Below, in pieces: positions 1 to 41,860 of a stretch of DNA of 41,860 bases. The translations under genes and the position numbers were made by a program. The notes below the pieces were generated by a model, which ran no database searches, was not told where the DNA came from, and saw only the letters and a program-made list of their open reading frames with translations. Each line of letters opens with the position of its first letter. Positions within the stretch are counted from its first letter, which is position 1. Source of the stretch: an uncultured Methanomicrobiales archaeon (GTDB taxonomy: Archaea; Halobacteriota; Methanomicrobia; Methanomicrobiales; Methanospirillaceae); assembly GCA_903828975.1 (NCBI GenBank), contig CAIKOD010000114.1, positions 1 through 41,860 on the forward strand. Direction: 5' to 3'.

Positions 1-2
1 AT

Positions 3-323
3 GCTTTTTGTAACCCGTCAACTGACGGCACGGTCTCGGTGAGTCTCCCCGGGCCGGCAGGTCCCGGTACGTTCTGGAAAGTCCCCTTCAATGCCACGGG
101 TCTTTCGAAAGTCAGCGTAAATCCTGAAACGGGATTATTACAGGGAGTTTCAACATCCGGTCCGGGTGCAGGGATTATCACGAGTTATATCGCGTTCCTC
201 ATGCAGAAAGGGTACACGGCAGACGATTTCTCCTCATTCCTTGAAGTCCACCCTGAGACTGACGGCGTTCACGGGTTACTTAATTACCTGTCCGGTTACC
301 TGAAACGTAAAAACTCCAACTAG
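3..323 (+). CDS. C-terminal part of a pyridine nucleotide-disulfide oxidoreductase (5' end outside window)
   Basis: The frame is open to the left window edge, so only the last 106 residues are present. They match the dimerisation domain that closes dihydrolipoamide dehydrogenase, mercuric reductase and related FAD enzymes. There is a beta strand with an FxNP-type motif near the start, then a strand ending in GLLQGVSTSGPGAG (family pattern G.ilGvhivGp.Ag). A helix follows, then the 'HPE' segment that in the family carries the His of the His-Glu pair acting across the dimer. The redox CxxxxC and nucleotide-binding folds lie outside the window, so substrate cannot be assigned. The tail is short and basic. 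It ends about 125 bases before the agmatine pathway gene and is probably a separate unit. Confidence 0.7.
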   Translation, partial: AFCNPSTDGTVSVSLPGPAGPGTFWKVPFNATGLSKVSVNPETGLLQGVSTSGPGAGIITSYIAFLMQKGYTADDFSSFLEVHPETDGVHGLLNYLSGYLKRKNSN

Positions 324-448
324 TCAGAACGGGTTTCCAGCAGGCCCCGTTTCTACGTATCCTTTTGGCAGGGATTTTTTTTGGTAGTCAGCTGTCCGGG
401 GTAAGTCAATTATGTCTCTTCGGTTCATACATGTACAAAGGCAGAAAA

Positions 449-2386
449 ATGGAGCAACAAACCTTCGTGGACGGACAGAACGTTATAGTCGGACTGGTCC
501 AGATGGAGATGGGGCCGGACCCTGAAGAAAACCTCCAGCGTGCCGCCATGAAGGTAGAGTCCGCAATCGACAAGGGTGCAAAGATTATCTGCCTCCCCGA
601 GTTGTTCCGTACCCGCTACTTCCCGCAACATATCAGGAAAGATGCCTCAGGTCTTGCAGAGAGCGTCCCCGGGAAATCTACGGACCACTTTTCAACGATT
701 GCGAAACGTTCCCAGGTCGTAATTATCGTACCGGTATACGAAAGGGCAGCTGATGGAAATTTTTTCAATACCGCGGTTGTTATCGATGCAGATGGCAGCC
801 TTCACCCACCGTACCATAAGGTCCATATTCCCCAGGACCCTGGTTTTTATGAGAAGGGATATTTTCACCCGGGCAATGAGTACCGGATCTTTCACACCCG
901 TTACGGGTGTTTTGCAGTTTTGATCTGCTTTGACCAGTGGTTCCCTGAAGCGGCCCGTTCCGCCGCTCTCATGGGTGCTTCAATCATTTTTTACCCGACG
1001 GCAATTGGCCAGCCACTCAGCTTTGATCCCCTCGAAGGTGACTGGCAGGAATCATGGGAACTGGTCCAGCGGAGCCATGCGATTGCCAATAGTGTCCATA
1101 TTGCAGCAGTTAACCGGGTGGGAACTGAAGGGCCAGTCAGATTTTTCGGGGGTTCCTTTGTAAGCGATGCATTCGGCAGGGTAATAACCCGTGCAGGAGA
1201 TGCAGAGGAAATCATTATCGCGGACCTGGACCTCTCGATGAACAGGACAATACAGGATTCCTGGGGCTTTTTCCGTAACCGGCGCCCTGATACGTACGGG
1301 AATATCGTCACCATGCCCGACAATACCGGGCACCATTTTATCGTCCGCAAGGGAGATACCCCGCGAAACACGGGGTTTTGCATGCCTGCAGAATGGGAGA
1401 GGCACGAGGCCGTATGGCTCTCGTGGCCCCATAACACCGTGACATTTCCGGACATTGGTGCAGTTGAAGAGGCCTATATCAGGTTCATTTCTGCAATGCA
1501 CGGGTCAGAAACGGTCGAACTGCTTGTCAGGGACACGGGTACGAGGGAAATGATCAAAGAGCGTCTATCCAAAGATGGGGCAGGCGATTCTCATGTCCGA
1601 TACCGGGTTACTGACTATCAGGACGTCTGGATCCGCGATTACGGGCCCACCTTCGTTGTTAATCCTGCTATTTCCCAGGTTGCCATGGTGCATTGGGAAT
1701 TTAATGCGTGGGGCGGAAAATATGAAAACCTCATCAGGGATGGAACAATTCCGCAAGTGATGAGTGACTGGCTGGGACTCCCGGCGTTTAACCCCGGGAT
1801 TATCCTCGAGGGGGGTTCGATCGATGTGAACGGGAGAGGGACCGTCATGACCAGCCGTTCATGCCTGCTTAACCCGAACAGGAACGAAGGATTATCAGAA
1901 TCTGATCTGGAGGCACTCCTTAAGGAAAACCTGGGAGTCGACCACGTACTATGGCTGGATGAAGGTATCGCAGGGGATGATACCGATGGCCATATTGACG
2001 ATTTTGCGCGGTTTACCGGCCCTTCCACCGTAGTCTGTGCATGTGAGGAGGACAGGACCGATGAAAATTACCATGCCCTGCAGCAGAATTATGGTACCCT
2101 GGTAAAATCCACGGACCAGGACGGGGGGCCGCTCAGGGTTGTAAAACTGCCGATGCCAGAAAGAGTTTCGAACGGAGACCTCCGTTACCCGGCAAGTTAC
2201 ACAAATTTTTTTATCGGTAACTCGGTGGTTATCGTCCCGGTTTTTAATGACCCCAATGATAGCCGGGCAATACATATTCTCAGGTCCCTCTTCCCGGGCC
2301 GGGACGTAATCGGGATTAATGCCCGGGCAATGGTTGAAGGCTACGGGACCTTCCACTGTGCAAGCCAGCAGCAACCGGGGCTCTGA
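449..2386 (+). CDS. Fused N-carbamoylputrescine amidase / agmatine deiminase (putrescine synthesis)
   Basis: This single 645-residue protein carries both enzymes that convert agmatine to putrescine. Residues about 8-285 form a carbon-nitrogen hydrolase (AguB type) with the triad Glu51 (LPELF), Lys124 (PPYHKVHIPQ) and Cys160 (LICFDQWFPEAAR). Residues about 300-645 form a peptidyl-arginine-deiminase-like agmatine deiminase (AguA type), with PAEWERHEAVWLSWP, DVWIRDYGPTFV, LEGGSIDVNG, GHIDDFARF and the terminal catalytic Cys637 in HCASQQQP. The deiminase makes N-carbamoylputrescine and the amidase releases CO2, NH3 and putrescine. The gene order is reversed relative to the pathway order. The start chosen is the ATG at 449, shortly after AAAGG; an ATG at 431 and a TTG at 365 are in frame but would add non-conserved residues. 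Each half has normal family length, so the fusion looks intact. No sequence similar to a polyamine transporter is next to it. Confidence 0.93.
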   Translation: MEQQTFVDGQNVIVGLVQMEMGPDPEENLQRAAMKVESAIDKGAKIICLPELFRTRYFPQHIRKDASGLAESVPGKSTDHFSTIAKRSQVVIIVPVYERAADGNFFNTAVVIDADGSLHPPYHKVHIPQDPGFYEKGYFHPGNEYRIFHTRYGCFAVLICFDQWFPEAARSAALMGASIIFYPTAIGQPLSFDPLEGDWQESWELVQRSHAIANSVHIAAVNRVGTEGPVRFFGGSFVSDAFGRVITRAGDAEEIIIADLDLSMNRTIQDSWGFFRNRRPDTYGNIVTMPDNTGHHFIVRKGDTPRNTGFCMPAEWERHEAVWLSWPHNTVTFPDIGAVEEAYIRFISAMHGSETVELLVRDTGTREMIKERLSKDGAGDSHVRYRVTDYQDVWIRDYGPTFVVNPAISQVAMVHWEFNAWGGKYENLIRDGTIPQVMSDWLGLPAFNPGIILEGGSIDVNGRGTVMTSRSCLLNPNRNEGLSESDLEALLKENLGVDHVLWLDEGIAGDDTDGHIDDFARFTGPSTVVCACEEDRTDENYHALQQNYGTLVKSTDQDGGPLRVVKLPMPERVSNGDLRYPASYTNFFIGNSVVIVPVFNDPNDSRAIHILRSLFPGRDVIGINARAMVEGYGTFHCASQQQPGL

Positions 2387-2450
2387 AATACTGCGAGTCA
2401 TGTTTATTATAACTCCATGCAATCGGGATTTTTTAACAATTGCGGACTGA

Positions 2451-2714
2451 TGCTTTGTTGAAACCCTGCGTGTTTAGAAAAAGGAAGGGGAAATACATAG
2501 ACAGGAGGGGTTTCACCCCCTCCCTGTCCTACCCCCAACAAGATATCCTTTGGGCAGGGTTCAACTGCAGTATGCATGAAAATTTCAGAACTTTTAAGGT
2601 CATTTTCTATCCTAATCAGGGTTGCCAAAGCTGCGGGGCGGAGCCCCGGGAGCGTGGATAAATTTGGGAATACCCTAATCCTCAAGATAGATTTGAGAAG
2701 ATGTCAACAGAGCC
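2451..2714 (+). mobile_element. MITE-like dispersed repeat, copy A (short form, 264 bp)
   Basis: This non-coding element has inverted ends: TGCTTTGTTGAAACCC at the left, and GTCAACAGAGCC at the right (reverse complement GGCTCTGTTGAC). It is flanked by an 8-base near-duplication, CGGACTGA (2443-2450) and CGGATTGA (2715-2722). Internally it has a GGAGGGGTTTCACCCC hairpin, a CCCAACAAGATATCC block and a GGGGCGGAGCCCC hairpin. These recur in the same order in copies at 3388, 15443 and 17458. It has no convincing reading frame. The 264-bp length equals that of the inverted copy at 17458. Confidence 0.75.
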
Positions 2715-3095
2715 CGGATTGATAAAAAGAGAGATTTAAGAGATTGATCAATAGATGAAATCTGGTTGATGGCTATTGAGGGAGATCGCAGTCGCATTTC
2801 CTGCGCTTACCCCTGCAGATCTACCATTTCGCCGGACCGGACCGATTTTTCGAGCTCAGGTGGTCCCGGGCACCGGGCGATCTAAATCGCATGCTACAAT
2901 TGTCAGGGTGGGTTGTGGCGGGTCATTCGCTTTTCTGTAACATCACTCCTTTTTGTCGGTTCCTTAAGGTCCCTTCCGGCGACCTGGCAACGGATGAAAA
3001 TTGCCGGTTTCCCGGATTTCCCCACAGGCCTGACAGCCGGATCATACTATCCGGGTGGCGGCTGGAAATGTTCCGGATGGGGCAGATACCCCCCA

Positions 3096-3405
3096 TTATG
3101 AAGCAGGACCGCTGTTGGGGAGACCTTTTTTCTCTTCTTCCAGGTGTGTCAGGAACATAAGGCTGGTAGCCACCACAGGCTGATCTGGCAGCCTTAAGGA
3201 AATTACCGGACAATGTTGCTTCGTCCTTGTGACCTGATCCTGACACAAATAACCACTCTATGAGGGTAGTATAAACGAGCTCGCCATGGGCGGGGTGAAA
3301 GTAACGGATCCATGACCCCGGGAAGACAGGTAATTCAGGGGCACTGTTGGCATCCGGCGTAACTTCAAAAATTGCGATTGCTATGTCGACAGGAGTGGGT
3401 TTCAC
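3096..3405 (-). pseudogene. Remnant of an unidentified gene, frameshifted and cut by a repeat
   Basis: On the minus strand a protein-like stretch (VFPGSWIRYFHPAHGELVY, then TTLIEWLFVSGSG) runs to about 3195. There the coding character switches frame and continues as LPDQPVVATSLMFLTHLEEE to a stop at 3096. Neither frame alone explains both halves, so a single-base shift near 3195 is the simple reading. The apparent N-terminus (MKPTPV) is encoded by the repeat copy starting at 3388, so the real 5' part has been lost or displaced. I do not recognise the family. The alternative is that the low-complexity match to coding style is accidental. Confidence 0.35.
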
Positions 3406-3763
3406 CCCTACCCTGCCCCACCCCCAATAAGATATTCATTGACAGGGTTCGATCGGGGCATTGGAAGAAAATTTCATAGATTAAAGAGATGATTCCCTAT
3501 CTCAACCGGGGTCGCTACCGTGGCGGGGCGGAGCCCCGGGAGCGTGACTAACTATTGGAATAATCTAATCTGCAAGACAGATTTGAGAGGGTTTCCAATG
3601 AAAACAGGCATGATGCTAAAAGGCTGCAAGCATACAAAATGAAAATGCCAGTGGGGATTTTCATATTAAATGCCTGATCGGCCCCCATATCAGGAGATTT
3701 TGAACGGGGCATTTTCAATCGTCCGGGTGTGAACTTCCAGTTCATGTGTGTTTCAACAGAGCC
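3388..3763 (+). mobile_element. MITE-like dispersed repeat, copy B (long form, left end lost)
   Basis: It is homologous to copies A and C from the GACAGGAG block through the CCCAATAAGATATTC block, the GGGGCGGAGCCCC hairpin and the right end TTTCAACAGAGCC (to 3763). The left inverted end seen in A and C is not recognisable here. Compared with copy C it carries about 70 extra bases in the right half. Its right boundary lies 79 bases before the channel gene at 3842, so it may supply or disturb that gene's promoter. Confidence 0.65.
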
Positions 3764-3841
3764 GATTTTTGGCCGTTATAGTGAAGGTCAAAGTCCCCGC
3801 AGTAGCTTCCGTGGCCAGCTTTCAACCATAAAACCATATCT

Positions 3842-4588
3842 ATGTCCGGCAGATACATCTTGTATATGTCACCCCTGCCCGGACAACATAATCTACAGGG
3901 CTCATTTAAAAACAAAACTGCTTCTTTTCTCCAATGGAGGGAAAACAATAGATGTACATTCCATTTCATTGCACTCATTGTCTTTCTTTGCGTCCTCCCT
4001 CTGCTCGAAGATAGTGAAGCCGCCCGGGTTTTTACCGATGTCACGCTTGTAATTTTATTATTTTTCGCTCTCCAGGCCATCAGTCAGGAGGTGTACATCA
4101 TGGTTGCCGGAATTTTTCTTGTTGGAATTACGATTATTTTATACGCACTATTTTACATAACCAATATTGGACATTTTTTCAATGCTGCAATCGTCGTCAC
4201 CCTTGTATTTTTTATCATGGTGAGCGTTGCCATTTTTGCAACGGTCATTCGCGAACGTGAGATCAGAAGGGATACGATTATCGGGGCGATATCAGTCTAT
4301 TTCCTCCTTGGTCTTACGTGGGCACTCGGCATAATGGTGCTGGTGATATTTTCACCCGGTTCGTTCGATATCGCAACCAGCAGAACTGACCAGCTGGTCT
4401 ACATATCTGATTATATCGGGTACAGTTTCTCAATTCTTACTACAACAGGAAATTATAATGTCGCGGCCCTTACATCAACCGCACGAACGGTAATGATGTT
4501 TGAAATGATAAGTGGGACACTCTATATTGCGGTACTGGTCTCCTGGCTTGTCGGGAAGTTCTTAAAAGAGAGGCAGGCAGGACAATAA
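3842..4588 (+). CDS. Two-pore-helix ion channel family membrane protein with atypical selectivity filter
   Basis: This 248-residue protein has about six membrane segments: roughly 41-58, 65-82, 85-107, 113-137, 151-174 and 218-240. The last two and the loop between them match the S5-pore-S6 module of a bacterial/archaeal ion channel family (Ion_trans_2). The tell-tale segments are RDTIIGAISVYFLLGLTWAL and GTLYIAVLVSWLVGKF. In normal relatives the pore loop reads TTLGYGD; here residues 200-206 read TTTGNYN, so the K+ filter GYG is replaced by GNY and the following Asp by Asn. The protein probably still forms a pore or a regulatory subunit, but potassium selectivity is doubtful. No clear ribosome binding site precedes the ATG at 3842; an in-frame ATG at 3866 is possible. 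A repeat element ends just upstream. Confidence 0.75.
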   Translation: MSGRYILYMSPLPGQHNLQGSFKNKTASFLQWRENNRCTFHFIALIVFLCVLPLLEDSEAARVFTDVTLVILLFFALQAISQEVYIMVAGIFLVGITIILYALFYITNIGHFFNAAIVVTLVFFIMVSVAIFATVIREREIRRDTIIGAISVYFLLGLTWALGIMVLVIFSPGSFDIATSRTDQLVYISDYIGYSFSILTTTGNYNVAALTSTARTVMMFEMISGTLYIAVLVSWLVGKFLKERQAGQ

Positions 4589-4659
4589 TTTTTGGATGGT
4601 AATTACCGGGATACTACCTAATTATTGGATTTCTCTTAAGGAGGGAGATTCGACCCCCG

Positions 4660-4750
4660 TGGGGATAGGTGGAATAAACCCTGCCCACAGAATATCATTC
4701 CGGGGGATGGGCGGGGTGGGACTGAAAACACCCTCCTGTTGACAGGCCAG
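4660..4750 (-). mobile_element. Fragment of the dispersed repeat, copy E (inverted, partial)
   Basis: Read on the minus strand, this segment has ACAGGAGGGTGTTTTCA, then CCCCGCCC, AATGATATTC and GGGCAGGGTT. This is the same order as the left half of copies A-C (ACAGGAGG, CACCCC, AAGATATTC, GGCAGGGTT). The inverted ends and the right half are missing. It lies between the convergent 3' ends of the channel gene and the Ca2+ ATPase gene. Confidence 0.5.
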
Positions 4751-4854
4751 ACGGGGAGACCTGGCGGGGTTCCACACATTTCCGATTTACACCCGGTTAG
4801 AGATCTCTCCTGTGCTATTCTCCCATATTGTAAAAAACCACGGATACCGGGCTT

Positions 4855-7455
4855 TCACTCCCTTATGCCTCCCGGCATGAGCGGGTTGATACGGCCCCTG
4901 AACTGGCGGTATACAACCCGTATTCCAAAACCGACAACCAGCACAGAGGATGACACAACGATTATTTTTAGCCACTCGTTGAAGGTCAGTGGAACTGTGC
5001 CAAAAACAGACCCGCCATACTGTACAATCAGGATTTGCGCGAGGACAATGAGTCCCATCACTGCGAAAAACGTTGGGTTGCCTTTAAAAAAGGGCGGCAT
5101 CTTCCCGTCAAGTGCCCTGCAGTTGATACCATTCCAGATCGCAGCGATGACAAATGCAGCGAAGAACACTGTTGTAATTTCAGCAGGAGTAGTGCCTCCC
5201 AGGAAGCCTGTTTTCATCTGGATCAATCCGCCGGTGATAAAGAACGTACCCGTTACAATAATTGAAAACCACATAAACGGGGTGATTACCGGTGTATTTC
5301 TCCCGATGGGGAGGCGGTTCATCAGCTCCCGGTGCGGGGCCTCAGAACAGAGTGCAAATGCGGCGAGCGTGTCCATGATCAGGTTAACCCAGAGGATCTG
5401 GATAATGGTAAACGGCTCCGGATATCCAAGGAGCGGGGCAATAAATACCAGAACACAGGCGCAGAAATTGAGCGTGAGCTGGAACAGCACAAAACGCTGG
5501 ATATTCTCATAGAGCGACCTGCCCCACCACACGGCACTTGTAATCGAGGCGAACGAGTCGTCAAGGAGAATAATATCACTCGCCTCTCTCGCAACTTCAG
5601 TCCCTGCAATTCCCATTGCGAGCCCTACATCAGCATTTTTCAGGGCCGGTGCATCGTTCGTCCCGTCGCCGGTGACGGCAACAACATCCCCGTTCTTCTG
5701 GAGGGCCTGGACGAGGAGGAGCTTGTCCATCGGCTCAGCTCGTGCCATTACATCAAGGTTCTGCGCAACTTCGACCTGTTGCTCTGCTGACAAGGATCGG
5801 AATTCCTTCCCATCAACGACAACCCCTCCCGTGAGGATCCCCGAGTCCTCTGCAATGGCTTTTGCGGTCTCCCGGTTATCCCCGGTAACCATCCGGACCC
5901 TGATCCCTGCATCCTGGCAGGTGACGACCGATTCAGCGATATTTTCCCTTAGCGGGTCACGTATACCGACATACCCGTCCCATAGAAGATCGGATTCACT
6001 TTCGTCCCCGTTCACGATCACCTTGTGGGCAAACGCAAGGGTCCGCATCGCCCTGGAAGCGAGCTCACTGACACCAATCAAATCAGGTTGCATTACACAG
6101 AGCGAAGCGAGGATCTCGGGCGCCCCTTTTACCAGCAGGTACGGCGTATCCCCGATATTCACGACGGTTGACATCCTTTTCCTGTTGCCATCAAAGAGGT
6201 ACTGTTTCCGAACCGTGTTCTCTGCACGGATATGTATGTAATCGAGTGAGTGTTCGCGGAGCCACCGGAGAAGGGCCCCTTCAGTAGAGTTTCCAATTAC
6301 TATTATCCGCCCGTCCCGCTCTTCCAGGTAGGCAGTGCCATTCACAGCGGCATTCAGGGTTATCCATTCAGACGGGGTCTGTGGGGTGTTCTCCTGTTGT
6401 GCGGGCTCACCGGCCGAGGCGTGAACCACCTCCATCTGGTTTTTTGTCAGGGTCCCCGTCTTATCCGTGCAGATTGTTGTCGCTGAACCAATCGTCTCAC
6501 AGGCAATCAGTTTCCTCACAAGGCAGTTGGCCCGGGTCATCTTTCGCATTGCAAGGGATAGTGAGAGTGCCACGCTCATCGGAAGCCCTTCCGGGACTGC
6601 AACGACAATAATTGCGACTGCAATCATGAGGTAGTGAAGAACATGGTTCAGGGTGTCAAGGTTCAGCCCGGTCAGTTCCCCGAGTAATATCCCGCGGATC
6701 GACAGGCTGACAAGGATCAGGATACCCATGGTATACCCGAATTTGCTGATGATCCCTGCAAGGGCTTCCAGTTTCTGTTCAAGGGGGGTTGCGGTTGAAT
6801 GGTCGATGCCGAGCGATGCTGCAATTACCCCCATCTGGGCCCTGTCCCCTACCGCCCCGGCAATCATCCGTCCTTTACCAGCGGTAACAAACGTTCCTTT
6901 TAGTACATTATCTGCCGTCCCTTTTCCAACCGGCTCGCTCTCCCCGGTAAATGCAGACTCGTCGCTTGTGAGAGAGTCGGAGGTGATGAGCCAGCCATCC
7001 GCGGGAACCGCATCACCCGCTTCGATGATGATGAGATCACCGACAACAATATCGCGGGAGGGTACCTGGGCCGGGTGACCGTCCCGGATTACCTTGACGC
7101 CAACATCATCCCGGTGGGCATTCAGTACGTCGAATTCTTTGCTGCTCCTGTATTCATTGAAAAAGGATATCCCGGTGGCAAGAAGGATCGCAATAATAAT
7201 CCCGAGGGTATCATAAAAACTGATACCCTGGATTATTGAGACTATCAGGGAGATAACAACAGCAATAATAAGGATTTTGATGATCGGGTCATCGTATTTC
7301 TTCAGGTACTGCAGCCAGAGCGGCTCCCGTACCGGCGGGGTCATGACGTTTGTGCCAAACCTTTCGCGGTACACGGTGACTTCTGAGGACTCAAGACCGC
7401 CTTTACCTGCAAGGAGTGCCCGTTCTTCCGGGGATAGTATGTCGGGTTCTTTCAT
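4855..7455 (-). CDS. Cation-transporting P-type ATPase, PMCA-like (Ca2+ export)
   Basis: This 866-residue P2-type ATPase should couple ATP hydrolysis to Ca2+ export across the membrane. It has the N-terminal cation ATPase domain, an actuator with TGES, and PEGLP in M4 (Glu289). The phosphorylation Asp331 sits in ICTDKTGTLTKNQ, and the hinge reads VTGDGTNDAPALKNADVG. M5 has QLTLNFCACVLVF and M6 has WVNLIMDTLAAFAL; the Asn and Asp in WVNLIMD and the Glu of PEGLP are the expected Ca2+ ligands of plasma-membrane-type pumps. The PMCA-style phrase after M6 ends in EAPHRELMNR. There is no C-terminal calmodulin-like extension. The ATG at 7455 is preferred over an in-frame TTG at 7464. A T-rich stretch follows the stop codon. 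Confidence 0.93.
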   Translation of the reverse strand: MKEPDILSPEERALLAGKGGLESSEVTVYRERFGTNVMTPPVREPLWLQYLKKYDDPIIKILIIAVVISLIVSIIQGISFYDTLGIIIAILLATGISFFNEYRSSKEFDVLNAHRDDVGVKVIRDGHPAQVPSRDIVVGDLIIIEAGDAVPADGWLITSDSLTSDESAFTGESEPVGKGTADNVLKGTFVTAGKGRMIAGAVGDRAQMGVIAASLGIDHSTATPLEQKLEALAGIISKFGYTMGILILVSLSIRGILLGELTGLNLDTLNHVLHYLMIAVAIIVVAVPEGLPMSVALSLSLAMRKMTRANCLVRKLIACETIGSATTICTDKTGTLTKNQMEVVHASAGEPAQQENTPQTPSEWITLNAAVNGTAYLEERDGRIIVIGNSTEGALLRWLREHSLDYIHIRAENTVRKQYLFDGNRKRMSTVVNIGDTPYLLVKGAPEILASLCVMQPDLIGVSELASRAMRTLAFAHKVIVNGDESESDLLWDGYVGIRDPLRENIAESVVTCQDAGIRVRMVTGDNRETAKAIAEDSGILTGGVVVDGKEFRSLSAEQQVEVAQNLDVMARAEPMDKLLLVQALQKNGDVVAVTGDGTNDAPALKNADVGLAMGIAGTEVAREASDIILLDDSFASITSAVWWGRSLYENIQRFVLFQLTLNFCACVLVFIAPLLGYPEPFTIIQILWVNLIMDTLAAFALCSEAPHRELMNRLPIGRNTPVITPFMWFSIIVTGTFFITGGLIQMKTGFLGGTTPAEITTVFFAAFVIAAIWNGINCRALDGKMPPFFKGNPTFFAVMGLIVLAQILIVQYGGSVFGTVPLTFNEWLKIIVVSSSVLVVGFGIRVVYRQFRGRINPLMPGGIRE

Positions 7456-7774
7456 TGTTCTCAAAGGACCAGTTATTCTGTCAATTTTAGTGTTGCCCGG
7501 ATATAGTTGTTCGGGAAGTTCAACAAAATAACGGTCCGGGTATTCTCAATTGTTTTTGTGCTACAACCAGGATATGATGATGTAGCCTCATTTCCGGATG
7601 ATCAGCTCAACAACCCGGGTGACGTAGCCATGCAGATTCCCACCCCCGTCTTAACCGGTACATCGGGAAGGGCCAGGCCTGTCGCGGAGCACTATCTGAT
7701 GGAGTTCATCATGAATTCGGTTAATTGAGGGTGGTTTCTGGTACGAAAAAAGGAAGTTTCCCTAAGTTATTGCC
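7456..7774. other. Intergenic region without a convincing gene
   Basis: It lies upstream of the P-type ATPase and downstream of the DUF389 gene. A 73-codon plus-strand frame (7507-7728) has no recognisable domain or good ribosome binding site. The segment probably holds the ATPase promoter. Confidence 0.5.
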
Positions 7775-8797
7775 TTACAGCCCCGGGAGCACCGAAGGAT
7801 AAGTAACACTTTTTTCCGGAATTGTATGAAGGCTGATGATGACTTTACGGCCAAATTTCTGCTCCATCATCGTAGAAAGGGTTGCTATCGGGGGTAACTG
7901 CCCCTCGCCAACGAGGATTACATCAGTCCCCGATCCCAGCAGCACCACTTTCTGTATCTGGTACGGTGCTAGTCCCAGCCATTCTCTTACAACCTCCTTC
8001 GCTACGATCTGGTCAGTTGTTACCTGGTACGTCTGGTAACTGGTAACGGCAAGTACGCCTACAAGTAAGATACTTGCAATAATTAACGCAACCATCGCTT
8101 TTTTTCGTGTCTCGTCTTTCATCTCCATCCTTACCGCTTTCGGTAGTCCCATCAGGCCGAACATGGCCGTTCCAGCCACAAGGATTGCGATGAAATTGGT
8201 GAGGAACAGGAGAAAAGCCCCCCCCGCCTCGGAATATCCACCATGGAACAATGTTATTCCCACGACACAAAGCGGTGGGACAAGCGAGATCGCAATCGCG
8301 ACCCCTGCGAGGGAATCGGCTATTTCCTGCCGCCCTATTGCAAAAGCTCCCGCTGCACCCGCGGCAAGGGCAATGCCTAAGTCCAGCAGGCCCGGTGATA
8401 CGCGGGATGTTATCTGTGGATTTTGTGTAAGGGAGACGAGCCCGCCCGGGACAACAGCAGTCAGGACCATGGCAAGCCCGATTACACCGAGCACACCGAG
8501 GACGACAAGGGTCATGGAACTTAGCGCCCGCTTCGATGCCCCCATCGACACGGCTGCCGCAGTCGCCATGATGGGGGTCATCAGCGGGGCAACAATCATC
8601 GCACCGATGACGGTCGCCGTAGAGTCCGTGATGACGCCATAGGTCGCAATAACGGTTGCCAGAGCCAGCAGGACCGTGAAATTGGCTATCTTTCGTTCTC
8701 GTTTTTCTCCCTCGAAAAACAATTTACTCTCGAAAATGGGCACATAATCCGGATCAAACCGGTCCTCTTTCAATCTCGCGAAAAATCCTTCAGCCAT
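7775..8797 (-). CDS. DUF389 family membrane protein
   Basis: This 340-residue protein matches the DUF389 (TIGR00341-like) family. The soluble start is followed by ERKIANFTVLLALATVIATY, STATVIGAMIVAPLMTPIMA and GASKRALSSMTLVVLGVLG, all hallmark regions. Several more membrane helices follow, then a soluble C-terminal domain of about 80 residues (from QTYQVTTDQ). The biochemical role of the family is not established. The ATG at 8797 is chosen because AGAGGGGACA precedes it; an upstream in-frame start at 8842 would add 15 poorly conserved residues. It is divergently arranged with the two-helix protein gene at 9012, with about 215 bases between the two starts. Confidence 0.88.
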   Translation of the reverse strand: MAEGFFARLKEDRFDPDYVPIFESKLFFEGEKRERKIANFTVLLALATVIATYGVITDSTATVIGAMIVAPLMTPIMATAAAVSMGASKRALSSMTLVVLGVLGVIGLAMVLTAVVPGGLVSLTQNPQITSRVSPGLLDLGIALAAGAAGAFAIGRQEIADSLAGVAIAISLVPPLCVVGITLFHGGYSEAGGAFLLFLTNFIAILVAGTAMFGLMGLPKAVRMEMKDETRKKAMVALIIASILLVGVLAVTSYQTYQVTTDQIVAKEVVREWLGLAPYQIQKVVLLGSGTDVILVGEGQLPPIATLSTMMEQKFGRKVIISLHTIPEKSVTYPSVLPGL

Positions 8798-9011
8798 TGT
8801 CCCCTCTGTCACTGTTAGTGTGAAAATTATAGTAGTATCCATACATAAAGTGGTCTGGATTGAAACGGGGAGAGATAAAATACTTAATTTGCGGGGGTAG
8901 GGATCAGAACAATTAATAGGAGTGAGCAGTAGAAAAATGTATTATTGAGCCATGTGAATTTCCGGCAGCTGGACATTCCCGCGAATAACGAAGGGGGGGA
9001 AAACCCATTTT

Positions 9012-9611
9012 ATGACGAACTATATTGAACGAATCAGGGAAGGTGATGACCAGCTGGTCATTGAACTTAGTTTCAAACGTGTTGACCAGTTCTTCGACCC
9101 GGATGACCCTTCGCCCGTAAAAAACAGGGACCTTACCAATGACGCACTTTTTGCGATGATCACGGCTATTATTGACAGGGAACCGAAAAAATCAGTGGAG
9201 TACATTATCAGGTTTCCCGCTTCGCAGGTAACGGAGGAGATCGAATCAGGCCTTCCCGAAGCAGTAAGGACATATTTTACCTACCGGTGTGAAGGAGCAA
9301 GGAGGAATTTGCGGGTGCTGATGAAAAGAATGAAATATGGACTTATTTACGGGCTCAGTATTTCCGCAGTACTCATTACTATGCTGGTTTACCTGTATTC
9401 CCAAATAACCGACCAGGTTCTCGCAGACATTGTTATTGGTGCAATTGTAATTTTCTGCTGGGTCGCCTTGTGGGACCCGATTGACATATTTCTCCATCAG
9501 TACCTGTTTCAGAAGAAGACCATCGCAATTTGTACAAAACGAATTATCAACAGCACCATCAGGGTGGAAAAGGCAGGGGTTCAACCGGATGGTATGCCGG
9601 CCCCCGGTTGA
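9012..9611 (+). CDS. Two-helix membrane protein of unnamed family (paralogue 1 of 3)
   Basis: This 199-residue protein has a soluble N-terminal domain of about 105 residues. Two membrane helices follow (about 111-131 and 137-157), then a basic C-terminal tail. It is clearly related to the proteins at 32057 and 34545. They share FK.VDQ.FD..DP.P near residue 25, a conserved 'LT..A' helix, a hydrophobic strand ending in IRFPASQV (VVHIPKGSV and VLHIPSGSV in the relatives), a 'R..FSFR.' like segment before helix 1, and W....I....Y after helix 2. I do not recognise a named domain. A run of seven Gs before GAAAAC lies 12 bases before the ATG and may be the ribosome binding site. Function unknown; a cytosolic sensor domain anchored by a hairpin is possible. 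Confidence 0.75.
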   Translation: MTNYIERIREGDDQLVIELSFKRVDQFFDPDDPSPVKNRDLTNDALFAMITAIIDREPKKSVEYIIRFPASQVTEEIESGLPEAVRTYFTYRCEGARRNLRVLMKRMKYGLIYGLSISAVLITMLVYLYSQITDQVLADIVIGAIVIFCWVALWDPIDIFLHQYLFQKKTIAICTKRIINSTIRVEKAGVQPDGMPAPG

Positions 9612-9666
9612 AACCCCTTTGTAAACCGCATCACAATTTTTTATACATTCAAAGAGAGTTCGTATC

Positions 9667-10929
9667 TTACGTTGCTACCCCTTGTTTTGCTGCACGTTTT
9701 TCCCTGAGGTCCCTTACTAAAAAACCCAGTATCATTGCAACTACCGCAGATACAACAAGTAATGCAAGCAGGTTCTGGTTAACACTGGAAAGTACCGCGA
9801 TCAACAGTATGGCAGTAAGCGGGACACCTAAGGCGAGCGTGATTACCGCCACTTCGAGACAACATACAAATATACCTACCGGGATTCCCGGGAACATCAG
9901 GCTTAGTGCAAGCCCGATCATTGTGCAGGCAAATATCGTGGGGAATATAGGGCCCCCGAGATAACCGCTCTTGAATGACAAGGCAAGAAGAAAAACCTTA
10001 AGGACCGCCATGATGAGCAACAATGCAATTCCAAACTGTGCCGGGTCATTAATAATCGAGTGAATCGATGATTCGCCAGAAAACATCAGTTCCGGGATTA
10101 CATAACAGACTGCCCCGATGATTACACCGGCGAAGAGAATACGGGTCATGATCCGGTCTTTAAATGCTCGTTCCATGAAAGTACCCATTCCCTTCATCAG
10201 GAGTCCTATCAGCAGGGCTATTGCCGCTCCAAGGATACCTAGGATAACGGCATACATGACATAGAGGAAGGTTATCTCATCGACGCTTGGGAATACCATC
10301 AGGCTGTAAAATGACTGCAACCCGAGCAGGACATAGAATAGGTACCCGATAATACCTGCAACCAGGTTCCAGGCAAGGAATTTCAGTGCATCTTTTTTAC
10401 CGACATTGAACTCTGTTGCAAATATTGCGGTAAATATAGGGCTACCGACGATGCCATTATATGCCGATGCAAGAGCTGCAACATCAAATCCAAGGGCGAC
10501 ATCGTTGAGGATTTTAAGTCTGGCCCGGAGCCACGCAGAAATTTCCATGATAAGGAATGCAATCGGACCTTCAGGCCCGACACTGGCCCCGGAAAAAAGA
10601 GAGAGAAACGATGAGAGCAGGGTGCCCGGGAACGTTTTATAATCAGAGTGTGCACCTTCCCCCTTCATCGAATCGGTCATCCCGCCGTGGATCACATCAG
10701 GGGCATGTAAATATTTCAGGCAGAGACCAACCAGCAGCGAGAAAAAAATTGCACCAGCTGGGATGGTCCAGCGGTTGGCTGATACATAATCGTTCATCCA
10801 GATAAGTGTATCAAGCGACTCGTACGCCATGAGCCAGATTGCGGTAAATGCAATAGCAATAAATGCAACCAGGATTATCTGCCAGATTTTCGGGTGTACA
10901 TCCTGATTGGAGGAGCGGTCATCTGTCAA
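9667..10929 (-). CDS. ClC family chloride channel/transporter (copy 1)
   Basis: This 420-residue polytopic protein moves Cl-, probably as a Cl-/H+ exchanger. The ClC signature GASVGPEGP places Glu120 at the site of the external gating glutamate. The second signature, KSGYLGGPIFPTIFACTMIG, contains the GxxxP chloride-binding turn. The first ClC signature (GSGIP) is not present; the corresponding stretch reads HAPDVIHGGM, so this belongs to a divergent ClC branch. It lacks CBS domains. The start is a TTG at 10929; no better upstream codon is seen. It lies 53 bases after the Na+/H+ antiporter gene on the same strand, so the two are probably co-transcribed. A longer homologue is at 38178. Confidence 0.9.
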   Translation of the reverse strand: MTDDRSSNQDVHPKIWQIILVAFIAIAFTAIWLMAYESLDTLIWMNDYVSANRWTIPAGAIFFSLLVGLCLKYLHAPDVIHGGMTDSMKGEGAHSDYKTFPGTLLSSFLSLFSGASVGPEGPIAFLIMEISAWLRARLKILNDVALGFDVAALASAYNGIVGSPIFTAIFATEFNVGKKDALKFLAWNLVAGIIGYLFYVLLGLQSFYSLMVFPSVDEITFLYVMYAVILGILGAAIALLIGLLMKGMGTFMERAFKDRIMTRILFAGVIIGAVCYVIPELMFSGESSIHSIINDPAQFGIALLLIMAVLKVFLLALSFKSGYLGGPIFPTIFACTMIGLALSLMFPGIPVGIFVCCLEVAVITLALGVPLTAILLIAVLSSVNQNLLALLVVSAVVAMILGFLVRDLREKRAAKQGVAT

Positions 10930-10982
10930 GGGAAGATCATCCAGTAATTCCTTCTGCTTTTATTCCGTTTAATAGATCCCAC

Positions 10983-12263
10983 TTACTTTTTCACCTTGGT
11001 CATGACCCGTGTTGGTGACTCCACCACATCTTTCAGTTCAGGTGCATCTCCTGGTAATGCTGCAATTTTTCCGGCATACCAGTTGATGAGGGGGTTTGCA
11101 GATAAACCGTGGGCAAAAACACTGATAAGGATAGTAGTACTGACAACCATCGCTATCGTCTGCAGCCCGGGTATACCCGGGGCATCGTTGAGTGTAATGA
11201 GTAACAGCACAATCGATGCTAGCCCACGTGGACCAAACCAGCCGATGAAAAGGACGGATTCTGGTCGTAAACGGGTTTTTACCAGGGAAATCGCAACCGG
11301 TAGCATCCGGATAAGGGTCAGGCTCAGGACAGCGTAGATCAAAATTTCAATGGTTAATCCTGAGAGAAGGCTGGCAGCGAGGATGCCGAAAATAAAGAAT
11401 ACTGCAAGACTGAAAATTTCTCCCCCTGTTGCCGTGAATTCGATTACTGACTCTCCCACATGTCTGCCGGTAACGGACGTGGCTAAGCCCCCTACAAAAG
11501 CCGCTATGAAACCGCTTCCACCCACTGCATCGGCCGCAATAAAAGATATTATTGCCAGAGCGAGGAACCCGATCCAGCTGAACCTTCCCTGCATGAGTCC
11601 CTTATCAATGGCCTTGTTGACCAGGTATCCCCCTAACAGGCCAACAATCAGCCCTACGAGAATACCAAGACCGATTTGTTCAGCTGCAAACAGGACCCAC
11701 TGGCTTGCAGGAAGGTTCTCTTTCTCTGCATCTGCAAGGACCAGGAAGAAAGCGAAAAACGGTATAGCGCCTCCATCGTTCAACCCGCTTTCCACGTTCA
11801 GGGCCTGGCGTATCCTCGCCGGGACTTTTGGGCTGTTCACTATTACCTGGCCAAGCCCCGCATCGGTGGGTGCAAGGATGGCCCCTATCAGCGCAGCTTC
11901 CGCCAGGGCAAGATCGGTGAAGAAGAGTATCGCCGTAACAGCACCCGCAAAAATCGTAAGCGGAAGGCCGATCCCAAGCAACCGGGCGGGTAAATTCCGG
12001 TTTCCTTTCAGGGTGGTGAAATCTATCCTCGCAGCGTCAGAAAAAAGGATTAAGACCAGTGCGATTTCTGCAAAGACCAATACTAATTGGTTATTTACTC
12101 CAAGGGAAATGAAATCAAGCCCGTCCGGACTTACGAGCAGGCCAATCCCTACAAAAATCATGGGAGCCGTGATAATTGACCCCTCGATACGGTGCGAGAC
12201 CAGGGAATAGATAAAAATTGCTATCGAAAAGATGATCGCACCAATGAGTATCAGGGATAGCAT
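10983..12263 (-). CDS. Sodium/proton antiporter of the CPA1 (NhaP-like) family
   Basis: This 426-residue protein has about 12 membrane helices and exchanges Na+ (or K+) for H+. Diagnostic segments are GAILAPTDAGLGQVIVNS and the motif NVESGLNDGGAIPF, which holds the Asn-Asp pair of electroneutral CPA1 exchangers. GWFGPRGLASIVLLLI in the C-terminal half is typical of NhaP proteins. It ends with a short charged cytosolic tail and has no TrkA-C domain. An ATTAAATAC box lies about 30 bases before the ATG. The downstream ClC gene follows closely, which suggests joint control of pH and anion balance. Confidence 0.9.
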   Translation of the reverse strand: MLSLILIGAIIFSIAIFIYSLVSHRIEGSIITAPMIFVGIGLLVSPDGLDFISLGVNNQLVLVFAEIALVLILFSDAARIDFTTLKGNRNLPARLLGIGLPLTIFAGAVTAILFFTDLALAEAALIGAILAPTDAGLGQVIVNSPKVPARIRQALNVESGLNDGGAIPFFAFFLVLADAEKENLPASQWVLFAAEQIGLGILVGLIVGLLGGYLVNKAIDKGLMQGRFSWIGFLALAIISFIAADAVGGSGFIAAFVGGLATSVTGRHVGESVIEFTATGGEIFSLAVFFIFGILAASLLSGLTIEILIYAVLSLTLIRMLPVAISLVKTRLRPESVLFIGWFGPRGLASIVLLLITLNDAPGIPGLQTIAMVVSTTILISVFAHGLSANPLINWYAGKIAALPGDAPELKDVVESPTRVMTKVKK

Positions 12264-12507
12264 ACCAACCTGATCCTTTGGATGTAACGTATTTAATGAA
12301 TTTGGAATACCGGTAAAATTTTTTCATCCACATGGCGTGAGACGAAGAAATCGTATAGTTTTCCAGACCCCAGGTGTTCTTAATTATTCAGGACCATGGT
12401 AAAAAAGGTGATTAAGCGTTTCGGGTCGTGACCTGGTATATTTGTTGCAGCGGTTGTCCGGGTTTGAGGGCTTTACCTGAAAAATGGTAATTTTAGTTCA
12501 TACCGGG

Positions 12508-13455
12508 TTATTTATCGGAAATATTTTTCCAGAACGAAGATTTATAATCTGTTTTTGATTTTCCCTCTTTAAAATATTTTTCTCCAGGTTCCGGACCCTC
12601 CAGAGGCTTTTCTCCGGCATCTGCGGGTAAAGAGGGTTTAGTATCTGCAAGAGCCCGTTCCAGTTTTTCGAGCTTGGCTGTTATCTCGTTGTTTTTTCTT
12701 TCCTGTTGCGACAGGGAATTTTTTAATTCGGCAATTCGTGCGAGGACCTGCTTTTCAAATTCGGACATCTCCTCTTTGGGTTTCTCCACTTCCTCATCTT
12801 TCTTCTCAGGTGGTGTGAGGAGTTTATTCGATATGAACCCGGCAAACGTAGCAAAAATCCCCACACCGGTTGTCATTACCAGTACACCTACCAGTCTCCC
12901 GGCACCGGTAACCGGGAACTGATCACCGTAGCCGACGGTGGTGATGGTCACGTATGCCCACCACAAGGCATCACCGGCTGTTGTGATATTTGCATTGGGT
13001 GCGCTGTATTCTGCACGCAATACTAAAAATGAGCCCACCTCAAGAATGATGATTACCGAGAAAACAAGGATGTATAACGCTGCTTCAGCCCGGTTATACG
13101 ATAGATAATGGGTAATTTCTTTGACCCCGTGTTCTTTGACGAGCCGGTAGGCCTTGAAAATACGGAAAATCCTTAAAAATCTTAACTGGGGTGCACAAGC
13201 GAGTAAATCCGCCCATCCATAGTCACGGAAGAAATAATGGGACTTTGATTTCGTGGTAGTGAACCTGTACACGAAATCAAGAACGAAGATAACCGTCAGG
13301 AAAACGTTGATAATTTCTACAACGTTGACTGCTTCCGGGTTCACACCCGGAATATACACCAGAGCGAGGTTGACAACCGATAATATTGATACAAGGGCGA
13401 TGAATATTTCATACCCAAACCCTTTTTCATTACTAAGTTCGTCTTCTGGAACCAT
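12508..13455 (-). CDS. Voltage-gated-like potassium channel with C-terminal coiled coil
   Basis: This 315-residue protein has the six-helix Kv architecture. S1-S3 span residues about 12-75. S4 contains LRFLRIFRIFKAYRLVK, with regularly spaced arginines. S5 is followed by a pore loop with the canonical filter TVGYGD at 173-178, then S6. After residue about 215 the chain becomes acidic and lysine-rich and forms a heptad-like coiled coil (about 228-268), which may mediate tetramer assembly. The tail is proline- and charge-rich. It should conduct K+ across the cytoplasmic membrane. The ATG at 13455 follows CAGGGGATTTTCC. It appears to be transcribed alone. Confidence 0.92.
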   Translation of the reverse strand: MVPEDELSNEKGFGYEIFIALVSILSVVNLALVYIPGVNPEAVNVVEIINVFLTVIFVLDFVYRFTTTKSKSHYFFRDYGWADLLACAPQLRFLRIFRIFKAYRLVKEHGVKEITHYLSYNRAEAALYILVFSVIIILEVGSFLVLRAEYSAPNANITTAGDALWWAYVTITTVGYGDQFPVTGAGRLVGVLVMTTGVGIFATFAGFISNKLLTPPEKKDEEVEKPKEEMSEFEKQVLARIAELKNSLSQQERKNNEITAKLEKLERALADTKPSLPADAGEKPLEGPEPGEKYFKEGKSKTDYKSSFWKNISDK

Positions 13456-13534
13456 TGGAAAATCCCCTGAATTAATAATGTAGTGGAATGACTGAATAAT
13501 AATTGGTAATATTCCCGGTTGAATTATCCGGGGT

Positions 13535-13560
13535 CAAAAAAATGGGCATAACCCGGATAT
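13535..13560 (-). terminator. Probable terminator of the YqhA-family gene
   Basis: On the minus strand, just after the stop at 13578, a short GGGT-TAT-GCCC stem is followed directly by seven Ts. The stem is weak, but a T tract alone can end archaeal transcripts. Confidence 0.4.
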
Positions 13561-13577
13561 CATCTTTTTGTCAGGCA

Positions 13578-14123
13578 TTATTCATGTTTTACCCACAGGT
13601 AGGCTGAAATTGCAATAATAATAACCGCCACCGCAGCACCGAATTCAAGGATGCTTAACCCTTTACTGAGTGTAAGGGCTGCCCCAAGGAAAATAACGGC
13701 CAAGGCGATGACAATGAGCCCGAGAAGCTTTGTTTTCAAATCATCAAGGGTGCGAATTTCCACCCACCCGGGTAGCGGGGCTTTGGCGATAAAGAGTTCA
13801 TACAACCCCATTGATATGAGGTAAAAGACTGTCGCAACGAGGAAGATATCAATGATCTCTATTGCCCTTGCGAGGAATTCCTGGACCGTATGCATTTCAA
13901 AGCTGAAACTTACTATTGCATAATAAACAGAGGAAATACTCAGGAGGAAACCATATATGAACAGGATGGCACAAATGATCCCGGTCCCGATCACAGCAAG
14001 GCTGAACAGCCATTTGCTACCTACCGCCAGGGACTGGACAAAGGAGTGAACGCCACCTGTTTCCTGGCAGTCATCCTGCGATCCACCGTTACTTTCGGGG
14101 GGAGTTATATCCTCTTTATTCAT
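13578..14123 (-). CDS. YqhA family (UPF0114) membrane protein
   Basis: This 181-residue protein has four predicted helices. It matches UPF0114 through the segment IEIIDIFLVATVFYLISMG, the following LYELFIAKAPLPGW and the block IRTLDDLKTKLLGLIVIALA. The first 25 residues are hydrophilic and variable. The role of the family is not established; members occur in bacteria and archaea and are predicted to sit in the cytoplasmic membrane. The gene has its own promoter region and probable terminator, and so looks monocistronic. Confidence 0.85.
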   Translation of the reverse strand: MNKEDITPPESNGGSQDDCQETGGVHSFVQSLAVGSKWLFSLAVIGTGIICAILFIYGFLLSISSVYYAIVSFSFEMHTVQEFLARAIEIIDIFLVATVFYLISMGLYELFIAKAPLPGWVEIRTLDDLKTKLLGLIVIALAVIFLGAALTLSKGLSILEFGAAVAVIIIAISAYLWVKHE

Positions 14124-14317
14124 TGTTTTCCGTCCAGAATGATTAATCTCTTAAAATTTAATTATTGTGGTTTCAAATTTCTGAATACTTCCGGTATTAC
14201 CCCGGCAAATAACAGCCGGGACCAGTGCTTTATTCCCACCGGAATACGATGAATAACCGCCAGGAGACAATTCTAAAATAGAAAAATTAGGGGATTTCGA
14301 AATTAAGTGGACAATTA

Positions 14318-14707
14318 CTACGCGATTCCAAAGGCTTTTTTCGTACCGGGCAGCATGCAGTATACCAGGACAATGCCGCTGATAATGATAATCGGCGCCA
14401 TTGCTTCCCACGAAGACCCGCCGAGGGCACAAATAACCCCGTATATCAGGTCAAATGTCGCAATCAGCATCATGAACATCCAGCCCTGGGGGTGCATGAT
14501 CCATAATGCCCCGGCTACACCGAGCCAGATAAAGGCCAGGAATCCCCAGAATGCGGCCCCGATAAGGCTGAACTGGTAAAATGCAACAGGTCCGAGGTAG
14601 GTCGGAAGGATATGCAACATCTGCAGCGTGTAGATAAACGCATTAATTGCACCGAGAATGGCCAGGAAGACCAGAAATAGTACACCAATAGGTCGTGCTT
14701 GTTCCAT
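14318..14707 (-). CDS. Small four-helix membrane protein, unidentified
   Basis: This 129-residue protein consists almost entirely of four hydrophobic segments (about 7-27, 43-68, 75-96, 104-120). The helices contain Gly and Trp, and a short basic end follows (PGTKKAFGIA). I do not recognise a named family. AAGGAGTGAG sits 5 bases before the ATG, a strong ribosome binding site, and an A/T-rich box is about 30 bases further upstream, so expression is credible. Confidence 0.65.
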   Translation of the reverse strand: MEQARPIGVLFLVFLAILGAINAFIYTLQMLHILPTYLGPVAFYQFSLIGAAFWGFLAFIWLGVAGALWIMHPQGWMFMMLIATFDLIYGVICALGGSSWEAMAPIIIISGIVLVYCMLPGTKKAFGIA

Positions 14708-15073
14708 ACGTACTCACTCCTTGAGTGGATTATTCTTTAATTGGTAAGTATTAATTAGCACCGGTGCTTCTTCCCCAAGAGATTGCAACCTTTTTATTGA
14801 ATCGAAACGGGGTCTTGTAATCGGAAAGGACTGGAGATCCGCGGTTCCGAATTTTCGGTTCTCCAGGTAATAATTGTAATTGCGCCCATCATTTCCGGCA
14901 GCATCTCATATGGAAATTGAATATGTTTGGATTTAACCAGTTTTATCAGGATGGAGAGAATTTTCCTGGAAGATATTTAAAAAAAAGAGATCAGGTTATT
15001 TGGTAAGATGTAACCCTTTCACCTGTTCTTGATAGCGTTTAACCAATTAAAAAAAAATTATTGTAGCCTGATT
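14708..15073. other. AT-rich intergenic region with one clear stem-loop
   Basis: It holds no convincing gene. The plus strand at 14831-14866 folds into a nested hairpin: outer stem CTGGAGA/TCTCCAG and inner stem CCGA-ATTT-TCGG. The remainder is A/T-rich, with poly-A runs near 14980 and 15050. The right part is close to the 3' end of the gene at 15074, so it may act in termination. Confidence 0.45.
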
Positions 15074-15385
15074 CTACACGTAGCGTATTGCCAGAAGGAA
15101 CTCAGCTACCAGACAGACAGCGGCAACTATCCAGAAAACACGGTTTAATTGAGCCTTACTCCGGATTTGGTACCACATCAGCAGCCCTATAATTATTAAG
15201 ATTCCCTTGATGAGGAGGGTGACGGGGTAAAATAACGACGGAGAAACATAGCTGGAAAGTCCGTTTTGGATTGCGATGGGGGGGAATAATAACGCTCCCA
15301 CACTGAAACCTAAAATAACTGCCCCGAGAACGGTTATAACCCAGTCCTTTGGTTTGTATGATCGGTTAACTACTTTGGAACTCAT
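15074..15385 (-). CDS. Small three-helix membrane protein, unidentified
   Basis: This 103-residue protein starts with a basic, soluble 13-residue leader. Three predicted helices follow (about 14-36, 50-68, 80-101). The loop after helix 2 is positively charged (RSKAQLNR), which suggests the N-terminus is outside or the loop is cytosolic. No family is recognised and no strong ribosome binding site is visible. It stands alone between the AT-rich gap and repeat copy C. Confidence 0.5.
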   Translation of the reverse strand: MSSKVVNRSYKPKDWVITVLGAVILGFSVGALLFPPIAIQNGLSSYVSPSLFYPVTLLIKGILIIIGLLMWYQIRSKAQLNRVFWIVAAVCLVAEFLLAIRYV

Positions 15386-15442
15386 TGCTAGGAAATTGGT
15401 GAGAGGAAATATGAATGTGTCGAAAACTATTGCCAGTAATTA

Positions 15443-15797
15443 GGCTTTATTGAAACCATGCGTGTTTAGAAAAATGAAGAGGAAATACGTAGACAGGAGG
15501 GGGTTTCACCCCTCCCTGCTCCACCCCCAATAAGATATTCATTGGCAGGGTTACACTGGGTATTCAATAAAATTTCAGAGATTTGGAGATCATTACCTGT
15601 CACACCGGGGATCGCCACAGCGGCGGGCCATGAGCCCGGGGAGCGTGAAGACTATTGGATTACCCTAATCGGTTGGATAAATTTGAGAAGATTTTGCCTG
15701 AAAATGACAAAACGGACCCCAATACATGGAAATTTTGAACGAGGCATTTTCAATGCCCTGGTGTGAACTTCCCGTTCATGTGGGTTTCAACAAAGCC
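15443..15797 (+). mobile_element. MITE-like dispersed repeat, copy C (complete long form, 355 bp)
   Basis: This is the best preserved copy. The left end GGCTTTATTGAAACC and the right end GGTTTCAACAAAGCC are inverted repeats differing at one position. The 8 bases flanking each side are AGTAATTA (15435-15442) and AGTAATAG (15798-15805), a near-perfect target duplication. Internal blocks match copies A, B and D. Its right half contains about 90 bases absent from copies A and D. There is no credible reading frame. It lies just upstream of the cardiolipin synthase gene. Confidence 0.8.
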
Positions 15798-15934
15798 AGT
15801 AATAGGATACATTCGTTCGAACCAAGGGGCTATCTGGTCAGGAGGAAACAGAAAAAAAATCAAAGATCATATATAGGATTGGATATGCAAGTTTCTCTCA
15901 ACGGTTTTTGAAAAAAAACGTTCTGAGGTGCATT

Positions 15935-17419
15935 ATGGTTTCCGATCTTCTGGTCCAGATATTTGATTTTCTGCAAGCGATTTACTATTTCCTGTTGCCG
16001 ATACTAATTGTCGTAAATATTTTTTTTGCAATCACACTTGTGTTCGTTGAGAGAAAAAACCCGACACGTGCAGTTTCATGGATCCTGGTACTGTTGTTGC
16101 TGCCGTTTATCGGTTTTTTCCTGTACCTGGTCTTTGGTCAGAATTACCGGAAAGAAAAGCTGTTTTCCATTAAAAAAGAGAGCGATCAGAAATTGACGGA
16201 TTTGATGGCGGCCCAGATCAAGGAGGTAAAAGAAAAGGAGGAGAAAATGACCAGTCGATGGTCCGGGGCCATCCGCAGGATGGCACTGCTGCTGCTCCAG
16301 AATAATCGGGCTCTTATCACGACCAATAATCAGATCACCCCCTATACAGATGGGAAAGCCAAGTTTGCTGACCTTATCATGGAAATCAGCAATGCCCGCG
16401 ACCATGTGCACATGGAATATTTTATTCTGAAAGATGACGGACTCGGCCGGGACATCATGAAGGCACTTACCGAGAAAGCCCGGTCGGGAGTCGAAGTTCG
16501 GCTTCTCGTTGACGGGGTGGGAAGCGGCGGTCTGCCAAAGCATTTTTATGATGAATTTACTACTGCCGGCGGGAAACATGCAGTCTTTTTCCCCTCCTTA
16601 TTTTCCTATTTCAATTACCGGGTGAACTTCCGGAATCACCGGAAAATTGCGATCATCGACGGGGAGACCGCGTTTATTGGCGGCTTTAATATCGGTGACG
16701 ACTATCTCGGGCTGGACAAGCGGTGGGGGTACTGGCGGGATGCAGCCGTAAGGATCAAGGGGACGGGTGCATTAGTTGCCCAGATACGGTTCTATCTCGA
16801 CTGGAATTTCGCTTCCAAGGATACAATGGATATTGGCGAGCGGTATTTCCACCAGAGCCCCCACCAGGAAGGTTCCACGATGCAGATCGTTTCAGGCGGA
16901 CCTGACACGGGTTGGAACCCGGTAAAGGAATCGTACCTGAAGATGATCAATACCGCTTTGGACACCGTATATATACAGACACCGTATTTCATTCCCGACC
17001 AGAGTGTGATGGATGCACTCCATATTGCTGCCCTGTCAGGAATTGACGTGCGGATTATGATCCCGAGTAAACCAGATCACATGTTTGTGTACTGGGCAAG
17101 CCATTCCTATGCGGAAGAGCTCCTTGAATCAGGTGTCAAGGTCTATACGTATGATAATGGGTTCCTTCATGCCAAGACCATCGTGATCGACGGGGTGGCG
17201 GCATCAATTGGGAGTGCCAACTGGGATATCAGGAGTTTCCGGCTGAATTTCGAGACAAATGCAATTATCTATGATGAAAAAGTGGCCGGAGAATTTAAAC
17301 AGGCGTACCTCAATGACCTTCCGAATTGTACCGAACTTACTCCTGCATGGTATGCCAGTCGTTCACGCTATTTCAAGGCAAGGTCTTCTTTCTCCCGGCT
17401 GTTCTCACCTATCCTGTAA
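15935..17419 (+). CDS. cls: Cardiolipin synthase (phospholipase D superfamily, bacterial type)
   Basis: This 494-residue membrane enzyme joins phosphatidyl headgroups to make cardiolipin-type lipids. Two N-terminal helices (about 8-32 and 45-62) are followed by a cytosolic linker rich in Lys/Glu and two PLD domains. The HKD motifs are complete: His235 in NHRKIAIIDGETAFIGG and His412 in FLHAKTIVIDGVAASIGSAN. Other family marks are HMEYFILKDDGLG, YIQTPYFIPD and NWDIRSFRLNFE. Bacterial-type Cls enzymes acting on archaeal ether lipids are known from Methanospirillum. The ATG at 15935 is chosen because GAGGTG sits 4 bases upstream; an in-frame TTG at 15908 is unlikely. The gene is bracketed by inverted repeat copies C and D. 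Confidence 0.95.
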   Translation: MVSDLLVQIFDFLQAIYYFLLPILIVVNIFFAITLVFVERKNPTRAVSWILVLLLLPFIGFFLYLVFGQNYRKEKLFSIKKESDQKLTDLMAAQIKEVKEKEEKMTSRWSGAIRRMALLLLQNNRALITTNNQITPYTDGKAKFADLIMEISNARDHVHMEYFILKDDGLGRDIMKALTEKARSGVEVRLLVDGVGSGGLPKHFYDEFTTAGGKHAVFFPSLFSYFNYRVNFRNHRKIAIIDGETAFIGGFNIGDDYLGLDKRWGYWRDAAVRIKGTGALVAQIRFYLDWNFASKDTMDIGERYFHQSPHQEGSTMQIVSGGPDTGWNPVKESYLKMINTALDTVYIQTPYFIPDQSVMDALHIAALSGIDVRIMIPSKPDHMFVYWASHSYAEELLESGVKVYTYDNGFLHAKTIVIDGVAASIGSANWDIRSFRLNFETNAIIYDEKVAGEFKQAYLNDLPNCTELTPAWYASRSRYFKARSSFSRLFSPIL

Positions 17420-17457
17420 TCCTTGAAATTCATTTATTTTTAAAAGAATGATTTAGT

Positions 17458-17721
17458 AGCTCTGTTGACATGCTCTCAAATCTATCTTGCAGATAGGTTA
17501 TTCCAAAATTTAGTCACGCTCCCGGGGATCCGCCCCGCCACCTTGGCGGCCCCGGTTGGGATAAGGAATTATCCCCTAATCTCTGAAATTTTCTTGAATG
17601 CCCGAGTTGAACCCTGCCAATAAATATCTTATTGGGGGTGGGGCAGGGTGGAGGAAAACCCCACCTGGTCTTACGTATCTCCTCTTTTTTTTAAAAAAAA
17701 TATGCGGGGTTTCTACAGATC
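17458..17721 (-). mobile_element. MITE-like dispersed repeat, copy D (short form, 264 bp, inverted)
   Basis: Read on the minus strand it contains the same blocks as copy A: CCCAATAAGATATTT, then a GGCAGGGTTCAAC block, a GGCGGGGCGGATCCCC hairpin and CTCAAATCT-like ends. Its left boundary AGCTCTGTTGACATG (plus strand) corresponds to the right end of copy A. The other end, GGGTTTCTACAGATC, is decayed. Its length equals that of copy A. Flanking duplications are not clear. Confidence 0.7.
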
Positions 17722-17722
17722 A

Positions 17723-17748
17723 GATTTTTCAGTATTTATCTGTTCATA
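17723..17748. repeat. 26-base repeat shared with 37829-37854
   Basis: The 26 bases differ from those at 37829-37854 at one position. The common core is AGTATTTATCTGTTCATA. It begins one base beyond repeat copy D. The rest of the gap to 17933 holds no recognisable gene. Confidence 0.5.
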
Positions 17749-17932
17749 ATCATGACGCAGATGAAGTGATACACGGTTAATTCAGGCAATCCAGGCTGGA
17801 TCAAGTTAGTAAATCAGAGATATGACCTGGGGGTCTTGGCAGTGAACTGGCCGATCTCATAGAACCTGATGAATAATTCCAATGGGAGGTGATAACCCGG
17901 CCTGTTGTGCCATTAAATAAGATATGACAATG

Positions 17933-18736
17933 TTATGGCCGTTTGCCGTGCTGTCCTTCCAGTTCCGTGATACTGACAGATGGGTTCCGGTACCGTTGTC
18001 TTTTTGCGGTCCGTCGCCCTGCCTGGATCGCTCCTGCCGGGCAGAGATGGATACACCCGCAGCAGACCTCGCACCGGTCTTTCCAGACTGGCCTGCCCTC
18101 CACGAGATCGATATTATCAGCTGGACAGACTTTTACACAGGTCCCGCAGGAGGTACAGGCACTTGTGACGGTAAATTTTTGGGCATTATTACGGGCATGT
18201 GATGTAAACCAGGGGTATGCCACGTAATGGAGAAGCTTACTATAGATGGCCAGGGGGACATCCCGGTGTTCACAGCGTTCGATTACCGGAATAATCTTTG
18301 CAATCTGGCGATCGGCGGATGCAAGGAGATCGGCCTTTTGTTTTCCGGAAGGCGAACTGTACATTAAAATATAATTGCCTGGCATCTTAACAAAAAAGCC
18401 GGCGTCCAGCCCGCGTCCGTGACATTTTTCGATCAGACTGTCAATCTGACTGAGGGTTGGACCGCCACCACTTCCTCCGAGTGTGACAACGGCAAAGGTG
18501 TACCTGCAATGAGAGAAATTAACCCGTCCGGCGAATTTTGCAACCATTAGGGGAAGTCCGGAGAAGTAAACCGGGCAGACGATCCCTACGCGTTCCGCAG
18601 CAGGGGTGATTACTCCCGGTGTATCCTTCAGTGATGCAATTGGTACCACCGTGCAGTCCCCCAGTGCTTCAGCGATCTTCTTTGCAACTGCAAGTGAGTT
18701 GCCGGTGCCGGAAAAATAATAGATAACTGTCTTCAT
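17933..18736 (-). CDS. EFR1-type flavodoxin/ferredoxin fusion protein
   Basis: This 267-residue cytosolic redox protein has an N-terminal flavodoxin-like domain (about 1-160) whose FMN loop is YFSGTGNS at residues 6-13. The C-terminal domain contains two [4Fe-4S] motifs, CTSCGTCVKVCPADN and CEVCCGCIHLCPAGA. This is the EFR1 (EFR1-family ferrodoxin) arrangement, which shuttles single electrons between flavin and clusters; the physiological partner is unknown. A lysine/arginine-rich tail follows the clusters. The ATG at 18736 immediately precedes the conserved KTVIYYFSGTGNS start. An open frame extends upstream to 18892, but the extra residues are not flavodoxin-like. Confidence 0.88.
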   Translation of the reverse strand: MKTVIYYFSGTGNSLAVAKKIAEALGDCTVVPIASLKDTPGVITPAAERVGIVCPVYFSGLPLMVAKFAGRVNFSHCRYTFAVVTLGGSGGGPTLSQIDSLIEKCHGRGLDAGFFVKMPGNYILMYSSPSGKQKADLLASADRQIAKIIPVIERCEHRDVPLAIYSKLLHYVAYPWFTSHARNNAQKFTVTSACTSCGTCVKVCPADNIDLVEGRPVWKDRCEVCCGCIHLCPAGAIQAGRRTAKRQRYRNPSVSITELEGQHGKRP

Positions 18737-18986
18737 GGGAACCCTGATTTTTACTATGTGGATATTCTTACGAGGTATCTTGCAGGTTTCTACGAAAAAG
18801 GTTGTTATTTGAAATTTACGGTTTGGACCACGAACGTGAGAACTGTTATAGAGATTGTAATCGGACAAATTTTTTTTAACGAATAATTGCAATCAACCGG
18901 GTATTTGTTGTAAAAAAGTGAGTTGTTCATATCCAGGATTGCACCTGAAAAAAGTGACACCATCCCTGGGCAGGGAGGGATTTTCG

Positions 18987-19859
18987 CTATACAGCTCCGG
19001 GAGCAGATTGTTTTCTCCATTTCCCTGCAGCGAGTCCGACCATCACGGTCTGGACGATAATGTAGACAATAAGAACCGGGAGAACCTCGCTCACATTCTC
19101 ACCGAATATACTGGTAGCAAAAAGCATGGCCATCCCGGCATTCCTGATTGCAGAACCTGTGGCAAGCGACCTTCGGGTCCCGGTCGTTGGCCCACCACAG
19201 AGGTATCCGAGAACAAGTGATATGCCAACGACAATTACCATTGCAGCAATTCCAAAGGTCCCAAACAGTTTCGTAAGCCCGCCGACGGCACCTGGCGAGA
19301 ATAGCACGGTCGCGAGAAACAGGAGCATTACAACCAGGATCATGATATATGAAGCCCATACAACAGGTGCTTCCAGCTTTTTAGCAATGGCAGGCCATTT
19401 GGCACGAACCAGCAGCCCGGCTGCCATAGGGATTACCATGAGGAGCACCAGCGTACGGATGACCGGCCACATATTAATTACTGAATCCTCCGGCATCAGG
19501 AGAATCAGGGTGATCGGTGTTGAAACCAATGCGACCGTACAGAGGAGGAACATGAGACCGGTAGCGAACGGCACATCGCCACCCGAAACCTCGGCAAGTC
19601 TCGGTCCGTAGGAGGCACCTGGTGCACTGGTCATCAGGAGAAAACCAACCAGCATCGCACCGGAAAGGGCAAACACGGTAGCAACCAGGTAGCCGGCAAC
19701 CGGGATAAGGACGAGGTTTACAAGCAGCGCAAACAATACCAGCTTAATATTCTTGAAAGGTTCGAGAAAATCCCTGTAGGTATGCCCAAGTCCGATAAAG
19801 AGCATTGATGTAAGAATGAACAGGTAGATGCCGATGGTAATTAGCAGTTCAATTTCCAT
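18987..19859 (-). CDS. Bile acid:sodium symporter (SBF) family transporter
   Basis: This 290-residue protein has about 9-10 helices and belongs to the BASS/SBF superfamily. Key features are the early IGLGHTYRDFLEPFKN stretch, MTSAPGASYGPRLAEVSGGD in the first half and RRSLATGSAIRNAGMA in the second. The Gly/Asn-rich crossover regions are where the family binds Na+ and substrate. Archaeal and bacterial members transport organic anions, and the substrate here cannot be read from sequence. The ATG at 19859 begins a typical MEIELLITIGIYLF helix. It lies about 250 bases upstream of the EFR1 gene on the same strand. Confidence 0.8.
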   Translation of the reverse strand: MEIELLITIGIYLFILTSMLFIGLGHTYRDFLEPFKNIKLVLFALLVNLVLIPVAGYLVATVFALSGAMLVGFLLMTSAPGASYGPRLAEVSGGDVPFATGLMFLLCTVALVSTPITLILLMPEDSVINMWPVIRTLVLLMVIPMAAGLLVRAKWPAIAKKLEAPVVWASYIMILVVMLLFLATVLFSPGAVGGLTKLFGTFGIAAMVIVVGISLVLGYLCGGPTTGTRRSLATGSAIRNAGMAMLFATSIFGENVSEVLPVLIVYIIVQTVMVGLAAGKWRKQSAPGAV

Positions 19860-20407
19860 TATAGACTCCCGTATACAGATTTTTTCGTTACCCGAGCAGA
19901 TTAAACTACCCCAGGTACAATGCCGGCCAAATACCGGTGAGAAATTTCGTGGACACGATGAGATGAGATTTTATTTACCCTGCCTTTGAGTTCACAATTA
20001 GGACGTTCTGGATTACGGTAGATCCAGGCAGAGAAACTTTGCCATGATCAGAAACAATATGCAAGAAGAACTACCACCCGATCGTAGATAACCTGATGAG
20101 CATTCGACTGCCTGATACTAATTATAAATTGTATTTTACCATTGTGCTCCTCGCCGTGCTTCTCCCCGCGTCGGTCTGCTACATGTACACGGAGGGCAGC
20201 TCATCAGAGGTCACCCGGCTGGAAATTCGGTTTTTTCTCACGGGAACATTCCCGGCATGCACACATTTGCCCGGACTGTACGCGGATAGAAAAGGTGCTG
20301 TTTTAATTCCCTGAATTATGTATTGCGGCATCCGTGTCATGGACTCCTCATTTCCGATCCGGAATTCCATCGCTACGCCATTATTGAGGAGATCATGGAT
20401 TACTCGC
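19860..20407. other. Intergenic region, no supported gene
   Basis: It separates the SBF gene (minus) and the YjdF-like gene (plus), and holds their promoters. A 72-codon plus-strand frame (20096-20314) begins with a signal-peptide-like hydrophobic stretch, but it has no ribosome binding site and its second half is not protein-like. I did not call it. Confidence 0.5.
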
Positions 20408-20420
20408 AAAAATAAATATA
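20408..20420 (+). promoter_or_regulatory. TATA box of the YjdF-like gene
   Basis: AAAAATAAATATA is centred about 29 bases before the ATG at 20445. That spacing predicts a transcript starting within a few bases of the start codon. No ribosome binding site is visible, so leaderless translation is likely. Confidence 0.5.
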
Positions 20421-20444
20421 CTGTGAAGATAAAATTGTCACCCT

Positions 20445-21071
20445 ATGACCAGTCGTTCATATGGCATGTACCTCGCCTATTTTGTGCAGGCATTGGTAGG
20501 TCTGAATGTCCTGTATGCAGTGGCACTCGGTGATTCCGGCGGTATATCAGTCGGAATTTTAATGTTTGTGATGGGTATGATCCCCTATATTATCACAAAG
20601 TATGCAAAGATCAAATTCCCGTGGTTCATCTACTTCCTCATCTCTCTGGCAATCCTCATCCACCTGTCAGGTTATATCCAGGGACGTTATGTCAGCATTC
20701 CCAACTGGGATAACCTCGCCCACCTTGTGTCAGGGTTCATCGTCTCCCTGTTAGGGTTCCTTGCAATCCTCTTTCTCGACAAGGTCAGGAATTATCGCCT
20801 GGACGCCATGTTTATCGGGTTTTTCACGGTTGCGTTTGGCATGATAATGGAGTACCTCTGGGAGATGTATGAATTCACCGTGGACACCTTTATGGGAGGT
20901 AGCCTGGCCGGGCCGATGCAGGCGAATAACGCCGATACGATGTCGGATATGATCTTTGTCTTTATTTCCGGTGTTATCGTTGCCCTGATCTGTTATACGT
21001 ACGTGAAGAAGTATGGAAAAGAGAACATCATGCACGATATGATCGGTGAAAGTCCATTCTTCCCGGAATAA
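20445..21071 (+). CDS. YjdF-like (DUF2238-type) membrane protein
   Basis: This 208-residue protein has about six helices and matches the YjdF/DUF2238 family. It has NWDNLAHLVSGFIVSLLGF in the middle and the family's EYLWEMYEFTVDTFMG block. An Asp-Met-Ile/Phe segment (TMSDMIFVFISGVIVAL) leads into the final helix. The family role is not established; conserved acidic and His residues within helices suggest a transport or metal-related function. The last 18 residues are cytosolic and acidic. Confidence 0.75.
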   Translation: MTSRSYGMYLAYFVQALVGLNVLYAVALGDSGGISVGILMFVMGMIPYIITKYAKIKFPWFIYFLISLAILIHLSGYIQGRYVSIPNWDNLAHLVSGFIVSLLGFLAILFLDKVRNYRLDAMFIGFFTVAFGMIMEYLWEMYEFTVDTFMGGSLAGPMQANNADTMSDMIFVFISGVIVALICYTYVKKYGKENIMHDMIGESPFFPE

Positions 21072-21340
21072 TTTTTTTTGGTACCGGGTAATTCACCGGA
21101 TTATGGTCCAGCCCGGAAGAATCATCACCTGCTAAATTTCCGGTTTTTTCAGAGGGAGAACCCATCCGCGTGAATTTTTTTTCCTAACCGCGTCTCAATG
21201 GGGAAGTCCTTTTTAACTACCCTGGAAAATTCACAACCGTGTAATACCGGGCTTTTCCAGGCGCCGGGGGAAAATGTCGAAGCGTAAGATTTCAATAATC
21301 CTTGTACCATAATGAGATAGCACCGGTTGGAAAGGTACCT

Positions 21341-22039
21341 ATGGGTATATTATCGCTCTTAAAAATAGGGGGAATCAGCAGTCCTGATAAAAATACCGGG
21401 ATAGAGCCAGACAAGGGGAAACAGAGATTTCAAAGGATTATTGAAATTGTTATACTCGTGCTCCTTGCAACAGCAACCGTAGCATCAGCATGGTGCGTAT
21501 ACGAGGCCTCTGCATGGGGTAATGTCCAGATGGAGAATGTTGGTGCTATTGCTCTCGCGCAGGGGGAATCGATTCGCCTTACCGATAATGACAACATGTT
21601 ACGGACAATCGACGTAAACCTCTTCCTTTCATGGGTCCAGGCGGCAAGTGAAACCCAGACAGGCAGAATGGTTTTTCTCGAAGACCGTTTCCGTGATGAG
21701 TTCCGGCCGGCTTTTAATGAATGGTTACAGGGAGCAAAACCAGGGGAGGTCCCCCCGGGAACACCTTTTTCGTTACAGAGTTATTCCCTTAAGACCAGTC
21801 GTGAACTGGAGCAGTTGAAGCTCAACATGTCGGTAAGCCTTGATAACGTCCGGCAGGCGAACGCGAACAGCGACAGCTACGTCCTCACCACAGTCTTTGG
21901 CGCATTGGTATTATTCTTCGCGGGCGTCTCCGGAAAGTGGAAATGGCCGGTGATTACCATAATTTTTATCGGGATTGCGATGATATTCCTGGTGATTGTC
22001 CTGCAACGGGTTTTTACACTCCCCGTCATAATTACCTGA
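21341..22039 (+). CDS. Membrane protein of uncharacterised family with large extracytoplasmic loop
   Basis: This 232-residue protein has a cytosolic start of about 35 residues and a first helix with VILVLLATATVASAWCVYEA. A helical loop of about 115 residues follows (WGNVQMENVGAIALAQGESI, then TIDVNLFLSWVQAA). Two closely spaced helices end the chain (about 180-198 and 204-226). The pattern 'ATA.A.W..Y.A..W...Q' followed by ES.R and 'D...F..W..A' occurs in a widespread unnamed family of bacterial membrane proteins. Function is unknown. The ATG at 21341 follows AAAGGTACCT; a TTG at 21302 is in frame but would add a non-conserved stretch. Confidence 0.7.
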   Translation: MGILSLLKIGGISSPDKNTGIEPDKGKQRFQRIIEIVILVLLATATVASAWCVYEASAWGNVQMENVGAIALAQGESIRLTDNDNMLRTIDVNLFLSWVQAASETQTGRMVFLEDRFRDEFRPAFNEWLQGAKPGEVPPGTPFSLQSYSLKTSRELEQLKLNMSVSLDNVRQANANSDSYVLTTVFGALVLFFAGVSGKWKWPVITIIFIGIAMIFLVIVLQRVFTLPVIIT

Positions 22040-22205
22040 TTTTTTTCAATCACGTTAAATGCCCCTATAACGCATTTAACCCCATTTTATTACCCGAGTT
22101 TTTAAAAAGCCAGACCAGGACATCTGTCCGGCGGTTCGTTTTAACATGACAACATTCCTGCCCGAATTCCAGGGGAGCATCGTTCCGCAGATAGTGCCAA
22201 AGAGA

Positions 22206-22215
22206 CTTTATATAG
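22206..22215 (+). promoter_or_regulatory. TATA box of the 54-residue gene
   Basis: CTTTATATAG is a near-consensus archaeal TATA box. It predicts transcription from about 22235, 20 bases before the small gene at 22257. Confidence 0.6.
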
Positions 22216-22256
22216 ATTACAATCACTTTCCCTTTTAGATAATGGAGATGTGAATA

Positions 22257-22421
22257 ATGTTCAGTCTGTTTTGGATTGCATTTATCCTGATTATTATCGG
22301 GGTAATAGCCGCCGCATGCGGCGCAAGGGGGATCGCCGGGGCCACGATGAAAATAGGGATGGTGGTAATGATTATGGCCTTTATCGCCGCAGCTTTCGTA
22401 ATGGTATTCGCAATGTTATAA
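22257..22421 (+). CDS. Small two-helix membrane protein (54 residues)
   Basis: The protein consists of two helices (about 4-21 and 32-52) joined by a Gly/Ala/Arg turn with ACGARGIAGATMKIG. This resembles the turn of small DUF1328-type membrane proteins, but homology is only suggestive. Support for expression is good for its size: a TATA box at 22206, GGAGATGTGA just before the ATG, and an isolated position between flanking genes. Single-gene unit of unknown function. Confidence 0.65.
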   Translation: MFSLFWIAFILIIIGVIAAACGARGIAGATMKIGMVVMIMAFIAAAFVMVFAML

Positions 22422-22581
22422 CACTTTATTTTTCCCATTTATTCTGCCGGATTCAATATCTCTGAAGAATTATAATGATTACAATTTCCCCTATTACCAG
22501 TAAAAGATAATTCCCAGGATTTTATCAACGTGGTATTTAGGTAGATCACCCTGAAAATGGCGTAAAAGTCACGCAAAAAAA

Positions 22582-23607
22582 TTATTCCAGGGTTGGTTCA
22601 CTAGCCGCGTTTTTAATAATGGTCAGCTGGTCAATCAGTATCTGGTATGACGAGACCAGCAGGGCAATAAAGAGCGGCCCGAGTATAAGCCCGATCATCC
22701 CCATGACCGAGATCCCACCGATGATACCTATCATCATTATCACCGGGTGAATGCCGATCCGTTTCCCCATCAGCTTCGACCGGATGAGGGACCCGGGTAT
22801 CCAGAGTACCACCGGATAGATAATGAAAAGTGCAATGAGCACCCCGGTGATATTCCCGGTTGACAAATTGTAGAGGAACAGAAATACCATAACAACCAGC
22901 GGACCAAAGAGGGGGATAAACATGGAGAGCCCGGACATGATTGAAAGCGGGAGATAGGCCGGGTATCCAAGAAAATAGAAGAGGGGGAGGGCAAGAACAA
23001 ATGCGAGAATTGCCACCTCCACGCTCACGATATAGATGGCATACATGGTGTTGACGACCATGCCGGTAATCTTTCCGACCGACCCGGTCAGTTGCCCTGG
23101 AAGAGCATCAATTATCTGGCGAAATATAGCCGGACCCTTCAGCAGGAACAGATATACAGAGAGAAAGAGGATAAATGCCCCGAATAGGATTTCCGGGATG
23201 CCGTTAAGAACAGACTGAATTGTCGATTTTATTACGAGCATGATGCTGTTGATCACATTTGCCACCTGGTACCCTGAGATCAGCGGGCTGGTTCCGAGGG
23301 AAATCAGCCACGTATTGATAGACTGGACCATGGTGAAGAGCGATCCACTTGCGCTGATGAGGAGGTTCACCATGAATACCAGGGCAAACCCAATCAGGAG
23401 GAATGCAAGGAGCGTTATCATCGCGGCGGATTTGGCAGGGGATAACCGCTCGCACAGTTTCTGGTTGAACGGTTGCAGCACGATCGCAAGGGTCATACCA
23501 AGGACAATTGCAGCGGCGAGCGGGAAATAGATAATAAATACCATGCTGAGAATGAGGAACAGAATTATTATGGTCAGCAGGTCGTACCTTAATTTGCTAT
23601 CGGGCAT
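22582..23607 (-). CDS. AI-2E family transporter (PerM/YdiK-like)
   Basis: This 341-residue protein has the AI-2E exporter-family fold. An N-terminal helix pair (about 8-50) is followed by a long amphipathic linker. Later helices carry GYPAYLPLSIMSGLSMFIPL and FGPLVVMVF, and the ending MGMIGLILGPLFIALLVSSY is strongly typical. In archaea the family is probably a general permease or Na+/H+-type exchanger; some members are Na+(Li+)/H+ antiporters. The substrate is not known here. The ATG at 23607 is 20 to 25 bases downstream of a TATA box, implying a leaderless transcript; a TTG at 23622 is the alternative start. Confidence 0.85.
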   Translation of the reverse strand: MPDSKLRYDLLTIIILFLILSMVFIIYFPLAAAIVLGMTLAIVLQPFNQKLCERLSPAKSAAMITLLAFLLIGFALVFMVNLLISASGSLFTMVQSINTWLISLGTSPLISGYQVANVINSIMLVIKSTIQSVLNGIPEILFGAFILFLSVYLFLLKGPAIFRQIIDALPGQLTGSVGKITGMVVNTMYAIYIVSVEVAILAFVLALPLFYFLGYPAYLPLSIMSGLSMFIPLFGPLVVMVFLFLYNLSTGNITGVLIALFIIYPVVLWIPGSLIRSKLMGKRIGIHPVIMMIGIIGGISVMGMIGLILGPLFIALLVSSYQILIDQLTIIKNAASEPTLE

Positions 23608-23627
23608 AATCAATTGATTCAAACAGG

Positions 23628-23638
23628 ACTTATATAGA
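23628..23638 (-). promoter_or_regulatory. TATA box of the AI-2E transporter gene
   Basis: On the minus strand TCTATATAAGT is centred about 26 bases before the ATG at 23607, matching an archaeal initiation distance exactly. No ribosome binding site lies between. Confidence 0.6.
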
Positions 23639-23768
23639 ACTTTTGACTTATTTTTCCGGTCTGCACCCGATATTTCCCTCCGTGTGCATACCGCAGGGAA
23701 TATGTCTATTACTATTGAAGGTCATGATTGTTACAGAAGACAGTGGTATATTTCGACGGTGAGAATGG

Positions 23769-25172
23769 GTGAAAAACAAGACAACCGTAAAAAGAGATGC
23801 ATTTGGCATTACAAGATTTATCACGGAGTATAAAACATCTGAACAGCGTCGGCAGGGAGGAAAGGCCATCAGGGAAGCAATTCCGCGGGTTTCGCACGCC
23901 GAATTTGAGCCGCCTGGTGATCGGCCGGACCCGGTTGAGGTAATCAAAGAGTCAAGTAAAGGAAGGCTCGAACACCTGATCCCCATACGCTACGGGCGTA
24001 TGTCAAAAAATGTCTTCGCCTTCTTCCGTGGATCTGCTTCACTGAATGCACTGGATATTGCCGGGACACCGACAACGGACCTCATGGTCCAGGCTTGCGG
24101 GGATTGCCACCTCTCCAATTTCGGCCTTTTCGCGACGCCTGAGCGGAACCTGATCTTCGATATCAATGATTTCGATGAGACCCTCCCTGCACCTTTTGAG
24201 TATGATATCAAGCGCCTTGCAGCCAGTTTTTGTATCGCCGCCCTTAATAATGGTTTTTCAGATAAGGAAGGCAGGAATATCACGAGGAGTTGTGTTCGCT
24301 CATATCGTGAAGCGATGATGCAGTTCTCCACGATGAATGTACTCGATGTGTGGTATGCCAGGCTTGATATGGATGCAATCATCGCATCGGCACCGGATGC
24401 CGAAGCGAAAAAAAACCGGCAGAGGATTGCCCAGCAGGCAAGGTCAAGTATATCAGAATATGTATTTCCAAGAATTACCAAGGTCCAGAACGGAAAGCGG
24501 CTCATTAAAGACGAACTCCCGCTGATATACCATCCCCCTGCTGAAGATGTCGACCCCGGATTTTTCATTAAAGCCCTGGAGAACTATCGCGAAACCCTGC
24601 CACATGAACGCCGGGTACTGTTTGACCGTTACCGCATTGAGGATCTCGCCTACAAGGTCGTAGGTGTTGGCAGCGTAGGTATGCGGTGTGGTGTTGTACT
24701 CCTGATGGCAGAAGAGAATGACGCCCTGCTTCTCCAGGTGAAAGAAGCACGTACTTCCGTCCTTGAGCCGTATGCAGGAAAAAGTGAATTTGACAACCCC
24801 GGGCAACGGGTCGTTGTCGGCCAGCGCCTGATGCAGTCGGCGAGCGATTTGATGCTCGGGTGGACTACGGGCAAAATGGGACTCCACTTTTATATGCGCC
24901 AGCTCCGGGATATGAAATTCTCCCTGGACGTTACCATTATGACACCCCTCCAGCTCTCCCGGTATGCCGAAATATGTGGGTGGACACTCGCACGTGCCCA
25001 TGCACGATCAGGGGATGCGGCAATGATCTCGGGATACCTCGGGAAAACGGATGTATTTGACAGGGCAATAGGGACGTTTGCGGGACTCTATGCGTACCAG
25101 GCCGAACATGATTGTGAAAGGTTCCTCGATGCGATACAATCGGGTGAGATAACGGCTCAATCCGATATTTAG
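23769..25172 (+). CDS. DUF2252 family protein (kinase-fold-like)
   Basis: This 467-residue soluble protein has the DUF2252 signature. An N-terminal RYGRM block is followed by FFRGSASL, then GDCHLSNFG and DINDFDET at about residues 110-138. The last two resemble the catalytic HxxxxN and DFD/DFG elements of aminoglycoside-phosphotransferase-like kinases. The activity of the family has not been settled. The C-terminal half has AYKVVGVGSVGMR and a helical end with WTLARAHARSGD. The GTG at 23769 is supported by GGTGA 6 bases upstream. It is divergent from the AI-2E gene, sharing a 160-base promoter region. Confidence 0.88.
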   Translation: MKNKTTVKRDAFGITRFITEYKTSEQRRQGGKAIREAIPRVSHAEFEPPGDRPDPVEVIKESSKGRLEHLIPIRYGRMSKNVFAFFRGSASLNALDIAGTPTTDLMVQACGDCHLSNFGLFATPERNLIFDINDFDETLPAPFEYDIKRLAASFCIAALNNGFSDKEGRNITRSCVRSYREAMMQFSTMNVLDVWYARLDMDAIIASAPDAEAKKNRQRIAQQARSSISEYVFPRITKVQNGKRLIKDELPLIYHPPAEDVDPGFFIKALENYRETLPHERRVLFDRYRIEDLAYKVVGVGSVGMRCGVVLLMAEENDALLLQVKEARTSVLEPYAGKSEFDNPGQRVVVGQRLMQSASDLMLGWTTGKMGLHFYMRQLRDMKFSLDVTIMTPLQLSRYAEICGWTLARAHARSGDAAMISGYLGKTDVFDRAIGTFAGLYAYQAEHDCERFLDAIQSGEITAQSDI

Positions 25173-25321
25173 GTCCGACAATTAAATTCAGAAATTTACC
25201 ATTTTTACCATCAAAAAAATTGTGATTCTCCGGGGCAACTTAGGGAAAACCGGGGCCAGGGTACAATGCAAGAACCAATGTTGTACAGTAACCCGGCAGC
25301 TTCGCTGGAAAAGGGATATCT

Positions 25322-26125
25322 TCACATGATCCCGGTAAACCGGAGTGCACAATAGACCAGGAGGGAGATCCCGGCAACCTTTATTGTCTGGGTATTCATC
25401 TCCCCAACAAATGTCGACTTGTAGCTGGCATCCTTCATCGCCCTGATTACCGGTTTAATGAGGAGCAGGCCGAACGGGAACAACGGGAGCAGCCAGTAAT
25501 AACCCATCTGAACTGATACGAGATAGGCACAGAGTAGTAATGCAAGGACCATAAGGACAATGGTCCACTTAAATGCAGCCTGCTCCCCCATAATCATGAC
25601 CGAATTTCTCCGTGTATTCCGGTCCTTTTCAATATCCCGGATCTCGTTAAGGAGTTCACTGATGATCCCGAATAGTGCCAGGAGAGCGAAAAAGATGATC
25701 CCGGTCAGGTTTACCGGGGAATACAGAAGGTATCCGAGCATTCCACAGAGCATCGGGAGGACGGCGTGGTACGCAAGGTCAAGCCCGGCTATGTTCTTCG
25801 TTTCAATGAGAAAAGAGTACGTGATAAACATTACAAGGATCAGGCCTTCTATCCAGAGCAGCTTTGCCGGAAGGAGCACCATACTTACCAGGGTGATGAG
25901 GAGGAGCAGGGCGCTGATGAGGACTGCAACGCTCAACGACATCGAACCGTCTGCAAGCGGGTTTCTGGGAAAAGGCGTATGTGCATCCAGTTCGCGGTCT
26001 GAAATATCGTTTACCACAAATCCGAACGCAGACGAGGATATGATAAAAATCACAAGCCAGACAAGAGCGATATCGACAGACGAGGACCCAAGAAACGCCC
26101 CGAACAATCCGACAGTGATGGACAA
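25322..26125 (-). CDS. UbiA-family prenyltransferase
   Basis: This 267-residue (minimum) integral membrane prenyltransferase would transfer a prenyl chain to a lipid or aromatic acceptor. Both Asp-rich sites are present: NDISDRELDAHTPFPRNPL in helix 2-3 and NEIRDIEKDRNTRRNS in the middle. These bind Mg2+-diphosphate. About eight helices follow the usual pattern. The start is uncertain: the first legal codon in frame is TTG at 26125. Upstream the frame stays coding-like (residues resembling INPLARLLRFGEYGLL) until a stop at 26192. An ATG at 26202 would join if one base were added in the AAGAAA run near 26188. Its product could be a quinone-like or ether-lipid compound. Confidence 0.85.
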   Translation of the reverse strand: MSITVGLFGAFLGSSSVDIALVWLVIFIISSSAFGFVVNDISDRELDAHTPFPRNPLADGSMSLSVAVLISALLLLITLVSMVLLPAKLLWIEGLILVMFITYSFLIETKNIAGLDLAYHAVLPMLCGMLGYLLYSPVNLTGIIFFALLALFGIISELLNEIRDIEKDRNTRRNSVMIMGEQAAFKWTIVLMVLALLLCAYLVSVQMGYYWLLPLFPFGLLLIKPVIRAMKDASYKSTFVGEMNTQTIKVAGISLLVYCALRFTGIM

Positions 26126-26329
26126 TAACCCATATTCCCCGAACCGCAGAAGTCTTGCCAGTGGGTTGATACGAACCCTCCCGAATGTTTCTTACCACTC
26201 ATTTGATTAAATAACTGATAAATTAATAGTGAATGCCATGAGATTTTTTAGCGGATTCCTGTAATTTCAATTCCGAATCATTCAATACTCAAGCGGCATC
26301 AAACTTATGAATAATTAACAGGGTGATAA

Positions 26330-27418
26330 ATGGCTCATGTACTGCTCTCTCCGCTCAGCTGGGGTCTTGGTCATGCCACGAGGGATATTCCTATTATCAG
26401 GACCCTTCTGGACCATCATCACGATGTAACCATCGCGGCCAGCGGCAACGCACTCACCGTGCTCCAGTATGAATTCCCGGAATGCAGCTTCATCCAGTTT
26501 AAAGATTATCCTGCTCCGTACAGCACAAGCCGTTTCTTTACCCCGAAATTCATTGCATCACTGCCAGCCATTGCGCAGGCTCTTGCAGAGGAACGCCGGA
26601 ACCTGCTGCGTATTCTTGAAAAAAACCGGTACGATCTCATCATCAGTGATAACCGGCCCGGGGTGTATTCATTAAAAATCCCCACGTTCTTTGTTACTCA
26701 CCAGATCCACTATCCCCTCCCGCTCCTGTTCTGGCCCTTCGAACTAGGCTCAATCCTTGCTAATTACTTCCTGTTTGATAATTTTACCGGGGTCATTGTC
26801 CTCGATAACCCGCCGGGGGCGAAGTCTATTGCAGGAAAATTGTCCCGTCCTGTCCGGGGGCTGACCGATTCAAAGGTTTTCTTTTCAGGAATTCTTTCAA
26901 GCATACAAAAAACGGATAGTGAACAGGACCTTGATTACCTCGTCCTGATCTCCGGGCCTGAACCCCAGAGAAGTTGTCTTGAGGAGATCCTCACGCCAAT
27001 GCTTTCCGATCTTGACGGGACCACGATAGCACTGCTTGGGAGTCCACAAAAAACACCGGAACGATCAGTTTCAGGCCGCTGCACGGTAATTTCATATGCA
27101 ACCACCCGGGAAAAAGAACGGCTGATGAACCGTGCGAAGTTTGTCATCTGCCGGTCAGGTTATACCTCAATGATGGAACTTGCGGAACTCGATAAAAGTC
27201 ACGGGCTTTTTATTCCAACACCGGGACAACCTGAACAGGAATATCTTTCGTATTATTACAAAAATGCCGGTTGGTTTTATTCGAAAAGCCAATATAAGCT
27301 CAAACTGGTGCAGGATATCCCTCTCGCCATGAAGTGTAAAGGGTTTCCGTCCATGCCCAAAACCAAAGAGAACGTCGAACGTCTTTATACCGAACTCCTT
27401 GCACAGTATATTGATTAA
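26330..27418 (+). CDS. Glycosyltransferase, MurG/GT28-like
   Basis: This 362-residue cytosolic or membrane-associated glycosyltransferase has a GT-B fold. The N-terminal half starts with LSPLSWGLGHATRDIPIIR, the glycine-rich acceptor loop of GT28/MurG-like enzymes. The C-terminal half has CRSGYTSMMELAELDKS followed by IPTPGQPEQEYLS, the donor-nucleotide binding pattern. The donor and acceptor cannot be read from sequence. The ATG is preceded by GGGTGATAA, a good GGTGA ribosome binding site. It is divergent from the UbiA gene, so a role in modifying isoprenoid lipids is plausible but inferred from position alone. Confidence 0.85.
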   Translation: MAHVLLSPLSWGLGHATRDIPIIRTLLDHHHDVTIAASGNALTVLQYEFPECSFIQFKDYPAPYSTSRFFTPKFIASLPAIAQALAEERRNLLRILEKNRYDLIISDNRPGVYSLKIPTFFVTHQIHYPLPLLFWPFELGSILANYFLFDNFTGVIVLDNPPGAKSIAGKLSRPVRGLTDSKVFFSGILSSIQKTDSEQDLDYLVLISGPEPQRSCLEEILTPMLSDLDGTTIALLGSPQKTPERSVSGRCTVISYATTREKERLMNRAKFVICRSGYTSMMELAELDKSHGLFIPTPGQPEQEYLSYYYKNAGWFYSKSQYKLKLVQDIPLAMKCKGFPSMPKTKENVERLYTELLAQYID

Positions 27419-27481
27419 ACGATACAAAAGTGTCTGTAGGGAAACGACGGAGTTCATATAGGCTGATTACCCAGTATGTAC

Positions 27482-27700
27482 ATGGATGATATGTCCGTCC
27501 AGGGCATCGGTGCGGTCATCATCATTTATGGTGGAATAGTCGTCATCACCATTGGTATACTCTATATCATCACGAAATTCTGGGGAGCACTGATTTCCGG
27601 GGATGCCGGTTTTATCCTCTGGTGGGGTTCAATCATTGTTGCATCGATAGCACTCTATGGAGGAAGTGGTCTTTTACTCCGTAAATTAGGAAAAATCTGA
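27482..27700 (+). CDS. Small two-helix membrane protein (72 residues)
   Basis: The chain has an acidic N-terminus (MDDMSVQ), helices about 9-31 and 42-62, and a basic end (LLRKLGKI). No named family is recognised. A CATATA box at about 27454 lies 25 bases before the ATG at 27482, suggesting a leaderless transcript; an ATG at 27476 is in frame and equally possible. It is probably an independent unit downstream of the glycosyltransferase gene. Confidence 0.6.
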   Translation: MDDMSVQGIGAVIIIYGGIVVITIGILYIITKFWGALISGDAGFILWWGSIIVASIALYGGSGLLLRKLGKI

Positions 27701-28042
27701 CCGTGGACATGTGTGAAATCCTGGCCGTTTATCAAAGGCCATATATTTGATGAATCATGGATTAGTCTGCTCTGTGTATTTCTTACTACCGTGAGGTCCC
27801 CGTGATTCTATCAAAAAGCCCGGGGGTAAAAGTCAGCCCGACAGGAAATTGTGGAAAAATGCTGACAGATTGTTTCCTTTCCATCAGGAGTTCCGGGAAA
27901 TTTCTTTGGTCTTGCAATACCTTCTGGAGAGGGGTTACATTGTCGGCTGCGTTACATTTTCGCCCATAAGACTTCCCACTCCATCGCCTCCTGATCGTTA
28001 AGGCAGAATTTATTAAGATTATAAGATCATGGAGAAGTAACT
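27701..28042. other. Intergenic region before the polyphosphate kinase gene
   Basis: No gene is supported. A CCATATATTTG box near 27742 and an A/T-rich box (AATTTATTAAG) near 28010 are possible promoters; the second is positioned to start the polyphosphate kinase operon. GC rises sharply after 28043. Confidence 0.4.
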
Positions 28043-28930
28043 ATGGCGACGCAGAAAGACAAGAAGAAAGTGAAGCAACAGGCAAAGGCCGGGACACGGG
28101 ACGGCATCCCGGCTGCACCTGACAGCCAGACTACTGAGGCCGCGGTGGAACCCCAGGCTAAAATGAGCCGCAAGGAATTCGAAAAGGAGCTGGAGAAGCT
28201 CCAGATCGAGCTCGTCAAGATGCAGGAATGGGTGAAGGTCAGCGGCGCCAAGGTCTGCGTGCTCTTCGAAGGCCGCGATGCAGCAGGCAAGGGCGGCGTT
28301 ATCAAACGCATCACCGAGCGCACAAGCCCCCGCGTCTTCCGGTTGGTGGCCCTGCCGTCACCCACTGAGCGGGAAAAGTCCCAGATGTACGTCCAGCGCT
28401 ACATTCCGCACCTGCCCGCGGCAGGTGAAGTGGTACTCTTCGACCGCAGCTGGTACAACCGGGCGGGTGTTGAGCGGGTAATGGGATTTACCCCGGAGGC
28501 CGAGGTGGAAAAGTTCCTGAGCTGGGTACCCCCGGTCGAAAAGGCGATCATTGGATCCGGGATTATCCTGGTGAAGTACTGGCTGGAAGAGACCATGGAA
28601 GACCAGACCGAACGCTTCGAGGAACGTATCAATGACTACCGGAAGATCTGGAAGCTCAGCCCGATGGACCTCGAGAGCCATCGCCGTTGGTACGACTACT
28701 CGCGGGCCCGCGACGCCATGTTTGCTGCCACCGATACCCCTGAATCGCCCTGGTATGTCGTAGATTCTCACGACCAGCGACGTGGACGACTGAACTGCAT
28801 CGCACACCTGTTAAGCCTGATCCCCTACGAGGAAGTCCCCCGTGAGAAGGTGAAGCTACCCAAGCGCCAGCCAAAGGGTGACTACGTCGAACCGGACTAT
28901 CCATTCCGACGGATTCCGGAGAAATACTAA
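28043..28930 (+). CDS. ppk2: Polyphosphate kinase 2
   Basis: This 295-residue soluble kinase transfers phosphate between polyphosphate and nucleotides. After a Lys/Gln-rich leader of about 40 residues, the family block begins (ELEKLQIELVKMQEWVK). The Walker A loop GRDAAGKGG is at residues 77-85 and the Walker B FDRSWYNR follows near 133. Both are hallmarks of the PPK2 family. The motif MDLESHRRWYDYSRARDAMF and the final VDSHDQRRGRLNCI are typical. It is followed 18 bases later by a P-type ATPase gene, so the two form one operon. GC and codon use are far higher than in neighbouring genes, which suggests recent transfer from a bacterium. Which nucleotide is favoured is not readable. Confidence 0.94.
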   Translation: MATQKDKKKVKQQAKAGTRDGIPAAPDSQTTEAAVEPQAKMSRKEFEKELEKLQIELVKMQEWVKVSGAKVCVLFEGRDAAGKGGVIKRITERTSPRVFRLVALPSPTEREKSQMYVQRYIPHLPAAGEVVLFDRSWYNRAGVERVMGFTPEAEVEKFLSWVPPVEKAIIGSGIILVKYWLEETMEDQTERFEERINDYRKIWKLSPMDLESHRRWYDYSRARDAMFAATDTPESPWYVVDSHDQRRGRLNCIAHLLSLIPYEEVPREKVKLPKRQPKGDYVEPDYPFRRIPEKY

Positions 28931-28947
28931 AAAAGGAGGCCCACAGG

Positions 28948-31764
28948 ATGGCAGACACGGTACAAGAACAACTGAAATGGTATTCGATGACACCAGAGGC
29001 AGTTGCACAACAACTGAAGGTTGAACCGGCAAAAGGACTGAGCACAGCAGATGCGGAGCGGCGCCTGCAACAGTACGGCCCCAACGTTCTGGCCGCCAAG
29101 AAGAAGGAGAAGGGCTGGCAGGCTTTCCTGCGCCAGTACAAGGACTTCATGCAGATCCTCTTAGTGGGAGTGGCCTTGATCAGCCTCGTGGTCACCCGAG
29201 AAGCAGGCACGACCGTGGTGCTGCTGGGCCTGACGGTTTTCAACGCAATACTGGGGCTGCACGGAGAGGCTAAGGCCGAGGCCAGCCTTGCCGCACTCGA
29301 GAAGATGATGAAGAACATCACCCGTGTACGCCGCGACGGCGTAGCGGTTGAGATCGAAGCGGAGGGGCTTGTCCCGGGCGACATCGTGCTGATGGAGGCA
29401 GGCAACCGTGTGCCGGCCGATGGGCGCCTGTTCGTTACAGCGACCCTCGAGATCGAGGAGGCTGCCCTGACTGGCGAGAGCGTGGCCTCTCCCAAGGACA
29501 CCGGGGCAATTACCAGTCCTGATGTACCTCTCGGCGACCGCCTGTGCATGGCCTTTATGAACACCGCAGTGACCCGCGGCCGCGGCGAGATGATCGTGAC
29601 CACCACCGGGATGGGCACCGAAATGGGCCACATCGCCGACCTGCTCAACAGGACAAAATCCGACAAGACACCGTTGCAGAAACAGCTTGACAAGTTGATC
29701 ATCATCATCGCCGGCATGGCCGGTCTGGCATTTGTCCTGATGGTTATCCTGGGCCTGGGCCACGGGGATTCCTTCGAGACGATATTCCTCGCAGGCATTG
29801 CCCTCGCTATTGCGGCTATACCCACCGGCCTGCCTGCTGTCGTGACCACGATGTACTCCATGGGGACGCGGGCACTGGCAAGCCTTGGCGCCATCGTCAA
29901 GCGGCTGCCATCGGTCGAGACACTGGGCTCGGTATCGGCAATCTGCTCCGATAAGACCGGAACCCTGACGCTCAACAAGATGACAGCCCGCGAGTTTACC
30001 ATCCCCGGTCAGAACCGTTTCCGGGTAACCGGGGAAGGCTACGGCACACAGGGGGCCATGACCCTTACCGGGGGTATAGCAGGATTACAACCCTGGCAGA
30101 AGAATACGCTGACCTATAGTACTGAAGGCAAGCTGCTGAGCTCTGGTGGAGCAAGGGTTGACCTCGATCCGATCCTCCTTCCCATGGCATTGTGCGCCGA
30201 CGCCCGACTCGACAACGGTACCCTGATTGGTGATCCAACCGAGGGTGCGTTAATTGTTCTGGCAGAGAAAGGCGGCATCAGCGTGGATGGTGCACGCGAG
30301 ATGTATCCCCGTGTGGCCGAGGTGCCGTTCGATTCTGACTACAAGTTCATGGCCACGTTTCACAACATGACCAATGAGCAGGGCAGGCCGGTGGTACGCT
30401 GCTTTGTAAAAGGTGCTCCGGATGTACTGATCGCCCGCAGCAACTCGTACTGGATGCCAGCCGGGGAGGTCATGCCGGTTTCAGATGAGAAACGTCCCCT
30501 TGCATACGAGGAAAACGACCGCATGGCACAGGCAGGTGAACGGGTGATGGTGGTCGCACGTCGCGACTTCGACCCGCAGACCTTCGATCCCACGGCTAAA
30601 CTGGTCGACCAGGTGACGGACCTCACACTTCTGGCCATGGTAGGTATTGTCGATCCACCACGTCCCGAGGCCAGGGACGCTATCGCCAGGTGCCACAGCG
30701 CCGGAATCCAGGTAAGGATGATTACAGGCGACCATGCGGTGACCGCTGCGGCTATCGGGCATGAGCTGGGAATCGAGGGTAAGGCACTCACCGGCGCAGA
30801 GTTCAAAGCCATGAGTGATGACCAGCTGATGAAAGACCTCCCCGAAATCGGTGTGGTGGCACGTGTGGCCCCCGAGGACAAGATCCGCCTGGTTGACCTC
30901 CTGCAGCGCCAGCAGAACATCGTCGCCATGACCGGGGACGGCGTTAACGATGCGCCGGCCCTCAAGAAGGCTGACATCGGCGTTGCAATGGGCATCACGG
31001 GGACAGAGGTCTCGAAAGGGGCCGCCGTTATGATCCTGACCGACGACAACTTCGCCACCATTGTTAAGGCAGTGGAATTTGGACGTGGGATCTACGAAAA
31101 CCTGTCCAATTTCATTCGCTTCCAGATGACAAACCTGGTGGCATACATCGTGGCATACCTGGGTGCAGCGCTCTTCTACATCGCCGGCGGTGTGCCGTTT
31201 GCACCATTCGTCGTCCTGTGGATCAACTTCCTGGTCCAGGTACCCGTCGCCATCTCACTTGGCTTCGACAAGCCTGCACCCGGGCTGATGGACCGCAAGC
31301 CGCGCCCGATCAGCCAGCCCGTCCTCTCAGGTTCGCAATGGGTCCGCATCGGCTTTATCGGGATACTCATGGCGGCTGGTACCCTGGTCGTGGAAGCAGT
31401 TGCTTCGCCGGTGGGAGCCACGGTTGCCGCCACCATGGCGTTCGTCATGTTCTCACTCTTCGTTGTTATGAGTGGTATCAGCTGCCACAGTGAAACCCTG
31501 ACAGCATTCAACCGGAATATCTTAGACGATCGGCACCAGCTGATGCTCAACGGCCTGGCCCTGCTGCTCATCTTCCTGCCAACCCAGTTGAATTTCCTGC
31601 AGGCAGGACTTGGCCTGACATCGCTGAACGGAAGCCAGTGGCTGCTCTGCATCGGGTTAGCAATCGCCCTGCTCATGGTCTACGAGATAATGAAGGTCTT
31701 CCTGCGCAGCCGTCGCAAGCACAATCCGGCAACTCCTCCCATCGCAGTGCCCGCCCAGGTATAA
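28948..31764 (+). CDS. P-type ATPase with non-canonical ion site (PTGLP)
   Basis: This 938-residue P2-like ATPase has a cation ATPase N domain, TGES at 175-178, the phosphorylated Asp335 in CSDKTGTLT, and GDGVNDAP at about 663. Its domain order and length fit Ca2+/Na+ pump relatives. The ion-binding helices differ: M4 reads PTGLP (292-296), where Ca2+ pumps have PEGLP, and M6 reads WINFLVQ (758-764) instead of WVN..xD. Two of the acids that bind Ca2+ are therefore Thr and Gln, so the substrate is unlikely to be Ca2+. PTGLP-type pumps occur in actinobacteria and other bacteria with unclear substrate. AAGGAGG precedes the ATG. It forms an operon with ppk2 and shares its high GC. Confidence 0.9.
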   Translation: MADTVQEQLKWYSMTPEAVAQQLKVEPAKGLSTADAERRLQQYGPNVLAAKKKEKGWQAFLRQYKDFMQILLVGVALISLVVTREAGTTVVLLGLTVFNAILGLHGEAKAEASLAALEKMMKNITRVRRDGVAVEIEAEGLVPGDIVLMEAGNRVPADGRLFVTATLEIEEAALTGESVASPKDTGAITSPDVPLGDRLCMAFMNTAVTRGRGEMIVTTTGMGTEMGHIADLLNRTKSDKTPLQKQLDKLIIIIAGMAGLAFVLMVILGLGHGDSFETIFLAGIALAIAAIPTGLPAVVTTMYSMGTRALASLGAIVKRLPSVETLGSVSAICSDKTGTLTLNKMTAREFTIPGQNRFRVTGEGYGTQGAMTLTGGIAGLQPWQKNTLTYSTEGKLLSSGGARVDLDPILLPMALCADARLDNGTLIGDPTEGALIVLAEKGGISVDGAREMYPRVAEVPFDSDYKFMATFHNMTNEQGRPVVRCFVKGAPDVLIARSNSYWMPAGEVMPVSDEKRPLAYEENDRMAQAGERVMVVARRDFDPQTFDPTAKLVDQVTDLTLLAMVGIVDPPRPEARDAIARCHSAGIQVRMITGDHAVTAAAIGHELGIEGKALTGAEFKAMSDDQLMKDLPEIGVVARVAPEDKIRLVDLLQRQQNIVAMTGDGVNDAPALKKADIGVAMGITGTEVSKGAAVMILTDDNFATIVKAVEFGRGIYENLSNFIRFQMTNLVAYIVAYLGAALFYIAGGVPFAPFVVLWINFLVQVPVAISLGFDKPAPGLMDRKPRPISQPVLSGSQWVRIGFIGILMAAGTLVVEAVASPVGATVAATMAFVMFSLFVVMSGISCHSETLTAFNRNILDDRHQLMLNGLALLLIFLPTQLNFLQAGLGLTSLNGSQWLLCIGLAIALLMVYEIMKVFLRSRRKHNPATPPIAVPAQV

Positions 31765-32056
31765 ACTCCTGGGCATGTGATTTTTCCGGGGACTCACTGG
31801 TTCCCTGAACCGGTAAGCAGGTCTAATGAGGACTTTGTCCTGGACACAGTCCATAGAAGTGGAAAAATGCTCCCTTCATCCACATTTCTGCCCCGCCCGG
31901 GCAGGCAATCTACGACTGTTCCATGTTCCCGTCCGGCCCAACTCCCATGACACCATACAAATAAGAACTGCCCTGGAACCTGGACACTACCACCCGCAAC
32001 GGAAAAGACTGGCAGGAGGGAAAACAGTAATTAAGGCAGGGATTCCGCATCCCACC

Positions 32057-32623
32057 TTATATTGTCTGCCGGATGACCACGTTCACCCGGGTCAGGTTGT
32101 CATATACCCGGAATTTTCTCCACAGTTTCCGGTGATCATACACAAAATACTCGTAGGTATGCCAGATTGTTACCCAGTTGACAATAATGAAGACTCCAAT
32201 CAGCAGTTGGAAGGCAAAACCGACCACCGGAGAGAGATAATAGAAATAAAACACAACAATGCTTAATGCCAGGGTGAGGATGGCGATTTGGACGCTTACC
32301 TTTCCCTCTCTCCAGGATGATTTTTTTTCCCGGGCAAGGTCATCCAGACGGAACGAGAACTGGCGTCTCACGGCATTAGCCAGCTGGTCTTCTTCACCTG
32401 GAGACACACTCCCTTTTGGTATATGTACTACCAAATCAACATCTTTCCGGAGAGAGAAATCGATGAACGATTCGAATATTGCATCCTCGGCCATATCCGT
32501 CAACTCCTTTTCCGGGAACGGAAAGGGATCGGATGTATCGAAGAGCTGGTCCAGCGATTTAAACCACATCTCAACAGCTCCCCTGCCATCGGTCGTGGTC
32601 TGGGCAATTTTGATCTCTTTCAT
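32057..32623 (-). CDS. Two-helix membrane protein of unnamed family (paralogue 2 of 3)
   Basis: This 188-residue protein is closely related to the one at 34545 and more distantly to the one at 9012. It has a cytosolic domain (about 1-105) with FKSLDQLFDTSDPFPFPEKE, then VVHIPKGSVSPGEEDQLANA and RQFSFRLDDLAREKKSSW. Helix 1 is at about 109-128 and helix 2 at about 134-154. A basic tail contains YEYFVYDHRKLWRKFRVYD. Name and function are not recognised. AGGTGTTGGA lies just before the ATG. It is divergent from the HdeD-family gene at 32880, and the same pair of families recurs at 33685/34545. Confidence 0.75.
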   Translation of the reverse strand: MKEIKIAQTTTDGRGAVEMWFKSLDQLFDTSDPFPFPEKELTDMAEDAIFESFIDFSLRKDVDLVVHIPKGSVSPGEEDQLANAVRRQFSFRLDDLAREKKSSWREGKVSVQIAILTLALSIVVFYFYYLSPVVGFAFQLLIGVFIIVNWVTIWHTYEYFVYDHRKLWRKFRVYDNLTRVNVVIRQTI

Positions 32624-32853
32624 TCCAACACCTGTGAATAATAACGAACGGACATAATTATTGCGTATATAATGATAATTTCGTTACCTATATCAATTGA
32701 AGTACACAAAAGTCCCGGACAAGTGTATCGAGGCTCCCGCCGTTCCGTCAGGTATTCCTGATATAACGAGTATTAAATATTGACGTGATCAATTAAGGAC
32801 AAATCAGGGCTGATACAGGTATTCATATTTCCCTGACTAACTGGTGGTGTACT

Positions 32854-32883
32854 ATGGCAGTTCATTCAAGGTGGATTATATGA
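32854..32883 (+). CDS. Nine-codon upstream reading frame overlapping the HdeD start
   Basis: The frame ATG GCA GTT CAT TCA AGG TGG ATT ATA TGA has its own GGTGGTG site 4 bases upstream. Its stop overlaps the start codon at 32880 (ATGA). The AAGGTGG site for the downstream gene lies inside it. It may couple or tune HdeD translation; the peptide itself need not be functional. Confidence 0.4.
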   Translation: MAVHSRWII

Positions 32884-33419
32884 TCCCAGGACTCGGAAGC
32901 CTGAACTGGAAGACCAGTATTCTTACTGGATTGTTTGCAGTCATTGTCGGGTTTTTTGCCCTGCTGTTCCCATCCATTGCAGGTCCCTTCCTGCTCCTCC
33001 TTGTTGCCTTCGTGGTGATAGTTACCTCTATCGGCCTTATCATATCCGGATACAGCGTTTCTGAGGAGGATTCCTATCTCCAGTGGCCGTTAATGATCAT
33101 TGGAATTTTGTTACTCTTACTTGGTTGTATCATTATCATCTTTCCACAGGAGTCCGCCACAATAGTCGTGTATGTAATTGCCATCTGGGCAATTGTAATG
33201 GGTTTCCAGAACATGATCCTTTCCATTACCTATGCCGAAACAAGGCGGGGTTTGCTCGCAATAAAAGGGATAATATCTACAATTTTCGGATTACTTATCC
33301 TGTTCTATCCGCCACTTTCTTCTGCCGTTCTTCTCCTGCAGGTATTTGGGATATACCTGGTTTTCCTCGGAGTTCTTAGTGTTATCGTGGGGCTGATGGA
33401 GAGAAGTTCAGGAGAATAA
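32880..33419 (+). CDS. HdeD/DUF308 family membrane protein (copy 1)
   Basis: This 179-residue protein has six short helices in three pairs, the HdeD/DUF308 pattern. It is related to HdeD, an acid-resistance membrane protein of enteric bacteria. The repeated units begin with GLFAVIVGFFALLFPSI, then PLMIIGILLLLLGCIII, then IIST-IFGLLILFYPP. Each carries the 'G......P....' spacing. Role in the cell is probably membrane or envelope stress protection, inferred from family only. The ATG at 32880 follows AAGGTGG; a GTG at 32844 is in frame but not preferred. An ATTAAATATTG box about 75-110 bases upstream could be its promoter. Confidence 0.82.
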   Translation: MIPGLGSLNWKTSILTGLFAVIVGFFALLFPSIAGPFLLLLVAFVVIVTSIGLIISGYSVSEEDSYLQWPLMIIGILLLLLGCIIIIFPQESATIVVYVIAIWAIVMGFQNMILSITYAETRRGLLAIKGIISTIFGLLILFYPPLSSAVLLLQVFGIYLVFLGVLSVIVGLMERSSGE

Positions 33420-33647
33420 GGGTATTTTTGTATCCTGCAGGATGGACCTGTTTTTCATTTCCCAAAAAATTATCAGATGTTTATTCATAGTTACATCCCT
33501 TTTCAACCAGGGAAAGAATTCAAAACAGATTATAATAGAGATTTTTCTCTCTGCCGAAAACCCGGTTCTTCACTATTCGTGAGGATGTCCTATGGCAGGA
33601 TTCAAAAACATTGATCGGGTAATAGGGCTGTTTTCAAACACTCAAAT

Positions 33648-33681
33648 AAAAAAAAGATTAAACTGGCCCGGTTTTCCGGGC
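33648..33681 (-). terminator. Terminator of the second HdeD-family gene
   Basis: On the minus strand a perfect hairpin GCCCGG-AAAA-CCGGGC (33666-33681) directly follows the stop codon. A T-rich stretch with eight consecutive Ts (33648-33655) comes next. Confidence 0.7.
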
Positions 33682-33684
33682 AGG

Positions 33685-34242
33685 TTATGCGGTCTGGCCC
33701 TTGAGCATGAAAGCGCCAATAATGGCAGCTATTCCACCAATAATACCGAAACCCCCGAGGATATACGGCAGCATAAGGACGCTTACAAACGGATTGGCAA
33801 GGATTAAGCAACCGAAGATAATCAGGAGGATACCGATAATGCCGGCACCCCATCCGCCACCCTTAAAGGCTGCAAAGATGCCCATGAATCCCATAATGAG
33901 ACCCCACACACCTACGAAGATAATGAAGATGTAGGGAACGACGAACGTACTGTACAAGGGATAGGTCAGGATAGCGATACCGGCAATAATACCGAGGATA
34001 CCAAACAGAATTTTCCAACCTGCATTCGTTCGATCGACGAACAGACTTATGAGACCAAACAGGCCACTGATGAACCAGTAGGCACCGAGGAAGGTGACCA
34101 GCACCAGAAGTGTCCCATACGGGTAGTAAAGCAGGAATATCCCAAGGATAAGGGTAATAATACCCTGGATGAGGACAAGCCACCAGGGGAACAGGTGTGT
34201 TCCCGGGGTCACATTGAGCGACGGGGTCATGTTTTCAGACAT
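33685..34242 (-). CDS. HdeD/DUF308 family membrane protein (copy 2)
   Basis: This 185-residue protein has six helices and the three repeat units of the HdeD/DUF308 family: LIQGIITLILGIFLLYYPYG, ILFGILGIIAGIAILTYPLY and GIIGILLIIFGCLILANPF. The first 18 residues are hydrophilic with repeated Ser/Thr/Pro. It is more similar in layout than in sequence to copy 1. Transcription ends at the hairpin at 33648. The paralogue of the unnamed two-helix family lies upstream (34545), on the same strand, about 300 bases away. Confidence 0.82.
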   Translation of the reverse strand: MSENMTPSLNVTPGTHLFPWWLVLIQGIITLILGIFLLYYPYGTLLVLVTFLGAYWFISGLFGLISLFVDRTNAGWKILFGILGIIAGIAILTYPLYSTFVVPYIFIIFVGVWGLIMGFMGIFAAFKGGGWGAGIIGILLIIFGCLILANPFVSVLMLPYILGGFGIIGGIAAIIGAFMLKGQTA

Positions 34243-34544
34243 AGTAATTCCAGCAGTATCTTCATCTGCCTTCCTGATTAAGATTTCTGATTAAAAGGTC
34301 CCCGTTCATCGCTGACTCTCCTGATCCGATGAATTTTTTTAATGCCCGTTTCGTTTTTTCTGTGGGCCATCCGGAATGATGACGGTCTTGCGGTTATAAG
34401 CCCCGTTTCCGGTTCACCATCAGATGGTAAGGTTAGCTACGGCAGGCCGTTTTATTGCTGCCCACCGGTATCACTGCCACACCCACACCAAGGGAACCCC
34501 TGGAAAACAGGTAGTTGGACTCCTTTTAGGCTAATGGTGAGACC
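34243..34544. other. Gap between HdeD copy 2 and paralogue 3, nothing recognised
   Basis: About 300 bases without a supported gene or clear structure. It must hold the promoter of HdeD copy 2 if that gene is not co-transcribed. Confidence 0.4.
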
Positions 34545-35114
34545 CTAGTATGTCTGTCGTATGATCACGTTCATCCGGGTCAGTTTTTCATATACCCGGT
34601 ATTTTCTCCAGAGTTTTCGCCAGTCATAGACAAAATACTCGTACGTGTCCCAGATTGTCACCCAGTTGATGATCACAAAGACCCCGACAACGAGACTTGA
34701 GATAAACGTTGTAGCGGGATTGACATAATAGAGATAATAGAACACAAAGACGCCAATAAATGCATTCATTATGGCGAGAAGGACACTTACCTGCCCCTCT
34801 CTCCACGAAGATTTTTTTTCGCGTCCAAGGTCGTCCAGGCGGAAAGAAAAATGGCGCCTCACGGCATTCGCAAGCTGGTCTTCATCTGCAGGTGAGACAC
34901 TGCCGCTCGGGATGTGTAATACCAGATCGAAATCTTTTCGGAGGTACAGATCGATGACAGACTCAAATATCGTGTCTTCTGCAAGGTCTGTTAATTCCTT
35001 TTCCGGAAACGGAAACGGATCGGAAACATCAAACAGCTGGTCAAGCGTTTTGAACCACATATCAATCGCTATCTTTCCATTTGTCAGGGTTTTTGCGATT
35101 CTTATCTCTTTCAT
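34545..35114 (-). CDS. Two-helix membrane protein of unnamed family (paralogue 3 of 3)
   Basis: This 189-residue protein is the closest relative of the one at 32057; large blocks are identical, such as the segment around LFDVSDPFPFPEKELTDLAE and that around ANAVRRHFSFRLDDLGREK. Two helices occupy about residues 109-131 and 135-155. YEYFVYDWRKLWRKYRVYE closes the family-specific tail before a final RQTY. No domain name is recognised. GGGTGTGTCGGT precedes the ATG. The gene may be co-transcribed with the HdeD-family gene downstream. Confidence 0.75.
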   Translation of the reverse strand: MKEIRIAKTLTNGKIAIDMWFKTLDQLFDVSDPFPFPEKELTDLAEDTIFESVIDLYLRKDFDLVLHIPSGSVSPADEDQLANAVRRHFSFRLDDLGREKKSSWREGQVSVLLAIMNAFIGVFVFYYLYYVNPATTFISSLVVGVFVIINWVTIWDTYEYFVYDWRKLWRKYRVYEKLTRMNVIIRQTY

Positions 35115-35288
35115 ACCGACACACCCGGGAACTACGCCGTACAGACGTACCTATGGTATAGGGTATAGTGATCCAGCCATCTATATTAATTCAGGCACAG
35201 CCCGGTGCCAGGTATCATTTTTCCCTCTGTTTCTGCACCAGGATCAGATGTAACAAATTCCAGCACTGAATTCCGCATGGATATCGGA

Positions 35289-35549
35289 GTAAATATCAGA
35301 AATATGGCAGAATTAGCGGGAATTTATCCCTGCTGTATCTACTCCAGCAGGGGATTCATAATCCTCAATGAATTTCACCCCCCCTTCCACCTATAAATAG
35401 CCCGAATTATGTCCCTTTTAAGTCAATATTCAACTGGCCTGTTTAAGAGGGATTTTGGACAAAAATACCTGATATTTTCCCTTATTTCCCACATGGACCA
35501 TTCTGGATCCATAGAACCATACGGTCTCCACCCCCGGGGTTTTATTGCA
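35289..35549. repeat. 261-bp tandem repeat, first unit
   Basis: This unit is followed head-to-tail by a diverged copy. It contains a CCCTGCTG/CAGCAGGG hairpin at about 35327-35351, a CACCCCCCCTTCC block, a CCTATAAATAG box, and a later inverted pair CCCTTTTAA/TTAAGAGGG. No long reading frame is conserved between units, so a non-coding role is likelier than a protein. Confidence 0.65.
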
Positions 35550-35805
35550 GTTAATACCTGAAATACGGCCGAATTGGCGGGAATTTAGCCCTGCTATAAC
35601 TACTCCGGCAGGGATTACATCATCCTCGTGGAATTTCACCCCCCCTTCATCTATGAATAGCCCGCATTATGCCCCATTTGAGCCAATATTCCATAGGCCG
35701 ATTTAATGGGGACTTATAACAAAAATACCTGTAATTTGCCCTTATTTCCCACATGTGCCATTCCGGATCCACAGCACCATACGGTCTTCACCCCCCGGTA
35801 CCTCT
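35550..35805. repeat. 261-bp tandem repeat, second unit
   Basis: It aligns with the first unit along nearly its full length at a constant offset of 261. The hairpin is kept (CCCTGCT/GGCAGGG, one T-A pair becoming a T-G wobble), as are the CACCCCCCCTTC block and the CATACGGTCT block near the end. Similarity fades after about 35800. Confidence 0.65.
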
Positions 35806-35895
35806 GAATCGTTTCTCTGGACAATTTCGATTTGCCGTATTGAATTTGGCAGGATTAACGCTAATTTAGCGTTGTAACACACAAAGGTTTAAACC

Positions 35896-35904
35896 GTATA
35901 AAGA
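35896..35904 (+). promoter_or_regulatory. TATA box before the lysine-rich microprotein gene
   Basis: GTATAAAGA, preceded by a purine/A-rich AAACC element, predicts a start near 35925, about 50 bases before the small gene. Confidence 0.5.
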
Positions 35905-35974
35905 ACAGTTTACCTTTAGCCCAACGGAAAGATAACTGATCAAAAGAGTTCCAGTTGTGGCAGGAGAGATGAAC

Positions 35975-36076
35975 ATGGGACTTCTTGGAAAAGTAGCAGC
36001 GGTTAAAGCAGTTAAGGGACGGAAAGAAGACAAGAAAGACGCGAAGGAAGAAGCAAAAAAGGAAGAGAAGAAATAA
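35975..36076 (+). CDS. Lysine-rich microprotein (33 residues)
   Basis: The product begins MGLLGKVAAVKAVKGRKEDK and continues with alternating Lys/Glu/Asp/Ala to a run of Lys. The result is a short amphipathic start plus a highly charged, probably helical tail. CAGGAGAG lies 8 bases before the ATG at 35975 (an in-frame ATG at 35969 is too close to it). A TATA box and a hairpin-plus-T-tract terminator bracket it, so it looks like a real transcription unit. No family is assigned. Short MGLL..-type proteins often accompany DUF6325 genes in other organisms, and one lies at 37232, but this link is inference. Confidence 0.6.
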   Translation: MGLLGKVAAVKAVKGRKEDKKDAKEEAKKEEKK

Positions 36077-36087
36077 TTCTTTCTTAA

Positions 36088-36120
36088 ACCCGGGGTTATT
36101 CCGGGCTATTCTTTTTTTTG
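36088..36120 (+). terminator. Terminator of the microprotein gene
   Basis: A CCCGG-GGTTATT-CCGGG stem (36089-36105) is followed by CTATTC and a run of eight Ts (36112-36119), starting 12 bases after the stop codon. Confidence 0.7.
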
Positions 36121-36222
36121 TTATCGATAGATTCAATCAAAATCCGGCTGTATTAGTGTGAACTCATATCGTCGTTCTTATTGATTTTAATATTTTTACA
36201 AGCACTATGATCTGAGGACGCT

Positions 36223-36300
36223 ATGATCATCAATGCCCCTTTAAAGGTGTTGTTTTTAAAAAAATGGGGGAAATTGCTCTTTCTGAAGGGGCCTGAGTGA
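36223..36300 (+). CDS. Possible microprotein (25 residues)
   Basis: The predicted peptide is hydrophobic and basic (MIINAPLKVLFLKKWGKLL, then FLKGPE), like a short membrane-active helix. GAGG lies 5 bases before the ATG, and a TTTTAATATTTTT box is about 30 bases upstream of the predicted start region. There is no family evidence. Such a short frame can arise by chance, so expression needs proof. Confidence 0.35.
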   Translation: MIINAPLKVLFLKKWGKLLFLKGPE

Positions 36301-36330
36301 ATGGGTATCGGGTAAAAAAAACTATGAGAA

Positions 36331-37053
36331 TTAAATCTTCTTTGACCCTGGCGCCTGGGTGATAATTTTCACAGCGTCCACCATCTCTGGCAGCATTTCA
36401 GCAGGGAATCCCATTACCATTTCATCATCGTTAATACCGGAAAATTTCCTGGAACCATCGCAACCAAGTGAGAAGTTCGGTTTTCCGCTGAGATAGACCT
36501 TTGCAACGGAATCTGAACAGACCGACTGGATACCTGAGAATTCGGCATGTGCCCGGCCACCCAGCTTGAATAAAGAAGACTGTGCAAGTTTCAGCATGGA
36601 CCAGGGAGTGGTAATAACAAGGATGACATGCGGGGTGAAGGGTGTTTTTTCCAGGGGAGCGTACATGGTTGCATAAACATCTCCCGTACCAAGGTGTGGT
36701 ATGCAGTTCATCGTCCTTTTACAGGCTGGTGTACTCGCATATTTTCCCAGCTTAAAATAAAATTTGCCGGTCTTCAGGGTAGGGGAAAGATCTTTAAGTC
36801 CCAACGCCCAGGCACCGCCATTGCACTCGTGCTTATCTGCCGTGGCATAGAAGATTTTCCCTTCGTTCCTCGCAAGGCCAACCATCATACAGTGCTTGAT
36901 TGTTTTATCGATTTCAGGCATCCCAGGTGGGATCTCATCCACGGTTGTTGCAAAACCAACTGCTACGGGGGATCCCTTCAACTTCAGGGAGGTTTTTAGG
37001 GTTTCAGATGCCAGGGCATAATCCATTGTAATCTTCATCGGTGCTTCCATCAT
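36331..37053 (-). CDS. DUF169 family protein
   Basis: This 240-residue cytosolic protein belongs to DUF169, common in methanogens and anaerobic bacteria. Typical segments are LKLKGSPVAVGFATTVDEIP near the start, then IKHCMMVGLARNEG, followed by HECNGGAWALGL and SVCSDSVAKVYLSGKPNFSL in the second half, ending in GCDGSRKF. The several conserved Cys residues suggest a metal or cofactor site, but activity is unknown. The ATG at 37053 is chosen because AGGAG lies 9 bases upstream; an open frame reaches a TTG at 37089. It stands alone, with gaps on both sides. Confidence 0.85.
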   Translation of the reverse strand: MMEAPMKITMDYALASETLKTSLKLKGSPVAVGFATTVDEIPPGMPEIDKTIKHCMMVGLARNEGKIFYATADKHECNGGAWALGLKDLSPTLKTGKFYFKLGKYASTPACKRTMNCIPHLGTGDVYATMYAPLEKTPFTPHVILVITTPWSMLKLAQSSLFKLGGRAHAEFSGIQSVCSDSVAKVYLSGKPNFSLGCDGSRKFSGINDDEMVMGFPAEMLPEMVDAVKIITQAPGSKKI

Positions 37054-37231
37054 AGATGTCGTCTCCTGAACCCATTCAATGGGTAACAACAGTACATATT
37101 GGTAGATTCATTAAAAGATACCGATAGAAAAAACCAAGGAAAATCTTACGTAACACCTGTAATCAATAATCTAAAATTTCCAAAAAACGGGTGTTAAAAA
37201 GGTATGATGAGTGAACTATGTTGAGAATTTT

Positions 37232-37795
37232 TTAACCACATGGGCCGCCTTGTAATTCGTACTGATCGAGTGCTTTTTCAGCGGCCCTGGCTCCGTCTGC
37301 AAGTTCTGAACCGAGTTCAACGAGTTCCAGGGGCGATATGAAGCTGTTGGCAAGGACGACCCCGTGCTTATTCATGGCTATTTCCTTGAATTTCTTCGCC
37401 CACAGGTGCTCGATAAGCAGGAGACCGGCGGCTGTTTTATTGGGTATATTCTTTGCAATATCATTAATCTGGTTCCTGGTAAGTCCAAAATCCTTCTGGG
37501 CAGCCCGTTCCGCTCCGGCTTGTGCACCGGCGATTGCACCTTCCCCGCCGGCAGCACCAAAACCGATTAGTGCACCGACTGCGGCACCCAGTTTTACCCT
37601 GTCTTCATCCGAAAGTTCCGTAATCTGGACTGATGCAATTTTTCCTTTTTCATCCTTTACAACCGCGAGAAGCCCCAGTACTCGTATCAGCCTTGCTTCA
37701 CTCAGCTGGAAAATCTCTTTGAGAAGTGCACCATCAAGTTTCTCAATGTCTGGAAATCCAATCGCAATCATCTGTATCGGGCCATATTCTACCAA
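37232..37795 (-). CDS. DUF6325/DUF1269-like protein with glycine-zipper segment
   Basis: This 187-residue protein starts with the family pattern YGPIQMIAIGFPDIEKLDGAL and continues with LSEARLIRVLGLLAVVKDEK, matching the N-terminal part of DUF6325/DUF1269 proteins. A Gly/Ala-rich stretch (GAAVGALIGFGAAGGEGAIA) could form a membrane hairpin. A long helical C-terminal region follows, ending in a short LQGGPCG tail. The function is unknown. The start is a TTG at 37795, supported by AAGGAGGAATAAAAA directly upstream. It is probably monocistronic. Confidence 0.7.
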   Translation of the reverse strand: MVEYGPIQMIAIGFPDIEKLDGALLKEIFQLSEARLIRVLGLLAVVKDEKGKIASVQITELSDEDRVKLGAAVGALIGFGAAGGEGAIAGAQAGAERAAQKDFGLTRNQINDIAKNIPNKTAAGLLLIEHLWAKKFKEIAMNKHGVVLANSFISPLELVELGSELADGARAAEKALDQYELQGGPCG

Positions 37796-38137
37796 TTTTT
37801 ATTCCTCCTTATGCAATCTGGTTTAATTGATTTTTTAGTATTTATCTGTTCATATTTTTTTAATCGTCTCATGGTGATTTTCTTTTTTCTGGACAAGGTT
37901 TTATTTCAGAACAGATCCGTGAATCTCCAGGGTTTTTCTCAATCTGACCTTTGGACACAACTGCTTAGAACAGATACAATTGCATTAATTATCGCCAGAT
38001 GGCGAATATCAGACATACAATCAGGATTCCATTGGTGGCTGTTGAAATGTAATCCTGAAACATCATGGCAGGGACCCGTGGCCCCAACAATATGATGGGA
38101 ATAGTAACCAGGAATCGACCAAATATATGAATCGGTT
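37796..38137. other. Gap before the second ClC gene
   Basis: It contains the second copy of the 26-base repeat (37829-37854) but no supported gene. A 94-codon plus-strand frame here is not protein-like. The ClC promoter follows at 38138. Confidence 0.5.
37829..37854. repeat. 26-base repeat shared with 17723-17748
   Basis: It is identical to the copy beside repeat element D at 25 of 26 positions. Its significance is unknown. Confidence 0.5.
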
Positions 38138-38146
38138 CTTATAAAT
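38138..38146 (+). promoter_or_regulatory. TATA box of the second ClC gene
   Basis: CTTATAAAT lies about 35 bases before the ATG, predicting a start near 38168. A weaker AAATATATG box lies about 17 bases further upstream. Confidence 0.5.
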
Positions 38147-38177
38147 CAGGGAAGAAGAAAAGAAGAGTAGAACAAAT

Positions 38178-39512
38178 ATGCCAGTTCAGGAAGACACACC
38201 AGGTAACCCGGTACCACCGGAGCCACGGATTGATGATGATCAGCCATTCCAGTGGACAGGCATGTTCTTTCTGGCAATCATCATCATTGCGCTCATTGCC
38301 ATTGCCTTTACCGCGGGGTTCATGGCCCTGTACGCGTTTCTTACCAAGGCAATCTGGGTCGAGAATGACTTTGTCCTGGCCAACCGGTGGACGATACCCG
38401 TGGGTGTGCTCTTTTTCTCACTCCTGGTCGGGCTTTGCCAGAAATACCTCCATGCACCAACCGTAATCAATGGCGGTTTCGTGGAAAACATGAAGGAACA
38501 AAAACTGGTAACCAACTACCGTGTCTTTCCTGGCGCTTTCCTCTCTTCCATCATCACACTCATCTCCGGTGCGAGTGTCGGACCTGAGGGGACCCTCAAC
38601 ATACTGGTCCCCCAGATCTCTTCATGGATCCGGAACAAATTCCGGATCGCCCGTGGATCAGCTGCAAAACAGCTGGGATTTGACATGGCCGCCCTGTCAT
38701 CGGCATACAATGGCATTGTCGGAAATCCTTTCTTCACCGGGGTCCTGGCGACCGAGTACCGGATAGGAAAGAAGGGCGCCGCCACGTTTCTCGTCTGGAA
38801 CCTGTTGGCAGGCATTGTGGGGTACCTCTTCTACCTTGCCCTTGGATTCCCTTCCTTTGCATCCCTGATCATCTTCCCACCGGTCACTGAACTGTCCACG
38901 GTGACGGTACTCATCGCGATTATCCTTGGAGGGGTTGGGACAATCATCGCGCTGTTCTCAGGTTTTTCCATGAGAGCAATCGGCCGGGTCATGGAGACGA
39001 CGTTCGGGGACCGGGTTGTCCTCCGGACTGTGGCCGCCGGTGCGGTCTTCGCGGTTGTCGGGTATTTCCTCCCAGCGCTGTTATTTTCAGGCGAGGTCCA
39101 AATCCACACGGTCCTCGCGAACCCGGCCGGTGTCGGGGTCGTTATGCTCCTCGTGTATGCCATCCTGAAGATCCCCCTCCTGGCACTTTCCTACAAGAGT
39201 GGGTTTATCGGCGGCCCGATTTTTCCCGTGCTCTTCTCCTGCACGATGCTCGGTCTCGCCCTCTCCCTGATCTTCCCATCGGTACCGGTTGGTATCTTCG
39301 TACTGTGTATAGAGGCCGCGGCCTTCACCCTCGCTCTCGGGGTCCCTATCTCGGCGATCCTCCTCCTCTTTGTGATGAGTGAACCCAGCCCCGAGTTAAC
39401 GGTGCTCGTCGTGATCTCTGCAACAACCAGCCTTGTTCTCGGTGCCCTCCTGAAGCAGATGAAGGAACGTGGTTCCCCTGAACAGGTCGAACAGGTTGCC
39501 GGTCCGGCCTGA
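38178..39512 (+). CDS. ClC family chloride channel/transporter (copy 2)
   Basis: This 444-residue ClC protein is paralogous to the one at 9667, with the same unusual core. GASVGPEGT places the gating Glu at residue 137 but has Thr where most ClCs have Pro. KSGFIGGPIFPVLFSCTMLG gives the Cl--binding turn. The GSGIP signature is missing, as in copy 1. The N-terminal 25 residues are acidic and proline-rich and the C-terminal tail (about 25 residues) is charged; there are no CBS domains. GC is somewhat higher than in copy 1. It is transcribed alone from a TATA box at 38138. Likely role: chloride/proton exchange at the cytoplasmic membrane. Confidence 0.9.
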   Translation: MPVQEDTPGNPVPPEPRIDDDQPFQWTGMFFLAIIIIALIAIAFTAGFMALYAFLTKAIWVENDFVLANRWTIPVGVLFFSLLVGLCQKYLHAPTVINGGFVENMKEQKLVTNYRVFPGAFLSSIITLISGASVGPEGTLNILVPQISSWIRNKFRIARGSAAKQLGFDMAALSSAYNGIVGNPFFTGVLATEYRIGKKGAATFLVWNLLAGIVGYLFYLALGFPSFASLIIFPPVTELSTVTVLIAIILGGVGTIIALFSGFSMRAIGRVMETTFGDRVVLRTVAAGAVFAVVGYFLPALLFSGEVQIHTVLANPAGVGVVMLLVYAILKIPLLALSYKSGFIGGPIFPVLFSCTMLGLALSLIFPSVPVGIFVLCIEAAAFTLALGVPISAILLLFVMSEPSPELTVLVVISATTSLVLGALLKQMKERGSPEQVEQVAGPA

Positions 39513-39711
39513 CCTGGTACCTGTTTTGTTTTATACAATTCTCAAAAAAACTGCCCCTTTCCTGTCCCTCCATCGAGCTCCGTCACCACAGATCATAAAG
39601 GAACGGTGAAATGAAATGGCAAATCGTGATTGTTTAACGTCCAGCCTGAGGCAGATAAACCGGCGGACCCGGCCAGGTACGGCGGACACCTGACGAACCC
39701 AAATGATTGCC

Positions 39712-40251
39712 TCACTTTTTAACGATGGGTAACCTTGCCAGATCCGGGTTGATATCATACGTCCAGGGCAACCCGGAATTTTTCCATCCATTCCGCATCC
39801 GCTTCCCATAAAATACGCTACCCGGATCGTCCACCTTGTCCCCTTCCATACCATCCGTGATGTTGTAAACGTTCACAAACCCGGCTTTTGCCATATGGTT
39901 GACCGCAATGGCACTACGGCCCCCTGACCGGCACAGGACAAGAAGCGTATCGGTGGGAGCATACAGGCCCTTCACCTGGCGAATGAAATCGGGATTGGGT
40001 TCCACTACCGGTTCTTTCCTGTCTGCGTCCCACTGGTGTTTTACAAAGAGGAGGGGAATGTTCCTTGCCATCTCCGCATGACCGACAAATATGTATTCTT
40101 CCGGGGTACGGACGTCGAGTATAGTGATCGCTCCGGCCCCGGATTTCCACATCTCGTATGCCTCTTTTGATGTAACATAGAGCCCCAGGCTTGTCTCCTT
40201 TTTTTTAGGTATCTGCAGGCCCGGTTGGGAGCTTATTTCTTCAGTTGTCAT
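39712..40251 (-). CDS. Rhodanese-like sulfurtransferase
   Basis: This 179-residue protein carries a single rhodanese domain (about 25-165). ITILDVRTPEEYIFVGHAEM is its first hallmark and LLVLCRSGGRSA the active-site loop, with the sulfur-carrying Cys107. The closing NITDGMEGDKVDDPGS is also typical. The first 24 residues are hydrophilic and there is no signal peptide, so it is cytosolic. It probably carries persulfide sulfur or transfers it to a partner. It lies 90 bases downstream of the DszB-like gene on the same strand, so the two may be co-transcribed. This is relevant because a desulfinase releases sulfite, which rhodaneses can act on (inference). Confidence 0.88.
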   Translation of the reverse strand: MTTEEISSQPGLQIPKKKETSLGLYVTSKEAYEMWKSGAGAITILDVRTPEEYIFVGHAEMARNIPLLFVKHQWDADRKEPVVEPNPDFIRQVKGLYAPTDTLLVLCRSGGRSAIAVNHMAKAGFVNVYNITDGMEGDKVDDPGSVFYGKRMRNGWKNSGLPWTYDINPDLARLPIVKK

Positions 40252-40341
40252 GATATAGTCTCTTTTAATCTTATTCGGCTTATGACCAGGAGGTTTTTCC
40301 GAAGCCCAACGTCGTAGGTGCTACGTTGAACTTCATCCCGG

Positions 40342-41508
40342 CTACCCGAGCCGTGTGCCTTCCACATTAAGCCCGCCTCCCTGGGGAAGCTTGCTCCAGC
40401 TATTTCTCTGCCATTCTTCCTTGAGCACTTCGTTAGCCGCCTTTTCCAGGAATTCCGGTGCTGCCCACTTGTCCACATCGAAGTCGTTCTTAATGTAGCC
40501 GTGGCTCAACATGAAGTCCTTGCCGATCTTGATGCATTGCAGGTTCTGTGCACTCAGGCTCGGCACCATGTCGACGTCCCTGATGCCCTTGCAGGTGTCC
40601 TCGGCATCGAGGTAGAACGTCTGCCGGTTGAGGATCGCCCCTGCAGCGTGCTTGTTCTCGTTCGCCCAGCGCCCGACCCTGATCATGGCCTTCATGTAGG
40701 CAATGACCAGCTCAGGGTGCTCCCTGGCCATCACATCGGTACAGGTAATCACCGCGGGGGTGTTGGCCACCTGCACGGTGTAGTCCGGGTACCTGGACAG
40801 GTCCTCGATCATCTTGATCCTGCCTGTCGCCTCCTGCAGGTGCTGGAAGACCTTACTCTGGGTGTAGATGGCATCGACGGCACCCTTCAACAGTGCCGTC
40901 TCCAGCGGGCGGAAGGCAAGGTCGTGCTTGTGGTCACGGCGCATCCACAGCTCAGACGGGTTGTTCATCGGCGGGACCAGCATCTCGGGTTTGTCATACC
41001 AGTCGTCAGGGTAGGGGAATTCAACGAGCTCAACATCGTCCATGGTCATGTCGTTCAGCTTCAGCATGTTCTCGATGCCCATATGTTCCTGTATGCGCCA
41101 CCAGTCGTTCTTGATGGTGTTCAGACTCTTCGAGATGCCGATCTTCCTGCCCTTCAGGTCCTTCATCCGATAGATCGGATCCCCGGCACGCACCGCCATA
41201 CAACCGCCCTCGTAGACCCACGTCGCCCCAAGCAGCACGGTCCGGCGGATGTCGGCATGAACATGGATGGGGGGATACAGGCCGCCGAAGCGGATGAGGT
41301 TGTCGAGGTTATGGATGTAGTGCGGGTACCAGTTGTTCTCGGGTGCGTGACGGAAATAAGCGTACTCGACACCGATCTTCTTGAACTCCTCACGGCACCA
41401 CCCCAGTTCCTGGTCGACGTTGTTGGCGGATACCATCGGGCAGTTGGTGAACCACACCTCTTTCCAGTTCAGCGGTACCGTGGTGGACTTCTTTATTTGA
41501 TTCGTCAT
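40342..41508 (-). CDS. DszB-like (NMT1/SsuA-fold) protein, candidate desulfinase
   Basis: This 388-residue soluble protein has the two-lobed NMT1/THI5-type fold. It resembles 2'-hydroxybiphenyl-2-sulfinate desulfinase (DszB) from the dibenzothiophene pathway. Shared features are FTNCP (Cys23; DszB YSNCP, Cys27), RFGGLYPPI (DszB RFGGEIPPL, Arg70), LKGRKIGIS and the near-identical DKWAAPEFL ending. His63 lies exactly 10 residues before Arg73, as His60 does before Arg70 in DszB, so the whole C-H-R triad is kept. No signal peptide or lipobox is present, unlike a periplasmic binding protein. Codon use is GC-rich compared with neighbours, suggesting import from bacteria. An AATTTATTAATG-like box and AAAGGAAATTCACC precede the ATG. 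It may instead act on another sulfinate or bind a different ligand. Confidence 0.75.
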   Translation of the reverse strand: MTNQIKKSTTVPLNWKEVWFTNCPMVSANNVDQELGWCREEFKKIGVEYAYFRHAPENNWYPHYIHNLDNLIRFGGLYPPIHVHADIRRTVLLGATWVYEGGCMAVRAGDPIYRMKDLKGRKIGISKSLNTIKNDWWRIQEHMGIENMLKLNDMTMDDVELVEFPYPDDWYDKPEMLVPPMNNPSELWMRRDHKHDLAFRPLETALLKGAVDAIYTQSKVFQHLQEATGRIKMIEDLSRYPDYTVQVANTPAVITCTDVMAREHPELVIAYMKAMIRVGRWANENKHAAGAILNRQTFYLDAEDTCKGIRDVDMVPSLSAQNLQCIKIGKDFMLSHGYIKNDFDVDKWAAPEFLEKAANEVLKEEWQRNSWSKLPQGGGLNVEGTRLG

Positions 41509-41728
41509 GGTGAATTTCCTTTCTTTATCGTAGATGGCAATACAGTCGTTGAGGCATTAATAAATTTGCTTAGGTGAGAGTCATTTCGTGGGAACTTATG
41601 TTCACCCTGAAGATCAGAAACAGGAGTAATTTTGGGGATTTTTCCCGTATTACCTATTGAAAAGGGAAAATTTCGTACAAGCCGGGCAAAAAGAGGGATC
41701 CACTCCCAACCTTACCTGCCATTATTGT

Positions 41729-41740
41729 TTTATATAGTAT
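41729..41740 (+). promoter_or_regulatory. TATA box for the gene starting at 41826
   Basis: TTTATATAGTAT is a strong archaeal TATA box. The predicted start near 41765 would leave about 60 bases of leader before the ATG. Confidence 0.55.
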
Positions 41741-41798
41741 AAGGAGAACTCTTTCCAAGAAACAAATTCTTCAGGTCAGGGGAGTCATTCATCGCCCC

Positions 41799-41810
41799 AT
41801 GTAGCTACAT
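41799..41810. promoter_or_regulatory. Perfect 12-base palindrome, possible operator
   Basis: ATGTAGCTACAT lies in the predicted leader, 16 bases before the ATG at 41826. A dimeric regulator could bind it and block transcription; this is inference from symmetry and position. Confidence 0.35.
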
Positions 41811-41825
41811 TGAGAGAGTAACAGT

Positions 41826-41860
41826 ATGACAGAGACAAAAATTTCCTTCAACCGGGAGTC
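41826..41860 (+). CDS. Start of a gene running off the right window edge
   Basis: Only MTETKISFNRE is visible. The ATG follows a TATA box and a leader with a palindrome, and has a weak GAGAGAG site upstream. The family cannot be determined from 11 residues. Confidence 0.4.
   Translation, partial: MTETKISFNRE

Follow-up and report, generated by a model that had tools for sequence, protein, structure and literature searches.

Locus and host

The window analyzed here is a stretch of 41,860 nucleotides (contig CAIKOD010000114.1, assembly GCA_903828975.1) from an uncultured Methanomicrobiales archaeon. It contains a gene coding for a DszB-like protein (designated DszBL) and, directly downstream on the same strand, a rhodanese gene (Table 1). 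DszB, the 2'-hydroxybiphenyl-2-sulfinate (HBPS) desulfinase (PDB 2DE2/2DE3), removes sulfite from aromatic sulfinates. Both the rhodanese neighbor and the probable methanogenic nature of the host had been pointed out in a first-pass annotation of this DNA, and both were confirmed. The host is a methanogen, since another contig of the genome carries a truncated match to McrA (438 bits, E=7e-131) that spans model positions 310-548. Contamination is unlikely and the window contig belongs to this host, because several parts of the window are ~75-97% identical at the DNA level to genomes of the same genus. The window also contains dispersed repeats of ~250-380 bp that are 72-95% identical (2452-2714, 3388-3770, 15440-15805 and 17459-17718); copies in either orientation are found on dozens of host contigs and in same-genus genomes.

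Table 1. Positions of DszBL, its conserved residues and neighboring genes in the window
Feature	Coordinates	Strand	Remarks
DszBL gene	40342..41508	-	ATG start; 388 aa; cytosolic
Cys23 codon	41440..41442	-	aligned to DszB Cys27; 79/79 covering relatives
His63 codon	41320..41322	-	aligned to DszB His60; 81/81
Arg73 codon (RFGG)	41290..41292	-	aligned to DszB Arg70; 81/81
C-terminal DKWAAPEFL motif	40447..40473	-	in common with DszB (DQWAAPEFL)
Rhodanese	39712..40251	-	179 aa; PF00581; Cys107 in CRSGGRS; intact six-residue Cys loop
CLC-type chloride channel	38178..39512	+	near DszBL also in G096 and L062
DUF169 (COG2043) protein	36331..37089	-	78% identical to the protein directly beside DszBL in G096

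Relation to DszB

DszB was the only PDB match of the window protein in a single-sequence phmmer search (chains at E=4.9e-12 and 1.2e-11). When a profile of 78 family members was compared with PDB, DszB was found at 2.6e-13 and the runner-up, a putative exported protein, at 0.008. The first-pass annotation had proposed an intact Cys-His-Arg triad and an ending nearly that of DszB, and alignments upheld both. Cys23 lies in a TNCP motif and His63 and Arg73 lie in YPHYIHNLDNLIRFGG, with a His-Arg spacing of 10 in the window protein as in DszB (His60-Arg70), and the C-terminal motifs of the two proteins are identical in 8 of 9 residues. Besides the triad, Gly76 and Thr21 correspond to Gly73 and Ser25 of DszB, so that Cys, His-x9-Arg and RXGG all occupy DszB positions; Cys27, His60, Arg70, Gly73 and Ser25 make up the DszB active site as modeled in the literature (PMC6100217; PMC12168087). 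The triad is invariant in the 81 aligned members, Cys23 being present in every sequence that covers it, and RXGG does not vary in the family either. The triad conservation, together with the PDB search, excludes a chance motif match. However, the role of the RXGG Arg in DszB is equivocal, as Arg70 mutants were insoluble and the residue was assumed to be structural (PMC6100217); therefore, conservation of Arg73 alone is no proof of catalysis.

The first-pass annotation had suggested a structural comparison with DszB. When an AlphaFold model built from the same 78-member alignment (pLDDT 88.6, pTM 0.88) was compared with known structures by Foldseek, the three DszB entries came first (~3e-18), followed by SsuA (5e-14) and Thi5 (2e-11). 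TM-scores between the model and DszB were moderate (0.63-0.71) with a large rmsd, which a difference between open and closed domain arrangements would explain. The model has low confidence at residues 51-70 and 171-200, just where DszB has its substrate-closing segments; in DszB, residues 55-62 and 187-204 turn helical and close on the substrate (PMC6100217). By sequence and predicted structure, the window protein is placed in the DszB superfamily but outside DszB proper, in a subfamily of its own. The two share the fold, the triad, RXGG, the WAAPEFL motif, the position of the mobile lids and the absence of a signal peptide, but are only ~25-29% identical.

Distribution, conservation and probable lateral transfer

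A single scan of genome contigs identified 97 relatives, of which 80, showing 65-92% identity to the window protein, were retained. They came from at least 14 bacterial phyla as well as from Methanomicrobiales and Methanotrichaceae (taxa as named in the records), and additional members were present on Rhizobium plasmids (70% and 66% identity). The first-pass description of a DszB-like protein in an archaeon was therefore correct as to its presence there, but the protein is not specifically archaeal, and bacterial homologs are up to 92% identical. In the family, 105 alignment positions were conserved in at least 98% of sequences, and the invariant polar residues His66, Asn67, Arg191, His193 and Lys194 were absent from DszB. 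The window gene is under purifying selection: compared with its Anaerolinea homolog, dS was 0.58 and dN 0.068, and dN/dS of DszBL was ~0.1-0.2.

Among 393 genomes sampled from the host phylum, only two other matches were detected (genomes G096 and G264). The G096 gene (L010, 10023-11229) is interrupted by in-frame stops and the G264 copy (L011, around 6810-6992) is a remnant of 54 residues, each with a rhodanese gene nearby; these broken copies suggest gain and decay of DszBL in archaeal lineages. In the phylogenetic tree, the window protein fell amid Chloroflexota and Actinomycetota sequences, including the 92% identical Anaerolinea protein, the other two archaeal copies were placed apart from it, and monophyly of the archaeal copies was rejected (AU p=0.0016). 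Because the archaeal copies are scattered and a single archaeal clade is rejected, methanogens most likely acquired DszBL from bacteria at least twice. DszBL is apparently an undescribed, widely transferred and strongly conserved clade of the DszB superfamily, and this clade is the larger part of the finding, the archaeal occurrence the lesser. In the open-access literature, we found no paper on DszB relatives associated with rhodanese or present in archaea; PMC11237513 was considered and set aside as no more than a cited cysteine-sulfinate paper. A search for viral carriers of DszBL gave 336 pattern hits, none of which was a relative. In Tateyamaria pelophila, three DszBL genes occur within 8 kb (L058, 1311-9418), one of which has TTCQ in place of TNCP with the Cys retained.

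Genomic context

Rhodanese-domain genes reached a density of 22 per 100 kb in the first kilobase around DszBL. The density was 8.9 between 1 and 2.5 kb and 3.6 between 2.5 and 5 kb, and it fell to 0-0.6 at distances above 5 kb. This drop with distance serves as an internal control, and the association with rhodanese is therefore specific. The window rhodanese has a C-terminal KNGWKNSG.PW extension common to rhodaneses beside other DszBL genes, and the neighboring rhodaneses were mostly either of this type or fusions of CoA-disulfide reductase and rhodanese; one or the other was present at all four archaeal loci with a recognizable gene body (the window, G096, L028 and L062).

The densities of SulP and BASS hardly fell with distance beyond 1 kb, so these were treated as shared island cargo rather than specific partners, and GRE and sulfatase occurred in numbers too low for them to be assessed as partners. 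MarC and enoyl-CoA hydratase were located within 1 kb of DszBL in 6 of 7 and 5 of 7 cases, respectively. The DUF169 protein has a possible role with DszBL, but no such protein was found near bacterial DszBL genes; the CLC-type chloride channel is probably island cargo. The terminal 136 bp of the window (41725-41860) have an exact copy in another contig of the same genome (G000:C5; L111, L113), which diverges from the window after the repeat and carries genes for SulP, an anaerobic sulfatase maturase (TIGR03942) and an arylsulfatase. A join of the two contigs is plausible and carries no weight in the argument.

Proposed function and alternatives

We propose that DszBL is a cofactor-free, Cys-dependent lyase that would liberate sulfite from a polar sulfinate, that its reaction is coupled to sulfur transfer by rhodanese, and that the gene was laterally acquired from bacteria; we put the probability of this reading at about 55%. 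The substrate would be more polar than hydroxybiphenyl-sulfinate; Arg73, His63 and the Gly76 backbone would bind its sulfinate group (R-SO2-), and two mobile lids would close over it. Cys23, acting as proton donor or as nucleophile, would cleave the C-S bond, releasing sulfite. For DszB, both proton transfer from Cys27 (electrophilic substitution) and a nucleophilic route have been proposed (PMC6100217). We infer a different, more polar substrate at the same sulfinate site because the sulfinate-site residues are retained and invariant polar residues stand at the lid positions (Tyr63 to His66 and Phe203 to Lys194, plus Arg191 and His193). Sulfurtransferases are described in PMC7545470, citing Sorbo 1957, as placing sulfane sulfur on sulfite and on sulfinates such as hypotaurine, from which thiols can release it. 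Rhodanese could therefore act either before DszBL, taking the outer sulfur off a thiosulfonate to give the sulfinate, or after it, adding sulfane sulfur to the released sulfite to give thiosulfate; elsewhere, the NADH-linked CoA-disulfide-reductase/rhodanese fusion may have the same role. In a methanogen, coenzyme M synthesis could draw on this sulfite; in methanotrophic archaea, sulfite is essential for coenzyme M, and where it comes from in situ has been described as unclear (PMC6286981). Points against the lyase reading are the low identity to DszB, the absence of a sulfinate-generating monooxygenase from the available flanks (up to 10 kb) of DszBL at the 80 loci, and the equivocal role of the RXGG Arg in DszB.

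The relatives of DszBL are usually annotated in databases as binding proteins, the SsuA/TauA sulfonate-binding proteins belong to the same fold class, and the window protein gives weak matches to Pfam NMT1 (30 bits) and SsuA_fam (TIGR01728; 50.5 bits). These points would agree with a role as the binding component of a sulfonate/taurine-type ABC transporter, or as a cytosolic sensor that evolved from such a component. However, SsuA/TauA proteins are secreted, have ABC partners and lack the triad, and DszBL is unlike them in all three respects. The SsuA_fam score is far below the curated cut-off of 163.5 bits. The lack of a signal peptide, on which a binding protein had been doubted in the first-pass annotation, was substantiated: neither a signal peptide nor a lipobox is present in the window protein, no N-terminal hydrophobic segment occurs in the family, and the best 14-residue N-terminal hydropathy is 0.51 for the window protein and at most 0.83 in the family versus 2.8-3.4 in four true binding proteins. 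The triad is missing in four true binding proteins, two of which are from the same genome as the window gene, and RXGG too is absent from true binding proteins. An SsuC-type permease was found at none of the 80 loci in the available flanks of up to 10 kb, which are short at many loci, where absence of a neighbor is weaker evidence; SsuB-like genes were present at three, the nearest 2.9 kb away. In a tree with long branches, the cytosolic triad-bearing proteins were split from binding proteins with 99/98 support. Since true binding proteins lack the triad and no locus has a sulfonate-ABC permease, we consider a binding function improbable. A Thi5/NMT1-type pyrimidine synthase is harder still to reconcile with the data. 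Thi5/NMT1 (HMP-P synthase) likewise acts in the cytosol and descends from a binding protein, has the fold in common with DszBL, would explain the Pfam NMT1 hit and is among the Foldseek matches, but it uses PLP in a different chemistry and is only ~10-13% identical in structural alignment. No Thi5 chain was found up to E=10 in the PDB profile search, Foldseek ranked Thi5 below DszB (E ~1e-11 versus 3e-18), and thiamin genes were absent from the recurring neighbor clusters of DszBL. No orthology to a characterized binding protein, which the first-pass annotation had named as a refuting outcome, was detected, and SsuA and Thi5 fell below DszB by both structure and sequence.

The triad, fold and C-terminal motif would also fit a true DszB, which carries out HBPS desulfination as the last step of 4S-type desulfurization. 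This is highly unlikely, as DszB has DszA/DszC as partners whereas that of DszBL is rhodanese, and dszA/dszC-type genes (LLM/DszA-like or acyl-CoA-dehydrogenase/DszC-like) occurred at none of the 80 loci within available flanks of up to 10 kb. Loop 2 of DszB (135-150; PMC12168087) is mostly gapped in DszBL, the lid residues are now polar, and DszBL, unlike DszB, is found in anaerobes, including the present host, whereas the 4S monooxygenases require O2. A more serious, if still doubtful, alternative is that DszBL keeps the fold and triad of DszB but catalyzes another reaction, such as sulfur transfer on a persulfide or thiosulfate-like substrate, or cleavage of a C-C bond or a different C-S bond. 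Cys23 would then serve as nucleophile or acid, and DszBL would not be a sulfinate desulfinase. The strong link to rhodanese and persulfide-reductase-like fusions with none to sulfone monooxygenases, the many invariant polar residues lacking in DszB, and the occurrence in strict anaerobes, which have no obvious sulfinates, all agree with this. Yet every sulfinate-site residue of DszB is retained, and the rhodanese link is equally expected for sulfinate or thiosulfonate chemistry. The wider triad-bearing group includes DszB and DszB-like proteins, several of the latter encoded beside LLM flavin or acyl-CoA-dehydrogenase-type oxygenases, the setting that sulfinate cleavage as a common function would predict. 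These oxygenase-operon proteins (Sphingobium, Rhizobium acidisoli and Sinorhizobium; L008, L009 and L098) are cytosolic and keep the triad and RXGG, but are 23-27% identical to DszBL and form a separate clade. Grouping of DszBL with DszB versus with the monooxygenase-operon clade was not distinguished by topology tests (p ~0.25). One Sphingobium plasmid gene matching DszBL proteins (L008, 13253-14308), annotated as 'soxB monooxygenase', is probably a second, misannotated DszB-like gene.

In the usual view, DszB is a slow enzyme that serves the aerobic desulfurization of fuels; its rate is the lowest in the 4S pathway (PMC6100217). A clade with a complete triad that is tied to rhodanese and annotated solely as a binding protein points to a widespread, uncharacterized organosulfur reaction, and sulfite-releasing DszBL proteins would offer new desulfinase templates and a possible archaeal source of sulfite. 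More tentatively, DszBL and rhodanese, single or fused, may form an O2-independent thiosulfonate module in which sulfur is stripped, the C-S bond is then cut and sulfite is released, supplying coenzyme M in methanogens. If true, this would be C-S cleavage without O2, radical or PLP chemistry, moved across phyla into methanogens.

In Rhizobium leguminosarum ATCC 14479 (L006, 9484-14912), DszBL directly follows a conserved benzoyl-CoA-reductase/double-cubane-type pair, and two activases are also present; the same order of pair and DszBL was present in a Desulfobacteraceae MAG (L037, upstream of 6688), the two pairs matching each other at E ~1e-246 and ~1e-233. In these two genomes, the pair might make a sulfinate reductively.
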